Shown here piece after piece: positions 1-64,000 of a stretch of DNA of 64,000 nucleotides. The translations under genes and the position numbers were made by a program. Each line of letters starts with the position of its first letter. Position 1 is the first letter of the stretch. This DNA is from an uncultured Cellvibrionales bacterium (GTDB lineage: Bacteria > Pseudomonadota > Gammaproteobacteria > Pseudomonadales > Cellvibrionaceae). The notes below the pieces were generated by a model that had not been told where the DNA came from, did no database searches, and worked only from the letters and a program-made list of their open reading frames with translations. The stretch lies in contig CAJWZU010000008.1 in the NCBI GenBank assembly GCA_913050115.1, positions 1 to 64,000 of the forward strand, in the 5' to 3' direction.

Positions 1-416
1 TAGCTGTCGCCAAGAATATTACCTTCGGGGCCACCCAATGCAGGAGCGCGACTAAAATCAAATTCGCCCTGATCGAGCTTGGCAATAGTCGTAAGGCGCT
101 CACCTAGGGCATCCAGACGTAACAACCGCGCCTGTAATTCAGCCATGCGCAGGGTTAGTGCAGCGACTTTGTCGGTGGCATCGCGCTTAATTTTACCCAC
201 ATCAGACTGCTGCTCGGCTAAACGATCTTTCCAAGCATTGGTGGATTCCTCGCTAAAAATATCATTCTCATTGCTGGCAAAACCACCTTGAACAGCAATA
301 AAACCGAGTCCCACTGGAAGACCCAACAAACACGCCGACAAGAGCGCACGAGCCCACACACCCAGCGTAAAGCTGCGCGTGCGACCGTGGCGTTTTCTGA
401 CCAGAATGATTTTCAT
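1..416 (-). CDS. M23-family metallopeptidase, N-terminal part (runs off left edge)
   Basis: Only the first ~138 residues are visible, starting at the ATG at 416-414 and leaving the window at base 1. They show a basic cytosolic tail (MKIILVRKRHGR), one membrane-spanning segment at about residues 20-42, then a charged Leu/Gln-rich stretch at about 60-115 that looks like a coiled coil. This is the usual front end of LytM/M23 peptidoglycan endopeptidases, and such a gene lies beside lpxC and secA in Pseudomonas-like genomes. The catalytic zinc motifs would lie outside the window, so the family call rests on N-terminal architecture and position, not on active-site residues. Confidence 0.6.
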   Translation of the reverse strand, partial: MKIILVRKRHGRTRSFTLGVWARALLSACLLGLPVGLGFIAVQGGFASNENDIFSEESTNAWKDRLAEQQSDVGKIKRDATDKVAALTLRMAELQARLLRLDALGERLTTIAKLDQGEFDFSRAPALGGPEGNILGDS

Positions 417-617
417 GAAATGCCTTACTGCGGCCTAATACTGGAGGCTTCTAGCGAAAAGCGCTCTAATATTGATTAGGCCGATTATTGTTATTATTCT
501 AAGCTTTAAGGACCATATGGACTTAAGTTTAGTCAGCGGAAGTTCCACGTAAATGGCTCTTCGGACAAGCATTATGCGCCGGCACAAGGCACTTAAATCA
601 ACCCTATTGAATAGTAA

Positions 618-1529
618 TTAAATCGCCAACAAAGGCTTAATGTAAGAAATCGGAGCCGCTTCTTCATCGTCAAAGGTCACCACTTCCCAGGCATCAGGCT
701 GAGCGATTAATTGACGCAAAACCTTATTGTTGAGGGCATGACCTGACTTGTGCGCTTTAAACTCGCCAATCAAACTATTGCCTAACAGATATAGATCGCC
801 TATGGCATCGAGAACCTTGTGCTTTACGAACTCATCTTCGTAGCGCAGGCCGTCCTCATTCAGAACCCGATACTGATCAATAACGACGGCGTTATCGAGG
901 CTGCCGCCTTTAGCTAAGCCCTTTGAGCGCAAATATTCGATTTCATGCATAAAACCAAAGGTACGGGCGCGACTGACTTCCTTAACAAAAGACGTACTAG
1001 AAAAGTCGAGCGAGGCATCAAGAGTGCGATCGCGAAATACGGGGTGATCAAAATCGATGGAAAAGGAAACTTTGAAACCATCAAAAGGCAGAAAACTGGC
1101 ATGTTTATCGCCATCTTTTGCTGTCACGGATTTTTTAATACGAATAAATTTCTTCGGGGCATTCTGTTCTTGAATACCTGCCGACTGAATCAGAAAGACG
1201 AAAGGACCGGCACTGCCGTCCATAATCGGTACCTCATCAGCACTGACCTCAACAACGGCATTATCGATACCTAAGCCCGCCATAGCAGAAAGCAGATGCT
1301 CAACGGTAGAAACGCGAACATCACCTTTCATTAGAGAGGTCGACAAAGTGGTATCGCCAACATTTTCAGCCTTAGCTGGAATGTCAACAGCAGGCGTTAG
1401 ATCGGTGCGACGAAACACAATACCGGCATCAATGGGTGCGGGCAGCAGTGTTAAATAGATTTTTTTACCCGTATGCAAACCAACGCCTGTGGCGCGAATG
1501 GGATTTTTCAGTGTCCGCTGTTTAATCAT
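618..1529 (-). CDS. lpxC: UDP-3-O-acyl-N-acetylglucosamine deacetylase LpxC
   Basis: First committed step of lipid A synthesis: zinc-dependent removal of the acetyl group from UDP-3-O-acyl-GlcNAc, in the cytosol. The 303-residue length is normal for the family. The N-terminal [10 protein letters not shown], the EHLLSA zinc motif (about residue 77-82) and the C-terminal [14 protein letters not shown] segment with the HxxxD zinc ligands are all present, followed by the conserved SGHALNN segment. It lies downstream of ftsZ in the same direction, as in E. coli and Pseudomonas, but 305 bp away, with its own leader that can fold (see 1558-1650). LpxC amount is usually set by proteolysis; nothing in the sequence addresses that here. 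Confidence 0.97.
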
Positions 1530-1834
1530 AGCGTTTGCCTAACCCTTTTGAGGTGTATATAAAAGCCGTATCTGATCCTAAAGCGGATCGCTGAGTTCCC
1601 GCGCATGCGCGCCTCACCGCTCTCTATATCAAACCTTTTAGGCTTTTATAAACGCGGTAAGAAAAACCGAGCCATCCCTGTCTCGTGGTACTAATTGACA
1701 ACAATATTGCCCATTAGTTCGCACGGCCTACCCTATAGAGGAAAGGGGCAAGCCGGAAAAGGCGCGCATATTAACAAGAATCAAGCCTTGAAACCAGTAA
1801 CGGGTTCCATCAACCATCAATTCAGCTAACGTAT
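1530..1834. other. ftsZ-lpxC intergenic region / lpxC leader
   Basis: A 305-bp gap with no convincing ORF. It holds the long inverted repeat at 1558-1650 close to the lpxC start. I found no clear intrinsic terminator for ftsZ and no clear -35/-10 pair for lpxC. The lpxC Shine-Dalgarno is weak (an AGG about 10 nt before the ATG). Confidence 0.6.
1558..1650 (-). promoter_or_regulatory. Foldable lpxC leader: 10-bp inverted repeat enclosing two smaller hairpins
   Basis: TATAAAAGCC at 1558-1567 is the exact reverse complement of GGCTTTTATA at 1641-1650. Between the arms lie GATCC/GGATC separated by 6 nt and the 10-bp palindrome GCGCATGCGC. In an lpxC transcript reading from the right this would form a branched structure ending about 28 nt before the lpxC ATG, next to its weak ribosome-binding site. 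A regulatory role is inference; the repeat itself is directly visible. Confidence 0.4.
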
Positions 1835-3052
1835 TTAGTCAGCCTGACGACGCAAGAACGCAGGAATATCAAGGTATTCCATATCGCGTTCTTCTTCTAT
1901 GGCCGGAGCTAAAGCGGCAGCCGCATTGCCAGACTGACCTCGACTTGGAGACTGCGGCTGAGACATGTTTTGCGCTGGATTCTGAGTCTGCGCCTTACGC
2001 ATAACGGTAGGCTTGTCGTAATCCACAGGGCCAGAGTTTGCGCGACGAGTATTGTCGATCACTTTTGTGGCTACCGGCTTAGGCGCGGAAGTAACATTGG
2101 TCGCCAGACCTGTGGCAACAACCGTGACCCGAATCTCTTCGCCCATTTCCATATCAATGGCATTGCCGACCACAACAGTGGCATCGTCAGAGGCAAATTC
2201 ACGGACCATTTCGCCCACTTCTTCAAACTCATCCATAGTCATATCCATACCGCCGGTGACATTCACCAGCACACCGCGCGCACCGTTAAGATTAACATCT
2301 TCAAGCAGCGGGTTATTCAGTGCCGCTTCGGCGGCGGCTATGGCTCGGCCTTCGCCACTTGCAATACCGGTGCCCATCATGGCAACACCCATTTCAGACA
2401 TCACTGTGCGCACATCGGCGAAATCTAGGTTAATCAAGCCGGGGCGCATAATGAGGTCAGCAATACCCTGTACGGCTTCCAGTAATACAGTGTTACCCGC
2501 TTTAAAAGCATCAATAATAGTGGCGCCTTTACCCAATACCGACAACAACTTTTGATTGGGTACAGTAATCAAAGAATCAACACATTCCTCGAGTTCTGCA
2601 AGGCCATTATCAGCTAGAGAGGCACGCTTCTTGCCTTCGAAAGAAAAGGGCGTGGTAACCACGGCCACGGTTAAAATACCCATGTCGCGAGCAATTTCTG
2701 CTACGACTGGAGCGGCACCGGTACCGGTACCACCGCCCATACCCGCTGTAATAAACACCATGTCGGCGCCATTGAGAGCCTCGGCAATACGCTCGCGATC
2801 TTCCATCGCGGCTTGACGACCGATTTCAGGGTTGGCACCTGCGCCCAAACCCTTGGTCATATTATTACCCAACTGCAATACAGTACGCGCATTTATGCCC
2901 TTTAATGCCTGTGCATCGGTATTGGCACAAATAAACTCAACACCACCGACATCATTGTCGATCATATTTTTTACAGCATTACCGCCACCGCCACCGACAC
3001 CAACAACTTTAATTACGGCATCATCTGGTGCACTATCAACTAATTCGAACAT
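1835..3052 (-). CDS. ftsZ: Cell division GTPase FtsZ
   Basis: Tubulin homologue that polymerises into the Z ring at midcell and recruits the divisome. The 405-residue protein has the GTP-binding tubulin signature GGGTGTG at residues 106-112, the NTDAQAL segment at 44-50, the T7-loop NLDFADVRT, a long Pro/Gln/Ala-rich linker and a C-terminal DIPAFLRR peptide that normally binds FtsA and ZipA. It is the last gene of the dcw run, 68 bp after ftsA, with a start at an ATG agreeing with family N-termini (MFELVD). Nothing unusual is seen. Confidence 0.98.
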
Positions 3053-3120
3053 GGTTAATCCCTCTGATTTCCCTGAATACTGCAGTTAAAAATTTTAATT
3101 TTATTTCAGCAACTTTTAAT

Positions 3121-4356
3121 CTAAAAGTTACCATTGAACCAAGATTTAACACTGTCCCACCAACTATTATTCGCGTCCTTACTACTAATATCAGACCTCC
3201 CCTCTTTCTGCTGCTTAGCCCCATATTTCAACAGGCCAACGCCGGTGGAATAAATAGGGTTGTTTACAATATCTTTTAGACCACTAATATTTTGCGGCGT
3301 ACCAAGACGAACCGGCATATGAAAAATCTCTTCAGCCAATTCGATAACGCCCTCCATTTTGGCGGTGCCGCCCGTTAAGACAATGCCCGCTGCAATCATA
3401 TCGACATATCCACTGCGGCTCAGTTCTGCCTGTACCAGAGTGAATAATTCGTCATAGCGCGGTTCCACTACCTCGGCCAATGCCTGACGCGATAAGTCGC
3501 GCGGTTCACGATCACCGACACTTGGCACTTTGATGGTTTCTTCCGGGCCAGTCAGTTTGGCCAGCGCGCAAGCGTATTTAATTTTTAAATCTTCAGCATG
3601 CGGCGTCGGTGTGCGCAGCGCCATAGCAATGTCGTTAGTCACCTGATCGCCGGCAATAGGTATGACACCTGTATGGCGAATAGCGCCCTCCGTAAAGATG
3701 GCGATATCGGTGGTTCCACCGCCGATATCGACCATGCATACGCCCAGTTCTTTTTCATCTTCGGTCAGCACCGCATAACTAGAGGCGAGCTGTTCCAAAA
3801 TAATATCGTCAACCTCTAAGCCGCAGCGGCGTATACACTTCTCAATATTTTGCGCGGCATTAACGGCACAGCTGACCAGGTGCACCTTGGCCTCTAAACG
3901 TACCCCCGACATACCCAGCGGCTCTTTCACCCCTTCTTGTTCATCGATCAAATATTCCTGCGGCAAAATATGCAGAATTTTTTGATCAGCAGGTATGGCG
4001 ACAGCTTGCGCGGCATCGATCACACGGTCCAAATCTTGAGAAAAAACTTCTCGGTCTTTAATCGCGACTATGCCATGCGAATTCATACTGCGAATATGAC
4101 TGCCAGCAATACCAGCATAAACCGAATGGATCTGGCAGCCAGCCATCAGCTCGGCCTCTTCGATCGCTCGCTGAATGGACTGCACAGTCGATTCAATATT
4201 CACCACTACACCTTTTTTTAAACCATTGGAGCGGTGTGAACCAATACCAATAATTTCCAGGTCGCCCACAGGCGTCACAGAGCCGACAATAGCCACAACT
4301 TTCGAGGTGCCTATATCCAAGCCGACGATCAACTTGCTTTCACTGGAATCTGTCAT
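3121..4356 (-). CDS. ftsA: Cell division protein FtsA
   Basis: Actin-like ATPase that tethers FtsZ filaments to the inner membrane and signals to later divisome proteins. At 411 residues it is of normal length. The N-terminal phosphate-1 loop GLDIGTSKV, the [14 protein letters not shown] phosphate-2 loop and the VLTGGTAKMEG adenosine motif are all present, and the C-terminus (SWWDSVKSWFNGNF) is the amphipathic membrane-targeting helix. It lies 32 bp after ftsQ and 68 bp before ftsZ, the standard ftsQAZ order. Confidence 0.97.
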   Translation of the reverse strand: MTDSSESKLIVGLDIGTSKVVAIVGSVTPVGDLEIIGIGSHRSNGLKKGVVVNIESTVQSIQRAIEEAELMAGCQIHSVYAGIAGSHIRSMNSHGIVAIKDREVFSQDLDRVIDAAQAVAIPADQKILHILPQEYLIDEQEGVKEPLGMSGVRLEAKVHLVSCAVNAAQNIEKCIRRCGLEVDDIILEQLASSYAVLTEDEKELGVCMVDIGGGTTDIAIFTEGAIRHTGVIPIAGDQVTNDIAMALRTPTPHAEDLKIKYACALAKLTGPEETIKVPSVGDREPRDLSRQALAEVVEPRYDELFTLVQAELSRSGYVDMIAAGIVLTGGTAKMEGVIELAEEIFHMPVRLGTPQNISGLKDIVNNPIYSTGVGLLKYGAKQQKEGRSDISSKDANNSWWDSVKSWFNGNF

Positions 4357-4388
4357 CCGTTAAACCCTTTTAGTCAGCCTTGTGACCA

Positions 4389-5201
4389 TTAACTATTTTC
4401 AATATTTAAGTCGCGCCAGCTAACAGTTATGCCATTGCTGTAACGCAGATCAATTTTTTCAATTTGCTGCCTGTTTGCCTTCAATGCTGTGTCAAAAACC
4501 AGCAGCATTCGCTGTATTTTTTCTATTATTTGGTCGCGCCCTAGCGCTACCTGTATGCTGCGATCAGCGTCCTTAAGTTGCATACGCCACACCCCTGTAG
4601 CCAATAGCTGCAGGTGTGTAATCGACAGATCTCGCGATCGCAATAAACTCGACAACCGTTGATATTGCGCCATTACATCTTGCTCATCACCCGAGGCCCC
4701 TTCTAACACAGGCAAAGCTTGCAACTCTAGTGCTGTATTTGCGCCAATAACTTCGCCGCGAACGTTCAAAAAACCTTGTTGGCTCCAGCGAGCAATCGGT
4801 TGATGTTCTTGCACCCGCACAGTCAAAACATCTGGCCAGCGGCGTCCCACTTGAGCGCGATCAATCCAAACTTCGCGCTGTAAATGTTGCTGTAGCTGCT
4901 GTAAATCTAAAGCAAAAAAATTACCACTCTCGCCCTGCGCCAGCAATTCAGCCAACACTAAATCTGACACCCGCAATTGATCAACAAAGCGAAAATCCCC
5001 TTCGACCATAACTCGCCCTACTGGCCGGTCCAGCGATGTGCGCAGCAAATACCAAGATTCCCACACCGTTAGGGGCAACATTACAGCCGCCACTAATATC
5101 AACAACGGCTTTATGTACAAGCTGCGCTTTCGAGAGGCCGAACCGGCCTTGCGAGTTGCGCCGCGGCTCAGTCGCACGTTGAGATCGTTGTTTATGGCCA
5201 C
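4389..5201 (-). CDS. ftsQ: Cell division protein FtsQ
   Basis: Bitopic divisome protein that links early FtsZ-ring components to the FtsLB-FtsWI septal synthase. The 270-residue product has a basic cytosolic N-tail, a single membrane helix at about residues 30-50, a POTRA-like domain (RVMVEGDFRFVDQLRVSDL onward) and the beta domain with the family's ...IARWSQQGFLNVRGEVI segment. It follows ddl by 8 bp and precedes ftsA by 32 bp. Sequence conservation of FtsQ is low, so the call rests on architecture plus position, which are both decisive here. Confidence 0.95.
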   Translation of the reverse strand: MAINNDLNVRLSRGATRKAGSASRKRSLYIKPLLILVAAVMLPLTVWESWYLLRTSLDRPVGRVMVEGDFRFVDQLRVSDLVLAELLAQGESGNFFALDLQQLQQHLQREVWIDRAQVGRRWPDVLTVRVQEHQPIARWSQQGFLNVRGEVIGANTALELQALPVLEGASGDEQDVMAQYQRLSSLLRSRDLSITHLQLLATGVWRMQLKDADRSIQVALGRDQIIEKIQRMLLVFDTALKANRQQIEKIDLRYSNGITVSWRDLNIENS

Positions 5202-5209
5202 AAGGGGTC

Positions 5210-6145
5210 CTATTTTAAAGTTGCCAAAAGTACATTTAAAACCAACTTTTCGAAACTAATATCAAATACTTTTGCGGCCATAGGCACCAAACTAGTGGCT
5301 GTCATGCCCGGCACAGTATTCACTTCAAGCAGAGTAAAGTGACCCTTGGCGTCTGCCATAAAATCTACTCGACCCCAAGCACGGCAGCCAATGCTATTAA
5401 ATGCCTGCAGGGCCAAGGCGCGCAGCTCTTGTTCGCGCGCAGCGCTCAAATCACATGGGCACATATAACGGGTATCACCGCTAATATATTTAGCCTCATA
5501 ATCGTAAAACCGGTGGTCCGTTTGCAGCTCAATAGCTGGCAGTGCCTGGCCATCTAAAATAGCAACTGTGTATTCTGCGCCAACAATTAAGCGCTCGGCC
5601 AAAACCTGTGAATCGTATTGAGCGGCATCGTTATAGGCTCGTTGTAATTCGGTCACAGAAGCAACACGCGACATGCCAATACTAGAACCTTCATGTGCTG
5701 GCTTAACCATAACCTCACCACCGAGTTGCTCTAACACTTGCTGCCAATCACAATCGGCGTACAGCTCAACAAAGTCAGGTGTAGGTAAACGCATACCACG
5801 CCAAATTTGCTTAGTACGCAACTTATCCATAGCAATCGCCGAGGCTTGTACGCCACTGCCGGTATAAGGTATGTGTAAAAATTCTAACAGCGCCTGCATT
5901 CGGCCATCTTCGCCACCAACGCCATGCAACGCGATAAAAGCACGATCGATTTTTGCTGCGCGAATTTGCTCAACAACATCATCACCCAAATCTAGGGCCA
6001 CAACATTTACTCCGACACTACTCAGCGCGGCACATACCGCCGCACCACTTTTTAACGAAACGTCGCGCTCGGCAGAGGTTCCGCCGAATAGCACGCCGAC
6101 ACGGCCAAGTTGTTGTATGGTTTTGTTGTCGAGAGAAAAACTCAT
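5210..6145 (-). CDS. ddl: D-alanine--D-alanine ligase (DdlB type)
   Basis: ATP-grasp enzyme that makes D-Ala-D-Ala for MurF. The 311-residue length fits the short DdlB class coded inside dcw clusters. Conserved pieces are the [15 protein letters not shown]-terminal loop, [37 protein letters not shown], and the C-terminal [17 protein letters not shown] metal- and substrate-binding region. It overlaps murC by 4 nt, so translation is probably coupled. Confidence 0.97.
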
Positions 6146-7569
6146 CGCAATTTTCTCTTCGCTAACTCAACTGCCAGCTGACCAACATTACCGGCTCCCT
6201 GAGTAATAACTATGTCTCCGGGCTCGACAATGTCCTTAATAATTTGTGGTACACCATCTATTCCCTCGACAAAAACGGGTTCTAAATTGCCACGAGCACG
6301 AATGCTGCGACTTAAATTCCGACCATCGGCACCGGCAATTGGCTCTTCCCCTGCGCTATAAACCTCCAGCAGTACCAAACGATCTACCGATGACAGCACT
6401 TCAACAAAATCTTCATATAGATCACGAGTACGAGTGTATCTATGCGGTTGATACGCCATCAACAAGCGGCGTTCAGGCCAGCCTTCGCGAATAGCTTGAA
6501 TCGTTGCAGCCACTTCTCGCGGATGATGGCCGTAATCATCTACCAACATTGCGGTGGGCTTATCGACGGCTACTTCAAACTCTCCGTATATCTGGAAGCG
6601 ACGACCCACGCCGCTAAAATTTGCCAACCCCTGCTGAATTGCGCTGTCTTTAATACCTTCGTCCGTCGCAACCGTTACCACTGCAGTCGCATTTAATACA
6701 TTGTGTAAACCGGGCATATTCACTTTAACGGCTAAAGGATCATCAAAACCTTTACGCAATACATCAAAGCTCACGGTACTCTCGGTTTGCACTACATTGA
6801 CAGCGCGAAAATCGCAATCTTCAGCAAAGCCATAAGTCAACGTAGGACGTGAAATCGACGGCATAATATCACGTACAACGGGGTCATCTCCGCATACTAC
6901 AGCCAGGCCATAGAAGGGTAAATTATGTAAAAATTCAACGAAAGTTTTCTTTAAACGAGAGAAATCGCCTTCGTAGGTTTCCATATGGTCAGAGTCGATA
7001 TTAGTGACCACTGCAACCATCGGCTGTAGGTGTAAAAATGACGCGTCGCTTTCATCGGCTTCGGCGACTAAGTAGCGACTTTCACCCAGGCCAGCATTAC
7101 TGCCCGCACTGTTAAGTAGCCCACCAATGACAAAGGTTGGATCGCAGTCACCGGCGGCAAACACTGCCGCCATTAGACTGGTTGTTGTCGTTTTGCCATG
7201 AGTGCCCGCGACCGCTATTCCGTGACGATAACGCATCAGCTCTGCCAACATATCCGCGCGATGTACCACCGGAATTCGTAATTCACGGGCACCGATCATT
7301 TCCGGATTGGAGGTATTTACGGCAGTAGAATTCACTACCACATCAGCACCTTGAACATTATCGGAATGGTGACCAATAAAAATTTTGGCTCCCATATTGT
7401 GTAGGCGAGCCGTTGTTGATGTTTCGCGCAAATCGGAACCAGAAATATTGTAACCTTGGTTCAACAGCACCTCAGCAATACCACTCATCCCAGCACCACC
7501 GATACCGATAAAATGGATACGTTTAATGCGACGCATTTCAGGGATGATGAAATCTTTACGGCTAGGCAT
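6142..7569 (-). CDS. murC: UDP-N-acetylmuramate--L-alanine ligase MurC
   Basis: Adds L-Ala to UDP-MurNAc, the first amino acid of the peptidoglycan stem. 475 residues, typical. The N-terminal Rossmann-like [18 protein letters not shown], the ATP-binding [10 protein letters not shown] loop (residues 121-130), [10 protein letters not shown] and the [11 protein letters not shown]-terminal motif are all present. The start [10 protein letters not shown] is a few residues longer than some homologues. The gene overlaps ddl by 4 nt and murG by 8 nt within the dcw operon. Confidence 0.97.
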
Positions 7570-8644
7570 TGTTCATTAACTCCAAACAGGCATTGGCAAC
7601 TTTATTAGCCGCATCAGGCTGCGCCAGTTGACGGGCACTTTCGGCCATTCGCAACAATTGCGCTTTATCGTTTATAAGACCCGCAAGAATATTTTCTAAA
7701 CTCTCGGCGGTCATTGTTTCTTGCCGACACATGTATGCAGCACCGGCATCGACTAATACTTCAGCATTTTTTGCTTGATGATCATCGATAGCCCAAGGGT
7801 ATGGAATCAACACCCCTCCCAAACCCGCCGCGGCAAGTTCAGACACAGTTAATGCACCAGCGCGACAAACAATCACATCTGCCCATTGATAAGCTGCGGC
7901 CATGTCATCCACAAAAGCATCAATTCGAGCATCTTGTAGATGTAAATCTTGATATAACTGCGCTGTTACATCGACATGAACAGCACCTGTTTGGTGCCAA
8001 ACATTTGGCCGCGATACTACCGACATAAGCGCTAGGGCTTTAGGCAGCAACTCGTTAATAGCCTTAGCACCGAGACTGCCACCAATAACTAATAAGTTCA
8101 CCGCCGGGTTCGCGAAATTAATACGCTCGGCCGGCGCTGGCAATGCGAGGATTTCGGCACGCACAGGATTACCCACGGTTTCGGCTTTAGGTAAGGCGCC
8201 AGTAAAGGCCTGCATAACAGTTGAGGCGAGGGGACGGAGCAATTTATTGGTCGTCCCGGCGATAGCATTCTGCTCATGGATCAACAGAGGAATGCCCAAA
8301 ATTCTGGCCATGAAACCACCGGGGCCGGATGCAAAACCGCCAAAGCCGACAACAACATTAGGTTTTAACTGGCGCAAAACCTTACCCGCCTGCCATAGAG
8401 CTTTTAGCAGCTTGAATGGCGCCAGCAATAAACTACGTTTGCTTTTACCGCGCACACCTTCAACCTGAATACAGTGCAGAGGAATATTAGCGGCAGGCAC
8501 AAGCTTTGATTCAATGCCTCGCTTAGTTCCGAGCCAATGAATATCTACCGACTGTGCGGATAAAGATTTAGCCACTGCCAGCGCAGGAAACACATGCCCT
8601 CCGGTGCCGCCAGCCATAATTAAGGCGCGTAGAGACTTACTCAC
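7562..8644 (-). CDS. murG: Lipid II synthase MurG (UDP-GlcNAc transferase)
   Basis: Membrane-associated GT28 glycosyltransferase that adds GlcNAc to lipid I on the inner face of the cytoplasmic membrane. The 360-residue protein carries the N-terminal glycine-rich [16 protein letters not shown] loop, the second G-loop [11 protein letters not shown], the third [10 protein letters not shown] and the C-terminal [17 protein letters not shown] plus [11 protein letters not shown] donor-binding segments. It overlaps ftsW by 4 nt and murC by 8 nt. Confidence 0.97.
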
Positions 8645-9891
8645 AACGCACCCCCAAGATTCTTACTGAGCTTAGCGGGGGGCAAATCTCCAACACCGCT
8701 GATGTCTCCCAAATCATTACGCAATTCCCAATCCATACGCAACAACAAACACATCAAAGCACAACTCACTAACAAGCTACTTCCGCCATAACTAATAAAA
8801 GGCAGGGTCAGGCCTTTGGTGGGCAATAAACCTGACGTAACACCAATATTTACGAAAACCTGAAAGGCGATCAGTATTGCTGCACCGAAGGCAACAAAGC
8901 TTTCAAATAGTTTGCGCTGCACTATGGCGCGACGAGAAATGCACAAAATACGCCAGATCAGAACAGAAAATAGCCCGACAACCAATACTACGCCGACCAA
9001 ACCAAACTCTTCGGCGTAGATGGCAAAAATAAAATCCGTATGTGCTTCGGGTAAATAAAATAGTTTTTGCACACTATTGCCAAGACCCGCACCAAACCAC
9101 TCGCCACGCCCAAAAGCGATAAGCGACTGAGTCAATTGATATCCGCTGTTAAACTGATCGGCCCATGGATCTAAATAGGCAGAGAGACGTTTCATACGAT
9201 AAGGCGATATCCAAGCCATTAACGCCAGACTACCCACACCCGCCAAGACCAACAGCGAAAACTGCCAGAGGCGTGCTCCAGCTAAAAACAACATCGAGAA
9301 AACCATCACCGAAATTACTACGGTGGAACCAAAATCAGGCTCTAGTAGTAACAATAAAGCCAGCACAGCCATTACGGCTACAGGTTTACTAAAACCCCAC
9401 CAGCCATTACTGAGCTCTTTTTGGCGGCGAGCAAAGAAACTGGCAAAGAATATCAGCGCAGCAAACTTGGCAACCTCCGAAGCCTGTACTGTTATAGGGC
9501 CCAGTGCCAACCAGCGCTGCGCGCCATTCACGCGGCGACCAATACCTGGCACTAGAACCAACACCAATAGAATGAGAGCAAAAATTAATAAGTAACTGCT
9601 GTAACGCTGCCACCATTTTGTTGGAATCAACAACACGCAGAACCCAGCACTGAGACCGAGGACCAAATATATCAAATGGCGTTTAACAAAAAACCAAGTA
9701 TCACCATAGGTGTGATCGGCAAAAGTAATCGAGGCTGACGCTACCATCACCAACCCCAAAGACAACATTAAGAGCCATGAGCATAAAAGCGTCCAATCCA
9801 AAGCATCGGCATCAAAATAGCGGGCTAACCCCGCGATGCCGGCGCGCTCGCTTGGGCGATTAAAAGGCAGCGTCAAACTAATCATTCGCAT
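8641..9891 (-). CDS. ftsW: Septal peptidoglycan glycosyltransferase FtsW
   Basis: SEDS-family polymerase that works with the transpeptidase FtsI at the septum. 416 residues with about ten hydrophobic segments. Family marks seen include [34 protein letters not shown], the extracellular [15 protein letters not shown] loop and [21 protein letters not shown] near the C-terminus. The gene overlaps murD by 14 nt and murG by 4 nt. FtsW is preferred over RodA because of the dcw position and the SYGGSSLL ending. Confidence 0.96.
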
Positions 9892-11242
9892 CGCCCATTA
9901 TTTTAGTGAGCGCAGCAATAAATGCATCGCCGCGAGCTTCGAAACCTGCAAACATATCGAAACTAGCACAAGCTGGGGACAGCAACACAGCATCACCGGC
10001 CTGTGCTAATGTTCGCGCCTGCTGCAGCGCTGTTAACAGTGAATCAACGGCTAGAACAGGAAAATCATCGGGGGCTATAGCCGCCAATAAATCGGCATCT
10101 TCACCCAGCACTAACATTGCTCGGCAAGATTTCAACAATGGCTTTGTTAACGCAGAAAAATCGGCGCCTTTGCCGACACCGCCAGCAATTAAAATCAATT
10201 TATTGACGCATCCCGCCAAACCATCAAGCGCTGCCAATGTTGCGCCAACATTGGTGCCTTTAGAATCGTTGTAATAGTCTACTCCACCAAAGTTACCCAG
10301 CCACTGGCAGCGGTGCGGTAAACCCGGAAACTCACGCAAAGCTTCTAGCATAGATGCCATTGGTAGCTTTACAGCCTGACCTAGAGCAAGCGCAGCCAGA
10401 GCGTTTTCAATGTTATGCCGACCTTTAATTTTTAATTCACTTACCGCGAGCAGTGGCTCAAATTGCCAGGCCAAATAATCCCCGTCAGCCTGCGTAATGA
10501 CCCCAAATTGTTTGAAGTCCGGGGTAGTGGCAGCAAAACTAATGCGGCTGCAATTGTCTATCAGTGGCGGCTGAGTTAATACATCGCCGCGATTAATCAC
10601 AACATGCTCTGCACCAAAATAGACGCGCTGCTTGGCGGCATGATACTGCGGCAGACCATCGTAACGATCCATATGATCGGCACTAATATTTAAAATTGTA
10701 GCTACTCGTGCCGATAATTTTTGTGTTGTCTCCAGCTGAAAACTCGACAATTCCAGCACGTAGAGCTCGATATCGGCAGTAGCTAATAAATCCAGTGCAG
10801 GGATACCAATGTTACCGCCGACGGCGACTTTAACGCCGGCACACTGGGCCATAAGACCCACCAGAGTGGTTACTGTGCTTTTCGCATTCGAGCCGGTAAT
10901 CGCAACAATCGGTGCGCGGGCTGCGCGCGTAAACAACTCAATATCACCAATAGCAGGAACGCCGGCTTCGATGGCAGCAGCAATAGCAGTGGTGGACAGC
11001 GCTACACCAGGACTCACAACCATCTCAACTGAGGCGGTCAGAGTTTCAACATTTAATGGACCCAATTCAATGGCTGCGGTCGGGAACTCTTTCTTAAATT
11101 GCGCTAGCATCGGCGGATCTTCGCGCGAGTCAACCATCACAAAGGCACTACCTTTGTTATACATATAGCGAGCCACAGACAACCCTGTCAGACCGAGGCC
11201 AACGATTGCAGTAACGCTATTAGTTGCGATGAGTTGAGTCAT
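9878..11242 (-). CDS. murD: UDP-MurNAc-L-alanine--D-glutamate ligase MurD
   Basis: Adds D-Glu to UDP-MurNAc-L-Ala. The 454-residue product has an N-terminal [16 protein letters not shown] Rossmann segment, the ATP loop ITGSNAKST at residues 115-123, the LELSSFQLE motif, ISADHMDRY, the HNIENALAA hinge and [12 protein letters not shown]. The P-loop reads GSNAKST rather than the commoner GTNGKST; the same form occurs in Pseudomonas, so I do not treat it as a defect. It lies 25 bp after mraY. Confidence 0.97.
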
Positions 11243-11267
11243 AACTTTTTATATCTTCTTTTATTAA

Positions 11268-12350
11268 TTAACGTAATTTTAAAGTGGCCAGACCAAATAG
11301 CACCAGCATCACAGTGATAATCCAAAAACGTACAATCACGCGTGGCTCAGGCCATCCTTTCAATTCAAAATGATGATGAATAGGCGCCATGCGAAAAATT
11401 CGACGTTTGGTCATCTTGTACGAGGCCACCTGCAGTATGACGGAGACCGTTTCCATAACGAAAATCCCGCCCATAATAAAAAAGACAATCTCATGACGCA
11501 CTATCACGGCGATAATACCCAGCGCTGCACCTAAAGCTAGCGCGCCCACGTCACCCATAAAAACTTGAGCAGGATAGGTGTTAAACCAGAGAAAACCCAG
11601 CCCAGCGCCAGCCAAGGCACCACAAAAAATTACCAGCTCGCCAGCACCTGCTACATAAGGAATATGCAGATAATTGGCAAAATGTACGTTGCCAGCCAAG
11701 TAGGCAATAATGCCCAATGCCGAACCGACCATCACAGTAGGCATAATAGCCAGACCATCGAGGCCGTCTGTTAAATTAACCGCGTTACTAGAACCCACTA
11801 CCACAAAGTAGGTCAGCACAATAAAAGCAGGCCCAAGATCTAGCGCGACGCTCTTAAAAAACGGAATAATAAGCTGAGTTTCTGCCGGACTAGTCTGGGT
11901 ATAATACAAAAATAAGGCAGCACCAAGACCACCCACTGACTGCCAGAAATACTTCCACTTAGCAGGCAATCCGCGCGAATTTTTTTCCACTACTTTACGG
12001 TAATCATCAACCCAACCTATAGCGCCAAACACGGCCGTAACAACCAATACCACCCAAACATAACGATTACTTAAATCTGACCAGAGCAGTGAGCTAATAA
12101 AAATGGAGGCCAAAATCAAAGTGCCACCCATAGTAGGTGTACCGGTTTTACTTAAGTGCGACTGGGGGCCGTCATCGCGCACAACTTGACCCACTTGCAA
12201 ATTATTTAGCTTGCGGATCATCCATGGCCCCAGCAATAGCGATATAGCCATGGCAGTCATGACACCGAGAATGCCACGCACAGATAAGTACTGAAAAACA
12301 GCGAAGGCACTGTATTGCTGCTGAAGATTTTCTGCTAACCAAAATAACAT
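11268..12350 (-). CDS. mraY: Phospho-MurNAc-pentapeptide transferase MraY
   Basis: Integral membrane enzyme that joins UDP-MurNAc-pentapeptide to undecaprenyl phosphate, giving lipid I. 360 residues and about ten membrane helices. Catalytic and signature segments are visible: [16 protein letters not shown] (Asp-Asp pair), [30 protein letters not shown] and the [17 protein letters not shown] cytosolic loop. The start codon shares one nucleotide with the end of murF. Confidence 0.97.
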
Positions 12351-13720
12351 TATGCTTGCGCTCCACTATTATTACTCGTCAATGCCTGCGCAACTTTTTC
12401 CATATGGGCACTGCGAGAACCTTTGATGACTATTACCGTCTCGTCTGTGACGATTGATTTAAGATGTTTAATTAATTCTGACTGCTGCCCGAAAGACTGA
12501 GCGAATGAACCAAAACTCTTGGCCGCTAAAGCCGACAATATACCAACACTGTAAAGTGAATAAAAACCTGCTGAATGTGCATAATCACCCACACTGGCAT
12601 GTGCCAATTTAGCCTCAGAGCCTAACTCAGCCATATCGCCCAGCACTAAAATTTTATTGCCATGAATATTTTTCACTGCATCAATGGCCGCACAAACAGA
12701 ACCAGGGTTAGCGTTATAACTGTCGTCAATGACGGTACAATTATTGATACCTCGAACAATATTTAAGCGGCCATTAACCGCTTTAAACTGTTCAAGACCT
12801 TTAGCAATATGTTCTAAAGTCGCACCAACGGCTACAGCACAGCAAGTCGCAGCTAAAGCATTGGCTAAATTATGCTGACCGATAACATTGAGCTGAATAT
12901 CGCACCGAGCACCGGCTACACAAAGCGTAAAATGAGTACCCCGAGCCTGCGTTTGAATATTATCAGCATGTACGCAGGCACTCTGATCGAACAAACTAAA
13001 GGTCAGGTGATTTTTTGTCGGCAGCTCGCACATCATGTCATTGGCATAACGATCATCGAGATTAATCACCGCCACACCATCGTCACTTAAACTCTGATAT
13101 ATTTCGGCTTTAGCGCGGGCAATAGCATCGACGGAACCAAAGCCCTCCACATGTGCAGGCATAATATTATTGACCAGCGCCACATTCGGCTGAGCCAGCT
13201 GGGTTAAATATTCAATTTCACCCCCGCTACTAGCACCCATCTCAATCACGGAAAAATCATCATCTGCTGACAATTGCAATAGCGTCAGCGGCACACCTAT
13301 GTGATTATTAAAATTGCCAGCCGTAGCGTGAATTTTACCGCAGCGAGATAAAATCGCTGCCAACATTTCTTTCACTGTGGTTTTACCGCAACTCCCGGTA
13401 ATAGCAATTAATGGTCCGCTAAACTGCTCTCGTACCAACTTTGAGATGTCTCCGAGCGCACGCGTTGTATTGGCAACCATTAGCTGAGGAATTGTAATAT
13501 CGCTGCACGGACTATCCACCACTACTGCACAGGCTCCAGACGCTTGCGCCTGGTTTAAAAAATTATGCCCATCGAAATTATCGCCGCGCAGCGCAACAAA
13601 TAGCGAGCCCGACTTGATCGCTCTAGAATCGGTACTAACACAGTCAAAATTCACGCTATTGCCGACTAAACGAGCGCCAAGACATATTGCGACATGCTGT
13701 AAAGATAACGGAGCAATCAT
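12350..13720 (-). CDS. murF: UDP-MurNAc-tripeptide--D-alanyl-D-alanine ligase MurF
   Basis: Adds the D-Ala-D-Ala made by Ddl to the UDP-MurNAc tripeptide. 456 residues. The ATP loop [12 protein letters not shown] sits at residues 107-118; [36 protein letters not shown] and [12 protein letters not shown] are the typical central and C-terminal motifs. It overlaps murE by 4 nt and mraY by 1 nt, consistent with coupled translation in one long transcript. Confidence 0.97.
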
Positions 13721-15261
13721 TTTGTCGCCTCCAGTAAGTTTGCCGCGCGATTTCGTACAGCAATTTCCGCCTGTTCAACATCACTAAATGCAATGCTATG
13801 TTCGGCAAAAATTTGCTCGCACTCATGTCCTTTGCCGGCAATCAAAACAGTATCTCCAGGGCTCGCCTGCGCTATGGCAAACTTTATTGCCTGTTCTCTA
13901 TTTGTTTGTAGATGCACCGATTTAGCGCCCCGCATTCCTGCGGCAATTGCTGCGATTATCATCTCAGGATTTTCGCTGCGAGGGTTATCACTAGTCAGCA
14001 CCACTATATCTGCCAATGCCGCCGCAATTTTCCCCATCGGAGCGCGTTTGAACGAGTCGCGATCACCACCGCAACCAAAAACACAAATCAGCTTATTGTT
14101 GCTTAATGGACGCAAAGCCTGCAGAGCATTTTCCAACGCATCGGGGGTGTGCGCGAAATCGACAACCACGCTAATATCCTGCTCTGACGAGACAGTAATA
14201 CTTTGCATACGCCCCGCCACTGGTTGCAATTGAGCAACAAGGGCTAATACTTCAGTTAATTTCAGACCCTGCTGACAAGTCGCTGCTATAACAGCCAATA
14301 AGTTGGAAAGGTTAAAGCGTCCCAACAGCGATGACTGTAATTCCCCATCGCCCCAAGGTGTATGCAGTTGAGCTCGCACACCTTGAGCGCTGAATATTGC
14401 GTTTGTGGTAAATACATCGGCGGCATTATTCTCGAGCGAATAAGTAATCACCGTCGCCGCTCGTACTTTAATGCACTTTGCTAATTCACAGCCAAACTCA
14501 TCATCGATATTCACGATGGATGCGCGCAAACCTTCAAATTCAAATAAACGCGCCTTGGCCGCCGCATAACTTTTCATATCGCCATGATAATCGAGATGGT
14601 CATGGCTCAGATTGGTCAATATTGCGCAGTCAAAAGTCAGCGCGGCGACACGCCCCTGCGCCAATGCATGAGAAGACACTTCAATTGAAACTAGCTCAGA
14701 GCCAGCCTGCCGCAACTGCTGAAGCAAGCACTGAGTCGTGATGGCATCGGGCGTTGTAAAACCTGTTTTGGCCAGTAGAGGCTGCTCGCTATTGGCCGCC
14801 CATACACCCGCACCCAAAGTTCCGATTACACCGACATTTTTTCCGGCCAGAGCAAATGTCTGCGCCAAGAGCTGACCACAAGTGGTCTTACCATTGGTCC
14901 CGGTAATGGCAATTAAAGGTAACCGTGCAGAAGGACTTTGGTACAAACGGCCGGCGATGGCACTAATTTCCAACGCTAACCGCGGTATACCAATTCGCGC
15001 GACCCCATCATGACTAACGCTGTTAATTGGGGCCTCAAAGATAATAGCCGCGGCACCGGCAGCAATCGCAGCATCAATAAATTGATGCCCACTTTGGTCA
15101 CTATCACCCCAGGCATTTAATGCAACAAATACATCGCCCTCTGCCACTTTACGACTATCGAGCTGCAGGTTATTCACCGGCAACCGCGCACAGGTCAACG
15201 GCAGCGCCACTGTGGGGAGCAGCCGTTCTAAAGTCATACTGTCTGGCATTGGACGTATCAT
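13717..15261 (-). CDS. murE: UDP-MurNAc-dipeptide--meso-diaminopimelate ligase MurE
   Basis: Adds the third stem residue to UDP-MurNAc-L-Ala-D-Glu. The 514-residue protein has the GTNGKTT ATP loop at residues 121-127, SIEVSSHALAQGRV, the SHDHLDYHG segment, VVDFAHTPDALE and a C-terminal TSDNPRSENP motif. DNPR is the meso-DAP specificity signature, so the cell is predicted to have DAP-type peptidoglycan. It overlaps ftsI by 4 nt. Confidence 0.97.
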   Translation of the reverse strand: MIRPMPDSMTLERLLPTVALPLTCARLPVNNLQLDSRKVAEGDVFVALNAWGDSDQSGHQFIDAAIAAGAAAIIFEAPINSVSHDGVARIGIPRLALEISAIAGRLYQSPSARLPLIAITGTNGKTTCGQLLAQTFALAGKNVGVIGTLGAGVWAANSEQPLLAKTGFTTPDAITTQCLLQQLRQAGSELVSIEVSSHALAQGRVAALTFDCAILTNLSHDHLDYHGDMKSYAAAKARLFEFEGLRASIVNIDDEFGCELAKCIKVRAATVITYSLENNAADVFTTNAIFSAQGVRAQLHTPWGDGELQSSLLGRFNLSNLLAVIAATCQQGLKLTEVLALVAQLQPVAGRMQSITVSSEQDISVVVDFAHTPDALENALQALRPLSNNKLICVFGCGGDRDSFKRAPMGKIAAALADIVVLTSDNPRSENPEMIIAAIAAGMRGAKSVHLQTNREQAIKFAIAQASPGDTVLIAGKGHECEQIFAEHSIAFSDVEQAEIAVRNRAANLLEATK

Positions 15262-17042
15262 CCAGCGCTCTCACTCGCCCGCGTTTTATGCTTGCTGGAA
15301 CTCAGCCGAAAACTGTCTTTACGCGGCGGCTCTTGCAATAACCTTAGCGCACCGGCTGCAACTTTTGAAAAAATTGGCGCTGCCACCAGACCTCCGTAAT
15401 ACTGACCTCGACTGGGCTCATTAACCACTATGGCCATGGCAATGCGCGGATTATCTGCTGGAGCCAGTCCGGCAAAAATCGATGAATAGCGATTTTCATC
15501 GTAACCGTTAGAGCCCACTAGGTGCACTGTTCCGGTCTTTCCCGCCACACTATAATTAGGTAAAGCGGCCAGTGTTCCTGTGCCACCTTTTTGCACCACG
15601 GTTTGTAGCATGGCAATAGTCTGCCGAGCAATACGCTCATCAACTACGCGCTCAGACAGTGCTAACTGGTCTAATTTCAACAGTGATATCGGATACCGAT
15701 CACCGCCAGAGGCAATCACACTGTAGGCTTGAGCCAACTGCAAGGTGGTAGCTGTCATGCCATAGCCAAAAGAAAAAGTCGCCCTCACAATTGGCTGCCA
15801 TTTTCTATAAGTCGGCAAATTTCCCACTCTTTCGCCTGGAAAACCACTGCCGGTCGATTGCCCCAAGCCCATACGAAAGTACATATTTCGAATCGCTTCA
15901 GGCTCTATCTTCAGAGCGATTTTAGTCATGCCCACCTGACTCGATTTCGTTATTACTTTAGTGACATCGATTAGACCGTAATTCTTATAATCTTTGAGTG
16001 TTTTCTTACCGACTTTAATGTAGCCAGGGGCGGTATTAATTTCTGTTCCTGGCGAATATTTACCCGACTCCAATGCCGCCATAACGGCGAGCGCTTTCAT
16101 TGGCGAACCAGGTTCAAATTCATCGGTCACGGCACGATTGCGCGTTGCAGCACTACTTATACGGCGACGATCATTAGGGTTATATGATGGCTGATTAGCC
16201 ATTGCCAAAACTTCTCCGGTCTGCACATCCAGCATTACCAGTGAACCCGACTTAGCATCATGCGCTTTGACAGCCGCTTTTAATTCATGATGCGCTATAT
16301 GCTGCAGGCGCAGATCTAAACTCAAACGTAAATCCTGACCTGGCTGCGCGACACTAATCTGGCCGTAATCTTTAGCAATACGGCCTTTCAAATCTTTCAA
16401 TACCCGTTTAGCGCCCTCCTGACCTTTGAGGTGATTGTTATAGGCCAGCTCCATACCCTCTTGACCGGCATCATCAATATCCGTAAAACCAACCACGTGA
16501 GCAGCGACCTCACCGGCGGGATAATAGCGTTTATATTCACGCTTGCCATAAACTCCGGGGATTTTTAAGGCCAGTACCATAGCCGCATCTTGCGGCGGCA
16601 TGTGGCGCTGTAAATAAACAAATTCTTTAGCTCGATAACGCTGTAATTTTTCAATCAAGTCTTGCTTACTGACTTGCAGCGACCGAGCCAGTTCGCCCCA
16701 ACTCTCGGGAGACAACGCCAAGAGTTTGGGATTGGCATATAGCGTTGTAACTTCTGTGCTTACCGCCAGTGGTTCGCCGTTGCGATCAGTAATAACACCG
16801 CGATAAGCCGCAACAGACTCAACCCTCAACGAGCGCGCCTGACCCTGACCCTGCAAGAAAATATGACCCTGCTGTGCCTCAGTACCGGCGGGCAGAACTT
16901 GCAACACTAACACTCGCCAAATAAGCGCCACCACCAGCAACAACAGAACAACAACAGCAGCACCAAAACGCCAACGTGAGACACAGGCAGGCATAGCACT
17001 TGCGTGCACAACCGATACCTTGTTTGCCCCAACTTTAGTCAT
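15258..17042 (-). CDS. ftsI: Septal peptidoglycan transpeptidase FtsI (PBP3)
   Basis: Class B penicillin-binding protein, partner of FtsW. The 594-residue product has one N-terminal membrane helix (about residues 27-50), the YRGVITDRNGEPLAVS pedestal motif and a transpeptidase domain. Active-site motifs are S313-P-M-K316 and K502-T-G504. The second motif, normally SxN, reads S367-S-Q369 here, an Asn-to-Gln change in a residue that usually shapes the acylation site (see findings). Its neighbours are ftsL 12 bp upstream and murE overlapping downstream. Confidence 0.96.
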   Translation of the reverse strand: MTKVGANKVSVVHASAMPACVSRWRFGAAVVVLLLLVVALIWRVLVLQVLPAGTEAQQGHIFLQGQGQARSLRVESVAAYRGVITDRNGEPLAVSTEVTTLYANPKLLALSPESWGELARSLQVSKQDLIEKLQRYRAKEFVYLQRHMPPQDAAMVLALKIPGVYGKREYKRYYPAGEVAAHVVGFTDIDDAGQEGMELAYNNHLKGQEGAKRVLKDLKGRIAKDYGQISVAQPGQDLRLSLDLRLQHIAHHELKAAVKAHDAKSGSLVMLDVQTGEVLAMANQPSYNPNDRRRISSAATRNRAVTDEFEPGSPMKALAVMAALESGKYSPGTEINTAPGYIKVGKKTLKDYKNYGLIDVTKVITKSSQVGMTKIALKIEPEAIRNMYFRMGLGQSTGSGFPGERVGNLPTYRKWQPIVRATFSFGYGMTATTLQLAQAYSVIASGGDRYPISLLKLDQLALSERVVDERIARQTIAMLQTVVQKGGTGTLAALPNYSVAGKTGTVHLVGSNGYDENRYSSIFAGLAPADNPRIAMAIVVNEPSRGQYYGGLVAAPIFSKVAAGALRLLQEPPRKDSFRLSSSKHKTRASESAG

Positions 17043-17054
17043 GTATATCTTGGC

Positions 17055-17345
17055 CTAATTTCTATCGTCGATAATTAATGTTATCTGCTCATCACTCGGC
17101 ACCTGCATCTGCAAGCTTTCGACCGCGATTGCTTCTATGCGTTTATAAGAGCCCCAAGTGCTTTGCTCTAACAAAAAACGACCCCATTCAACTCTTAAAT
17201 TACTGGCTTCGCGCTGCAACTGCGCCAACTCATTAACCTGACTACGCACTTGATAAGTGCTTAACACTACGGCAAAACTTGACAATACCACCGCCGCCCA
17301 CAGCGCAAAAACCATCAAAAAAACTAGCGGGCTGAGCCTATGCAT
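17055..17345 (-). CDS. ftsL: Cell division protein FtsL
   Basis: Small bitopic divisome protein that forms a coiled-coil complex with FtsB and activates FtsWI. The 96-residue product has a short N-tail, one membrane helix (about residues 5-28) and a periplasmic heptad-like stretch running to the C-terminus (QVRSQVNELAQLQREASNLR). Primary sequence is weakly conserved; the call rests on size, topology and the fixed place between rsmH (1 bp away) and ftsI. Confidence 0.93.
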   Translation of the reverse strand: MHRLSPLVFLMVFALWAAVVLSSFAVVLSTYQVRSQVNELAQLQREASNLRVEWGRFLLEQSTWGSYKRIEAIAVESLQMQVPSDEQITLIIDDRN

Positions 17346-17346
17346 T

Positions 17347-18288
17347 TTATTTTAGTTTGCGCGCCACGCGCATAATGGCGCTGCGTGAGCGAACATTTTC
17401 ATCGATCTCGTCACTACTGGCACGCTGTGCTTTGCAGATATTTTTCAATCGTTTATTCAACATGTCGTCAGTAATCGGCAAACCCTTAGGCAGGGTATCG
17501 CCTTTTTCGTGATGCTTGATAAAACGCTTAACAATACGATCTTCAAGCGAGTGGAAACTAATTACCACTAGCCGCCCATCGACCGCCAGCATTTCCAACG
17601 CTTGTTCCAGCGCCGCTTCTAGATCACCCAGCTCGTTATTTACACAAATACGAACAGCCTGAAAAACTCGAGTTGCTGGGTTCTTGTTTTTTTCCCAAGC
17701 AGGGTTAGCCTCAGCCACCACTTTTGCAAAATCCAGTGTGCGCTCGAAAAGCTGCTCTTCTCGACGCTCAACAATTGCGGTAGCAATGCGCTTGGCAAAT
17801 CGCTCTTCGCCGTAATCCCTAAAAACGCGAATCATCTCCGTTACATCAACGGTGTTAATCCACTCTGCAGCACTTACCCCTTTAGAGGTGTCCATGCGCA
17901 TATCAAGCGGACCATCGTTCATGAAGCTAAAACCACGCTCAGCTTGATCCAACTGAGGAGATGACACCCCTAAATCCAACAGTATGCCACTGAGCTTGCC
18001 CTGCCAGTTGCGAGCAACACACAGCTCCTCTAACTTAGCAAAAGAGGTGCGCGCGATTTCAAACCGCGACTCATCGGCGAACAACTCATTCGCCGCGACA
18101 ATTGCCTGCTCATCTTTATCGATGGCCAGCAGCTGGCCCTGCTCGCTCAAACTCTTCACAATCAAACTACTGTGCCCACCGCGACCAAAAGTGCCATCGA
18201 TGTAACGGCCGCCCGCGTCTACCACTAAGGCATCGACCGCCTCCTGTAGCAATACAGTGAAATGTAGGTCGCTATTTGGGGATGACAT
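17347..18288 (-). CDS. rsmH: 16S rRNA m4C1402 methyltransferase RsmH (MraW)
   Basis: SAM-dependent N4-methylation of C1402 in the ribosomal decoding centre. 313 residues. The N-terminal [13 protein letters not shown] and [15 protein letters not shown] (SAM loop), the [11 protein letters not shown] and [17 protein letters not shown] segments and the C-terminal [27 protein letters not shown] are family-diagnostic. It is the second gene of the dcw operon, 20 bp after mraZ. Confidence 0.97.
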
Positions 18289-18308
18289 ATTTTTCTCAAC
18301 TTAAAAAA

Positions 18309-18761
18309 CTAGAACGACAAATCCTGCAGATGTGCAGGTAACTCTTCCACTACGGATGCCTGCATCTGGTTATTCCAGCGCTCTTCGCTCCAAAGCTCGT
18401 ATTTATTACCAACGCCGATCAGCATTAATTTTTTCTCCAACCCTGCAAATACGCGCAGAGTCGGCGGCAGCAATAAGCGGCCATTCGCATCAAGGTCAAG
18501 CTCGGCAGCGTGACCAATCATTCTGCGCTGAATGTGCCGCGCCGCTTTATTAGTATTGGGCAATGCCAACAACTTAGGTAACTGCTCCTGCCACTCGCCC
18601 TCGGGGTAGACTAATAGACAATCATCTTCGTGATGCGCGGTTACCACCAAACGCCCACCGCAACACTCAGCCAGCAACTCACGCTGACGAGCGGGGACGG
18701 CCATGCGGCCTTTGACGTCCATATTAATGGCGTAACTACCGGTGTACACGAGTGTTGGCAA
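18309..18761 (-). CDS. mraZ: Transcriptional regulator MraZ
   Basis: DNA-binding repressor of the dcw operon with two AbrB-like swapped-hairpin domains. The 150-residue protein shows both DxxxR-type motifs: MDVKGRMAVPAR near residue 14-25 and LDANGRLLLPP near residue 92-102. It is the first gene of the operon, with four candidate MraZ boxes in its own 5' leader at 18838-18871, so autorepression is likely by analogy with E. coli. Confidence 0.96.
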   Translation of the reverse strand: MPTLVYTGSYAINMDVKGRMAVPARQRELLAECCGGRLVVTAHHEDDCLLVYPEGEWQEQLPKLLALPNTNKAARHIQRRMIGHAAELDLDANGRLLLPPTLRVFAGLEKKLMLIGVGNKYELWSEERWNNQMQASVVEELPAHLQDLSF

Positions 18762-18837
18762 TCCCTGTTAGCATCATTCTATGCAGACTTAGCCTTTTCT
18801 GCCTCAGCCTCCAAAACCTGCCTTGGAGACCAAAAAA

Positions 18838-18871
18838 CCACAAAAAACCACTTTTACCCACTTTCTTCCAC
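18838..18871 (-). promoter_or_regulatory. MraZ operator: four GTGG boxes at 10-bp spacing
   Basis: On the minus strand GTGG occurs at 18871-18868, 18861-18858 (as GTGGG), 18851-18848 and 18841-18838, that is at exact helical-turn spacing. MraZ of E. coli binds tandem TGGG-type boxes spaced by one helical turn just after the mra promoter. The boxes here lie directly downstream of the predicted -10, so they cover the start site and early leader. The repeat pattern is visible; MraZ binding is inferred from family knowledge and position. Confidence 0.75.
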
Positions 18872-18873
18872 AC

Positions 18874-18901
18874 ACTATAAATTGACACACTGCAAAGTCA
18901 A
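18874..18901 (-). promoter_or_regulatory. dcw operon promoter (Pmra), sigma-70 type
   Basis: Minus-strand TTGACT (18901-18896) and TATAGT (18879-18874) are separated by 16 bp, close to consensus. Transcription would begin near 18867, about 105 nt before the mraZ ATG, inside the MraZ box array. This is the best promoter-like sequence upstream of the cluster. Confidence 0.7.
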
Positions 18902-19235
18902 GCAATCAGGCAGCGATAAAGAGGCTAACTAACGCGAACATGTAGACAAACTCAAAAAACCACATAGAAACGAAGGGTAAAATAAAGAGTTTTTTTATAA
19001 AAAACAGACAGATAGGTTTAACACTTAAAGTAATACATTAAGTGTTAAACAGATTGCGAATAACAGAGGAAGTAGATATATATATAGCGAATATAGAGCG
19101 TTGAACAATGCACGAACAACATGTCAGCACATAAAACTGAGGCCGCTAACCATTAGATCAAATTATTGCAGCAAACTTTTATACCGCGCTCTATTGCCCT
19201 TAATTGTCTTTAACGCATTTAGCGTTTAAAACCCA
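18902..19235. other. Intergenic region between Pmra and the rnpB array
   Basis: AT-rich non-coding DNA. It contains the 13-bp inverted repeat at 19016-19050, an A/T palindrome next to it (T-run then A-run around 18990-19005), a short TA-alternating tract near 19077-19085, and an AACGC/GCGTT hairpin at about 19213-19227 that could lie just past the end of rnpB read-through transcripts. No gene is apparent. Confidence 0.5.
19016..19050. repeat. Perfect 13-bp inverted repeat, 9-nt loop
   Basis: GTTTAACACTTAA at 19016-19028 pairs exactly with TTAAGTGTTAAAC at 19038-19050. On the minus strand a T-rich run follows about 11 nt after the stem, so a weak terminator between rnpB read-through and the dcw operon is possible. 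The low G+C content and the offset of the T-run make an operator equally plausible. The function is not established. Confidence 0.5.
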
Positions 19236-19452
19236 TCAGAGCAGGCCTGTAAGCCATGCTCTAATGTCAAAAGCCGCCGTGAGCGCCTTATAACGTTTAA
19301 GACAAGTATTAGAGTAGGCCTGTAAGCCATGCTCTACCGTCAAAAGCCGTCGTGAACGCCTTATAACGTTTAATATAAGTATTAGAGTAGGCCTGTAAGC
19401 CATGCTCTATCGTCAAAAGCCGTCGTGAACGCCTTATAACGTTTAAATAAGT
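19236..19452 (-). repeat. Tandem array of three partial copies of the rnpB 3' end
   Basis: Three units of 73, 73 and 72 bp follow the rnpB 3' end. The landmark GGCCTGTAAGCC (plus strand) occurs at 19244, 19317 and 19390 and, in rnpB itself, at 19462. Each unit also repeats the TCGTGAAC of the rnpB 3' domain and a shared spacer AACGCCTTATAACGTTTAA. In RNA sense each copy can fold a hairpin (arms AGAGCA/TGCTCT in the most distal copy, AGAG/CTCT with one mismatch in the other two). None is followed by a T-run, so they are not classic intrinsic terminators. E. coli rnpB is likewise followed by repeats of its own end. Confidence 0.85.
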
Positions 19453-19834
<382 letters not shown>

Positions 19835-19840
19835 TTAACG

Positions 19841-19869
19841 AGAGTAACGCCACCAGCCGCAAGAGGCAA
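19841..19869 (-). promoter_or_regulatory. rnpB promoter
   Basis: Minus-strand TTGCCT (19869-19864) and TACTCT (19846-19841) are separated by 17 bp. The predicted start, 7 nt past the -10, falls at about 19834, which is where P1 pairing places the RNA 5' end. The agreement of two independent clues supports the call. Confidence 0.6.
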
Positions 19870-19900
19870 CGCTAAAAAGCCTCGTCGTCGTTTTATTTTG

Positions 19901-20752
19901 CTATTTTTTCTGTTCGAGGGCCCATTGATACAATACTTTCTTTTTTAAGCCAGTGATTTGCGCCGCCAGTGTCGAGGCCTGTTTAAGGGGTAATTCTGCC
20001 ATTAGTATCGTCATGGTGCGCTCGGCTTCGGCATCTAGGGTTGATGCGGGCTTTTTATCGGCGCCACGCAACAGCAGCACAATTTCACCGCGGCGCTGAT
20101 TGCTATCGCCGGCGACTATTTCCAGCAGCTCCTCCGCCGTACCCGACAATAGCGTCTCAAAGGTCTTGGTAATCTCCCGCGCCATCACCACCTCACGCTC
20201 GGAACCCATAACCTCAACCACATCTTGCAACGTATCAAGAATACGGTGCGGCGCCTCATAAAACACTAAGGTTCGGGTGTCGTTAGCAATATCCGCAAGA
20301 GCCGCCTGGCGGGCGCCGCGCTTGGGCGGCAAGAAACCTTCAAAGGTAAATTTATCAGAGGGCAACCCCGCCACAGACAAAGCGGCAACAAAAGCACATG
20401 CCCCGGGGATAGGCACCATCTTAAAACCGGCGTCGCGCACCGCACGCACCAATTTAAAGCCGGGGTCCGATACCAGCGGTGTACCGGCATCCGAAATAAG
20501 CGCTAAGTTTTGCCCAGCCTGCAAGCGCTCAATTAACTTCTGCACGCGACGATCATCGCTATGATCGTGATAGGCTGTAGTCGGGGTTTCTATGCGAAAG
20601 TGTTCCAGCAAACGTGAGCTATAACGAGTATCCTCACAAGCAATAAGATCAACCGATTGTAGAGTCTCCACCGCACGGGGTACCATATCCGCTAAATTAC
20701 CAATGGGTGTGGCCACCACATAAAGAACACCGCTAGACTCTGACACGAACAT
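19901..20752 (-). CDS. rsmI: 16S rRNA 2'-O-methyltransferase RsmI
   Basis: Methylates the ribose of C1402 in 16S rRNA, the same nucleotide that RsmH modifies on the base. The N-terminal LYVVATPIGNLADMVPRA, EDTRYSSRLL, ALISDAGTPLVSDPG and KFTFEGFLPPKRGAR segments are diagnostic of the tetrapyrrole-methylase fold subfamily. The reading frame is open for 11 codons further upstream, but I place the start at the ATG at 20752 because GAGAGG lies 5 nt before it and family N-termini begin there (283 residues). It is transcribed away from lpoA, as in E. coli. Confidence 0.95.
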   Translation of the reverse strand: MFVSESSGVLYVVATPIGNLADMVPRAVETLQSVDLIACEDTRYSSRLLEHFRIETPTTAYHDHSDDRRVQKLIERLQAGQNLALISDAGTPLVSDPGFKLVRAVRDAGFKMVPIPGACAFVAALSVAGLPSDKFTFEGFLPPKRGARQAALADIANDTRTLVFYEAPHRILDTLQDVVEVMGSEREVVMAREITKTFETLLSGTAEELLEIVAGDSNQRRGEIVLLLRGADKKPASTLDAEAERTMTILMAELPLKQASTLAAQITGLKKKVLYQWALEQKK

Positions 20753-20775
20753 ATACCTCTCAAATTTGCGACAAC

Positions 20776-20791
20776 GAATGAACATTCATTC
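20776..20791. promoter_or_regulatory. Short inverted repeat in the rsmI-lpoA divergent promoter region
   Basis: GAATGA and TCATTC flank a 4-bp centre (ACAT) between two divergent genes. The size and symmetry are compatible with an operator for a dimeric regulator, but 6-bp arms occur by chance often enough that this is weak. No -35/-10 could be chosen with confidence. Confidence 0.25.
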
Positions 20792-20820
20792 ATTAAATTA
20801 TTAACATCAGCGAACATACA

Positions 20821-22761
20821 GTGCCAATGACTTTATATACGTATTCAAAAATAGCCCTTGCAACATTATTGATAAGCACAGCTCTGCTAACGGGCTGCAA
20901 CTCCACCCCCAGCAAGGACAATAGCATCCAACCTGAAGCGCAAGAGCTGCGCGATCATGCACCGCTGATCGAGTCAGCACTGCGCAGCGATTCACCTCTC
21001 AAAGAGCAATACCTACTGACTGCCGCCGAGATTCTCGCCAACAAAGGCAATAGAGTTTGGGCCAGAAGCCTGCTTGCGTCTATCGAGACAGAACAGCTCA
21101 TTGATAGCAATTTTTATCAGTACACCGAGCTCTACAGCAGCCTAGCGCTGCTCGATGACGCCTACTTTTTAGCTCAGAGCATTCTAACCGAGCCCCGCCT
21201 TGAGCAACAGTGGAAGCAACTCACTATCGTGCAAGCTATTGCACTGCGCGAGCGTCGCGCCCAAGTATTTATTATTCTTGGCGAAATTGACCAGAGCGTA
21301 AACGAGCGACTATTGTTGGAACGGATGCTCACCGATGAAACTCTGCGCAGCACCAACCATAATGCCATATGGCAAGCTTTGATGACCCTGCCACAGGCGG
21401 TATTGCAAGAGCGCGCTAAGCAAGAGCAAAATAGTGAACTAAAAGCTTGGTACCAGCTCGCCAACCTCAACAAAAACAATCAGGGCGATCTCGGTCTGCA
21501 ACAGCGTCAGATACAACAGTGGATGCAAAATTGGCCGCAACATCCCGCCAGCTTAAAACTACCCAGTGATTTAGAGCTGATCGGCGTCCTTATTGAACAA
21601 ACACCTAGAGCAGTCGCTCTTTTATTGCCGCTAAGTGACAAACTCGGTAAAGCCGGCAGCGCAATTCGCGATGGTTTCTTTAGCGCTTACTACCAGGCCA
21701 TGCACGACGGCTCATGGACGCCGGCGGTACGCATCTACGACACCAGTAATGCCAACGAGAACATCGAAGCACTCTACCTGCAAGCTATTAGCGACGGTGC
21801 CGACATGGTTATAGGGCCGCTTAACAAAGGCGCCGCCAAAACGCTTAGCGAGCTAACAAAGCTACCCGCGCCCATTTTAAGCCTAAATTATATAGAGGAA
21901 AAAACCCCAGTAGAGCCGCCCAACCCATCGTTAGACGCACTGGCGAGTGATACTCTGCCCAGTAGCGATGCTCTCATCGCCACAATCCTACAGCCAAATT
22001 TTTACCAATTTGGCCTCGCCATTGAAGATGAAACCGCACAGGCCGCCAACCGCGCTTGGCTCGAAGGCCACAGGCGCGCCATGATTATCACTCCAGATGC
22101 CAGCTGGGGTGAACGCAGCGCTGATGCTTTTGTCCGTCAGTGGCAGACGTTAGGCGGTGAGGTTGTCAGCATAAATCGCTTTACTGGCAAAAATGATTAT
22201 TCAGCGGTGCTTGCCAGTGCGCTACACATTGATCAAAGCAAGCGGCGCGCAAATGAGTTGCGAGGTCTGTTTGGCCACAGTTTTGAGTTTGAACCGCGTC
22301 GCCGCCAAGACTTAGATATGATATTTCTCACCGCTCGCCCAGGCCAAGCCAGGCAAATCATTCCAACATTGGCTTTTCACTACGCTGGTAAAGTACCTGT
22401 ATTTGCCACTAGTCACATCTATGCCGGCACAGAGGATCGCAAGAACGACCGCGACCTTAACGGTATCAAGTTCAGTTCATCACCGTGGATATTCGACCAA
22501 ACCAGCCCTGAAAAGAAAGCAATTGACGCGCACCGCCCCTCTAGCGCCAGCTACGGCCGCCTCTATGCTCTGGGGGTAGATGCATACCATATATACCCTC
22601 GCCTAACGCAGCTACAGCAAGTTCCAGGCACTCGCTTTTATGGTGCTACCGGCGCACTAACTATGAGGCAAAACCAACGCATTGAACGTCAGCAAACATG
22701 GGCCCAAATTGTCTCAGGGCGAGCTATACCAATGCCCGTAGTCGTACCCAGCAACCCTTAG
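20821..22761 (+). CDS. lpoA: Outer-membrane lipoprotein LpoA, activator of PBP1A
   Basis: Periplasm-facing lipoprotein that reaches through the peptidoglycan to stimulate the class A synthase PBP1A. The 646-residue product starts with a lipoprotein signal (hydrophobic stretch ending LLTGC, Cys at about residue 26), followed by an N-terminal TPR-like helical domain (about 40-260) and a C-terminal periplasmic-binding-protein-like domain (VALLLPLSDKLGKAGSAIRDGFFSAY onward, about 265-620). The start could be the GTG at 20821 or the ATG at 20827; neither has a clear ribosome site. It heads the lpoA-yraN-diaA-dolP group. Confidence 0.95.
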   Translation: MPMTLYTYSKIALATLLISTALLTGCNSTPSKDNSIQPEAQELRDHAPLIESALRSDSPLKEQYLLTAAEILANKGNRVWARSLLASIETEQLIDSNFYQYTELYSSLALLDDAYFLAQSILTEPRLEQQWKQLTIVQAIALRERRAQVFIILGEIDQSVNERLLLERMLTDETLRSTNHNAIWQALMTLPQAVLQERAKQEQNSELKAWYQLANLNKNNQGDLGLQQRQIQQWMQNWPQHPASLKLPSDLELIGVLIEQTPRAVALLLPLSDKLGKAGSAIRDGFFSAYYQAMHDGSWTPAVRIYDTSNANENIEALYLQAISDGADMVIGPLNKGAAKTLSELTKLPAPILSLNYIEEKTPVEPPNPSLDALASDTLPSSDALIATILQPNFYQFGLAIEDETAQAANRAWLEGHRRAMIITPDASWGERSADAFVRQWQTLGGEVVSINRFTGKNDYSAVLASALHIDQSKRRANELRGLFGHSFEFEPRRRQDLDMIFLTARPGQARQIIPTLAFHYAGKVPVFATSHIYAGTEDRKNDRDLNGIKFSSSPWIFDQTSPEKKAIDAHRPSSASYGRLYALGVDAYHIYPRLTQLQQVPGTRFYGATGALTMRQNQRIERQQTWAQIVSGRAIPMPVVVPSNP

Positions 22762-22779
22762 CAGTAAGGACTCTCAAGG

Positions 22780-23190
22780 ATGAGCTTACTCGATTATTTT
22801 CAGCGTCCGTTACAACGCCACATTTTACACTGGAAAAAAGGCCAGCAAGCACCAGCCAATAAAGGCCAGTGGGCCGAAAAACAGGCTGAAAAGTATTTGG
22901 CCCGGCAAGGTTTGCATATTTGCGCCCGCAACTATGGTATTAAAAGCGGCGAAATCGATCTAATTGCCTTCGACCGAGAACAGCTAGTATTTGTAGAAGT
23001 TCGCTATCGCCACAACGATATGTTCGGCACGGCCGCCGAAAGCGTCACCACACACAAACAGCAAAAGTTGCGCCGCGCTGCATTACACTATTTACAAAAA
23101 CACAAGCTTAGCGAGCAGTGCCCCTGCCGCTTTGATATAGTGGCTATGTCTGCAGGCAACCGCATTGATTGGATTAAAAATGCTTTTTAA
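22780..23190 (+). CDS. yraN: UPF0102 family protein YraN
   Basis: Small protein with a predicted endonuclease-like (Holliday-junction resolvase-related) fold; its role is not well established. The 136-residue product shows the family pattern GQWAEKQAEKYLARQG, NYGIKSGEIDLIAFD and LVFVEVRYR, which carry the acidic/Lys residues of a PD-(D/E)xK-like site, then SVTTHKQQKLRRAALHYL. It lies 18 bp after lpoA in the same order as in E. coli. Confidence 0.93.
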   Translation: MSLLDYFQRPLQRHILHWKKGQQAPANKGQWAEKQAEKYLARQGLHICARNYGIKSGEIDLIAFDREQLVFVEVRYRHNDMFGTAAESVTTHKQQKLRRAALHYLQKHKLSEQCPCRFDIVAMSAGNRIDWIKNAF

Positions 23191-23424
23191 CAATTTGTTA
23201 AACAATGTGCCCTAATCTTTGCTAAATCATGAAAAGAAAAACATCTGATGTTTACTTTTCTAACCCGCTCGAAAAGTACTAAGGCACGGAGTTAACAGCC
23301 TGTCCTAGCAATCTTTAAGCGCGCCGAAAGACCTAATGCGGTCATGGGTGATCGACAGTCGGCGAATAACAGTAGCCCGTGATACACCCACAACATTTAC
23401 ACTTGCCATAAAAGTCTCAATATC

Positions 23425-24042
23425 ATGGAACACACCGAAGATCAGCTTGATCCTTTAGAACAGCGAGTTATCACGCTTTTCCATGAAAGTATCGAAGCCA
23501 AGATGCACGCTGGCGAAGCACTGGCACCACTGATTAGCGAAGCCAGCCAAATGATTGTACACGCACTTTTGGGGGAAAATAAAATCCTCACTTGCGGTAA
23601 CGGAACCTCTGCGGCTCAGGCACAGATATTCACCAGTAGCTTGGTCAACTGCTTCGAACAAGAGCGCCCCAGCCTACCCGCCATTACCATCGGTACCGAC
23701 ATCACCACCCAGACTGCCGCAGCCATAGAGCAGAGCTTTAACGAGGCCTACGCAAAACAAATTCGCGCCCTTGGCCACAGCGGCGACATACTGTTAATTG
23801 TGACCATTAGCGGTAACCCCAGCAACTTACTGCAAGCCATTCGCGCCGCCCATGACCGTGATATGAGTGTTATCGCCCTTACCGGCAATGACGGTGGCGA
23901 CATCGCCGCCCTGCTCGACACCAACGACATTGAACTTCGCGTGCCTGTTGCGTCTAAAGCTCGCATCCATGAAGTGCATATGCTGACTCTATTTAGCCTT
24001 TGCGATTTGATTGACGGGCAACTGTTTGGCGGAGAGTATTAA
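23425..24042 (+). CDS. diaA: SIS-domain protein DiaA (GmhA-like), DnaA-initiator-associating
   Basis: Phosphosugar-isomerase fold. DiaA binds DnaA and helps timely replication initiation in E. coli; its close relative GmhA makes heptose phosphate. The 205-residue product has the SIS core TCGNGTSAAQAQIFTSSLVN, ILLIVTISGNPSNLLQAI and VIALTGNDGGDIA. The gene order lpoA-yraN-diaA-dolP favours DiaA. Residues near 65-66 and 170-180 that would distinguish isomerase activity were not assessed, so GmhA remains an alternative. It is separated from yraN by 234 bp of non-coding DNA. Confidence 0.88.
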   Translation: MEHTEDQLDPLEQRVITLFHESIEAKMHAGEALAPLISEASQMIVHALLGENKILTCGNGTSAAQAQIFTSSLVNCFEQERPSLPAITIGTDITTQTAAAIEQSFNEAYAKQIRALGHSGDILLIVTISGNPSNLLQAIRAAHDRDMSVIALTGNDGGDIAALLDTNDIELRVPVASKARIHEVHMLTLFSLCDLIDGQLFGGEY

Positions 24043-24090
24043 GCCTACTTGTAGAAATACACTTTTCCGCGATAACTTCGTCGGTGCTTT

Positions 24091-24186
24091 GCTTATGTGC
24101 AGGACCAACGAAATTTCGCGATTACACGGATGCGAGAGCGGCCGGCGTGTATGTACTTTGCGCGCGGCGCTGCCTTGCTCTGACAT
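24091..24186 (+). repeat. Interspersed intergenic repeat, copy 1
   Basis: Non-coding segment between diaA and dolP that shares ordered blocks with two other local copies: CTTATGTGCAGGAC, then TCGCGATTACACGGATG, then TTGCGCGCGG and CCTTGCTCTGA. Block order is the same in all three copies, while spacers differ. This is the pattern of a mobile or spreading short repeat, not a gene. Confidence 0.5.
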
Positions 24187-24218
24187 AAAAAATCATCATT
24201 TCTTGAAGTACCCAAATC

Positions 24219-24806
24219 ATGCATAAGAACCCAATAAATATATTCACATTCGCCCTCATCGCAGCAGTTCTAATACTTCTCAGTGGCTGTAGCAGTTTGA
24301 TTAGCGCTACCAGTGACGGCCCCGTTAACGGCGACTCTGGTGAGCGTACTTGGGGCGCAGCCATCGACGACGAACAAATTGAAACTCTGGCATTAGTCAA
24401 TCTTGGTAAAGCTAGCCGCGCCCTAGACGACGCCCACATTAACGTCACCAGCTACAACGGTGTGGTATTGCTATCGGGTGAAGTCTCTAACAATGAGTTG
24501 CGCGCACTTGCTGGAAAAACCGTCGGCAAAATCAACCGCGTACGTCAGGTCTATAATGAGCTGCAGGTGCAGGATAAGACATCTTTTTTTAGCCGCACCC
24601 ATGACAGCTGGCTGACGTCCAAGGTCAAAAGTAAACTGCTCGCCAATGGCGATATAGACAGCGGCCGTATTAAAGTCGTTACCGAAGACAATACCGTATT
24701 TATGATGGGCCTACTGAGCAGCGCCGAGGCAGACCAAGCGGTAAAAGTGGTCCGCGATACCGATGGTGTACAAAAAATAGTAAAGGTCTTCGAATATATC
24801 GACTAA
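24219..24806 (+). CDS. dolP: BON-domain outer-membrane lipoprotein DolP (YraP)
   Basis: Lipoprotein with two BON domains that binds anionic phospholipid and supports outer-membrane integrity and BAM function in E. coli. The 195-residue product has a lipoprotein signal ending LLSGC (Cys near residue 24), BON1 from about residue 55 (NLGKASRALDDAHINVTSYNG..VLLSGEVSN) and BON2 from about residue 125 (LTSKVKSKLLANGDIDSGRIKV..VFMMGLLS). The start ATG follows a long leader holding repeat copy 1. It is the last gene of the lpoA group. Confidence 0.94.
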   Translation: MHKNPINIFTFALIAAVLILLSGCSSLISATSDGPVNGDSGERTWGAAIDDEQIETLALVNLGKASRALDDAHINVTSYNGVVLLSGEVSNNELRALAGKTVGKINRVRQVYNELQVQDKTSFFSRTHDSWLTSKVKSKLLANGDIDSGRIKVVTEDNTVFMMGLLSSAEADQAVKVVRDTDGVQKIVKVFEYID

Positions 24807-24820
24807 ATTGGGCGCTATCT

Positions 24821-24975
24821 ACTTATGCTCAGGACGAAAAATATGGCGCGGTCACAGGGATGTAATAGTGAGACCCGCTAGATAGCAGTTTTTGCGCCTG
24901 AAAATACTGCATGCGCGCCATTTTGGCGCTATAAACTGCCTGTCTGCGCGCAGAGGCTCCTTGTTCTCAGATAAA
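24821..24975 (+). repeat. Interspersed intergenic repeat, copy 2
   Basis: Carries the blocks CTTATGCTCAGGACGAAAA, GGTCACAGGGATGTAATAG and CTGCGCGCAGAGGCTCCTTG in the same order as copy 1, with a longer third spacer. GCTATCTA just before it (24814-24821) and TAGATAGC at about 24880 form an 8-bp inverted pair around the first two blocks. Confidence 0.45.
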
Positions 24976-25066
24976 ACCCACTATTTTTCATACCCTCAAG
25001 CATCCTGCCAATTCGAGTACCTACTGGCCTAGTCCACTCTTCGAGCGCTTTTAAAGCGGGACTTAT

Positions 25067-25232
25067 TGACTCTGAGCAGAAGGTACCGCGCGCAAGGCGG
25101 GAGCATACAAGAGTATATTACCAACTGGTCACTCTCTTACATCCTGTAATCGCGACATACGACCACCACAGATGGTGGAAGTGCGATAACGCAGGAGTGG
25201 CTTTCTGCCCGTTCATCCTGACCATATAAGCA
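25067..25232 (-). repeat. Interspersed intergenic repeat, copy 3 (inverted)
   Basis: Read on the minus strand it has GCTTATATGGTCAGGATGAAC, TCGCGATTACAGGATGTAAG and GCCTTGCGCGCGG ending with TGCTCAGAGTCA, matching copy 1 block by block, with an inserted segment containing a CCACCA/TGGTGG hairpin. Together with copies 1 and 2 it brackets dolP. Confidence 0.45.
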
Positions 25233-25266
25233 CGTAACCGACGCAGCTAGAGCCAATAAAGACAAT

Positions 25267-26445
25267 TTAGAAACGCTCGAAAGCCATCGCAGTGGCTTCA
25301 CCGCCACCTATACACAGCGCAGCGACACCTTTTGACTTATTTAAGCGCTGCAATGCAGCGATTAATGTCACTACTATGCGCGCGCCAGAAGCGCCAATGG
25401 GGTGACCCAGCGCGCAAGCACCGCCGCTGATATTCAACTTACTCTGATTAATTTCGAGCTCATCGCGCGCTACCATGGCCACACAGGCAAAAGCTTCGTT
25501 AATCTCGAACAGATCAACGTCATCTTTTATCCAAGTCGACTTAGCTAATACTTTTTTAATCGCAGCCACTGGGGCCGTAGTAAACCATTCTGGTGCCTGT
25601 GCATGCTGGGCTTGTGCCTTTATGACCGCGAGAACATTCAAGCCCTGCGCTATAGCATCATCTCTGCGCATTAGCACCAGCGCAGCGGCGCCGTCAGAAA
25701 TAGAGCTGGAATTAGCAGCAGTAACCGAGCCATGCTTTTTAAAAGCCGGTTTTAGTTGCGGGATTTTCTCAGGTTTAGCGCAACCCGGTGATTCATCGAC
25801 GGCAACCACGGTATCGCCATGGCGACCGGTCACGTTTACCGGCGCTATTTCACGAACAAAATCACCACTGGCGATGGCTTGTTGCGCACGCACCAACGAC
25901 TGGAGGGCATAGGCGTCTTGATCAGCGCGACTGTACTCGTATTTATCGACACAAGCTTCGGCAAAAACACCCATCAGTTCACCCGCTGCAGCATCCTGCA
26001 GGCCGTCATAGAAAACGCTATCAAGAAGCTCGCCATGCCCCAGTCGATAACCCTCTCGTGCTTTGGGCAACAAATAAGGCGCGCCACTCATACTCTCCAT
26101 GCCTCCGGCCACCACCACATCAGCGTCACCCGAAATAAGCGCCTGGCGCCCCTGCATGATCGCTTTCATACCCGAACCACACACCTTATTTAAGGTGGTA
26201 CTGGGTATAGATTCAGGTAAACCGGCCGCCAGCGCCGCCTGCCTTGCCGGCGCCTGTCCCAAGCCGGCGCTAAGCACGCAGCCCATCAATACCTCGCTCA
26301 CATCTCTAGCCGCAACGCCCGCATTCAGCAGCGCCGCTTTAATCGCCACTGCGCCCAACTCAGTGGCACTCAAAGTGCTCAGCGCGCCCTGAAAAACTCC
26401 CATAGGAGTCCGCGCTATTCCAACTACCGCCACCTCAACCACCAT
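25267..26445 (-). CDS. Acetyl-CoA C-acetyltransferase (thiolase)
   Basis: Condenses two acetyl-CoA to acetoacetyl-CoA, or thiolyses the product; used in beta-oxidation of short chains or in polyhydroxyalkanoate synthesis. The 392-residue length is typical. The nucleophile Cys89 lies in NKVCGSGMK, His348 in GGACALGHPIGASGAR and the proton-relay Cys378 in ALCIGGGEA; INEAFA is also present. There is no partner (such as phaB or atoD/A) beside it, so the pathway cannot be assigned from context. atoB, phaA or bktB are possible symbols. Confidence 0.93.
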   Translation of the reverse strand: MVVEVAVVGIARTPMGVFQGALSTLSATELGAVAIKAALLNAGVAARDVSEVLMGCVLSAGLGQAPARQAALAAGLPESIPSTTLNKVCGSGMKAIMQGRQALISGDADVVVAGGMESMSGAPYLLPKAREGYRLGHGELLDSVFYDGLQDAAAGELMGVFAEACVDKYEYSRADQDAYALQSLVRAQQAIASGDFVREIAPVNVTGRHGDTVVAVDESPGCAKPEKIPQLKPAFKKHGSVTAANSSSISDGAAALVLMRRDDAIAQGLNVLAVIKAQAQHAQAPEWFTTAPVAAIKKVLAKSTWIKDDVDLFEINEAFACVAMVARDELEINQSKLNISGGACALGHPIGASGARIVVTLIAALQRLNKSKGVAALCIGGGEATAMAFERF

Positions 26446-26533
26446 TAGCGAACTCCAAATGTTCTTTTGATTGCAGTAATTCTAACGCGATAAGATCACT
26501 GTATTTGGATTTTATTCCAGAAACCGGATCATT

Positions 26534-27099
26534 ATGGATATCTCGACCATAGCCTCACTCGTTATTATCGCCGCACTGATTTTTTATGTGATCGACATTT
26601 CTAATCAGTTGGCCGCCTAATCAATGACTATCGGAATAGTTGTTAAAAAATTAAAGTACGGCTTAATCACGAATTTGGTTGAGACGGCTAAAGACTATTT
26701 AAAACACATATACAAAACCCTGGAAACCGTCATTGAAGCGCACAACCAAGCCTAAAATGGTTTAAAAGAGCTTGGCCCTGCCGCTACTAAGGCCAACGCA
26801 TTGGTGCCGAAGCCCGTTTAGGTAGCGCCGTGAGTAAACTTAATATCGTGGTGGAGCCCATCCAAGATTTAACAACCAACACAAATATGATGCAACTTTC
26901 AAAACAACCAAACAGCACCAACAACAAAGTTACTGTCTCGCGTAAGCATTTCAATGATGCTGTGACATCCTATATAACCTACCAGCAAACCTTTGCAGCG
27001 GTATTTTTTACCGCCAGCTTCTGCCACTGCTAAGAGGCGTCACTACTGAACTTTGCCGACAACGCCGAGAGACAAGCCGCGCCAGCTGTTAAGCTCTAA
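26534..27099 (+). pseudogene. Decayed lemA-family gene
   Basis: Broken pieces of a LemA protein lie in order across several frames: an N-terminal membrane anchor MDISTIASLVIIAALIFYVI (26534 on) ending in TAA at 26618-26620; then ..LITNLVETAKDYLKH..LETVIEAHNQA ending in TAA at 26753-26755; then SKLNIVVEPIQDL..NTNMMQLS..STNNKVTVSRKHFNDAVTSYITYQQTF; and finally ASLLNFADNAERQAAPAVKL ending at 27099. An intact LemA would be about 190 residues. At least two in-frame stops and several frame changes rule out a working gene. An M48 peptidase or TPM partner, often next to lemA, is not seen. Confidence 0.85.
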
Positions 27100-27251
27100 C
27101 CAAGGCATCCACAATTCCATTGAAATAGTTAACCAATCACAAATTAAAAGCCTATCAAAGGCTCTAAAGTTGCTGCCAGCTACGCCTTATTTATAACCAT
27201 TGCCGTAACCATCTACCTTTCAGAAGCCCTGTTACGACTTACCTTTACAGC
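27100..27251. other. Non-coding remainder after the lemA relic
   Basis: No gene recognised. A short frame reading SYALFITIAVTIYLSEALLRL is hydrophobic and may be what is left of a membrane protein that followed lemA, but it lacks a start and a ribosome site. It ends at the terminator at 27252. Confidence 0.3.
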
Positions 27252-27285
27252 AAAAAGGGCTAGAGCTTGAGCTCTAACCCTTTTT
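27252..27285. terminator. Bidirectional intrinsic terminator
   Basis: AAAAAGGG-c-TAGAGC, loop TTGA, GCTCTA-a-CCCTTTTT. Strong stem with an A-run before and a T-run after, so it can stop the lemA side (plus) and the Yip1-family gene (minus). Confidence 0.8.
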
Positions 27286-27314
27286 AGTAAACCCCGAGCA
27301 TCTAGGCTCCACCG

Positions 27315-27932
27315 TCAATCAATATAAACTGGACCAAAGCCCATGCCCCAGGCGATTACTGTCGAAATCATTACAACTACAGACAACACCAAACCGATAG
27401 TGACTATAGAGCTGGAATAAATGAAAGCCTGCCCCTTGGGTATGTTCATCAGAATCGGCGTACCTTCATAAAGCAGGTAAACGGCGTAGGCAATGGCGGC
27501 AAAATAGACCGACACGACAACCCAAGGCTCGGGGTAAAGCATTATCACCCCGGCTAACATTAGAGGCGTTGCCGCATATACCGACAGCGCTGTGCCTTCG
27601 TAGTGACGCTGAGCACCCTCCTCCTTAACGCCAAAACTATGTGCCATCCAATTGATGTATTCTCCCAATACATACACTGCAACCAACTGTGCAAGGTAGG
27701 TAAAGCCACATAGCACCAACGCGCTCTCAGGCGTCAACTTGACGACGTCACCACCGGTTACCGACCAGCCAACTTGAGTAACACCGTAATAAGCCGCGAG
27801 TACCGGTATTAGAGCCAGTATCGGCATATGGCTCATAAAAACTTGAATAAAAGAATGCCGTTCGTTGCGAATTTTTCTCCACTCTTCATCTGGGTGAAGA
27901 AAAAGCCCTAGCGTGTGTTTTAATACGGTCAT
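27315..27932 (-). CDS. Yip1-domain inner-membrane protein
   Basis: 205-residue integral membrane protein with five hydrophobic segments (about residues 30-50, 68-90, 112-133, 135-150, 170-195). The N-terminus (LKHTLGLFLHPDEEWRKI) and the LVALCGFTYLAQLVAVYVLG-like segment fit the bacterial YIP1/DUF1282 family found in many marine gammaproteobacteria. The biochemical role is unknown. It stands alone between a lemA relic and cysK, with a terminator 30 bp after its stop. Confidence 0.8.
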   Translation of the reverse strand: MTVLKHTLGLFLHPDEEWRKIRNERHSFIQVFMSHMPILALIPVLAAYYGVTQVGWSVTGGDVVKLTPESALVLCGFTYLAQLVAVYVLGEYINWMAHSFGVKEEGAQRHYEGTALSVYAATPLMLAGVIMLYPEPWVVVSVYFAAIAYAVYLLYEGTPILMNIPKGQAFIYSSSIVTIGLVLSVVVMISTVIAWGMGFGPVYID

Positions 27933-28149
27933 GATGTGCCCACTGAGTGATTATTATTGAAAACTACCAAGCTATTGTTGATTTATTGCCTAACAGTAGA
28001 TGCACAGATTATTAAAGAGATGCGGGCTAAGCACAAATATGTTTTTTACATAACCCAGTAACTAGTAATGCCCGATTGGTATATACCACTCAATATTTGT
28101 TCCATACCGTTTATGTCGTTTCAATCATTCATAACTAGAGGATAAAAAA

Positions 28150-29118
28150 ATGTCGCATGTTTTAGCCGATAACTCTTTGACCATAGGCAACACACCCTTG
28201 GTCAAGCTGAACAATATTACCGATAAGAATATATTGGTGAAGCTTGAGTCTCGCAACCCAGCGACTTCAGTAAAATGCCGCATCGGCTCTAATATGATAT
28301 GGGATGCGGAAAAACGCGGCCTACTCAAACCGGGGATGACCGTAATTGAGCCTACGAGCGGCAATACTGGTATTGCTTTAGCTTACGTGTGTGCCGCCCG
28401 TGGTTATAAACTTGTGTTGACTATGCCCAACACCATGAGTCTTGAACGCCGTATGTTAATTAAGGCTTTGGGCGCTGAACTAGAACTCACCCAAGGTGAA
28501 CATGGTATGACTGGTGCCATCGCTAAAGCGCAAGAACTTGTCAATGCTGACCCCGAGAATAGCTTTATGCCGGGGCAATTCAGCAATCCTGCCAACCCCG
28601 AAATTCACGAACTCACTACCGGCCCAGAGATCTGGGAGGACACTGGTGGCGCTATCGATATTCTAGTGGCAGGCGTCGGTACTGGCGGCACTATCTCTGG
28701 CATCAGTCGCTACATTAAAAACATCGAGGGCAAAGCCATTCAGTCTATCGCGGTAGAGCCTGAAGCGTCACCGATAATACGCCAAGCGCTGGCTGGGGAA
28801 GAATTAACACCTTCTCCACATAAGATTCAGGGCATTGGTGCTGGGTTCATTCCCGCTAACCTCGACCTTTCAATGCTTGATGGCAGCGAACAGGTTAGCA
28901 ATGAAGATGCCATTACCTACGCTCACCGCTTGATGAAAGAAGAGGGTATTCTGGCCGGCATATCTTCAGGCGCGGCCGTGGCTGCAGCGATAAAACTAGC
29001 CGACAAACCAGAAAATGAGGGCAAGGTCATTGTTGCCATCCTCCCCGATTCCGCAGAACGCTACCTATCGAGTATTTTGTTTGCCGATGAGTTTGGCGAC
29101 AAGGAACTGCAGCAGTAA
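28150..29118 (+). CDS. cysK: Cysteine synthase A (O-acetylserine sulfhydrylase)
   Basis: PLP enzyme making cysteine from O-acetylserine and sulfide. The 322-residue protein has the Schiff-base lysine K42 in [11 protein letters not shown], the asparagine/phosphate loop [12 protein letters not shown], the [11 protein letters not shown]-phosphate site, and the [10 protein letters not shown] segment. The start is fixed by GAGG about 8 nt before the ATG. It is monocistronic, closed by a strong terminator at 29137-29175. CysK rather than CysM is favoured by length and by the TSVKCRIG and GIGAGFIP motifs. Confidence 0.95.
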
Positions 29119-29136
29119 GCTTCAAAACCAACCAAC

Positions 29137-29175
29137 AAAAAAGGCCGAAGTCGCTTAGCGACTTCGGCCTTTTTT
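29137..29175. terminator. Bidirectional intrinsic terminator (cysK / sspB)
   Basis: An 18-bp arm (A-run, GGCCGAAGTCGC) pairs with GCGACTTCGGCC and a T-run around a TTA loop. It lies between convergent cysK and sspB and carries A/T tracts on both sides, so can serve both. Confidence 0.92.
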
Positions 29176-29192
29176 GTAATCTTTAAAGAAGG

Positions 29193-29666
29193 CTACTTAA
29201 CCACTTTCAACGATGGACGCTTACCAACGCTCGGTTTGGTAGAGCTCTTCGACTTAATATTGCCGGTATCCACTGAAGTCGGCTTAGGCGGCTCCGGATC
29301 TGGCTCAACATCTGTCTCAGGCTCTGGATCAAAAATCATACCCTGGCCATTTTCACGCGCATAAATACCCAACACAGAACTGTAAGGCACCATGATGTCG
29401 GTTGGCAAACCACCAAACCGAGCATTAAAAGCAATACAATCATTATTGATGGACAGGTCGCGCACTGCCGTAGGAGCGATATTTAAAATAATCTGACCAT
29501 CTTTATTGACGTGCTGCTGCGGCACCTCGACACCAGTGCCGTGAGCATCGACAACAATGTAAGGCGTGCAGTTGTTATCCACGATCCACTCATTGAGTGC
29601 ACGAATCATGTAAGGTCTACTGGATATCATAGTTGATGACACAGGCGGGTTCCCAATCTGTTTCAT
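29193..29666 (-). CDS. sspB: ClpXP adaptor SspB (stringent starvation protein B)
   Basis: Delivers ssrA-tagged proteins to ClpXP. The 157-residue product has the folded domain RPYMIRALNEWIVDNNCTPYIVVDA, GQIILNIAPTAVRDL and IAFNARFGGLP, a flexible acidic/proline-rich linker and a short C-terminal tail (KRPSLKVVK) of the kind that docks on ClpX (the XB motif, usually LRVVK; LKVVK here). The start at 29666 gives about 12 extra residues; the ATG at 29630 is an alternative and neither has a good ribosome site. It follows sspA by 18 bp. Confidence 0.95.
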   Translation of the reverse strand: MKQIGNPPVSSTMISSRPYMIRALNEWIVDNNCTPYIVVDAHGTGVEVPQQHVNKDGQIILNIAPTAVRDLSINNDCIAFNARFGGLPTDIMVPYSSVLGIYARENGQGMIFDPEPETDVEPDPEPPKPTSVDTGNIKSKSSTKPSVGKRPSLKVVK

Positions 29667-29684
29667 AAGGCGTCAAAAATGCGC

Positions 29685-30317
29685 TTAATAGCGCATTTCT
29701 TTTTCCATTTCAGACAAGCTTTCCTGGAAGGCTTCACGTGCGAACAAACGATCCATATAGTCTTGCAATGGTTTGGCTTGTTTTGTCTTAGGCAGAGAGA
29801 TACCCATCTCCTCCAAACGCCACAAAATAGGCCCCAAGCAACAATCGACCAGTGTAAAGTCTTCACTCATAAAGTAAGGCTTTTCGGCAAAGATTGGCGC
29901 TACAGACAACAGGCTGTCTTTAAGCTCTTTCTGTGCTTTGGTGACTGAATCTTTGGACTTACCAAACATGATGATATTAACCAAGGGAGCCCAGTCCTGT
30001 TCGATGCGATGCATCCACAAGCGACTTTCGGCGCGAGCGACAGGATAAACTGGCAGTAGCGGCGGATGCGGGAAGCGCTCATCCAGATACTCCATCATCA
30101 CTTTTGATTCATACAAGACCAAATCGCGGTCGAGCAATGTCGGCAAGGTATTATACGGGTTTAAATCAGCCAACTCCTGTGGCTTGGCATCGGGCTCTAC
30201 CTCGATTAAATCGACAGATACGCCTTTCTCAGCAAGCACAATGCGCACACGATGGCTGTAATGATCCCGAGAGTCGGAAAAGTAAGTCATTGACGAACGT
30301 TTAGCCACAACACCCAT
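29685..30317 (-). CDS. sspA: Stringent starvation protein A (RNA polymerase-associated)
   Basis: GST-fold protein that binds RNA polymerase and modulates stationary-phase and stress promoters. 210 residues. [44 protein letters not shown] and [18 protein letters not shown] are nearly universal in SspA. The PHP motif, which in E. coli contacts sigma70/RNA polymerase, is present. It precedes sspB and follows the cytochrome bc1 operon, from which it is separated by a terminator. Confidence 0.96.
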
Positions 30318-30362
30318 TAAAACACCTCAATTAAGAATTCTAAATTACAAATTTATAGACAC

Positions 30363-30400
30363 AAAAGGGCAGCCCGCATTTAAACCACGGGCCGCCCCTT
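30363..30400 (-). terminator. Intrinsic terminator of the petA-petBC operon
   Basis: In minus-strand RNA the arm AAGGGGCGGCCCG pairs with CGGGCTGCCCTTTT (one bulge, one G-U) around a TGGTTTAAATG loop, ending in four Us. It lies 20 bp past the petBC stop and before sspA. Confidence 0.8.
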
Positions 30401-30420
30401 AAACTCGAACTACGCCGAAT

Positions 30421-32646
30421 TTAATGAATGTCTCTCCAGTAGTCGCGGTTCAGTAAATACACAAAAACAAACAGCAGCGATAAAAACAACAGTACATATT
30501 TTCCTATGCGCTTGCGCTCTTCAGCCATTGGCTCGGCCACGTATTCAAGGAAGTTAACTAGATCGTAAACAGCGCGATCAAATTCTTCCTCATTTAGCGA
30601 ACCCTTCGTAGCACCAATTTTTAAGCTGCCACATACTTCGTCCATTACTGGCTCGCCAAGCACATCGCGTACAATATTACCGTGGTCTTTTTTTGGACCC
30701 GGTGCACACTCAGCTAAGCCTTGCAGATCGAGCAATACGTGCGGCATTGCGACCTTGTCGAACACTAAATTGTTAACTCCGGTAGAGCGCGAGTCATCTT
30801 TGTAGAAGCTGCGTAAGTAGGTGTAAAGCCACTCGGGATTACGTGAACGAGCCACTAAGGTCAAATCCGGCGGCGTAGCACCAAACCAGCCCTTGGACTT
30901 GTCTGCTGGCATAGCGATGGTCATCAAATCACCTAGGCGCTGGCCAGTAAAAACTAAGTTTTGCTGCATCTCCTTGGGTGGGATATCCAAATCAGCTGCA
31001 ACACGTTCATAACGCGAAAACTTTGCCGAGTGGCAGCCCATGCAGTAGTTGGTAAAAACCTGAGCACCACGCTGCAAAGAGGCCTTATCGGTCAAATCGG
31101 CTTCAAAGCTGTCGCATTCAATGGCACCACAGGCACCGCCACCGGCACCAACGGCCTTAAGTGGCACTATAGTCATAGCGACAAAGATCAAGAACCCGCC
31201 CCAAACCAGCACAGCCGGCAGGCCTTTCTGTTGGGTACGAGTAGGCTCAGGAAGCTCGCTATCGCGATCAGTCAACCAAGGCAGGGATACAAAACCTAAT
31301 CCCAATAACAGAGAAAAGATCGCTAAGAAAACATGAGCTTCTTGAGCCGTGATAGACCAGTAAGCAAAACATGCAAACCAAATACCAAAAACAATACTGA
31401 CAATCCAGCTGCTTATTCTTTTTGACTGAGCAACATTCGGGTTCGACCATATTGGCATAGTCACAAAGTAAGCAAAGTAAAACAAAGTGGCAATCTGGGA
31501 CAGCAGTGTACGACCTTCTGTAGGCGACTTAATGCCTAAATAACCAAGAATTACAAATATAGCCGCAAACATCATCAACAGTACGCGAGGCATGTAGCCC
31601 TTATAGCGAATAGAGCGTGCTTTACTCTTATCTAACCAAGGCAACACAAACAAGATGGCAATAGCTGCGCCCATGGCGATAAGGCCGAGGAACTTGGCGT
31701 TTAATACCGAATTGAGCTCGAAAGTAACCGCTCGCAGAATCGCGTAGAAAGGCGTGAAGTACCAAACCGGTGCAATATGCGCGGGAGTCTTTAGGTTGTT
31801 AGCCTCTTCGAAGTTAGCGTATTCGAGAAAGAAACCGCCCATCTCTGGCATAAAAAACATTACAAAAGAGAAGGCAAACAAGAATACAGTAACACCGACC
31901 AAGTCGTGCACAGTATAAAAAGGATGGAACGGAACTCCATCTTTAGGAATACCATTTTCATCTTTAGTCTTTTTTATATCAACGCCGTCAGGATTATTAG
32001 ATCCAACTTCGTGCAGCGCCAAAATGTGCAGCACGACTAAAGCCAAGATAACAATTGGCACCGCTATAACATGCAAAGAGAAGAAACGAGAAAGGGTCGC
32101 CCCTGAAATCAGGAAGTCACCACGAATCCACTCAACTAGGTCAGCACCCACAACCGGTATAGCACCAAATAACGAAACGATTACCTGTGCACCCCAGTAA
32201 GACATTTGGCCCCACGGCAGCACGTAGCCCATAAAGGCTTCAGCCATCAGCGCTAAGTAGATAGTCATACCAAAAATCCACACCAACTCGCGCGGCGCTT
32301 TATAAGAGCCGTACATCAAGCCGCGAAACATATGCAGATAAATGACTACAAAGAAGGCTGAAGCTCCCGTGGAGTGCATATAGCGCAGAATCCAGCCGTA
32401 ATCGACGTCCCGCATAATGCCTTCAACAGAGGCAAAAGCATTGGCAGAGGTTGGATCGTAGAACATGACCAACCAAATACCGGTTAGCAATTGGTTTACT
32501 AATACCAAAATCGACAAGACGCCAAAGAAATACCAAAAGTTAAAGTTTTTCGGCGCGTAGTACTTGGACATGTGGGTTTCCCAAGCGCGCGTTACCGGCA
32601 GACGCTGATCAACCCAACCCATTAGGCTTCCTAACATTTTATTCAT
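30421..32646 (-). CDS. Fused cytochrome b / cytochrome c1 of the bc1 complex
   Basis: One 741-residue frame carries two subunits of ubiquinol:cytochrome c reductase. Residues ~30-405 are cytochrome b: haem ligands H91, H105, H192, H207, the PVWYFTPFYA Qo motif, and eight membrane helices. Residues ~410-460 add two hydrophobic segments not part of normal cytochrome b. A further helix at ~475-500 ending AVGA looks like a signal-peptidase site, followed by cytochrome c1 with the haem-binding C535-MGC-H539, probable Met634 ligand (VAMPHVL) and a C-terminal anchor. The start is the ATG at 32646, because AGGAGG sits 9 nt before it; an in-frame GTG further up lies inside that ribosome site. Comparable to the fbcH polyprotein of Bradyrhizobium, which is cleaved after translation. 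In Pseudomonas the two genes are separate. Confidence 0.95.
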   Translation of the reverse strand: MNKMLGSLMGWVDQRLPVTRAWETHMSKYYAPKNFNFWYFFGVLSILVLVNQLLTGIWLVMFYDPTSANAFASVEGIMRDVDYGWILRYMHSTGASAFFVVIYLHMFRGLMYGSYKAPRELVWIFGMTIYLALMAEAFMGYVLPWGQMSYWGAQVIVSLFGAIPVVGADLVEWIRGDFLISGATLSRFFSLHVIAVPIVILALVVLHILALHEVGSNNPDGVDIKKTKDENGIPKDGVPFHPFYTVHDLVGVTVFLFAFSFVMFFMPEMGGFFLEYANFEEANNLKTPAHIAPVWYFTPFYAILRAVTFELNSVLNAKFLGLIAMGAAIAILFVLPWLDKSKARSIRYKGYMPRVLLMMFAAIFVILGYLGIKSPTEGRTLLSQIATLFYFAYFVTMPIWSNPNVAQSKRISSWIVSIVFGIWFACFAYWSITAQEAHVFLAIFSLLLGLGFVSLPWLTDRDSELPEPTRTQQKGLPAVLVWGGFLIFVAMTIVPLKAVGAGGGACGAIECDSFEADLTDKASLQRGAQVFTNYCMGCHSAKFSRYERVAADLDIPPKEMQQNLVFTGQRLGDLMTIAMPADKSKGWFGATPPDLTLVARSRNPEWLYTYLRSFYKDDSRSTGVNNLVFDKVAMPHVLLDLQGLAECAPGPKKDHGNIVRDVLGEPVMDEVCGSLKIGATKGSLNEEEFDRAVYDLVNFLEYVAEPMAEERKRIGKYVLLFLSLLFVFVYLLNRDYWRDIH

Positions 32647-32650
32647 CAGT

Positions 32651-33238
32651 TTAAGCCTCCTCACCTATGATAATGACAGTATCTTTCTCGTAAAAATAAG
32701 GCGGTACTTCGAGGTTGGTCGGCGCAGGAACATTTTTATAAACGCGACCAGCTAGATCGTACTTAGAGCCGTGACATGGACAGAAGAAGCCACCTTGCCA
32801 AGATTCACCGCCGAGATCCATAGCACCCACATCCGGGCGAAACATTGGCGCACACCCGAGGTGCGTGCACAAACCCACTAGTACCAGAAACTCCGGTTTA
32901 ATAGAACGGTAAACATTCTGTGCGTATTCCGGTTGTTGTGGCTGCTCAGACTCGGGATCTTTAATCACCTCGTTGGGCGCGCTTAGCTGCGCCAAGGTTT
33001 CCTCGGTGCGGCGCACGACATACACCGGCTTACCGCGCCATTCAACGGTAATCATCTGACCTGGCTCAATCTTACTCAAACTGGCTTTAACCGGAGCACC
33101 AGCCGCCTTGGCTTTAGCACTTGGCTGCCAAGATCCAACGAAAGGTACGGCGACACCGACAGCCCCTACCGCCCCTATTACCGATGTTGCCGTCGTCAAA
33201 AAACGACGGCGCCCCAAATTTACTCCGTCATTAGTCAT
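32651..33238 (-). CDS. petA: Rieske iron-sulfur subunit of the bc1 complex
   Basis: Carries electrons from ubiquinol to cytochrome c1. The 195-residue product starts with a twin-arginine signal/anchor (GRRRFLTTATSVIGAVGAVG), then a hinge and the [2Fe-2S] domain with CTHLGCAP and CPCHGSKYD cluster ligands. GGGGGAG sits 8 nt before the ATG. It is the first gene of the petA-petBC operon, its stop 4 nt before the petBC start. Confidence 0.96.
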   Translation of the reverse strand: MTNDGVNLGRRRFLTTATSVIGAVGAVGVAVPFVGSWQPSAKAKAAGAPVKASLSKIEPGQMITVEWRGKPVYVVRRTEETLAQLSAPNEVIKDPESEQPQQPEYAQNVYRSIKPEFLVLVGLCTHLGCAPMFRPDVGAMDLGGESWQGGFFCPCHGSKYDLAGRVYKNVPAPTNLEVPPYFYEKDTVIIIGEEA

Positions 33239-33333
33239 GACGACACTCCCCCATTAATAGCTTTAAATCACGGCCAGCAAGCAAGTCGTTAAAAAGACTC
33301 GTATATTATTGTTGGAATTTTTTTAATCATGAA

Positions 33334-33362
33334 ATTTTAAAGAAAATAGCCAGTTTTTACAA
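33334..33362 (-). promoter_or_regulatory. petA-petBC promoter
   Basis: Minus-strand TTGTAA (33362-33357) and TAAAAT (33339-33334) with a 17-bp spacer, about 95 bp before the petA ATG and downstream of the rpsI terminator. A sigma-70-like match; no regulator site recognised. Confidence 0.5.
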
Positions 33363-33432
33363 GAACAAACGCTATAAGTGATGGTGTTTAGCCTGCATTA
33401 TGGCAATAAAGAGCAGTAACGAAATCCAGTAA

Positions 33433-33466
33433 CAAAAAAACCCAAACCGGAATCCGGTTTGGGTTC
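33433..33466 (-). terminator. Intrinsic terminator of rplM-rpsI
   Basis: ACCCAAACCGG pairs with CCGGTTTGGGT around a 3-nt loop, followed on the minus strand by seven Ts. It lies about 65 bp past the rpsI stop. Confidence 0.9.
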
Positions 33467-33529
33467 AAAATAAGCTTTAGATTAGGCGTTAGCCTGCAAT
33501 AAGCTTTTAAGCGATTTTCAAAAAGAAAA

Positions 33530-33919
33530 TTAACGCTTAGAGAACTGAGGCTTCTTACGCGCTTTACGTAGACCCACTTTCTTACGCTCAACTTCACGAG
33601 CATCGCGAGTAACGTAACCTTCAGCACGCAGAGCGGGACGCAGAGTCTCGTCATAGTTCATCAGGGCACGAGTCAGACCGTGGCGAATCGCACCTGCCTG
33701 ACCGAAGCTACCACCACCTTTAACAGTGATCTTCAGGTCAAACTTGCCTTCCAGATCAGTCAATACTAGTGGCTGCTGCACTATCATGCGGGCAACTTCA
33801 CGACCGAAGTACTCTTCAAGAGTACGACCGTTAATTTCGATTTTGCCTTCACCGGCGGCGATGAAAACACGAGCAGTGGAAGTCTTACGACGACCAGTAC
33901 CGTAATATTGTGTAGCCAT
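33530..33919 (-). CDS. rpsI: 30S ribosomal protein S9
   Basis: 129 residues, the usual length. [15 protein letters not shown] at the N-terminus, [15 protein letters not shown] in the middle and the C-terminal RKKPQFSKR tail that reaches the P-site tRNA are all canonical. It follows rplM by 10 bp; the pair is a standard operon ended by the terminator at 33433-33466. Confidence 0.98.
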
Positions 33920-33929
33920 GATCAGCTCC

Positions 33930-34358
33930 TTAAATATTCAGTTCTTGTGGTTGCTGAGCCGCATGTGGATGCTCGGCACCACCATACACTTTCAGCTTTT
34001 TGAACATAGCGCGCCCCAAAGGACCTCTAGGCAGCATACCTTTAACGGCATTCTGAATAGTACGCTCAGGAGCTTTCTCGATCAGCTTCTCGAAGCTGAT
34101 TGACTTAATACCACCGATGTAGCCTGTGTGGCTGTAGTACATCTTGTCAGTAGCTTTCTTGCCGGTTACGTGCACTTTAGCGGCATTGATGACTACGATG
34201 TAGTCTCCAGTGTCGACGTGTGGAGTAAACTCGGGCTTATGCTTGCCGCGCAGACGAGTTGCAATAGCTTGTGCCATACGGCCCAAAGTTTTGCCATCAG
34301 CGTCGACAATAAACCAGTCGCGTTGAACTGATTCTGGTTTAGTACTTATAGTCTTCAT
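33930..34358 (-). CDS. rplM: 50S ribosomal protein L13
   Basis: 142 residues, the usual length. [36 protein letters not shown], and [19 protein letters not shown] are canonical. First gene of the rplM-rpsI operon, with a near-consensus promoter 50 bp upstream and AGGA before the ATG. In E. coli the rplM leader is a target for L13 autoregulation; the leader here is only about 42 nt and I did not find a convincing L13 site. Confidence 0.98.
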
Positions 34359-34407
34359 GTTATTCCTGCCTAATAAAAGGAGGGTCTAGCCCAGAAAATG
34401 AGCGCGG

Positions 34408-34436
34408 ATTATACATAGCAACTACAGCACCAGCAA
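34408..34436 (-). promoter_or_regulatory. rplM-rpsI promoter
   Basis: Minus-strand TTGCTG (34436-34431), 17-bp spacer, perfect TATAAT (34413-34408), followed by a GC-rich discriminator (CCGCGC), as is common for ribosomal-protein promoters under stringent control. The start would be near 34400. Confidence 0.8.
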
Positions 34437-34612
34437 GCACCTGCTGATTGTATTTTGTGCGGATAAGCCTATAACTTAGCGGCCGGCTAACAACAGTAAT
34501 TATCTGGCGCTGCACAAAAGGTCCCCTACATAGGGCCCGAACCCGCAATGCCTGCCCACCTTTCTCTGCGGCCACAATTACACCTCAGCCTGCCTTAAAA
34601 TGGCAACCAATG

Positions 34613-35761
34613 TTAAGGCTTATGTGCTCTAGCCAAATATTCATGGCTCTGCATTTCCAACAGCCGACTCACCGTGCGGTCGTACTCAAAATTCAGCCGA
34701 CCACCGGCATAAATCTGCTGCAGAGGTACCGCCGCAGAGATAATTAACTTAACACTACGGTCATAAAACTCATCGACCAAATTCAAGAAGCGTCGCGCTT
34801 GGTCGTCTTTTATACCGCCAAGTTCAGGTATATCGCTGATCAGCACCGCATGATACTCACGTGCCAACTCTATATAGTCGTTTTGCGAACGCGGGCCATC
34901 GCACAACTGAGCAAAATCAAACCAAACTACATCCTCGGCTTCGAAGCGCGCATTTATCGGTCGCCCCTCTACCTGTAGCTCAACACCCTCGCGGATCTCG
35001 CCCTTGTCAGGCACCAAACTATCAAAACTTGCTTTTAAACTTTTATCGGCGGCCTCATCCAGCGGGTAATGATAGAGCTCCGCTTGTGCCAGCGCACGAA
35101 GACGATAATCCACACCACCGTCGACATTCACCACCTCAGTATATTGATTCAGCAGGGCAATAGCGGGCAAAAAGCGGGCTCGTTGCAGACCATCTTTATA
35201 TAAGCCGTCGGGAATAATATTAGAGGTGGCCACCAAACTGACCCCGCGCTTAAACAAGCCGTCGAGTAGATTAGCCAATATCATGGCATCAGTGATGTCA
35301 GATACAAAAAATTCGTCGAAACAAATCACTATCGCCTCGGCACTCAAACGCTCGGCCACAATATCGAGCGGATTCTTTTCGCCATCTAGACTGCCTAGCT
35401 CTGCATGCACTCGTCGCATAAAACGGTGAAAGTGCGTACGCATTTTGCGCTCAAACGGCAGACTCTCATAGAAATTGTCCATCAAGTAGGTCTTACCTCT
35501 ACCGACACCACCCCAAAAATACAAACCTCGCTCAGGCTCGACAACCGGCTTACGCCAGCCGCTTGCAAGACGCCTTAGCATACCCGTACGTTTTGCGAGA
35601 TGACGTGCCAGCAGGCGGTCATATAAACCCTGCAAGTGCTCAACCGCCTGTTCCTGCGTTGAGTCATAGGTAAAATCATCGCGTTTAAGGTCTTGCTGGT
35701 AACGATTCAGAGGGGTGTTTAACGACGAGGAACACTGTGATTTGGGCGGTATAACAGTCAT
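34613..35761 (-). CDS. zapE: Cell division ATPase ZapE
   Basis: AAA-type ATPase of the AFG1/ZapE family that binds FtsZ and affects Z-ring stability. Walker A is FWGGVGRGKTYLMDNFY, Walker B is IVICFDEFFVSDI, and the C-terminal SRLLEMQSHEYL is typical. The frame stays open 23 codons further, but I place the start at the ATG at 35761 (382 residues) because the extra residues have no family counterpart. It diverges from zapG, as sspA-proximal zapE does from yhcB in E. coli. Confidence 0.94.
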   Translation of the reverse strand: MTVIPPKSQCSSSLNTPLNRYQQDLKRDDFTYDSTQEQAVEHLQGLYDRLLARHLAKRTGMLRRLASGWRKPVVEPERGLYFWGGVGRGKTYLMDNFYESLPFERKMRTHFHRFMRRVHAELGSLDGEKNPLDIVAERLSAEAIVICFDEFFVSDITDAMILANLLDGLFKRGVSLVATSNIIPDGLYKDGLQRARFLPAIALLNQYTEVVNVDGGVDYRLRALAQAELYHYPLDEAADKSLKASFDSLVPDKGEIREGVELQVEGRPINARFEAEDVVWFDFAQLCDGPRSQNDYIELAREYHAVLISDIPELGGIKDDQARRFLNLVDEFYDRSVKLIISAAVPLQQIYAGGRLNFEYDRTVSRLLEMQSHEYLARAHKP

Positions 35762-35885
35762 CTTTATATCATCATGTGAATAGCAAAAATATAGAGGGAT
35801 ACCTATATTTGACAAAAGAAAGTGCGGCACTTTATCTTAAATGTATAATAGCCTCAAAATTAAGGTTTATATTAAGGGGAATAGC

Positions 35886-36353
35886 GTGTTTTCACTGAGC
35901 ACTTTAATTATTACTGCACTGGCCTGCACCGGTATTGGCGCGGTTATCAGCATTCTTGTTATGCGTAACAGCAGCCAGCAGCAAAACAACCGCCAACTAC
36001 AAGACAGCCTACAGCAGGCCGAAGGCAACCTACAAGGTTACCAGCAAGAAGTGAGCGATCACTTTACAAAAACTGCTGAATTAATCAACAATCTGACCCA
36101 AGACTACAAAGATGTACACGAGCACCTAGCCAACAGTGCCCTTAAATTAAGCAACGCCGAACTCAGTCGCGCCTTTATCGAAAGCGCCAACTCTCAACTG
36201 CCAACGAGCGAGCAAGTTACCGTGCACGACGAGAATTTAGAGGCACCACGCGATTGGGCGCCAAAATCACCCGGTAAAAAAGGTGCCTTGAGCGAAGATT
36301 ACGGCATGGAAGAAGAGCGCAAGGACATTGCAGCCAGCACGGTAGCGCCTTAA
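35886..36353 (+). CDS. zapG: DUF1043 inner-membrane protein ZapG (YhcB)
   Basis: Small protein linked in E. coli to coordination of division and envelope growth. The 155-residue product has one N-terminal membrane helix (about residues 3-24) followed by a long coiled-coil region (SSQQQNNRQLQDSLQQAEGN..) and an acidic low-complexity tail. The family motif VSDHFTKTAELINNLTQDYKDVHEHL is clear. I start at the GTG at 35886 because AAGGGG lies 6 nt before it; the frame is open 15 codons upstream without a ribosome site. Confidence 0.92.
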   Translation: MFSLSTLIITALACTGIGAVISILVMRNSSQQQNNRQLQDSLQQAEGNLQGYQQEVSDHFTKTAELINNLTQDYKDVHEHLANSALKLSNAELSRAFIESANSQLPTSEQVTVHDENLEAPRDWAPKSPGKKGALSEDYGMEEERKDIAASTVAP

Positions 36354-36371
36354 CCACTAAGAACTATCGCT

Positions 36372-36400
36372 AAAAAACCAGAGCCTTGCTCTGGTTTTTT
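36372..36400. terminator. Intrinsic terminator after zapG
   Basis: AAAAAACCAGAGC / GCTCTGGTTTTTT with a 3-nt loop, 18 bp after the zapG stop. Confidence 0.9.
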
Positions 36401-36475
36401 AATTAAAGACAGAGCTTATGTCCTCTAACGCTGCAAAACCACGCCCGACTCGCAGTAGCCTAAGGAGATTACCCA

Positions 36476-37630
36476 GTGGCCCATAACACACTGGCAACAT
36501 ATTTAAACTGGCTTGGCTGGCCCGCGGCTATAGGGGCAACCGTTGCTATATTTTTTTTATTGCTGCAGCCCAAACTCCAACCACTTCTGCAAATCTCGGC
36601 CGCAACTGACACCCCCTTCACAGCGGCTCAACCGCTATCTTATGCAGATGCCGTAAGACGCGCTGCACCTGCCGTGGTCAATATATACACCCGCAAGCAA
36701 CTACCACAACGACCCACAACCTCCCGTTTAGCACAACAGCAAGAGCACGGTAATAATAGCGCCTACAACCGAAAAACCGAGCAGTCTGCACTGGGTTCCG
36801 GCGTAATTGTGAGCACTCAAGGCTACCTACTCACCAATAATCATGTGATTCAAGCTGCCGATGAAATAACCGTTATATTGCATGACGGTCGAGAAGCTCG
36901 CGCGGAAGTCATCGGCATAGATACCGACACTGATCTTGCAGTATTAAAAATTCAACTAAGCAACCTCATGGCGATTGAATTGGGCAACCCTTCCAACACC
37001 CAAGTAGGTGACGTCGTTCTGGCCATCGGCAATCCTTTTGGCGTTGGGCAAACCGTCACTCAGGGTATTATTAGTGCCACAGGTCGCTACGGTTTAGGGC
37101 TCAATACCTATGAAAATTTCTTGCAAACTGATGCCGCCATTAATCCTGGCAATTCAGGTGGCGCATTAATAGACGCAAGAGGCCGCCTAGTCGGTATTAA
37201 CACCGCCGTACTCGAAGAGGTCGGCATTGCATCAATCGGAATTGGCTTTGCGATTCCTGCTGATACAGCCATGAAAGCTTTAGCAGATATCGTGCAATAT
37301 GGCAGCGTAGTGCGCGGCTGGCTTGGCATAGAAGCGCGCCAGATGACGCCACAACTGGCACAGTCACTCGGCATTAAAAGCAGTAACGGCGTGGTAATTA
37401 CTGGGATTTATAATCGCGGCCCCGCACACATGGCAGGCTTGCTCTCGGGGGATGTGATCGTCAAAATCGACCAACAAGTTGTAGGTGATGGCAGGCTTAG
37501 CATGTACCAGATAGCTCGGTTAGAACCGGGCAACGGTGTCGCGCTCACGGTGCTGCGTCAAGGCGAGGCGATTAACATAAATGCGGTAATAGGAACGCGG
37601 CCAGCGCCACAAAAAGAGCCCAATGAGTAA
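36476..37630 (+). CDS. degS: Periplasmic site-1 protease DegS/AlgW
   Basis: Membrane-anchored trypsin-like protease that senses misfolded outer-membrane proteins through its PDZ domain and starts cleavage of the anti-sigma factor RseA/MucA. The 384-residue product has one N-terminal membrane helix (about 16-35), a protease domain with H123 (NNHVI), D153 (DTDLAVL) and S227 (NPGNSGG), and one PDZ domain (about 280-375). One PDZ and the N-anchor distinguish DegS/AlgW from DegP/DegQ. The start is a GTG with AAGGAG 8 nt before it. Pseudomonas algW also lies beside the his genes. Confidence 0.94.
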   Translation: MAHNTLATYLNWLGWPAAIGATVAIFFLLLQPKLQPLLQISAATDTPFTAAQPLSYADAVRRAAPAVVNIYTRKQLPQRPTTSRLAQQQEHGNNSAYNRKTEQSALGSGVIVSTQGYLLTNNHVIQAADEITVILHDGREARAEVIGIDTDTDLAVLKIQLSNLMAIELGNPSNTQVGDVVLAIGNPFGVGQTVTQGIISATGRYGLGLNTYENFLQTDAAINPGNSGGALIDARGRLVGINTAVLEEVGIASIGIGFAIPADTAMKALADIVQYGSVVRGWLGIEARQMTPQLAQSLGIKSSNGVVITGIYNRGPAHMAGLLSGDVIVKIDQQVVGDGRLSMYQIARLEPGNGVALTVLRQGEAININAVIGTRPAPQKEPNE

Positions 37631-37745
37631 AAATCGCACGCGCTAACCTTGGTATTGAACGGTATCTAACTTTAGCGATTTGCTTTTATTGTCAGAGACT
37701 AACGCTTGCGCACTCTTTGGATTTCACCGCGACTCGACACATTAA
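37631..37745. other. Short non-coding gap after degS
   Basis: Together with 37941-38042 this makes up the non-genic part of a 460-bp interval between degS and hisD. No promoter or terminator for degS was recognised other than the shared terminator at 38043. Confidence 0.4.
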
Positions 37746-37940
37746 CTAAAGCTTGGGAATATTACGTCGGGCCAGATAGGCTTTTATCAGGGTTTGATAG
37801 CGCAACTGACGAGCCTTGGCAGAAAAAGTAGAGCCCCCCTGTATTACCAGACGCACTCTCAACCACCTCGATTGCAGCGACATAAGCCTGCTCGGTCTCC
37901 TGGTTACAGCCGAACAAAACAGCAGGCATAACCAGCGCAT
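37746..37940 (-). pseudogene. Possible frame-disrupted small lipoprotein
   Basis: Two overlapping frames each look half coding. One begins MRWLCLLF (ATG at 37940) and ends ..FSAKARQLRYQTLIKAYLARRNIPKL at 37746. The other contains LFGCNQETEQAYVAAIEVVESASGNTGG with a lipobox-like LFGC and runs from 38001 to 37762. Joined at the GGGGGG run (near 37832-37837) they would give a small lipoprotein. I recognise no family. It is either a gene with frameshifts (real or sequencing) or chance. Confidence 0.3.
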
Positions 37941-38042
37941 AGTAAATATTTTTAGCGGCGTACCTCAGCGTCAAAAGAAATAACACCCGGAAGATAAACA
38001 AGATAACGGGAATAGGCGTAATACTTAGCTATTTTGATAGCC

Positions 38043-38083
38043 AAAAAAAGGCCGGTCACTACACATCAGTTACCGGCTTTTTT
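38043..38083. terminator. Intrinsic terminator after hisD
   Basis: GCCGGT (38051-38056) pairs with ACCGGC (38072-38077) around a 15-nt loop, flanked by an A-run and a T-run on both strands. It is 10 bp past the hisD stop, and can also stop plus-strand transcription from degS. Confidence 0.75.
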
Positions 38084-38092
38084 ATACACAAT

Positions 38093-39421
38093 TTAATTGG
38101 ATTTTTTGATCCGATATTCCGCCGAGCGGGCGTGAGCTTCCAAAGATTCGCCGCGAGCCAACACCGAGGCAATTTTACCTAATTCGGAGGCACCCTCAGC
38201 GGAGCAGTTAATAATAGAGCTGCGCTTTTGAAAGTCGTATACACCCAGCGGCGATGAGAAGCGCGCAGTGCCCGAAGTAGGTAGCACATGATTAGGGCCA
38301 GCGCAGTAGTCGCCCAAAGCCTCGGCAGTGTAGCGGCCCATAAAGATGGCACCAGCGTGACGAATACTCGGCAATAAAGCCTCGGGGTTATCGACCGACA
38401 ACTCAAGGTGCTCTGGCGCGATTCGATTAATGAGCTGCAGGGCTTCCCCCAAGTCAGAGACCAGAATTAAGGCACCACGCTCTTCGATAGAGACCCGGGC
38501 AATGGCTTCGCGAGCGAGGGTTGGCAGTAGCTTATCAATGCTAGCCTGTACCTGCTCTAAAAAATCAGCGTCGGTTGAGATCAGGATCGACTGGGCATTT
38601 TCGTCGTGTTCGGCCTGACTGAACAGATCCATCGCAATCCAATCCGGATCGGTCTTGCCGTCGCACAGCACTAAAATTTCTGAGGGTCCAGCTATCATAT
38701 CGATGGCGACCTCACCAAAGACCGCGCGCTTAGCGGTGGCCACATAGATATTGCCGGGGCCTACTATTTTATCCACCTTGGGCACAGTTTCGGTGCCATA
38801 AGCCAACGCCGCTATGGCTTGAGCCCCGCCAATGGTAATAACTTTGTCGACCCCAGCGATGGCGGCGGCGGCGAATACCAATTCGCTGACCTCGCCCTTT
38901 GGCGTGGGCACAACCATGATTAACTCCTGCACGCCTGCGACTTTTGCAGGTAGCGCATTCATTAATACAGAGGATGGATAAGACGCTTTACCGCCTGGCA
39001 CGTAAAGGCCAACACGATCCATAGGCACAACCTGCTGACCTAACACTGTGCCGCAAGGTTCGGTGTAACTCCAGGAATCCTGTTTTTGATGCTGGTGATA
39101 ACTCGTCACTCGCGCAGCCGCTTGTTCTAAAGCTTGGCGCTGTTCCTGAGAAATAACCTGCAAAGCCTGCTGCAGGCGCTCAGCGGGAATAACTAGCGAA
39201 GCCATAGAGCTGGCGCCAAGCTGGTCAAAGCGATTGCTGTAATCAAGGACTGCGGCGTCACCGCGAGCTTTAACGTCTTTAAGAATACCATCGACAGTGC
39301 TCGCTACAGCATGATCGGACACGGCATCCCATGCCAGCAAATGAGACAATTGCTGTTCGAAATCGGGCTGACTGAAGTCCAAACGCTTGATGGCTGTTTT
39401 GCGAGCCTCTGTGGCGGTCAT
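38093..39421 (-). CDS. hisD: Histidinol dehydrogenase
   Basis: Zinc enzyme that oxidises L-histidinol to L-histidine, the last two steps of the pathway. 442 residues. The [25 protein letters not shown] segment, the [17 protein letters not shown] signature, AGPSEILVL, and [10 protein letters not shown] with zinc/catalytic His are all present, as is the C-terminal [15 protein letters not shown]. It lies 92 bp after hisG. In Pseudomonas hisC follows hisD; here a terminator follows instead. Confidence 0.96.
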
Positions 39422-39513
39422 ATTGATAATCTCTGTTTAATATTTGAACATAAATAGGGGCCAGAATAGCTGGGTTACGCTGACCCCGTTCATTCATTTA
39501 TTTATTTATTAGC

Positions 39514-40170
39514 TTACGCTTTACGCTTGGCTTCTACGGCCTTGCCGATAGCGTCGATTACCTGTTGAATCTTTGCATGCTTCATCTTCATTGACGCTTT
39601 GTTTACAATCAGACGCGAGCTGATATCGGCAATAAATTCACGCGGCTCTAAGCCGTTCGCTTTGAGCGTGTTGCCGGTGTCAACAATATCGACTATTTCG
39701 TCGGCCATGTTCATGATCGGCGCCAATTCCATACCGCCGTAAAGCTTAATAATGTCGACTTGACGGCCCTGTGCGGCGTAGTACTGCTTGGCTACATTGA
39801 CGTATTTAGTGGCGACTTTGAAACGTCCTGGCGGACGAGTGCTGCCGACCACAGCAGCGGTCATCAACTGGCAACCGGCAATTTCTAAATCGAGCGGCTC
39901 ATATAAACTGTCGGCGCCATCTTCCATAAGCATGTCTTTGCCTGAAATGCCCATATCAGCGGCGCCAAACTTGACATAAGTAGGCACATCTACACCGCGC
40001 TGCACCAACAGCTGCACACCCGCGACGGTAGTCGGGAAAATCAATTTGCGACTCTTGCCAATATCTTCTAATGGTTCGATACCCGCCGCCGCCAATAAGG
40101 GTAGCGTCTCCTTGAGAATGCGGCCTTTAGTTAAGGCAATGGTCAGTGTTTCAGTCGATACTTTAGTCAT
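39514..40170 (-). CDS. hisG: ATP phosphoribosyltransferase HisG (short form)
   Basis: First enzyme of histidine synthesis. The product of about 218 residues lacks the C-terminal regulatory domain, i.e. the short form that needs His[66 protein letters not shown] are diagnostic. The frame is open 39 codons upstream into murA, but the ATG at 40170 is chosen because the conserved LTIAL start follows it directly. hisZ is not in this window. Confidence 0.95.
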
Positions 40171-40195
40171 GGCGATTCTACTTGTTAACAGCCCG

Positions 40196-41708
<1,513 letters not shown>

Positions 41709-41860
41709 TTAGAGATAGTGGCTTGGTGGTGCAATAACGACTAAACGCGCATCGTTAGCGGAACCTAAAGGGGCATTTTATCTGATGCCAATAAAAAGCG
41801 CATCCGACATTGCTGCGGGATGCGCTCTATGCTGTTCATTTTAAAGCTAAATTCAGGCGT

Positions 41861-42628
41861 TTAGGCGTCAGGTAATAGCCACTGATCAATAACAATGTCT
41901 ATGTCACCATTATTTTTCTTTACCGCCTGTTCAAACTGACTGCGGAAAGTTTTACCTAAATTGATGCCATCCATGACCACATTAATCAGTTTCCAGTCAC
42001 CGCTGGTTTTGTTGCGGGCCATGGTGTAAGCCAGTATATGGGTATCGCCGCCGGAGTCATTTACCTGCTGACGCACACTGACTCGACGCTGGGCAGCCAT
42101 GTCATTTTTTGGCGGCAACACAATAATATTTTGATCGGCATAGCTAGCCATGCCACGTGCATAAGTGACGACTAAACCACGCCTAAAAGTCTGCTCAAAC
42201 TGAGTCTTTTGTTCAGCCGTCGCCGCTTTGCCATAGCGCCCCATAACCACCTTAGATATAAAGTTGAAATCTACTACAGGGCTCAGCACATCATCGACGG
42301 CAGTAAAGTAGGTTTCTGGATCACTCTCTAGCAAACTGCCACTCGCGGCTATAGCCGCCAGTAAGTCCACGGTGATCTTTTGCACTTGGTTGTGGGCTTC
42401 GCTGCTAAACACAGGTACTGCGGCAGAATCGGCATTAGTATCGGTTGCGACAGCAACAGACTTATCGGCAACCGCCTGCGCCGTTAACGACAGCGACAAT
42501 ACGGCACAGATTACTAGTAAATTTTTACTCACAGAAAGTACATAGCTCACACGGCGAGGTAAAAATAGAAACGATAAAAAATTCGACATAAAAACGACTG
42601 GCGCCTCATTCCATTGATTTACTGACAT
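41861..42628 (-). CDS. mlaC: Phospholipid-binding periplasmic protein MlaC
   Basis: Shuttles phospholipid between the outer-membrane MlaA complex and the inner-membrane MlaFEDB transporter. The core VQKITVDLLAAIA..ETYFTAVDDVLSPVVDFNFISKVVMGRY, FRRGLVVTYARGMASY, and WKLINVVMDGINLGKTFRSQF is typical, and a signal peptide ends near LSLTAQAVA. The frame gives 255 residues, but the N-terminus is long; starts at 42589 (ATG) or at a GTG nearer the signal core are possible. The expected neighbours mlaF, mlaE, mlaD and mlaB are missing here (see findings). Confidence 0.9.
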   Translation of the reverse strand: MSVNQWNEAPVVFMSNFLSFLFLPRRVSYVLSVSKNLLVICAVLSLSLTAQAVADKSVAVATDTNADSAAVPVFSSEAHNQVQKITVDLLAAIAASGSLLESDPETYFTAVDDVLSPVVDFNFISKVVMGRYGKAATAEQKTQFEQTFRRGLVVTYARGMASYADQNIIVLPPKNDMAAQRRVSVRQQVNDSGGDTHILAYTMARNKTSGDWKLINVVMDGINLGKTFRSQFEQAVKKNNGDIDIVIDQWLLPDA

Positions 42629-42754
42629 ATTAGGCTGCGCACTATACCATCCTCGCCAAATATTCCTATCGTAGGATTTACAGTGACAGTTTATGCATCT
42701 GTTTATACTCTAGACAGCTGAACTGAACCTGAATAACTCATTAAGGTTTAGCTC

Positions 42755-42892
42755 ATGTTTGACATCCCTATTCTATGGCAAGCCGCGGCAGCAATCTTGG
42801 CGGGTTTTGCGGGTTTAATCTGCAGTGCGAACCGGTTTATATCAACGGCAAGCAGCGTCGCCCAGATTCATACAGCCATACGAGAGACTTAA
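42755..42892 (+). CDS. Leader mini-ORF: partial duplicate of the yrbG 5' end
   Basis: A 45-codon frame starting MFDIPILWQAAAAILAGFAG and ending at TAA 3 nt before the yrbG ATG. Its first 84 nt match the first 84 nt of yrbG with 5 differences; the following ~11 codons are still alignable at protein level (RFISTASSVAQ against RFVGGSAAIAK) but diverged in DNA. AAGG lies ~12 nt before its ATG. The stop-to-start spacing would allow ribosomes to reinitiate at yrbG. It is either a translated leader peptide or a relic of a tandem duplication. Confidence 0.7.
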   Translation: MFDIPILWQAAAAILAGFAGLICSANRFISTASSVAQIHTAIRET

Positions 42893-42895
42893 TCA

Positions 42896-43915
42896 ATGTT
42901 TGATATCCCTGTTCTATGGCAAGCCGCGGCAGCAATCTTGGCGGGTTTTGCGGGTTTAATCTGGAGTGCCGACCGGTTTGTTGGCGGCAGTGCTGCCATC
43001 GCCAAAAATTTTGGCCTGTCACCGCTGGTTATTGGCCTAACCATTGTCGCCTTGGGAACCTCTGCGCCGGAGATGGTGGTTTCTATAAATGCCTCTCTGG
43101 AAGATTTGGGCGAACTGGCCATTGGTAACGCGCTGGGATCAAATCTCGCCAATATCGGTATGGTGCTCGCTATTACCGCGCTCATATCCCCACTGCCTAT
43201 TCAAAAACATCTGCTTACGCGCGAAATCCCGGTTATGTTGCTGGTCACCGCCGTGGCCGGTTGGTTCTTATTCGACGCCACGCTCAGTACTACTGAGGGC
43301 GGCATACTACTGGGGCTACTGCTGCCACTAATGGGACTGATGATTCTCAATCAACGCAACCACCCCGACCCAGCCGAAGACAATATGGACATTCCTGACA
43401 TGACCACGGCGCTTGCTTTGGTATGGTTTATAGTGGGCTTAACCCTGCTGATCATCAGCTCCAAGGCACTGGTGTGGGGTGCTCAAGAAGTAGCATTAAG
43501 CTTTGGTGTCAGCCCACTCATTATAGGTCTTACCGTGATTGCAATAGGTACTAGCCTGCCAGAGCTTGCCGCCACAATTACCAGCGCATTGAAGGGCCAT
43601 CACGATATGGCGTTGGGCAACATTATCGGTTCTAATATCTTTAATATTTTGGCGGTGATGTCTCTACCGGGGCTATTTGGCTTACCAACGATGGATGAGG
43701 TCGTATTTTGGCGCGATTATCTATCTATGGCCGGTATTACACTGCTGCTAGTCGCCGCTATTGCTGTGGATTATTTCTTCCGCAACCGCGCAACACAACC
43801 CCAAACTAACAAGACAAGCCACGGTGTCGCTCGTCTGGGCCGACGCATAGGCTGCTTGTTATTGCTGGCCTATGGCGCCTACTACTATTTGCTATTTGCG
43901 CCAACCGCTGCGTAA
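42896..43915 (+). CDS. yrbG: Calcium/cation:proton-sodium antiporter family protein YrbG
   Basis: Inner-membrane member of the CaCA superfamily (339 residues, about ten helices). The two inverted alpha-repeats are visible: GLTIVALGTSAPEMVVSINAS..GNALGSNLANIGMVL in the first half and GLTVIAIGTSLPELAATITSA..GNIIGSNIFNILAV in the second, each with the conserved G-T-S-x-P-E cation site. The substrate is not known from sequence. It is the first intact gene of the kdsD-lpt-rpoN run and is preceded by a partial copy of its own 5' end. Confidence 0.93.
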   Translation: MFDIPVLWQAAAAILAGFAGLIWSADRFVGGSAAIAKNFGLSPLVIGLTIVALGTSAPEMVVSINASLEDLGELAIGNALGSNLANIGMVLAITALISPLPIQKHLLTREIPVMLLVTAVAGWFLFDATLSTTEGGILLGLLLPLMGLMILNQRNHPDPAEDNMDIPDMTTALALVWFIVGLTLLIISSKALVWGAQEVALSFGVSPLIIGLTVIAIGTSLPELAATITSALKGHHDMALGNIIGSNIFNILAVMSLPGLFGLPTMDEVVFWRDYLSMAGITLLLVAAIAVDYFFRNRATQPQTNKTSHGVARLGRRIGCLLLLAYGAYYYLLFAPTAA

Positions 43916-43960
43916 CAGGCTGGTATAATGCCAAACACAATATCTTATTAAGCCAGAATT

Positions 43961-44941
43961 ATGACCGATTTCAGCTCCGAAAACCCCATGATTGCCGCCG
44001 GCTTGCGTACTGTTGAGATTGAAGCCGATGCTGTGGCGGCTCTGCAACACCGAATAGGCCGCGAGTTTTTAGCCGCCTGCAAGCTAATGATCGCCTGCCA
44101 AGGGCGAGTGATTGTTACCGGCATGGGCAAGTCAGGCCATATTGGGAAAAAAATTGCGGCCACTTTTGCCAGCACTGGCACGCCGGCTTTTTTTGTCCAC
44201 CCAGGCGAAGCCAGTCACGGCGACCTCGGCATGATTACCGAGCAAGATGTGGTCATCGCCATATCAAGCAGCGGCGGCTCGACAGAAGTGATCACGTTGC
44301 TGCCACTGCTAAAACGCCTAGGCACACCACTTATTGCCATGACCGGCAATCTCGATTCGCCGCTGGCGCAGCAGTCCGACACTCATTTGGATATAAGCGT
44401 TAGCAGCGAAGCCTGCCCCCTGGGACTGGCGCCAACATCTAGTACCACGGTTACATTGGTTATGGGCGACGCCCTAGCCGTTGCACTGTTGGAAGCGCGC
44501 GGTTTTACCGCTGAGGATTTTGCCTTTTCACACCCTGGCGGTACTTTAGGGCGAAAATTGTTACTTAAAGTCGAAGACATTATGCACTCGGGCGATGCAA
44601 TTCCGCGGGTACTACTAAGCACCCCTATTACCGATGCGCTAATCGAGATGAGTCAGAAAGGCCTCGGTTTCACCACGGTATGTGACCCGCAAGGCGCACT
44701 TTTAGGAGTGCTCACCGATGGCGATTTGCGCCGTGGGCTCGACCAAAAAATTGATATTTACAGTGCCGTAAGTGGCGATCTTATGACCACAGAACCGCTT
44801 AATATCAATAGCCACACCTTAGCGGCCGAGGCCCTCAATTTAATGGAGAACCGCAAAATAACCTCGCTAATCATCAGTGACAACAGTACGGTTATTGGTG
44901 TTTTGCACTTGCACGACATCCTTAAAGCAGGCGTCGTATAA
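43961..44941 (+). CDS. kdsD: Arabinose-5-phosphate isomerase KdsD
   Basis: Makes D-arabinose 5-phosphate, precursor of Kdo for LPS. The 326-residue protein has an N-terminal SIS domain (GMGKSGHIGKKIAATFASTGTPAFFVHPGEASHGDLG) and two C-terminal CBS domains (VEDIMHSGDAIPRV.. and ..GDLMTTEPLNINSHTL). It follows yrbG by 45 bp. In most relatives the next gene is kdsC; here lptC follows after 44 bp with no room for kdsC. Confidence 0.96.
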   Translation: MTDFSSENPMIAAGLRTVEIEADAVAALQHRIGREFLAACKLMIACQGRVIVTGMGKSGHIGKKIAATFASTGTPAFFVHPGEASHGDLGMITEQDVVIAISSSGGSTEVITLLPLLKRLGTPLIAMTGNLDSPLAQQSDTHLDISVSSEACPLGLAPTSSTTVTLVMGDALAVALLEARGFTAEDFAFSHPGGTLGRKLLLKVEDIMHSGDAIPRVLLSTPITDALIEMSQKGLGFTTVCDPQGALLGVLTDGDLRRGLDQKIDIYSAVSGDLMTTEPLNINSHTLAAEALNLMENRKITSLIISDNSTVIGVLHLHDILKAGVV

Positions 44942-44985
44942 CGCCCGCTTTTTAAATTGTCACAATAAATTCCGGATACTTACCT

Positions 44986-45591
44986 ATGCCTCGGCTGCCA
45001 CTGTTAATAGTATTGCTTATTGTCAGCGCAATCATCGCGCTGTGGGAATCGCCACCGGCAATACTACAAACGCCGCCCAGCGCCACACACAATAGCTTTC
45101 CTATCGCCTACATGATGGACACCGAGACCAAAAAATACGCCCTCGACGGTCAGCTTAAGTATTTATTCAAAGCCGAACGGGTTAATTACTTCGAGCTTGA
45201 TCAGACTGAGCAAAACTATGCTCAAGCACTTAAACCCGTCATCACTATCTTCGGCGACACCAGTGAACCCTGGCACATCCGTTCAGAACATGGCCATAGC
45301 GATGACGATGGTGACAAAATTACTTTTACGGGCAATGTGGTGGTCTGGCAAATTAATGCCCAACACGCTCGTACGGAACTCACCACTGAAAAACTGGTCG
45401 TAATACCCAGCCGAGAATACGCCCAAACAGAGAAAGCTGTTAGGCTTATAACCGTCGATAGCGTCACTACTGCTGTAGGTATGAAAGCCTTCTTTAAACA
45501 AGACCGCCTACTGCTGTTGTCGCAGGTACAGAGTACAATTAAGCGCGCCACCGGTCAGCACCCTACAAGGAACAAGCATGATGAAAATTAA
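44986..45591 (+). CDS. lptC: LPS export protein LptC
   Basis: Bitopic inner-membrane protein that takes LPS from LptB2FG and hands it to LptA. The 201-residue product has an N-terminal membrane helix (about residues 3-21) and a beta-jellyroll periplasmic domain; YMMDTETKKYALDGQLKYLFKAERVNYFE and ITFTGNVVVWQI fit the family. Sequence conservation is modest; position directly before lptA (14-nt overlap) settles the call. Confidence 0.93.
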   Translation: MPRLPLLIVLLIVSAIIALWESPPAILQTPPSATHNSFPIAYMMDTETKKYALDGQLKYLFKAERVNYFELDQTEQNYAQALKPVITIFGDTSEPWHIRSEHGHSDDDGDKITFTGNVVVWQINAQHARTELTTEKLVVIPSREYAQTEKAVRLITVDSVTTAVGMKAFFKQDRLLLLSQVQSTIKRATGQHPTRNKHDEN

Positions 45592-46108
45592 CTCTGGTTT
45601 CATTAAATCGCGTTTACTTATCGGCGTCGGCGTACTACTGACCGCCGCCATAAGTTTTCATGCATCGGCACTGCCGGGTGATCGCGAACAACCGATTCAC
45701 ATCGACGCTGATAGCGCTGAGCGCAATGAAAAACTCGGCACCACTGTCTATACCGGCGCAGTTAAAATGAATCAGGGTTCCCTCCGCATTTTGGCCGATA
45801 TTATCACTGTCTACAGCAGCGATGTAGGCGTTGAGCGAATCATCGCCACAGGCCTTCCCGCTGATCTGCAGCAGCGCCCTGGTCTGGATAAAGCAATGGT
45901 TATCGCCCGCGGCAACACCATCACTTATAAGCTCGTCGACGAGCAAATTGTTATTATCGATAACGCTTTTCTTGAGCAGGATGGCTCAACGACTAAAGCC
46001 AAGCGTATCGACTATGACGTAACCAACGCCACTGCCAAAACGTCGGGCAATGAACGCGTTAAAATGGTGATTCAGCCACAAAAGAAGACCGATCCGGAAA
46101 GCTCATAA
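45578..46108 (+). CDS. lptA: LPS transport periplasmic protein LptA
   Basis: Forms the periplasmic bridge that carries LPS to LptDE. 176 residues with a signal peptide (cleavage near SFHASALPG) and an OstA-like domain: [33 protein letters not shown] and [12 protein letters not shown]. The start overlaps the end of lptC by 14 nt and the stop shares one base with the lptB ATG. Confidence 0.95.
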
Positions 46109-46833
46109 TGGCCACATTGAGTGCAGGCCATTTGGCCAAAAGTTATAACGGGCGAGCCGTTGTTATTGATGTCTCTATCTCTGTCGACAGCGGCCAGATT
46201 GTCGGTTTACTGGGCCCTAATGGCGCCGGTAAAACTACTTGCTTTTATATGATTGCGGGCCTAGTTGCCGCCGATAGAGGCCAAATTGAAATCGATAACA
46301 CCGACCTCACCGCTATGCCGATGCACCGTCGCGCGCGCGCGGGTATTGGTTACCTGCCTCAGGAAGCCTCTGTATTTCGCAAGCTCACGGTGCAAGACAA
46401 TATAATGGCCATATTGGAAACCCGCTCCGAGTTATCGCGCAAGCAGCGGCTCGAAAAAATGGATGGCCTACTGCGCGAATTTAACATCACTCATATTAAA
46501 GACAGTATGGGCATGGCGCTGTCAGGTGGCGAACGGCGCCGGGTGGAAATTGCCCGTGCCTTGGCCACTGAACCCAAATTTATTCTACTCGACGAACCCT
46601 TCGCCGGTGTCGATCCGATATCAGTAGGCGACATCAAACAGATTATCGAACATTTAAAAGAACGCGGTATTGGCGTACTTATCACCGATCATAACGTGCG
46701 AGAAACCCTAGATATTTGCGAGAAGGCCTACATTGTAAGTGAGGGTCATATCATCGCTGAGGGTAATGCAGAGACGGTACTTAGCAATCAAAAGGTTAAA
46801 GATGTCTATTTGGGCCAGCAATTCACCCTTTAA
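46108..46833 (+). CDS. lptB: LPS export ABC transporter ATPase LptB
   Basis: Powers LPS extraction from the inner membrane with LptFG. The 241-residue protein has Walker [10 protein letters not shown] (residues 36-44), Q-loop [13 protein letters not shown], signature [15 protein letters not shown], Walker [14 protein letters not shown] and the switch His in [10 protein letters not shown]. No defect seen. It is separated from rpoN by 244 bp. Confidence 0.97.
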
Positions 46834-47020
46834 ATACGAGATCATAGACACCAAGCTAAGACACAGCTTTTAAGCGCGGCAGCGCTGGCACCACCTAAAC
46901 CCCACAACCGCGATTTAGGAATAATCACTGCTTTATTTATAATTCTATTCTATTGCCACTCCCTCTATGCACAACTACACTCAGGGTATTGAAATTTACA
47001 ACAGCCGCCTCATGAAATGA

Positions 47021-47042
47021 CGAGCGCTAATTTTACCGCTCG
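47021..47042. repeat. Inverted repeat upstream of rpoN
   Basis: CGAGCG (47021-47026) and CGCTCG (47037-47042) around a 10-nt AT-rich loop, 36 bp before the rpoN ATG. No T-run follows on either strand, so it is not a classic terminator. It could be an operator or the site of an RNA hairpin. Confidence 0.35.
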
Positions 47043-47077
47043 AAATCTGAGCTAAATTAACGGGTAGTTCAAACGCT

Positions 47078-48622
47078 ATGAAGCAATCGCTGCAACTGAA
47101 GCTCGGTCAGCAGCTGACCATGACCCCACAATTACAGCAGGCGATTCGCCTACTGCAATTATCAACTCTAGACTTGCAGCAAGAGATTCAACAGGTGTTG
47201 GAGTCTAACCCCATGCTGGAAGTCACTGACGACATCAGTGATGACACTGACGCTGAAACCCCAGTCAATAGTGCGGCGCCAGAACCTATCAACGCCGACA
47301 ATTCAGCCGAGACATCTAAAGTATCAACAGCGGCCGAGAACTCTAGCAATGAATCCAGTACAGATTCATCTAGCGACTCAGTCAGTGCTGAAGTTGATGC
47401 TGATTGGAGTGAAAATATCCCCACCGATTTGCCCGTCGATACCAGCTGGGACGATGTCTACCAACCGTCCACGCCGGCTAGTTCAGCTCCAGTCGGTGAC
47501 AACAACGATTTTGAATCCCGTCGCAGCAATGACGAATCCATTAATGACCAGCTGTTGTGGCAGCTGAATCTGACACCTATGTCCGACCGTGACCGCGCCA
47601 TTGCCATCACCTTAATTGACGCAGTAGAAAGCAATGGTTTTTTATCGACCTCTATCGACGATATCTTTGAGGGCCTAAGCGAGCAGCTAGATGAACTGGA
47701 GCAAGATGAAGTCGTCGCTGTGCAGCATTTACTACAGCAATTCGAACCTATTGGCGTCGCCAGTCAAAATCTGAGCGAATGCCTGTTAGTACAGCTGCAC
47801 CAATACCCCAAGGACACACCTCATCTTGCCGCCGCCAAGCTTATTGTCAAGCAACACCTGAACCTGCTGGGCAATCGAGATTACCGCACTCTGATGCGCA
47901 AAAGTCGCTTAAAAGAGGCGGAATTGGGCCAAGTGATTCAGCTGATTCAAGGCCTCAACCCAAGCCCTGGTGACTCAGTCGCATCGGGTAATACCCAATA
48001 TATAGTTCCAGATGTATTTGTCGACAAGCGAGAGGGCCACTGGACTGTAGAGCTAAACCCCGACATAGCACCGCGCCTGCGCATCAATAACGACTACGCA
48101 TCACTGGTTAAACGTGCCGATGCCAGCGCCGACAACACCTTTTTACGCGAGAATTTACAAGAAGCTCAGTGGTTTTTAAAAAGCCTGCACAGCCGCAACG
48201 AGACTTTACTGAAAGTAGCCACCTGTATCGTTGAGAAACAACGCGGCTTTCTCGAGTATGGCGACGAGGCGATGAAACCACTGGTACTGCATGATATTGC
48301 CGATATTGTCGGCATGCACGAATCCACTATTTCACGAGTAACTACACAAAAGTTCATGCACACACCACAGGGGATTTTTGAGCTCAAATATTTTTTCTCC
48401 AGCCACGTGGCCACAGACTCTGGGGGCGAGTGTTCATCCACCGCCATACGCGCCATTATTAAAAAATTAGTGGCCGCTGAGAATCAACAGAAACCGCTTA
48501 GCGACAATAAAATCACCGCACTATTAGCGGAGCAGGGCATAAAGGTGGCGCGCCGAACCATTGCAAAATATCGTGAGGCCATGAGCATAGCGCCCTCCAA
48601 TGAACGCAAACGACTACTTTAA
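47078..48622 (+). CDS. rpoN: RNA polymerase sigma-54 factor RpoN
   Basis: Alternative sigma factor that needs AAA activators; controls nitrogen use, motility and similar functions. The 514-residue protein has Gln/Leu-rich region I ([21 protein letters not shown]), a long acidic, low-complexity region II (about residues 50-150, Ser/Asp/Glu-rich), the core-binding domain, and near the C-terminus the RpoN box [11 protein letters not shown]. The order lptB-rpoN-hpf-ptsN-rapZ-npr is the standard one. Confidence 0.97.
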
Positions 48623-48696
48623 ATTCGCGTTTGTTCAGATATCACGGCCTCCAATTAGGGCCTGCAGCGATTAGTAGATGTTATATTTACCAAGAA

Positions 48697-48710
48697 TTGG
48701 CAACTGCCAA
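48697..48710. promoter_or_regulatory. 14-bp palindrome upstream of hpf
   Basis: TTGGCA-AC-TGCCAA, 26 bp before the hpf ATG. It has the symmetry of an operator for a dimeric repressor or could form a small RNA hairpin near the ribosome site. The spacing of GG and GC does not fit a sigma-54 -24/-12 promoter. Confidence 0.35.
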
Positions 48711-48736
48711 CATTTTAACTCGATGAGGAAGTGCTT

Positions 48737-49030
48737 ATGCAAATCAATATTAGCGGTCAACATGTGGACATTACCCCCGCGATTAAAGACTATGTAGCCG
48801 ACAAGTTTGACAAACTCAATCGGCATAACGACCGTATCACTAGTACCCAAGTCACCCTATCTGTTGATAAACTACTGCAAAAGGTGGAAGCCTCTATGCA
48901 TGTAAGCGGAAAAGACCTATTTGCCGAATCACAGTCTTCAGAAAACCTTTTCATCGCCATCGATCAACTCGCGGATAAGCTTGACCGCCAACTGATTAAA
49001 CACAAAGAAAAACTACGAAACCATCGCTAA
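48737..49030 (+). CDS. hpf: Ribosome hibernation promoting factor HPF
   Basis: Binds idle 30S subunits and drives 70S/100S hibernation. 97 residues, i.e. the short HPF form. MQINISGQHVDITPAIKDYV, KFDKLNRHNDRITSTQVTL and SMHVSGKDLFAESQSSENLFIAIDQLADKLDRQL are typical. I use the ATG at 48737 because GAGG lies 8 nt before it; a GTG at 48731 is too close to that site. It follows rpoN and precedes ptsN by 3 nt. Confidence 0.96.
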   Translation: MQINISGQHVDITPAIKDYVADKFDKLNRHNDRITSTQVTLSVDKLLQKVEASMHVSGKDLFAESQSSENLFIAIDQLADKLDRQLIKHKEKLRNHR

Positions 49031-49033
49031 TTC

Positions 49034-49495
49034 ATGCAAATAGAAACTCTATTAACTCCCCGTCGCACTCGCTGCGGCCTTGAGGGAGGCAGTAAAAAAC
49101 GTGCGCTCGAACTGCTCGCAAATACTATTGCCGAGGATATTCCGACTATTAATGCCGATGATCTATTTCGTCGTTTAGTCAATCGTGAGCGCTTAGGTTC
49201 GACCGGTTTAGGCAAGGGTATCGCCATTCCACACTGCCGTATCGACAATTGCACAGGACCTATCGGCGCGATGATTACGCTCGCACATCCGATCGATTTT
49301 GACGCAATAGACGGCGAGCCGGTGAGTGTTTTATTCGCATTGTTAGTGCCTGAAGACGCCCATGACGACCATCTCAAAGCACTGGCGACACTGGCCAATG
49401 CGTTTAATGATCGAGAGTTTCGCCAGCGACTAAAGCAATCCGATTCTGATGATGCGCTATACAACATCATTACTCAGACTCCAGAAATTGCCTAA
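49034..49495 (+). CDS. ptsN: Nitrogen PTS EIIA component PtsN
   Basis: Phosphocarrier of the regulatory nitrogen PTS; its phosphorylation state affects potassium transport and sigma-54-linked genes. The 153-residue protein has the phosphorylated His67 in GIAIPHCRID, and VSVLFALLVPEDAHDDHLKALATLA in the C-terminal half. It works with NPr (50753-51022). The upstream phosphotransferase ptsP is not in the window. Confidence 0.96.
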   Translation: MQIETLLTPRRTRCGLEGGSKKRALELLANTIAEDIPTINADDLFRRLVNRERLGSTGLGKGIAIPHCRIDNCTGPIGAMITLAHPIDFDAIDGEPVSVLFALLVPEDAHDDHLKALATLANAFNDREFRQRLKQSDSDDALYNIITQTPEIA

Positions 49496-49547
49496 CTAGG
49501 CAGTATTTCTCTTAATCTAATTCCCCGTCACAAGGCGCTGTATTGCC

Positions 49548-49646
49548 ATGAAAAATTTTAGTATCAGCTCTGGCAAAAGTGCCGCACTGAGTGTGCTTGA
49601 AGACCTCGGCGGATATAACGGCACTTCACAAGGTACCTCTATATAA
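49548..49646 (+). CDS. rapZ-derived mini-ORF 1
   Basis: 32 codons, MKNFSISSGKSAALSVLEDL then GGYNGTSQGTSI and TAA. It lacks 12 nt relative to the other units, losing half of the P-loop. AAGG lies 12 nt before its ATG, the same spacing as in the later units. Its stop shares one base with the next ATG (TAATG). Confidence 0.55.
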   Translation: MKNFSISSGKSAALSVLEDLGGYNGTSQGTSI

Positions 49647-49756
49647 TGAAGCTTCTTATTATTAGTGGCCGCTCAGGCTCTGGCAAAAGTACCGCACTGA
49701 GTGTGCTTGAAGACCTCGACGGATATAACGGCACTTCACAAGGTACCTCTACATAA
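49646..49756 (+). CDS. rapZ-derived mini-ORF 2
   Basis: 36 codons beginning MKLLIISGRSGSGKSTALSV, i.e. an intact Walker A motif, then a foreign-looking tail DGYNGTSQGTST. It ends TAATG, overlapping mini-ORF 3 by one base. The first 22 codons are identical to RapZ. Confidence 0.6.
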   Translation: MKLLIISGRSGSGKSTALSVLEDLDGYNGTSQGTST

Positions 49757-49866
49757 TGAAGCGTCTTATTATTAGTGGCCGCTCAGGCTCTGGCAAAAGT
49801 ACCGCTCTGAGTGTGCTTGAACACCTCGGCGGATATAACGGCACTTCACAAGGTACCTCTATATAA
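49756..49866 (+). CDS. rapZ-derived mini-ORF 3
   Basis: 36 codons, MKRLIISGRSGSGKSTALSV then LEHLGGYNGTSQGTSI. It differs from mini-ORF 2 at five nucleotides. It ends TAATG, with the A shared with the rapZ start, so translation of rapZ may depend on it. Confidence 0.6.
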   Translation: MKRLIISGRSGSGKSTALSVLEHLGGYNGTSQGTSI

Positions 49867-50726
49867 TGAAGCTTCTTATTATTAGTGGCCGCTCAGGCTC
49901 TGGCAAAAGTACCGCACTGAGTGTGCTTGAAGATGTTGGCTATAACTGCATCGACAATCTGCCAGTAAGTCTGCTGCCAGCTATGGTGGCGCAGATAAAA
50001 CTGCATAAAGATGATGATCAAAGAAAATTCGCAATAGGTGTAGATGTACGCACCGCTTGGCAAGATCTCGATCAACTGCCCTGCCTAATAGACGACTTTC
50101 GCCAGAGTAAGACTGGCTGTCAGATGCTGTTTCTCGATGCCAGCGATAACATTATTATTAAACGCTTCAGTGAGACTCGGCGTCGCCATCCACTTAGCGA
50201 TGATGACACCGACCTACTCGGGGCGATCAAGCAGGAAAACACGATTCTTTCCCCAGTAGCCCAAGCGGCCGATCAAGTCATCGACACAAGCATGCTCAGT
50301 TTGCATGAGTTGCGCGACTTAATTAAAAAGACAGTGCTCAGCAGCGGGGACAAATCCATGGTGGTGCAGTTTCAGTCGTTTGGTTTTAAATACGGCCTGC
50401 CAACTGATGCTGATCTGGTATTTGATGTCCGCTGCCTGCCAAATCCTCACTGGGTGCCCGAACTCCGAAGCATGACCGGACTCGATGAAGGCGTGGCAAC
50501 ATTCTTAAGTGCTGAAGCTGAGGTCCGCGATATGCAGGCCGATATCGAAAAATATCTCGAGCGCTGGCTGCCTAGTTTTATCGCCAATAACCGCAGCTAT
50601 ATTACTGTCGCCATCGGCTGTACCGGCGGCCAACACCGTTCGGTTTATCTGGCGCAAAATCTCTATCAAATATTCACCAGCCGTTTTAATGATGTACAAA
50701 TACGCCATCGCCAGCTTGACGCTTAA
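49866..50726 (+). CDS. rapZ: RNase adapter protein RapZ
   Basis: In enterobacteria RapZ senses glucosamine-6-phosphate and directs RNase E to the small RNA GlmZ, so tuning GlmS. The 286-residue protein has the N-terminal kinase-like P-loop GRSGSGKST (8-16), LDASDNIIIKRFSETRRRHPL, and the C-terminal sensing domain with FQSFGFKYGLP, DVRCLPNPHWVPELR and IGCTGGQHRSVYLA. The body of the gene is intact; only its upstream region is unusual. It follows ptsN and precedes npr by 26 bp. Confidence 0.96.
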   Translation: MKLLIISGRSGSGKSTALSVLEDVGYNCIDNLPVSLLPAMVAQIKLHKDDDQRKFAIGVDVRTAWQDLDQLPCLIDDFRQSKTGCQMLFLDASDNIIIKRFSETRRRHPLSDDDTDLLGAIKQENTILSPVAQAADQVIDTSMLSLHELRDLIKKTVLSSGDKSMVVQFQSFGFKYGLPTDADLVFDVRCLPNPHWVPELRSMTGLDEGVATFLSAEAEVRDMQADIEKYLERWLPSFIANNRSYITVAIGCTGGQHRSVYLAQNLYQIFTSRFNDVQIRHRQLDA

Positions 50727-50752
50727 CATCGCTAGACGAGACTCTTGAATTC

Positions 50753-51022
50753 ATGCTCAAACACGCAATAACTATTATTAACCAACGTGGTTTACACGCC
50801 CGCGCTGCTGCCAAACTGGCCACCTTGGCAGCACGCTTTGCGGCTTCAATTCGAGCGGGTATTAATGGCAAAATGGTCGACAGTAAAAGCGTCATGTCAC
50901 TGATGCTGCTCGCCGCGACCCAAGGCACTCAATTGCAGCTGGAAATAGAAGGTGAAGACGAGAGCGAAGCACTGGCTGCCATCTGTGAACTTATTAACGA
51001 TATGTTTGGTGAGGGCGAATAA
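50753..51022 (+). CDS. npr: Phosphocarrier protein NPr
   Basis: HPr-like carrier of the nitrogen PTS that passes phosphate from EINtr to PtsN. 89 residues; phosphorylated His15 lies in NQRGLHARAAAKLA, and a Ser near residue 46 (SKSVMSLMLLAA) is conserved in the family. Last gene of the rpoN cluster (also called ptsO). Confidence 0.96.
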   Translation: MLKHAITIINQRGLHARAAAKLATLAARFAASIRAGINGKMVDSKSVMSLMLLAATQGTQLQLEIEGEDESEALAAICELINDMFGEGE

Positions 51023-51141
51023 GCAAGGGCATCGCTGAAAAGCTAGGTTTTACTTCTGGTGTTCAGAGCTGAGCTAATAATTTAAGCCAAATATTTCGCT
51101 ATTTCCTGTAAAATTAAGCTATTCCTTTAATATGGCGCCCT

Positions 51142-51301
51142 AGGAGCCTGTCGGACTTAACACGGATCTACTGCGATACACTTGATTTTGGCCATTTTTC
51201 ACGCTGTTCGTCGGCGAATAGTGTAACTATTCAGCGAGTCGAATCGCAAAAGCTGTCCCTAATCGTGTTTTCCTTAGAATCAGTCAAGCCCGGCAGGTAC
51301 C
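51142..51301. mobile_element. MITE-like element with terminal inverted repeats
   Basis: About 160 bp. The left end GGAGCCTGTCGGACTTAAC (51143-51161) matches the reverse complement of the right end (51283-51301) at 14 of 19 positions. The centre has a GAATAGT-gta-ACTATTC hairpin (about 51215-51231). It codes for nothing. Short size, terminal repeats and lack of a transposase fit a non-autonomous miniature element. Its right end lies 12 bp from the likely mgtE start. Confidence 0.65.
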
Positions 51302-51312
51302 AAACGCCGCTG

Positions 51313-52692
51313 ATGCAACGAGCGCCCATGCAGCAGAATGTCGAAGAACTCCAGCGCCAAACGCAGACACAGCTCGGTGAACTCTTTGACGCTTTAGGCA
51401 GCGGTACTTTTCGCCAAGTCAGCCGCATGCTCAACGGTTTAGCCGCCGTAGATATTGCCCATATCCTAGAATCTTCACCGCCAAGCGCACGCCTAGCCCT
51501 ATGGAAGCTGGTCGATAGAGAACGCGAGGGCGACGTACTCCAAGAACTATCTGAAGACATTCAAGCGGCATTTCTCAGCCAGATGAATACCGCTGAAGTG
51601 GTGCAGGCCACAGAGGGGCTAGACTCGGACGATATCGCCGACCTGCTCCAACAACTGCCCGACCAAATCATTCGCGAGGTCCTCGCGGCCATGAGCGCGC
51701 AGGACCGCCATCGCGTCGAATCGGTATTGTCCTACGACGACGATACTGCCGGCGGCTTAATGAATACCGATACGGTGACTGTGCGGCCGCGTTTTACCCT
51801 CGACGTAGTGCTGCGTTATCTGCGTCGCCACGACGATATACCCGCCGCCACTGACAACTTATTTGTGGTCAACCGACAGGACCAATTTCTCGGGCTACTG
51901 CCTATCAGCAAGCTACTCACTTCCGCCCCCAGCATCACCGTGCGTGAAGTCATGATCACCGATGTCGAGGCTATTGCAGCCAACATGCACGACAGTGAAG
52001 TTGCAAATCTGTTTGAACGTCACGACTGGATATCCGCTCCGGTGGTCGATGGCGAGCGCAAACTACTGGGCCGCATCACTATTGATGATGTGGTTGACGT
52101 TATCCGTGAAGACGCCGATCACTCGCTGATGAGCCTAGCAGGACTCGATGAAGAAGAAGACACCTTCGCGCCAGTACTAAAAGCGACACCCAGGCGTGCG
52201 ATCTGGCTGGGTATCAATCTACTCACCGCCATACTCGCCTCGTCGGTGATCAACCTGTTTAAAGACACTATCGACCAAGTAGTCGCGCTCGCAGTATTAA
52301 TGCCAATTGTGGCCAGTATGGGTGGCGTAGCAGGCAGCCAAACGCTCACCGTAGTCATACGCGGTATCACTCTTGGTCAGATCGGCCGTAACAACCTCAG
52401 TTGGCTGGTGTCGCGCGAGTTTCGCGTCGGCTTCATTAATGCCATGCTCTGGTCTTTGGTGATGGGCGCCGTGGCCGCCGCTTGGTTTAACGATATTACT
52501 ATCGCCTTCATTATTGCCGCCGCCATGACTATTAATTTGCTCACGGCCGCCATCGCCGGCGCCCTGATACCAGTGACTCTAAAAACACTTAAAATTGACC
52601 CTGCACTAGCCGGTGGCGTCGCCCTTACAACTATAACCGATGTGGTTGGGTTTCTATCCTTTCTAGGACTCGCCACTTATTTTTATACTTAA
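51313..52692 (+). CDS. mgtE: Magnesium channel/transporter MgtE
   Basis: Inner-membrane Mg2+ channel gated by its cytosolic domains. It has an N-terminal MgtE-N superhelix (about 1-140, ..EVVQATEGLDSDDIADLLQQLP), paired CBS domains (about 140-265, with SYDDDTAGGLMNTDTVTV and HDWISAPVVD) and five membrane helices at the C-terminus with ASMGGVAGSQTLTVVIRG and ALIPVTLKTLKIDPALAGG. The frame is open back to a GTG at 51265, but that lies inside the MITE-like element; I prefer the ATG at 51313 (459 residues), with 51328 also possible. None has a good ribosome site. Confidence 0.92.
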   Translation: MQRAPMQQNVEELQRQTQTQLGELFDALGSGTFRQVSRMLNGLAAVDIAHILESSPPSARLALWKLVDREREGDVLQELSEDIQAAFLSQMNTAEVVQATEGLDSDDIADLLQQLPDQIIREVLAAMSAQDRHRVESVLSYDDDTAGGLMNTDTVTVRPRFTLDVVLRYLRRHDDIPAATDNLFVVNRQDQFLGLLPISKLLTSAPSITVREVMITDVEAIAANMHDSEVANLFERHDWISAPVVDGERKLLGRITIDDVVDVIREDADHSLMSLAGLDEEEDTFAPVLKATPRRAIWLGINLLTAILASSVINLFKDTIDQVVALAVLMPIVASMGGVAGSQTLTVVIRGITLGQIGRNNLSWLVSREFRVGFINAMLWSLVMGAVAAAWFNDITIAFIIAAAMTINLLTAAIAGALIPVTLKTLKIDPALAGGVALTTITDVVGFLSFLGLATYFYT

Positions 52693-52856
52693 AAAATGCG
52701 CTTTTTTCACAATAGTGGCGTCAGCCATGTACTCAATCGGTTATGTAATTCCTGTACACTCCTTTTGTGCGCGCAAAGCTTTCTTGCTCTTGTGAAATAT
52801 TCACTATTTTTCCAATAGAGCGACCTTATTCACAAGATACGGCAGACATTACGACT

Positions 52857-53369
52857 ATGACCGATTTCAAACTAGATGAGCACGAAGACGAGCCGCTAAG
52901 TAAAACAGCCGTCAAACAAGAGATGAAAGCCCTACAAAAACTGGGGGAAAAAGTCGCTGACCTGAGCGATACCGGCCTGGCGACTATTCCCCTCGACGGC
53001 ACGCTGAGGGAAGCTATTTTACTGGCCCGCCGTCTGCCTCATCGCGAGGGTCGTCGCCGCCAAATGCAATTTGTTGGCAAATTGATGCGCAGTGCTGATT
53101 GCGAAGCCATCACCGCCGCACTCGAGAAGCTCCGTAATAACAGCCGTGCCCACACCAAGCTCTTACAAGATGCGGAGATCTGGCGCGACAAACTTATTGC
53201 CGAGGGTGATACGGTTCTGGCCGATTTCACTGCTCAATACTGGCAGGCGGACCGCCAACACCTGCGCCAACTAATCCGCGCGGCACAAAAGGAACAATCC
53301 CAACAAAAGCCGCCCTCCAGCGCGCGCAAACTATTTAAGTGCATTCGCGAACAGATGGAAGCTAAATAA
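52857..53369 (+). CDS. darP: Ribosome-associated protein DarP (YjgA)
   Basis: Helical protein that binds late 50S intermediates. The 170-residue product shows SKTAVKQEMKALQKLGEKVADL, TIPLDGTLREAILLARRLPHREGRRRQMQFVGKLMR, and a C-terminal FTAQYWQADRQHLRQLIRAA. I use the ATG at 52857; the 30 codons of open frame before it contain a Cys-rich stretch with no family match. It is followed by a strong terminator. Confidence 0.94.
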   Translation: MTDFKLDEHEDEPLSKTAVKQEMKALQKLGEKVADLSDTGLATIPLDGTLREAILLARRLPHREGRRRQMQFVGKLMRSADCEAITAALEKLRNNSRAHTKLLQDAEIWRDKLIAEGDTVLADFTAQYWQADRQHLRQLIRAAQKEQSQQKPPSSARKLFKCIREQMEAK

Positions 53370-53389
53370 TAGTCTCGCTGTTTACCGAT

Positions 53390-53429
53390 AAAAAAGGCCG
53401 CGACAGGAAGTTCTGTGGCGGCCTTTTTT
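53390..53429. terminator. Bidirectional intrinsic terminator (darP / msrB)
   Basis: AAAAAAGGCCGC-GACAG pairs with CTGT-GGCGGCCTTTTTT around a short loop. It lies 20 bp after darP and about 110 bp after the convergent msrB stop. Confidence 0.9.
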
Positions 53430-53541
53430 ATAATCCTGAGCTACAAAAAAATTTATACCGCAGGGCTCATTTCACCAGACGGGGCATCGGCTACAAACGC
53501 AATGCGCCTGAAATACACAGCATGCGGTAGCGCCGGCGCCA

Positions 53542-54072
53542 TTATTCTGGCGCGCTGATAGATTCAGGGTTGGCATCGGGTATAAATCTAAGTGCCGCTG
53601 AGTTAATGCAATAACGCAGGCCCGTTGGTGCAGGGCCGTCATCAAATACGTGTCCTAGATGCTCACCGCACTTAGACAGCACTTCTGTGCGCTTAACCCC
53701 ATACCAGGTGTAATCATCGCGCAAAACTATATTGCCGCTATCGAGCAGTTCCCAAAAACTGGGCCAGCCAGTACCACTTTTAAATTTATGCTCAGATCGA
53801 AATACCGGAATTTTACAACCGGCGCTCACATAAGTTCCAGCTTGCTTGTTCTGCAGCAGCGCGCCAGTAAAAGGCCGTTCGGTGTCTTCTTGCCACATGA
53901 TCGAAAACTGCTTCTGAGTGAGCATTTGACGCCAGAGAGTCTGCTCAATTTTATCAAAACCTTGGCCACTGGCAATAATCTGATTCGCCTGCTGGACACT
54001 CAAGCTTTCAGCAACAGCTGCATTAACGAATAATGGCAGCATTAACGCTGCAATAAGATGACGAGTAAACAT
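53542..54072 (-). CDS. msrB: Periplasmic methionine-R-sulfoxide reductase MsrB
   Basis: Reduces methionine-R-sulfoxide in proteins. The 176-residue product has an N-terminal signal peptide (cleavage near NAAVAES), so acts outside the cytosol. The domain has HKFKSGTGWPSFW, RTEVLSKCGEHLGHVFDDGP and the catalytic Cys154 in GLRYCINSAALRF. Of the four zinc cysteines of cytosolic MsrB, only one of the first pair is present (SAGC, Cys85) and one of the second (Cys135), so it is probably not a zinc form; Cys85 or Cys135 may resolve the disulfide. No electron donor gene is adjacent. Confidence 0.93.
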   Translation of the reverse strand: MFTRHLIAALMLPLFVNAAVAESLSVQQANQIIASGQGFDKIEQTLWRQMLTQKQFSIMWQEDTERPFTGALLQNKQAGTYVSAGCKIPVFRSEHKFKSGTGWPSFWELLDSGNIVLRDDYTWYGVKRTEVLSKCGEHLGHVFDDGPAPTGLRYCINSAALRFIPDANPESISAPE

Positions 54073-54127
54073 AATGGTATCCCAAACGGCAACATGTACT
54101 AATTAAGACTGCCTTGCTAGCAAAACG

Positions 54128-57100
54128 TTACAACGGTGGCGCTGACAATTCAGCCGCTTTGTTTTGCTGTTCATTTTTTTGCTTAGCTTCTTTCGCCGAG
54201 CGTTTGACCGCTTTGGCATCAAAAATTTGGCCAAACTCAACTTGAGGATCGGCCCAATCACCGTCGATATGGTAGCTGAGACTAGTTAATTTATCGACTT
54301 GCTCCTCGAATATCTTGCCCACAATATAAACCCCTGCGGCCACCGGTAAACCTGCGGTCAATGCTGCAAATAACGCCAGAGGACTGGCTACCGGTAGTGC
54401 CGCCACCAAAGTGGCGTCGAGTTTTTCATTTTTTAAATCAATGGTGCCGGCCAATTGTAAGCGGCTTGACGGGGTACGTACTTTTAATGGCTGCTCTAAA
54501 TAGAGATTGCCCTCAGAAAACTGTAATTCGCCCTTGACGCTGTCGAACACCATTCCATTTTTAACCATATCGCTAAAATCAAGCTGTAAACGGCGTAACA
54601 AAGTATCGAAATTCAATAGCCCCAGCAGACGCAAAAAGGGATTATTGCCGCTATTACCCTCGCGCAAGAAGCGCCCTTTGTCTATGTCGAGGCCGAGCCC
54701 CCCCTCCAGTTGATTGAGGCCAATAGCTGCGGGGGATCCCTGCCAGCCAAGATCTGCAACAAAACGCGCCTGCCCACTTTCAAGTAAACCAGGCTGATGA
54801 AACTGCGCCAATGTCGAACTTAAATCGTCGCTGCTGAGCACGCCTTTAAATTCGGTATAAGCCATATCGCCGCGACCGCGCCAAATCAAACTCGCGCCCT
54901 GCTCTGCATCAATACCGCCATTAGAGTCGTCCTTAATGCCTGTAATAGTGAGGCCTTTAACATTGGCAAAAATTGAGTCGAGCGCCAAGCCCTCTTTTGA
55001 TGGGCGCATAGCAAAGCGCCAACTGCCATAATCTTCGGTGCCAATAAACAGCTCATCGGTTGAAAAGTCCATGGCCGGCAAAGCAAGGGGGTCAACACCA
55101 CTCAAAATATCATTCACCTCAATATCTACTTTGGCGCTGTTTAATTCGAAACCTGGCTGACCTGTATCCATTTCGGTATTGACGTCGTTACTCTCAAGTG
55201 GGCTGGCTTTAGCCAGGCGTAAATACTGCAAGTCGACCTGCAGTGGACGAGCGTCATTGTGGGCTAACAGACCACCCTTTACGGTAGGATTTTCAATATT
55301 CAAAGCCCAGCCCTGATTGCTGTAGCCGCCCGAAACCAAAAGATTCTCCAGTTTAAAATCAGCGAGCACAAAACTTTGGACACGAGCGTTAAAGTCTACC
55401 TTCAGAGACTCATTCGATGGCGCTGCATCAGCCATTTCGCTTGTAATAGTCGCCCGCTGCTGAGCAGACGTCAGCGTCTCAACAAAGCCTTGGTAGCGCT
55501 CATAGGTTTCGCGCCAAGTTAGAAAATCAAAGCGTTCAACCTGACCGGCAATACTAAAACTGGCAAGTTCTGGCAATTTAGCCGCCTGCTGTAAACCCAG
55601 CGCCATGCGTGGAGACTCGGTGGATGATTGCAGCAATTCAAATTGGGCTTGATCGGCATAATTTATCGAATAATGTGTACTCGACTCACCCATATTTATG
55701 TGAACCGCTAGCGGCTTTTCTTCTGCCGCCAGTTTAACAAAAGGAGGGGGTAAGCTAACACTAGCACCACGCAAGTTAGAGCGAATCTGCAGTCGAGCTT
55801 TATCAGCTTTTCTCTCGCCATGAAATAGAGTCAAATCTGCATTAAAAGGCAATAGACCTTCAACAAAGCTCAATTCAGGCCGCTTGATCCAGTCGGTCAG
55901 TGCGCTAGCTGCAGCGGCACCCTTGGCCTGTACATGAGTTGTTTTAGCCACAGGATTACTAGTAATGGAAGCGCTAAAGGGTTGCTGAAAAAATTTACCA
56001 TAAAGATTCTTAGCAGTAAGGCCCTGACGTTCATCAAAATTCAGTCGGCCATTTAATTGCTTAAATTCTAAACCCAGCGATGCCATGGTCAAGGCCGATT
56101 CAGCCAACATAACCTCAACGCGTTGGCGCGCTCCTGGCTGCTTTGGTGTCAACGGAATCGAAAGTGTCAACTGCGCGTCCATATCGCCACTTAAAGCCCA
56201 GCTGTCAAGGCCATCCCCGAGCGTGTCCCGCAGCATAGTCTCGCGCAGCACCCGCAATCCATCACTCGCAGGCCCAGTCAACTGCGAGCGGACTCCCAAT
56301 AGCATACCGCTACCCGCCGCATTGGGTGCCACCGCCACCAGAGTATTACTCAAACTGGAATCATATAGGCGCGCCCGCTCCACATCGACCTTAACCTCAA
56401 CATCGTCAATCGTCAGCAAACCTTTAATATCGCTAAGCGCAGGCCAGCGCGGATGGTAATCGAGACTGGCGGCATCCATACCGATCGCCAGCTGCACAGT
56501 ACGCCCCTCGGCATCATTGGGGCTGAGTGAACCGCGATAGATAAATCCAGCCCAGTCGATATCGCCCTCTGCCAAACTGTCGTCCAACCACTGATGTAAT
56601 GTCGGCGGCACCACCTCGGGCACATATTTACTGTGGTACTGGACGTTACTGCCAGTTAAACCAATTTGCAGAGTCATCTCGCTATCACGAGAGTCTTTCT
56701 GCCAGGGCATATTCAGGTATAAAAATCCCTCGGCTGCGCCGTCCTCACCACGCAGCGACAGCTTTGAGCTGTTAACGTAGATAACATTGTCATCGGGGCG
56801 CAAATGCCAAGCCACCGCACCGAAGGCACTGTTGTAGTCCATAGCGTTAGCATAAATACTGTACTGCATACTAAAGCCACGACGACTGTCTAACTCGACC
56901 AAGCCACCGGCTTGGTCGGCTGAGATATAGCCATCAACCTGAGTCAGTGCCGGAGCTCCCTCAAGCGCATCGACAGCGACCTGATCGAGATTGGCAGCAA
57001 AATGAACGTCTTTAGGGCTATCCATTGGCAAGGTAATAAGGGCATTGCGCAAATTGCCCTGCGCATTAAGTGTATTTAACAGCTCGAAGGCCTTGCCGTC

Positions 57101-58210
57101 ACTCGGGAGATGCGCACTTGCAAGGCGACTAAGTGCCGCCAGTGGCAACTGTTCTATAGCGATCGCAAGAGGCTCGCCGGCACCTTTTGAGCTCAGTTGT
57201 ATCTCCAGCGATAACAATTCCTGCCACTGCACCTGAAGGTCTTGCAGCGACAACTGCCAGGCGCCAGCACGTTGCCACATACCGTTTATATTAGTCCCTA
57301 AGTGGTCGATACTCGGCGCACTGGCGACGAGTGCCGGTAGCTGGTGCACATCTAGGCGACCATGCCAATTAAATCCCAGTTCGTTGCTCTGCAACCACAG
57401 TTCTAAATCGACCTCGCCCTCGGAAGACCACTCTAATTCAGTGCCCTGCGACCATCTCTTGGCGGCCGCCGCTACCACTTCATTCAAGGGGAACTGCTGT
57501 ATGCGCAGGTAACCTTGGCTAACAAATTCCCTCGGTTCGTTAGGGTCGCCCTCCCCTTCAATCACCAAGGTAATCATATTATTGCGCTCGCCCACATCCA
57601 TACGCAGAGACAAGCGGTGAAAGTTGCGCGAGCTATTCAAAGTAATCTCTGGCACTTGCAGGATAAATTGTTCGCCGTTGCTAAAATTGAATTGCAGCGC
57701 CGCATCTCGCAGCTGTACATGGCGAGCGAGTAAAAAGACAGCAAAAGGATTACCACGATAATGGTTCGCGGGATGATCAGGCTCTACCAGCTCGGGCTTT
57801 AATGGCAACCCTTGTAGCGACCAGCGACCGTCTTCGGCCTGTTCAAAGGCTAGTTCACCCCCGGTCACCTGCAACTCGGCCACCACAGGCTGCAACTGAA
57901 TTAGGCTAGGCAGTAATAGCAGCTCTACACGAGTCGACGGCAAAATAGCAATAACGCTGCCATCGGGGGTACTAACGCGGACATTCAGTGTAATCAATTC
58001 GGGGCTCAAACCCTGCCATACCAAGGCTAGATCACCAATCTCAACTTGCAGCTGTAATTTCTGCGACCAGTAGTCGGCGAGATCCTGACGATACTCAGAC
58101 ACTAAAAAACTACCACTGCGGCCAAGCTGTACCGTCACCGCTAATAATATTAGCGCCGAGGCGGTTACACCCCAAAAGAGGCGAACAAGAAAACGAACTG
58201 TTTTGTTCAT
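54128..58210 (-). CDS. yhdP: AsmA-like transport bridge protein YhdP (TIGR02099)
   Basis: Very large (1360 residues) protein with one N-terminal membrane anchor (about residues 9-27) and an otherwise beta-rich periplasmic region. Proteins of this family (YhdP, TamB, YdbH) bridge inner and outer membranes and are needed for phospholipid transport in E. coli. The AsmA-like C-terminal segment (LRLLGLLNFDTLLRRLQLDFSDMV..GMVFDSVKGELQFSEGNLYL) and DATLVAALPVASPLALFAALTAGLPVAAGVY are characteristic. It lies after rng, as in E. coli and Pseudomonas. Confidence 0.95.
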   Translation of the reverse strand: MNKTVRFLVRLFWGVTASALILLAVTVQLGRSGSFLVSEYRQDLADYWSQKLQLQVEIGDLALVWQGLSPELITLNVRVSTPDGSVIAILPSTRVELLLLPSLIQLQPVVAELQVTGGELAFEQAEDGRWSLQGLPLKPELVEPDHPANHYRGNPFAVFLLARHVQLRDAALQFNFSNGEQFILQVPEITLNSSRNFHRLSLRMDVGERNNMITLVIEGEGDPNEPREFVSQGYLRIQQFPLNEVVAAAAKRWSQGTELEWSSEGEVDLELWLQSNELGFNWHGRLDVHQLPALVASAPSIDHLGTNINGMWQRAGAWQLSLQDLQVQWQELLSLEIQLSSKGAGEPLAIAIEQLPLAALSRLASAHLPSDGKAFELLNTLNAQGNLRNALITLPMDSPKDVHFAANLDQVAVDALEGAPALTQVDGYISADQAGGLVELDSRRGFSMQYSIYANAMDYNSAFGAVAWHLRPDDNVIYVNSSKLSLRGEDGAAEGFLYLNMPWQKDSRDSEMTLQIGLTGSNVQYHSKYVPEVVPPTLHQWLDDSLAEGDIDWAGFIYRGSLSPNDAEGRTVQLAIGMDAASLDYHPRWPALSDIKGLLTIDDVEVKVDVERARLYDSSLSNTLVAVAPNAAGSGMLLGVRSQLTGPASDGLRVLRETMLRDTLGDGLDSWALSGDMDAQLTLSIPLTPKQPGARQRVEVMLAESALTMASLGLEFKQLNGRLNFDERQGLTAKNLYGKFFQQPFSASITSNPVAKTTHVQAKGAAAASALTDWIKRPELSFVEGLLPFNADLTLFHGERKADKARLQIRSNLRGASVSLPPPFVKLAAEEKPLAVHINMGESSTHYSINYADQAQFELLQSSTESPRMALGLQQAAKLPELASFSIAGQVERFDFLTWRETYERYQGFVETLTSAQQRATITSEMADAAPSNESLKVDFNARVQSFVLADFKLENLLVSGGYSNQGWALNIENPTVKGGLLAHNDARPLQVDLQYLRLAKASPLESNDVNTEMDTGQPGFELNSAKVDIEVNDILSGVDPLALPAMDFSTDELFIGTEDYGSWRFAMRPSKEGLALDSIFANVKGLTITGIKDDSNGGIDAEQGASLIWRGRGDMAYTEFKGVLSSDDLSSTLAQFHQPGLLESGQARFVADLGWQGSPAAIGLNQLEGGLGLDIDKGRFLREGNSGNNPFLRLLGLLNFDTLLRRLQLDFSDMVKNGMVFDSVKGELQFSEGNLYLEQPLKVRTPSSRLQLAGTIDLKNEKLDATLVAALPVASPLALFAALTAGLPVAAGVYIVGKIFEEQVDKLTSLSYHIDGDWADPQVEFGQIFDAKAVKRSAKEAKQKNEQQNKAAELSAPPL

Positions 58211-58302
58211 TGGTTGAGAATAAAACCTGAAAACATTATTTACCTATTAAAGCACGCTAGGGTGAATGTCGGTTAAAGCACCGAAGGGCTCGCGAGCTAA
58301 CC

Positions 58303-59802
58303 TCAGCCGAGAATAATATCGTACTGCTCTTGCGAGTAGATGCTCTCAACTTGAAACTGTATGGTGCGCTCAATGAACTCTTCTAGATCGGCCACATTAG
58401 AAGACTCTTCATCGAGTAAGCGCTCTATTACTAGCTGTGAGGCCAGTACCATAAATTTGTCACTGTCGTAGGCTCGCGCCTCACGCAGAATCTCGCGAAA
58501 TATTTCATAGCAGATAGTCTCTGCCGATTTGACAGTACCTCGACCGTTACAGACCGAGCAAGGCTCACACAAAATTTGGCCCAACGACTCGCGCGTGCGC
58601 TTGCGCGTCATCTCTACTAAGCCGAGCTCCGATACACCGGTGATACAGGTCTTGGCGTGGTCGCGTTCCATCATTTTTTCTAGCGTGCGCAACACTTGCC
58701 GCTTATGTTCAGCGTCTCTCATATCAATAAAGTCGATAATAATAATACCGCCGAGATTGCGCAGGCGCAGCTGACGGCCAATCGCTGTGGCCGCCTCAAG
58801 GTTGGTCTTAAATATTGTCTCTTCAAGGTTGCGATGGCCGACAAAAGCACCTGTATTGATGTCGATAGTACACATAGCTTCGGTCTGCTCGACAATTAAA
58901 TAGCCACCAGACTTTAGTTGTACTCGATGCTCTAATGCGCGCTGTAATTCGTCTTCCACACCGTAAAGTTCAAACAGCGGTCGCTCGCCTGGGTAGTGCT
59001 CAATTAAGCCGCCAATTTCGGGCATATATTTGTCGGCAAAATGACTCATGCGAGCGCATGATTCTCTCGAGTCGACACGGATTTTTTCGATATGCGGTCG
59101 TGCTAAGTCCCGCAGCGTGCGCAGGCACAAGGGTAAATCTTGATGCACAAGGGCTGGCGCTTTAAATTCGGCTATCGACTCTTCGACACCGCGCCAAAGC
59201 TTGTAGAGAAAAGGGATTTCTAATTGTAGCTCTTTTTGGCAGGCGCCCTCGGCTACAGTGCGCACAATAAAGCCGCCCTGATTAGCAAGTTCACCGCGCT
59301 GCTCGGCGGCGGAGCTCACCGCCGCTTCAACCAACTGTTTGAGTCGCTCGCGCTCGGTCTCTTCCTCAATGCGGGTTGAAATACCAATATGCTTGGTTTG
59401 CGGCATATAGACCAAGAACCGCGATGATACCGACAGATGAGTGGTCAAGCGGGCGCCTTTGCTACTAATAGGATCTTTAGTGACTTGCACCACCAGCGAC
59501 TGCCCCTCGCGTACCAGCGCGCTAATATCAGCTACCTCACTGTTGCGCGAACGATTTTCAAACCCCTCGGCATCCAGCGGTGCAATATCGCTGGCGTGAA
59601 TAAAACCGGCACGTTCGAGCCCAATCTCGACAAAAGCCGCCTGCATACCCGGCAGCACTCGCACGACTTTACCTTTATAGATATTACCGACAAAACCGCG
59701 GCGCTGAGTGCGCTCGATATACACTTCCTGCAACATACCGTTTTCCACCAGCGCCACACGCGTTTCGGTGGGGGAAACATTGATTAGCAGTTCTTCGCTC
59801 AT
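58303..59802 (-). CDS. rng: Ribonuclease G
   Basis: Endonuclease that matures the 16S rRNA 5' end and decays some mRNAs. The 499-residue product has an N-terminal S1 domain (GFVGNIYKGKVVRVLPGMQAAFVEIG), the catalytic DNase-I-like domain with the metal ligand Asp pair (..IIDFIDMRD..) and the zinc-link CEPCSVCNGRG. It lacks the long C-terminal scaffold of RNase E, hence RNase G. It lies 30 bp after maf. Confidence 0.96.
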   Translation of the reverse strand: MSEELLINVSPTETRVALVENGMLQEVYIERTQRRGFVGNIYKGKVVRVLPGMQAAFVEIGLERAGFIHASDIAPLDAEGFENRSRNSEVADISALVREGQSLVVQVTKDPISSKGARLTTHLSVSSRFLVYMPQTKHIGISTRIEEETERERLKQLVEAAVSSAAEQRGELANQGGFIVRTVAEGACQKELQLEIPFLYKLWRGVEESIAEFKAPALVHQDLPLCLRTLRDLARPHIEKIRVDSRESCARMSHFADKYMPEIGGLIEHYPGERPLFELYGVEDELQRALEHRVQLKSGGYLIVEQTEAMCTIDINTGAFVGHRNLEETIFKTNLEAATAIGRQLRLRNLGGIIIIDFIDMRDAEHKRQVLRTLEKMMERDHAKTCITGVSELGLVEMTRKRTRESLGQILCEPCSVCNGRGTVKSAETICYEIFREILREARAYDSDKFMVLASQLVIERLLDEESSNVADLEEFIERTIQFQVESIYSQEQYDIILG

Positions 59803-59832
59803 ACGCTTTTCATCATCCTTGCCTAGGAGCCT

Positions 59833-60420
59833 TTATTGCCAACAGGCCACATCAAATTTTTTCAATAATGGTACCGTGGTTTCTAATGGCAGCCCCACGA
59901 CATTGCTATAGCTGCCGCTAATTGATTCAACAAATACCGCGCCCAGACCTTGTATGCCATAGGCCCCAGCTTTATCACAGGGTTCGCCAGTAGCCCAGTA
60001 GCGCTCAATTTCAACGCTAGAAATACGGCGAAAAGTCACCTCGGTGGTCGCTATGGCCCACTCACAACGCGCCCCAAACACTACCGCCAGCGCCGATAAC
60101 ACGCGATGACTTCGACCCGATAACAGCTGTAACGTTTGCTGAGCCTCATGCAAATCCGCAGGTTTTTCCAATATATGTTCATCGCAAACCACCACGGTAT
60201 CTGACCCTAATACTGGCAGAGACACCCAACCCTTAGCTTGACAGTGCCGCCAACCCGCCTGCGCTTTTTCTTGGGCTAACCGAGCAACATAAGCATCAGC
60301 GCTTTCACCGCGCTGATGCTGTTCGAAAATATCAACACTGAACTGGGTAAAAGGCACACCGACCTGCCGCAACAACTCTGCGCGCCGTGGCGATTGAGAC
60401 GCCAGATAAATTGCGGACAT
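59833..60420 (-). CDS. maf: Maf-family nucleotide pyrophosphatase (dTTP/UTP type)
   Basis: House-cleaning enzyme that hydrolyses non-canonical or excess nucleoside triphosphates. 195 residues. YLASQSPRRAELLRQVGV (catalytic and substrate loop), VLGSDTVVVCD, QTLQLLSGRSHRVLSA and KAGAYGIQGLGA are diagnostic. The position between mreD and rng matches YhdE, the dTTP/UTP-specific paralogue. Confidence 0.94.
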   Translation of the reverse strand: MSAIYLASQSPRRAELLRQVGVPFTQFSVDIFEQHQRGESADAYVARLAQEKAQAGWRHCQAKGWVSLPVLGSDTVVVCDEHILEKPADLHEAQQTLQLLSGRSHRVLSALAVVFGARCEWAIATTEVTFRRISSVEIERYWATGEPCDKAGAYGIQGLGAVFVESISGSYSNVVGLPLETTVPLLKKFDVACWQ

Positions 60421-60434
60421 AAACAGAACCTAGT

Positions 60435-60941
60435 CTAACTAATGCGAAAACGCTTGCGAACTTGATCCAGCACAAAAACAAACAGCGGCCAAGACAAGGC
60501 GCTAATTAGTACCGGGGTCAAAAACATCAGACCCGATGAACTCACCCCCCGAAGCGAATTAGTCCATTGATAGAGCAGCCCGGCAATGCCACAGACCACA
60601 AATACCCAGCAGGCCTGCTGCCACAAGCTGTAATTGCGAATGCGCTGATAAGAGAGCACACACAAATAACCAATAATCACTGTACCCACTGCGTGCTGGC
60701 CTAGCATTGAACCGGTCACCACATCTTGTACCATACCCACCCCAAACCACAATAGCGGACCAAATTGCTGCGGCATCGCGAGCACCCAGTAGATCAGCAG
60801 TAAAGTCAACAGCTCAGGGCGATACCAGCGATATTCCAACGGCAGCGGATAAATTGAAAACAGCAGGGCAAAAATAAACAACAGGCTAATTAAACCGCGA
60901 TTATGGGGCTTGCTAGAGGCTTCCATTTGGCCGCCCGCCAT
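60435..60941 (-). CDS. mreD: Rod shape-determining protein MreD
   Basis: Inner-membrane member of the elongasome. 168 residues with five hydrophobic segments. LEYRWYRPELLTLLLIYWVLAMP and GMVQDVVTGSMLGQHAVGTVI match MreD. It overlaps mreC by 29 nt; the first ~8 residues are poorly conserved so a later start is possible. Confidence 0.94.
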   Translation of the reverse strand: MAGGQMEASSKPHNRGLISLLFIFALLFSIYPLPLEYRWYRPELLTLLLIYWVLAMPQQFGPLLWFGVGMVQDVVTGSMLGQHAVGTVIIGYLCVLSYQRIRNYSLWQQACWVFVVCGIAGLLYQWTNSLRGVSSSGLMFLTPVLISALSWPLFVFVLDQVRKRFRIS

Positions 60942-61827
60942 TCTGGTTTAAAGAGCTATCAATAGAACTATCGAGAGAATTGTCGAGCGCTTGGGCAGAA
61001 TGGTTGTCGCGATCGCCAAACACTAATAGCACATGCCGACTGCGGTCTAATTGCGCCCGCGGACGGACATTAATTGCAGCAAAAGCTTGACCTGGGTCGC
61101 GCACAATAGAATCGACCACAGCGACTGGATAACCGACCGGAAAGCGCCCACCGAGGCCAGAGCTCACCAATAGATCACCGACCCGAATATCGACCGTATT
61201 GGCCATATGGCGCAGTTGCAATTTATACAGATCGCCGACACCTTCAGCCACCGCGCGCACTCCATTGCGATTCACCTGTACCGGCAGCGCATGAGAATTA
61301 TCGGTAATCAGCAGTACTCGCGCCAAATTCGCGCTAATTTCTACCACTTGCCCCATTAACCCCGACGCATCGAGCAGCGGTTGACCAATAAAAACACCGT
61401 CATCAGAGCCTTTATTAATAATCACAATATGACTTAGTGGGTCGGGTGACACTCCCACTAACTCGGCCACTAAGACGCGATCTTCGATAAATTCAGCCGA
61501 GTTCAACAACTGTCGCAGGCGCACATTTTCAGCCGCCAGTGACGCCATGCGCTGCAGCTTTCGCTTCAACACTAGCACTTCAGAGTCCAGCGCCTCGTTA
61601 TTTGACTGTAGCTCAACGCGACTCAAAGTCGCCTTGCCGCTCCACGCTTTAATTCGTGCTGGAGTGTCGACTAACCAATAAAACGGTGTGGTTAACGGTG
61701 CTAGTTGTGCCCGCACCGGTGCCAGCCAATCGCTGTAAATATTCATCAGCAGTAATAGCAAAGCCACGAGGCCAAAATAAAGGCTACGCGATGCTAAAGA
61801 GCTGCGTTTACTGAAGAGCTGTTTAAT
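60913..61827 (-). CDS. mreC: Rod shape-determining protein MreC, probable AUU start
   Basis: Bitopic protein that couples MreB to PBP2/RodA. The periplasmic part has a coiled coil (about 70-105) and the beta domain (VAELVGVSPDPLSHIVIINKGSDDGVFIGQPLLDASGLMGQVVE). The nearest usual start, a GTG at 61767, falls in the middle of the membrane helix and would remove the cytosolic tail that all MreC proteins have. In frame upstream lies KQLFSKRSSLASRSLYFGLV, a normal MreC N-terminus, preceded by ATT at 61827 with GAGGA 6 nt before it and a stop codon six codons upstream of it. No ATG, GTG or TTG lies in that stretch, so I infer an AUU start (304 residues). Confidence 0.88.
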   Translation of the reverse strand: MKQLFSKRSSLASRSLYFGLVALLLLLMNIYSDWLAPVRAQLAPLTTPFYWLVDTPARIKAWSGKATLSRVELQSNNEALDSEVLVLKRKLQRMASLAAENVRLRQLLNSAEFIEDRVLVAELVGVSPDPLSHIVIINKGSDDGVFIGQPLLDASGLMGQVVEISANLARVLLITDNSHALPVQVNRNGVRAVAEGVGDLYKLQLRHMANTVDIRVGDLLVSSGLGGRFPVGYPVAVVDSIVRDPGQAFAAINVRPRAQLDRSRHVLLVFGDRDNHSAQALDNSLDSSIDSSLNQNGGRPNGSL

Positions 61828-61890
61828 AGGACATCCTCGTCCAAGTTAAAAACCAGCACCGCAATAAAACGAAGCTGGCAAGGCCGGGGA

Positions 61891-63325
<1,435 letters not shown>

Positions 63326-63613
63326 ATGGCTGTAGACAGGTCCGAGATCGAAAAACTAGCCGTGCTGGCGCGCATAGAAATGACCGACGAGGCCGCCGAG
63401 CAAGTAGCCAGCAGCATTTCAGACGTGCTGAAATTAGTCGACCAGCTACAGGCGGCCGATACCGACGGCGTGGCCCCTATGGCCCATCCGATGGACGCGG
63501 TACAGCGCTTACGGTTAGACGAGGTTAGTGAAAGCGATCAGCGCGAAAAATTTCAGGCTATTGCCCCCGCCACTGAAAACGGCCTATATCTTGTGCCTAA
63601 GGTTATCGACTGA
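63326..63613 (+). CDS. gatC: Asp/Glu-tRNA(Asn/Gln) amidotransferase subunit GatC
   Basis: Small stabilising subunit of GatCAB, which amidates mischarged Glu-tRNA(Gln) or Asp-tRNA(Asn). 95 residues; EIEKLAVLARIEMTDEAAEQVASSISDVLKLVDQLQ and MDAVQRLRLDEV are typical. GGAG lies just before the ATG. Starts the gatCAB operon; divergent from mreB as in Pseudomonas. Confidence 0.95.
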   Translation: MAVDRSEIEKLAVLARIEMTDEAAEQVASSISDVLKLVDQLQAADTDGVAPMAHPMDAVQRLRLDEVSESDQREKFQAIAPATENGLYLVPKVID

Positions 63614-63702
63614 TTTCTCAGCGGCTCACTCCAGCAGAGCTGACGCCGGTTACTCCGCGTACCGGATCAAAAATTTAGAGACCTAACACTAGGAATCCAG
63701 AA

Positions 63703-64000
63703 ATGCATAACAAGACTATCGCAGAGCTAATCCAAGGCCTGCGTAATAAAGAGTTCACCAGCCGCGAGCTGACCCAGCACTACCTAGATCGCATAGAGCG
63801 TTTGGACAGCAACTACAACAGCTTTATTACTGTCACAAAAGACAGCGCCTTGGCCCAGGCCGATGCCGCCGACCAGCGTTTAGCTGCAGGCGAGGCACCC
63901 GATCTGTGCGGCATACCTATTGCCCATAAAGACATCTTTTGCACCGATGGCGTACGCACCAGCTGTGGCTCGAAGATGCTCGAAAACTTTGTCCCACCTT
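63703..64000 (+). CDS. gatA: GatA amidase subunit, N-terminal part (runs off right edge)
   Basis: First 99 residues of the amidase subunit of Gat[33 protein letters not shown] and [23 protein letters not shown] are visible; the latter carries the catalytic Lys of the amidase-signature triad (in AHKD). The Ser-cisSer part lies beyond the window. It follows gatC by 89 bp. Confidence 0.95.

Follow-up and report, generated by a model that had tools for sequence, protein, structure and literature searches.

The active tandem repeats of Ehrlichia ruminantium are reportedly the subject of work by Collins in 2005 and by Frutos in 2006. The tandem units of this bacterium have been described as expanding and contracting (PMC10710844), and its repeats are given as 6.3% of the genome, with a mean period of 138.7 bp (PMC3287509). 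In the latter source, repeats account for 0.38% of the E. coli genome and for 0.1–1.6% of the genomes of four Wolbachia strains, and the Wolbachia VNTRs consist of units of ~100–140 bp with high internal conservation, for which slippage and concerted evolution were proposed (PMC3287509). According to the available portions of these sources, short tandem duplication with turnover is already reported from Ehrlichia and Wolbachia. In the case of iraD, a short upstream open reading frame (ORF) has been proposed to link its translation to that of the downstream gene (PMC5574718). In the literature searched, with most subscription and primary Ehrlichia papers outside its scope, copies of gene starts acting as coupled leaders were not found.

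The present analysis concerns yrbG in a 64,000-nucleotide stretch of the genome of an uncultured Cellvibrionales bacterium; this whole stretch is termed the window, and the coordinates of the features discussed are collected in Table 1. The yrbG product matches TIGR00367 with 236.9 bits (cut-off 179.65) and scores below the cut-off of NF008005. A search of the window against itself using blastn identified an 84-nt match (E 4.8e-30) between the first codons of the gene (42896–42979) and a segment starting 141 nt upstream, with five mismatches. The copy opens a leader ORF whose stop codon TAA (42890–42892) is followed by TCA and then by the ATG of yrbG, so that the stop ends at −4 relative to the start of the gene; recomputation thus reproduced the in-frame repeat, the offset and the stop 3 nt before the ATG that the initial annotation had reported. 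The likeness starts right at the ATG. The leader had further been described as a copy of the first 45 codons of yrbG, a claim that proved too wide: only 28 codons are clearly copied, directly past codon 28 the two sequences match at 10/30 nt, and the rest of the leader consists of 17 further open codons. The DNA of this tail has no significant similarity to the next codons of the gene (P 0.21, shuffles), and the region preceding the leader has no likeness to the corresponding flank beyond that of shuffles (P 0.955). The protein alignment RFISTASSVAQ/RFVGGSAAIAK, which had been proposed as a continuation of the copy, holds in part: its likeness is weak, with P 0.002 for 9 codons and 0.007 for 11 in an ungapped BLOSUM62 comparison against dinucleotide shuffles, the length having been chosen post hoc. 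The preceding long ORF lies on the other strand, and the leader is therefore not the end of a preceding gene. A promoter scan around the leader gave one promoter-like site, not a convincing one, versus 0.9 expected.

Table 1. Positions of the yrbG leader and of the other features discussed. Positions refer to the window unless a locus (L) or contig (C) is given.
Feature	Position	Strand	Remark
RNase P RNA gene (rnpB) 3′-end repeats	19206..19491	-	gene at 19452–19831, minus strand
Long ORF preceding yrbG	41861..42628	-	strand opposite to yrbG
AAGG	42743..42746	+	possible ribosome-binding site, by eye; 8 nt 5′ of the leader ATG
Leader ORF	42755..42892	+	45 codons, ATG to TAA; in frame with yrbG
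Upstream copy of yrbG codons 1–28	42755..42838	+	79/84 positions identical
Leader tail	42839..42895	+	57 nt without clear DNA similarity to the following codons of yrbG or to the pre-leader region
GAGAGA	42882..42887	+	possible ribosome-binding site, by eye; 8 nt 5′ of the yrbG ATG
yrbG	42896..43915	+	calcium/sodium antiporter family, 339 aa
rapZ start array	49548..49950	+	three leader ORFs; first start 49548, rapZ at 49866
6S RNA match and repeats	L034:10253..10917		
tRNA gene and 3′-end copies	L046:12903..13286		
gspE-like gene, array	L038:3564..3901	-	57-bp array, in frame
rlmE start array	L071:12506..12990	-	
SbcD gene and SbcC-like gene	C73:5172..9421		SbcC-like gene full length
Exonuclease I domain piece	C45:22699..22830		60-codon frame

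A yrbG match was identified in 55 of the 58 genomes searched, the source genome included; none of the 57 relatives belongs to the same genus, and the YrbG of the nearest has about 70% protein identity. A contig scan with the yrbG protein gave one distant relative (38%). The loci of the 29 best matches, all from the same family or order, and one distant locus were each compared with 200 shuffles for an upstream self-copy. None of these 30 loci surpassed the best of its shuffles, one (L010) surpassed its 95% point, and no upstream yrbG self-copy was present at any of the 29 loci of the family or order. As far as these genomes reach, the copy is specific to the source lineage. This comparison, which the initial annotation had proposed, gave a uniform absence, one of the two outcomes that the annotation had named as speaking against its own reading; because the nearest relative is only ~70% identical in protein, the absence leaves room for a recent neutral duplication. 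Leader and gene differ at codons 3 (D/D), 6 (I/V), 23 (C/W), 25 (A/A) and 26 (N/D), and by an eye count the W of the gene at codon 23 is kept in 28/29 of the relatives and the D at codon 26 in 29/29, indicating that the leader carries the derived state at both codons.

The yrbG leader does not stand alone in its genome. Forty 20-kb stretches were sampled together with 60 kb of the window, giving 860 kb of 2.72 Mb (32%), in which Tandem Repeats Finder identified 20 arrays with a period of at least 30, compared with 11 in 1.78 Mb from eight relatives (pooled density, P 2.7e-4). In the individual relatives, 1 array was found in 400 kb (G013), 2 in 400 kb (G017), 2 in 400 kb (G004), 2 in 205 kb (G008), 1 in 100 kb (G002), 0 in 73 kb (G046), 0 in 100 kb (G050) and 3 in 100 kb (G023); since G023 is equally dense, in a small sample, the long-period array trait may extend beyond one genus. 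The yrbG repeat, with 1.6 units, is outside the 20 arrays and was detected through self-comparison. When short periods are admitted, as in the settings of the Wolbachia study, the source genome has 51 repeat rows per Mb and the relatives have 0–52 (G017, 52), and repeats make up 0.70% of the bases in the sample versus 0.00–0.23% in the relatives, except for 0.57% in G017. The repeat excess of the source genome is moderate and consists of long-period arrays. As in the expansions of the Ehrlichia/Wolbachia type, there are many tandem arrays with periods from tens to a few hundred bp. By simple ORF calling, the 20 divide into 10 that cross an ORF boundary, 6 contained within an ORF and 4 intergenic arrays. 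Compared mutually, the arrays share matches of 11–17 nt only, and none has a match at another sampled place at E 1e-3; their unlikeness in sequence speaks against a mobile repeat, which was rejected as a candidate; there was also no plasmid match.

To cover gene boundaries uniformly, self-comparison was performed around every ORF of at least 100 aa (651 in the source, 1,345 in relatives). Copies straddling a start were found at 8/651 ORFs versus 5/1,345 (P 0.036), and copies straddling an end at 11/651 versus 5/1,345 (P 0.005). Under the uniform criterion that the copy reaches codons 1–20, the starts number 8/651 versus 3/1,345 (P 0.0075), or 7 versus 3 (P 0.017) when L053 is dropped. The hit at L053 is the copied 3′ end of the preceding gene. 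That gene we take, by eye, to be tex-like. The start-type genes are yrbG, rapZ, purK, ubiH, rlmE, rnhB and one in L066; among the end-type genes are prmA, radC and two that encode a lytic-transglycosylase domain, and 3 of the 11 end-type hits (L034, L041 and L057) are weak (E 3e-4 to 1e-3). RNA genes are also affected: approximately three 71–73-bp repeats of the rnpB 3′ end lie beyond the end of the gene, at L034 the match to 6S RNA is intact and repeats starting in its 3′ part come after it, and at L046 3′-end copies of a tRNA gene lie behind that gene. By eye, these tRNA 3′-end copies carry a hairpin and a T-run. Two further arrays are not among the boundary hits and are outside the frame test described below, namely that of the gspE-like gene, which lies inside the gene and in frame, and that of yidC (L054), which covers 10 nt of the gene. 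The array at the gspE-like gene opens the gene and extends the N-terminus.

The start-type arrays share a characteristic profile. Upstream of rapZ there are three units of 110 bp, whose leader ORFs each terminate on the following start (TAATG), and the abrupt break between a nearly identical start part and a diverged remainder is the same as at yrbG, a likeness that the initial annotation had already pointed out; upstream of rlmE, five leader copies of its start were identified. The rlmE gene also has a weaker copy of its own 3′ end behind it. Between gene and nearest leader, the start part matches at 64/66 (rapZ), 29/33 (purK), 27/31 (ubiH) and 28/31 (rlmE) positions and the next 30 nt at 9, 5, 14 and 6 positions, respectively, whereas between leaders the tail matches at 41/44, 43/47, 47/58 and 52/57. 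The leaders of these four arrays are thus alike on both sides of the break, and the profile of yrbG is the same, with one leader. From this pattern we infer whole-unit turnover through the shared start part. Of the two causes that the initial annotation had offered, gene conversion keeping the start regions alike, or selection of the leader peptide and the coupling geometry, the first is in keeping with these data, in that homogenization between copies fits the break pattern of the four multi-unit arrays.

The second cause was examined at the seven start-type genes (the eight boundary hits less L053) by following the three frames that enter the tail. In 7/7 genes, only the frame of the copied start has its first stop at −7 to +3 of the next start, for which the frame null is 4.6e-4 and the tail-shuffle null 3e-7 (1.8/7 expected), values that overstate the case because the window of −7 to +3 was set after the stops had been seen; a wider window of −12 to +10, for which the value was derived by hand from the same results, yields about 0.004. 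In the leaders of rnhB and L066 the copied position lacks a start codon, and their frames are therefore not enterable there now. Fourteen leader units have a start codon (1 of yrbG, 3 each of rapZ and purK, 2 of ubiH and 5 of rlmE, units of the same array not being independent); relative to the next start, 13 of them stop at −5 to +3 and the remaining one stops at +13. The yidC array is uncoupled, and the oldest rnhB unit, by eye, stops early. Among the leader copies of rlmE, purK and rapZ, pN is 0.114 and pS 0.055 (pairs not independent), with a pN/pS of 2.07 in the leader frame and of 0.63 and 1.00 in the other two. Constraint on the peptide is not supported, since pN exceeds pS among these leaders, and the conservation expected of a regulatory leader peptide was not found, no yrbG leader being present at the 29 relatives' loci. 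Hence the part of the second cause that concerned the peptide is not supported, and that concerning the geometry is supported in part, by the stop positions at all seven genes, with two leaders lacking a start codon on the other side. These sequence comparisons suggest that the leader frame may be under selection and the peptide not; that selection acts on the stop–start geometry is a tentative reading, to which we give somewhat less than even odds.

The best reading of these observations is that the yrbG leader belongs, with a single copy, to the short tandem arrays of its lineage, many of which lie across gene boundaries. Recurrent short tandem duplication together with a putative filter on the stop–start geometry would explain the leader with a probability of roughly 0.58; the duplication origin taken by itself is highly probable. 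Replication slippage or unequal exchange would duplicate a segment of ~60–170 bp spanning a gene start or end, leaving the intact gene at one edge while partial copies spread outwards. The arrays would then expand and contract through the start part that the units share, which would keep that part alike as the rest of the unit drifts, and this drift would produce the sharp break after codon 28. A gene-like tail or a repeated pre-leader region would be expected from a simple tandem duplication of 141 bp; since neither is seen, turnover or loss of neighboring units has to be assumed for yrbG. Because a copied start carries the ribosome-binding region along with it, translation of the leader copy is probable. 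Persistence would be limited to start copies with an open frame and a stop at or beside the next start, where a terminating ribosome can restart on the gene.

Under neutral duplication alone, the leader would be a duplicate specific to the lineage, neither functional nor selected, with a young copied part and a tail open by chance. The absence of the copy from the 29 loci and the unconstrained leader peptides accord with such an origin, as do the end-type copies, which need no coupling and are at least as frequent as the start-type ones (11 versus 8 ORFs), and for yrbG taken alone 7% of tail shuffles give a coupled stop; we regard it as a substantial alternative of roughly one chance in three, against which stands the placement of the stop beside the next start in all seven leader frames, judged with the post hoc window described above. 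The three remaining explanations are all improbable. A regulatory upstream ORF specific to yrbG, acting by attenuation or ribosome stalling, for example in a calcium response, is favored by the leader being translatable, by the possible ribosome-binding site in front of it and by the position of its stop, 3 nt ahead of the yrbG ATG, but the same arrangement occurs at genes of unrelated function, no terminator-like site was found in 42500–43000, and the relatives' loci have no copy; this explanation is therefore very unlikely.

Still less credible is the scar of an integrated element, whose insertion in the 5′ end of yrbG would have supplied a replacement start before the element was deleted: the copied block is sharp-edged on both sides with unrelated sequence between the copies, as such a history would leave it, but like arrays with different sequences and no common motif occur at many genes, and there is no plasmid match. 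The least credible of all is an assembly artefact, for which one may cite the draft state of the assembly (100 contigs) and an exact 55-bp repeat at a contig end (L047) that resembles an assembler overlap; the yrbG copies differ at five positions and have unique sequence between them, and in the other arrays the copies likewise differ, as do the periods.

RecJ, exonuclease VII, exonuclease I and MutS normally limit duplications of this kind. Loss of such repair genes was rejected as a cause, with recJ, xseA, the exonuclease I domain and mutS scoring above cut-off in 9/9 genomes, the source included. The source genome contains a full-length SbcC-like gene (283.9 bits, below the cut-off of 478.5) near an SbcD gene (191.3 bits, above cut-off), and eight relatives gave at most 27 bits for SbcC and 28 bits for SbcD, or no match; this presence is a correlation in one genome, and no cause is claimed. 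C45 also carries a piece of the C-terminal domain of exonuclease I that covers 44 positions, the complete gene being on C31.

If duplication with a filter on the stop–start geometry is the correct reading for yrbG, there would be a route by which small upstream ORFs arise as copies of a gene's start together with its ribosome-binding region, and not from random sequence, and the reading frame would act as a filter on newborn upstream ORFs. Strings of copies that each run up to the start of the following one would lend themselves well to tests of translation restart, and the lineage would be one that gathers short duplications at gene boundaries despite its genes for RecJ, exonuclease VII, exonuclease I and MutS. 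Going further, start duplications might repeatedly make translated leader cistrons of which those with stops adjoining the next start are kept, and strings of copies (up to five, at rlmE) could tune the expression of housekeeping genes, a proposal that we consider doubtful.

Compared with the systems described above, the source genome resembles that of Ehrlichia ruminantium in having many short tandem arrays, but repeats make up 6.3% of the latter and 0.70% of the sample here, and the available portions of the Ehrlichia accounts, all of them secondary, make no mention of start copies as coupled leaders. The upstream ORF of iraD is a parallel in arrangement; in the portion of that source available it is not stated to copy the start of its own gene (PMC5574718), and the coupling at yrbG is putative. 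The Wolbachia VNTRs occupy a similar share of the genome; as far as the available part of that study goes, its two loci are intergenic, whereas the arrays identified here often include the start or the end of a gene (PMC3287509).
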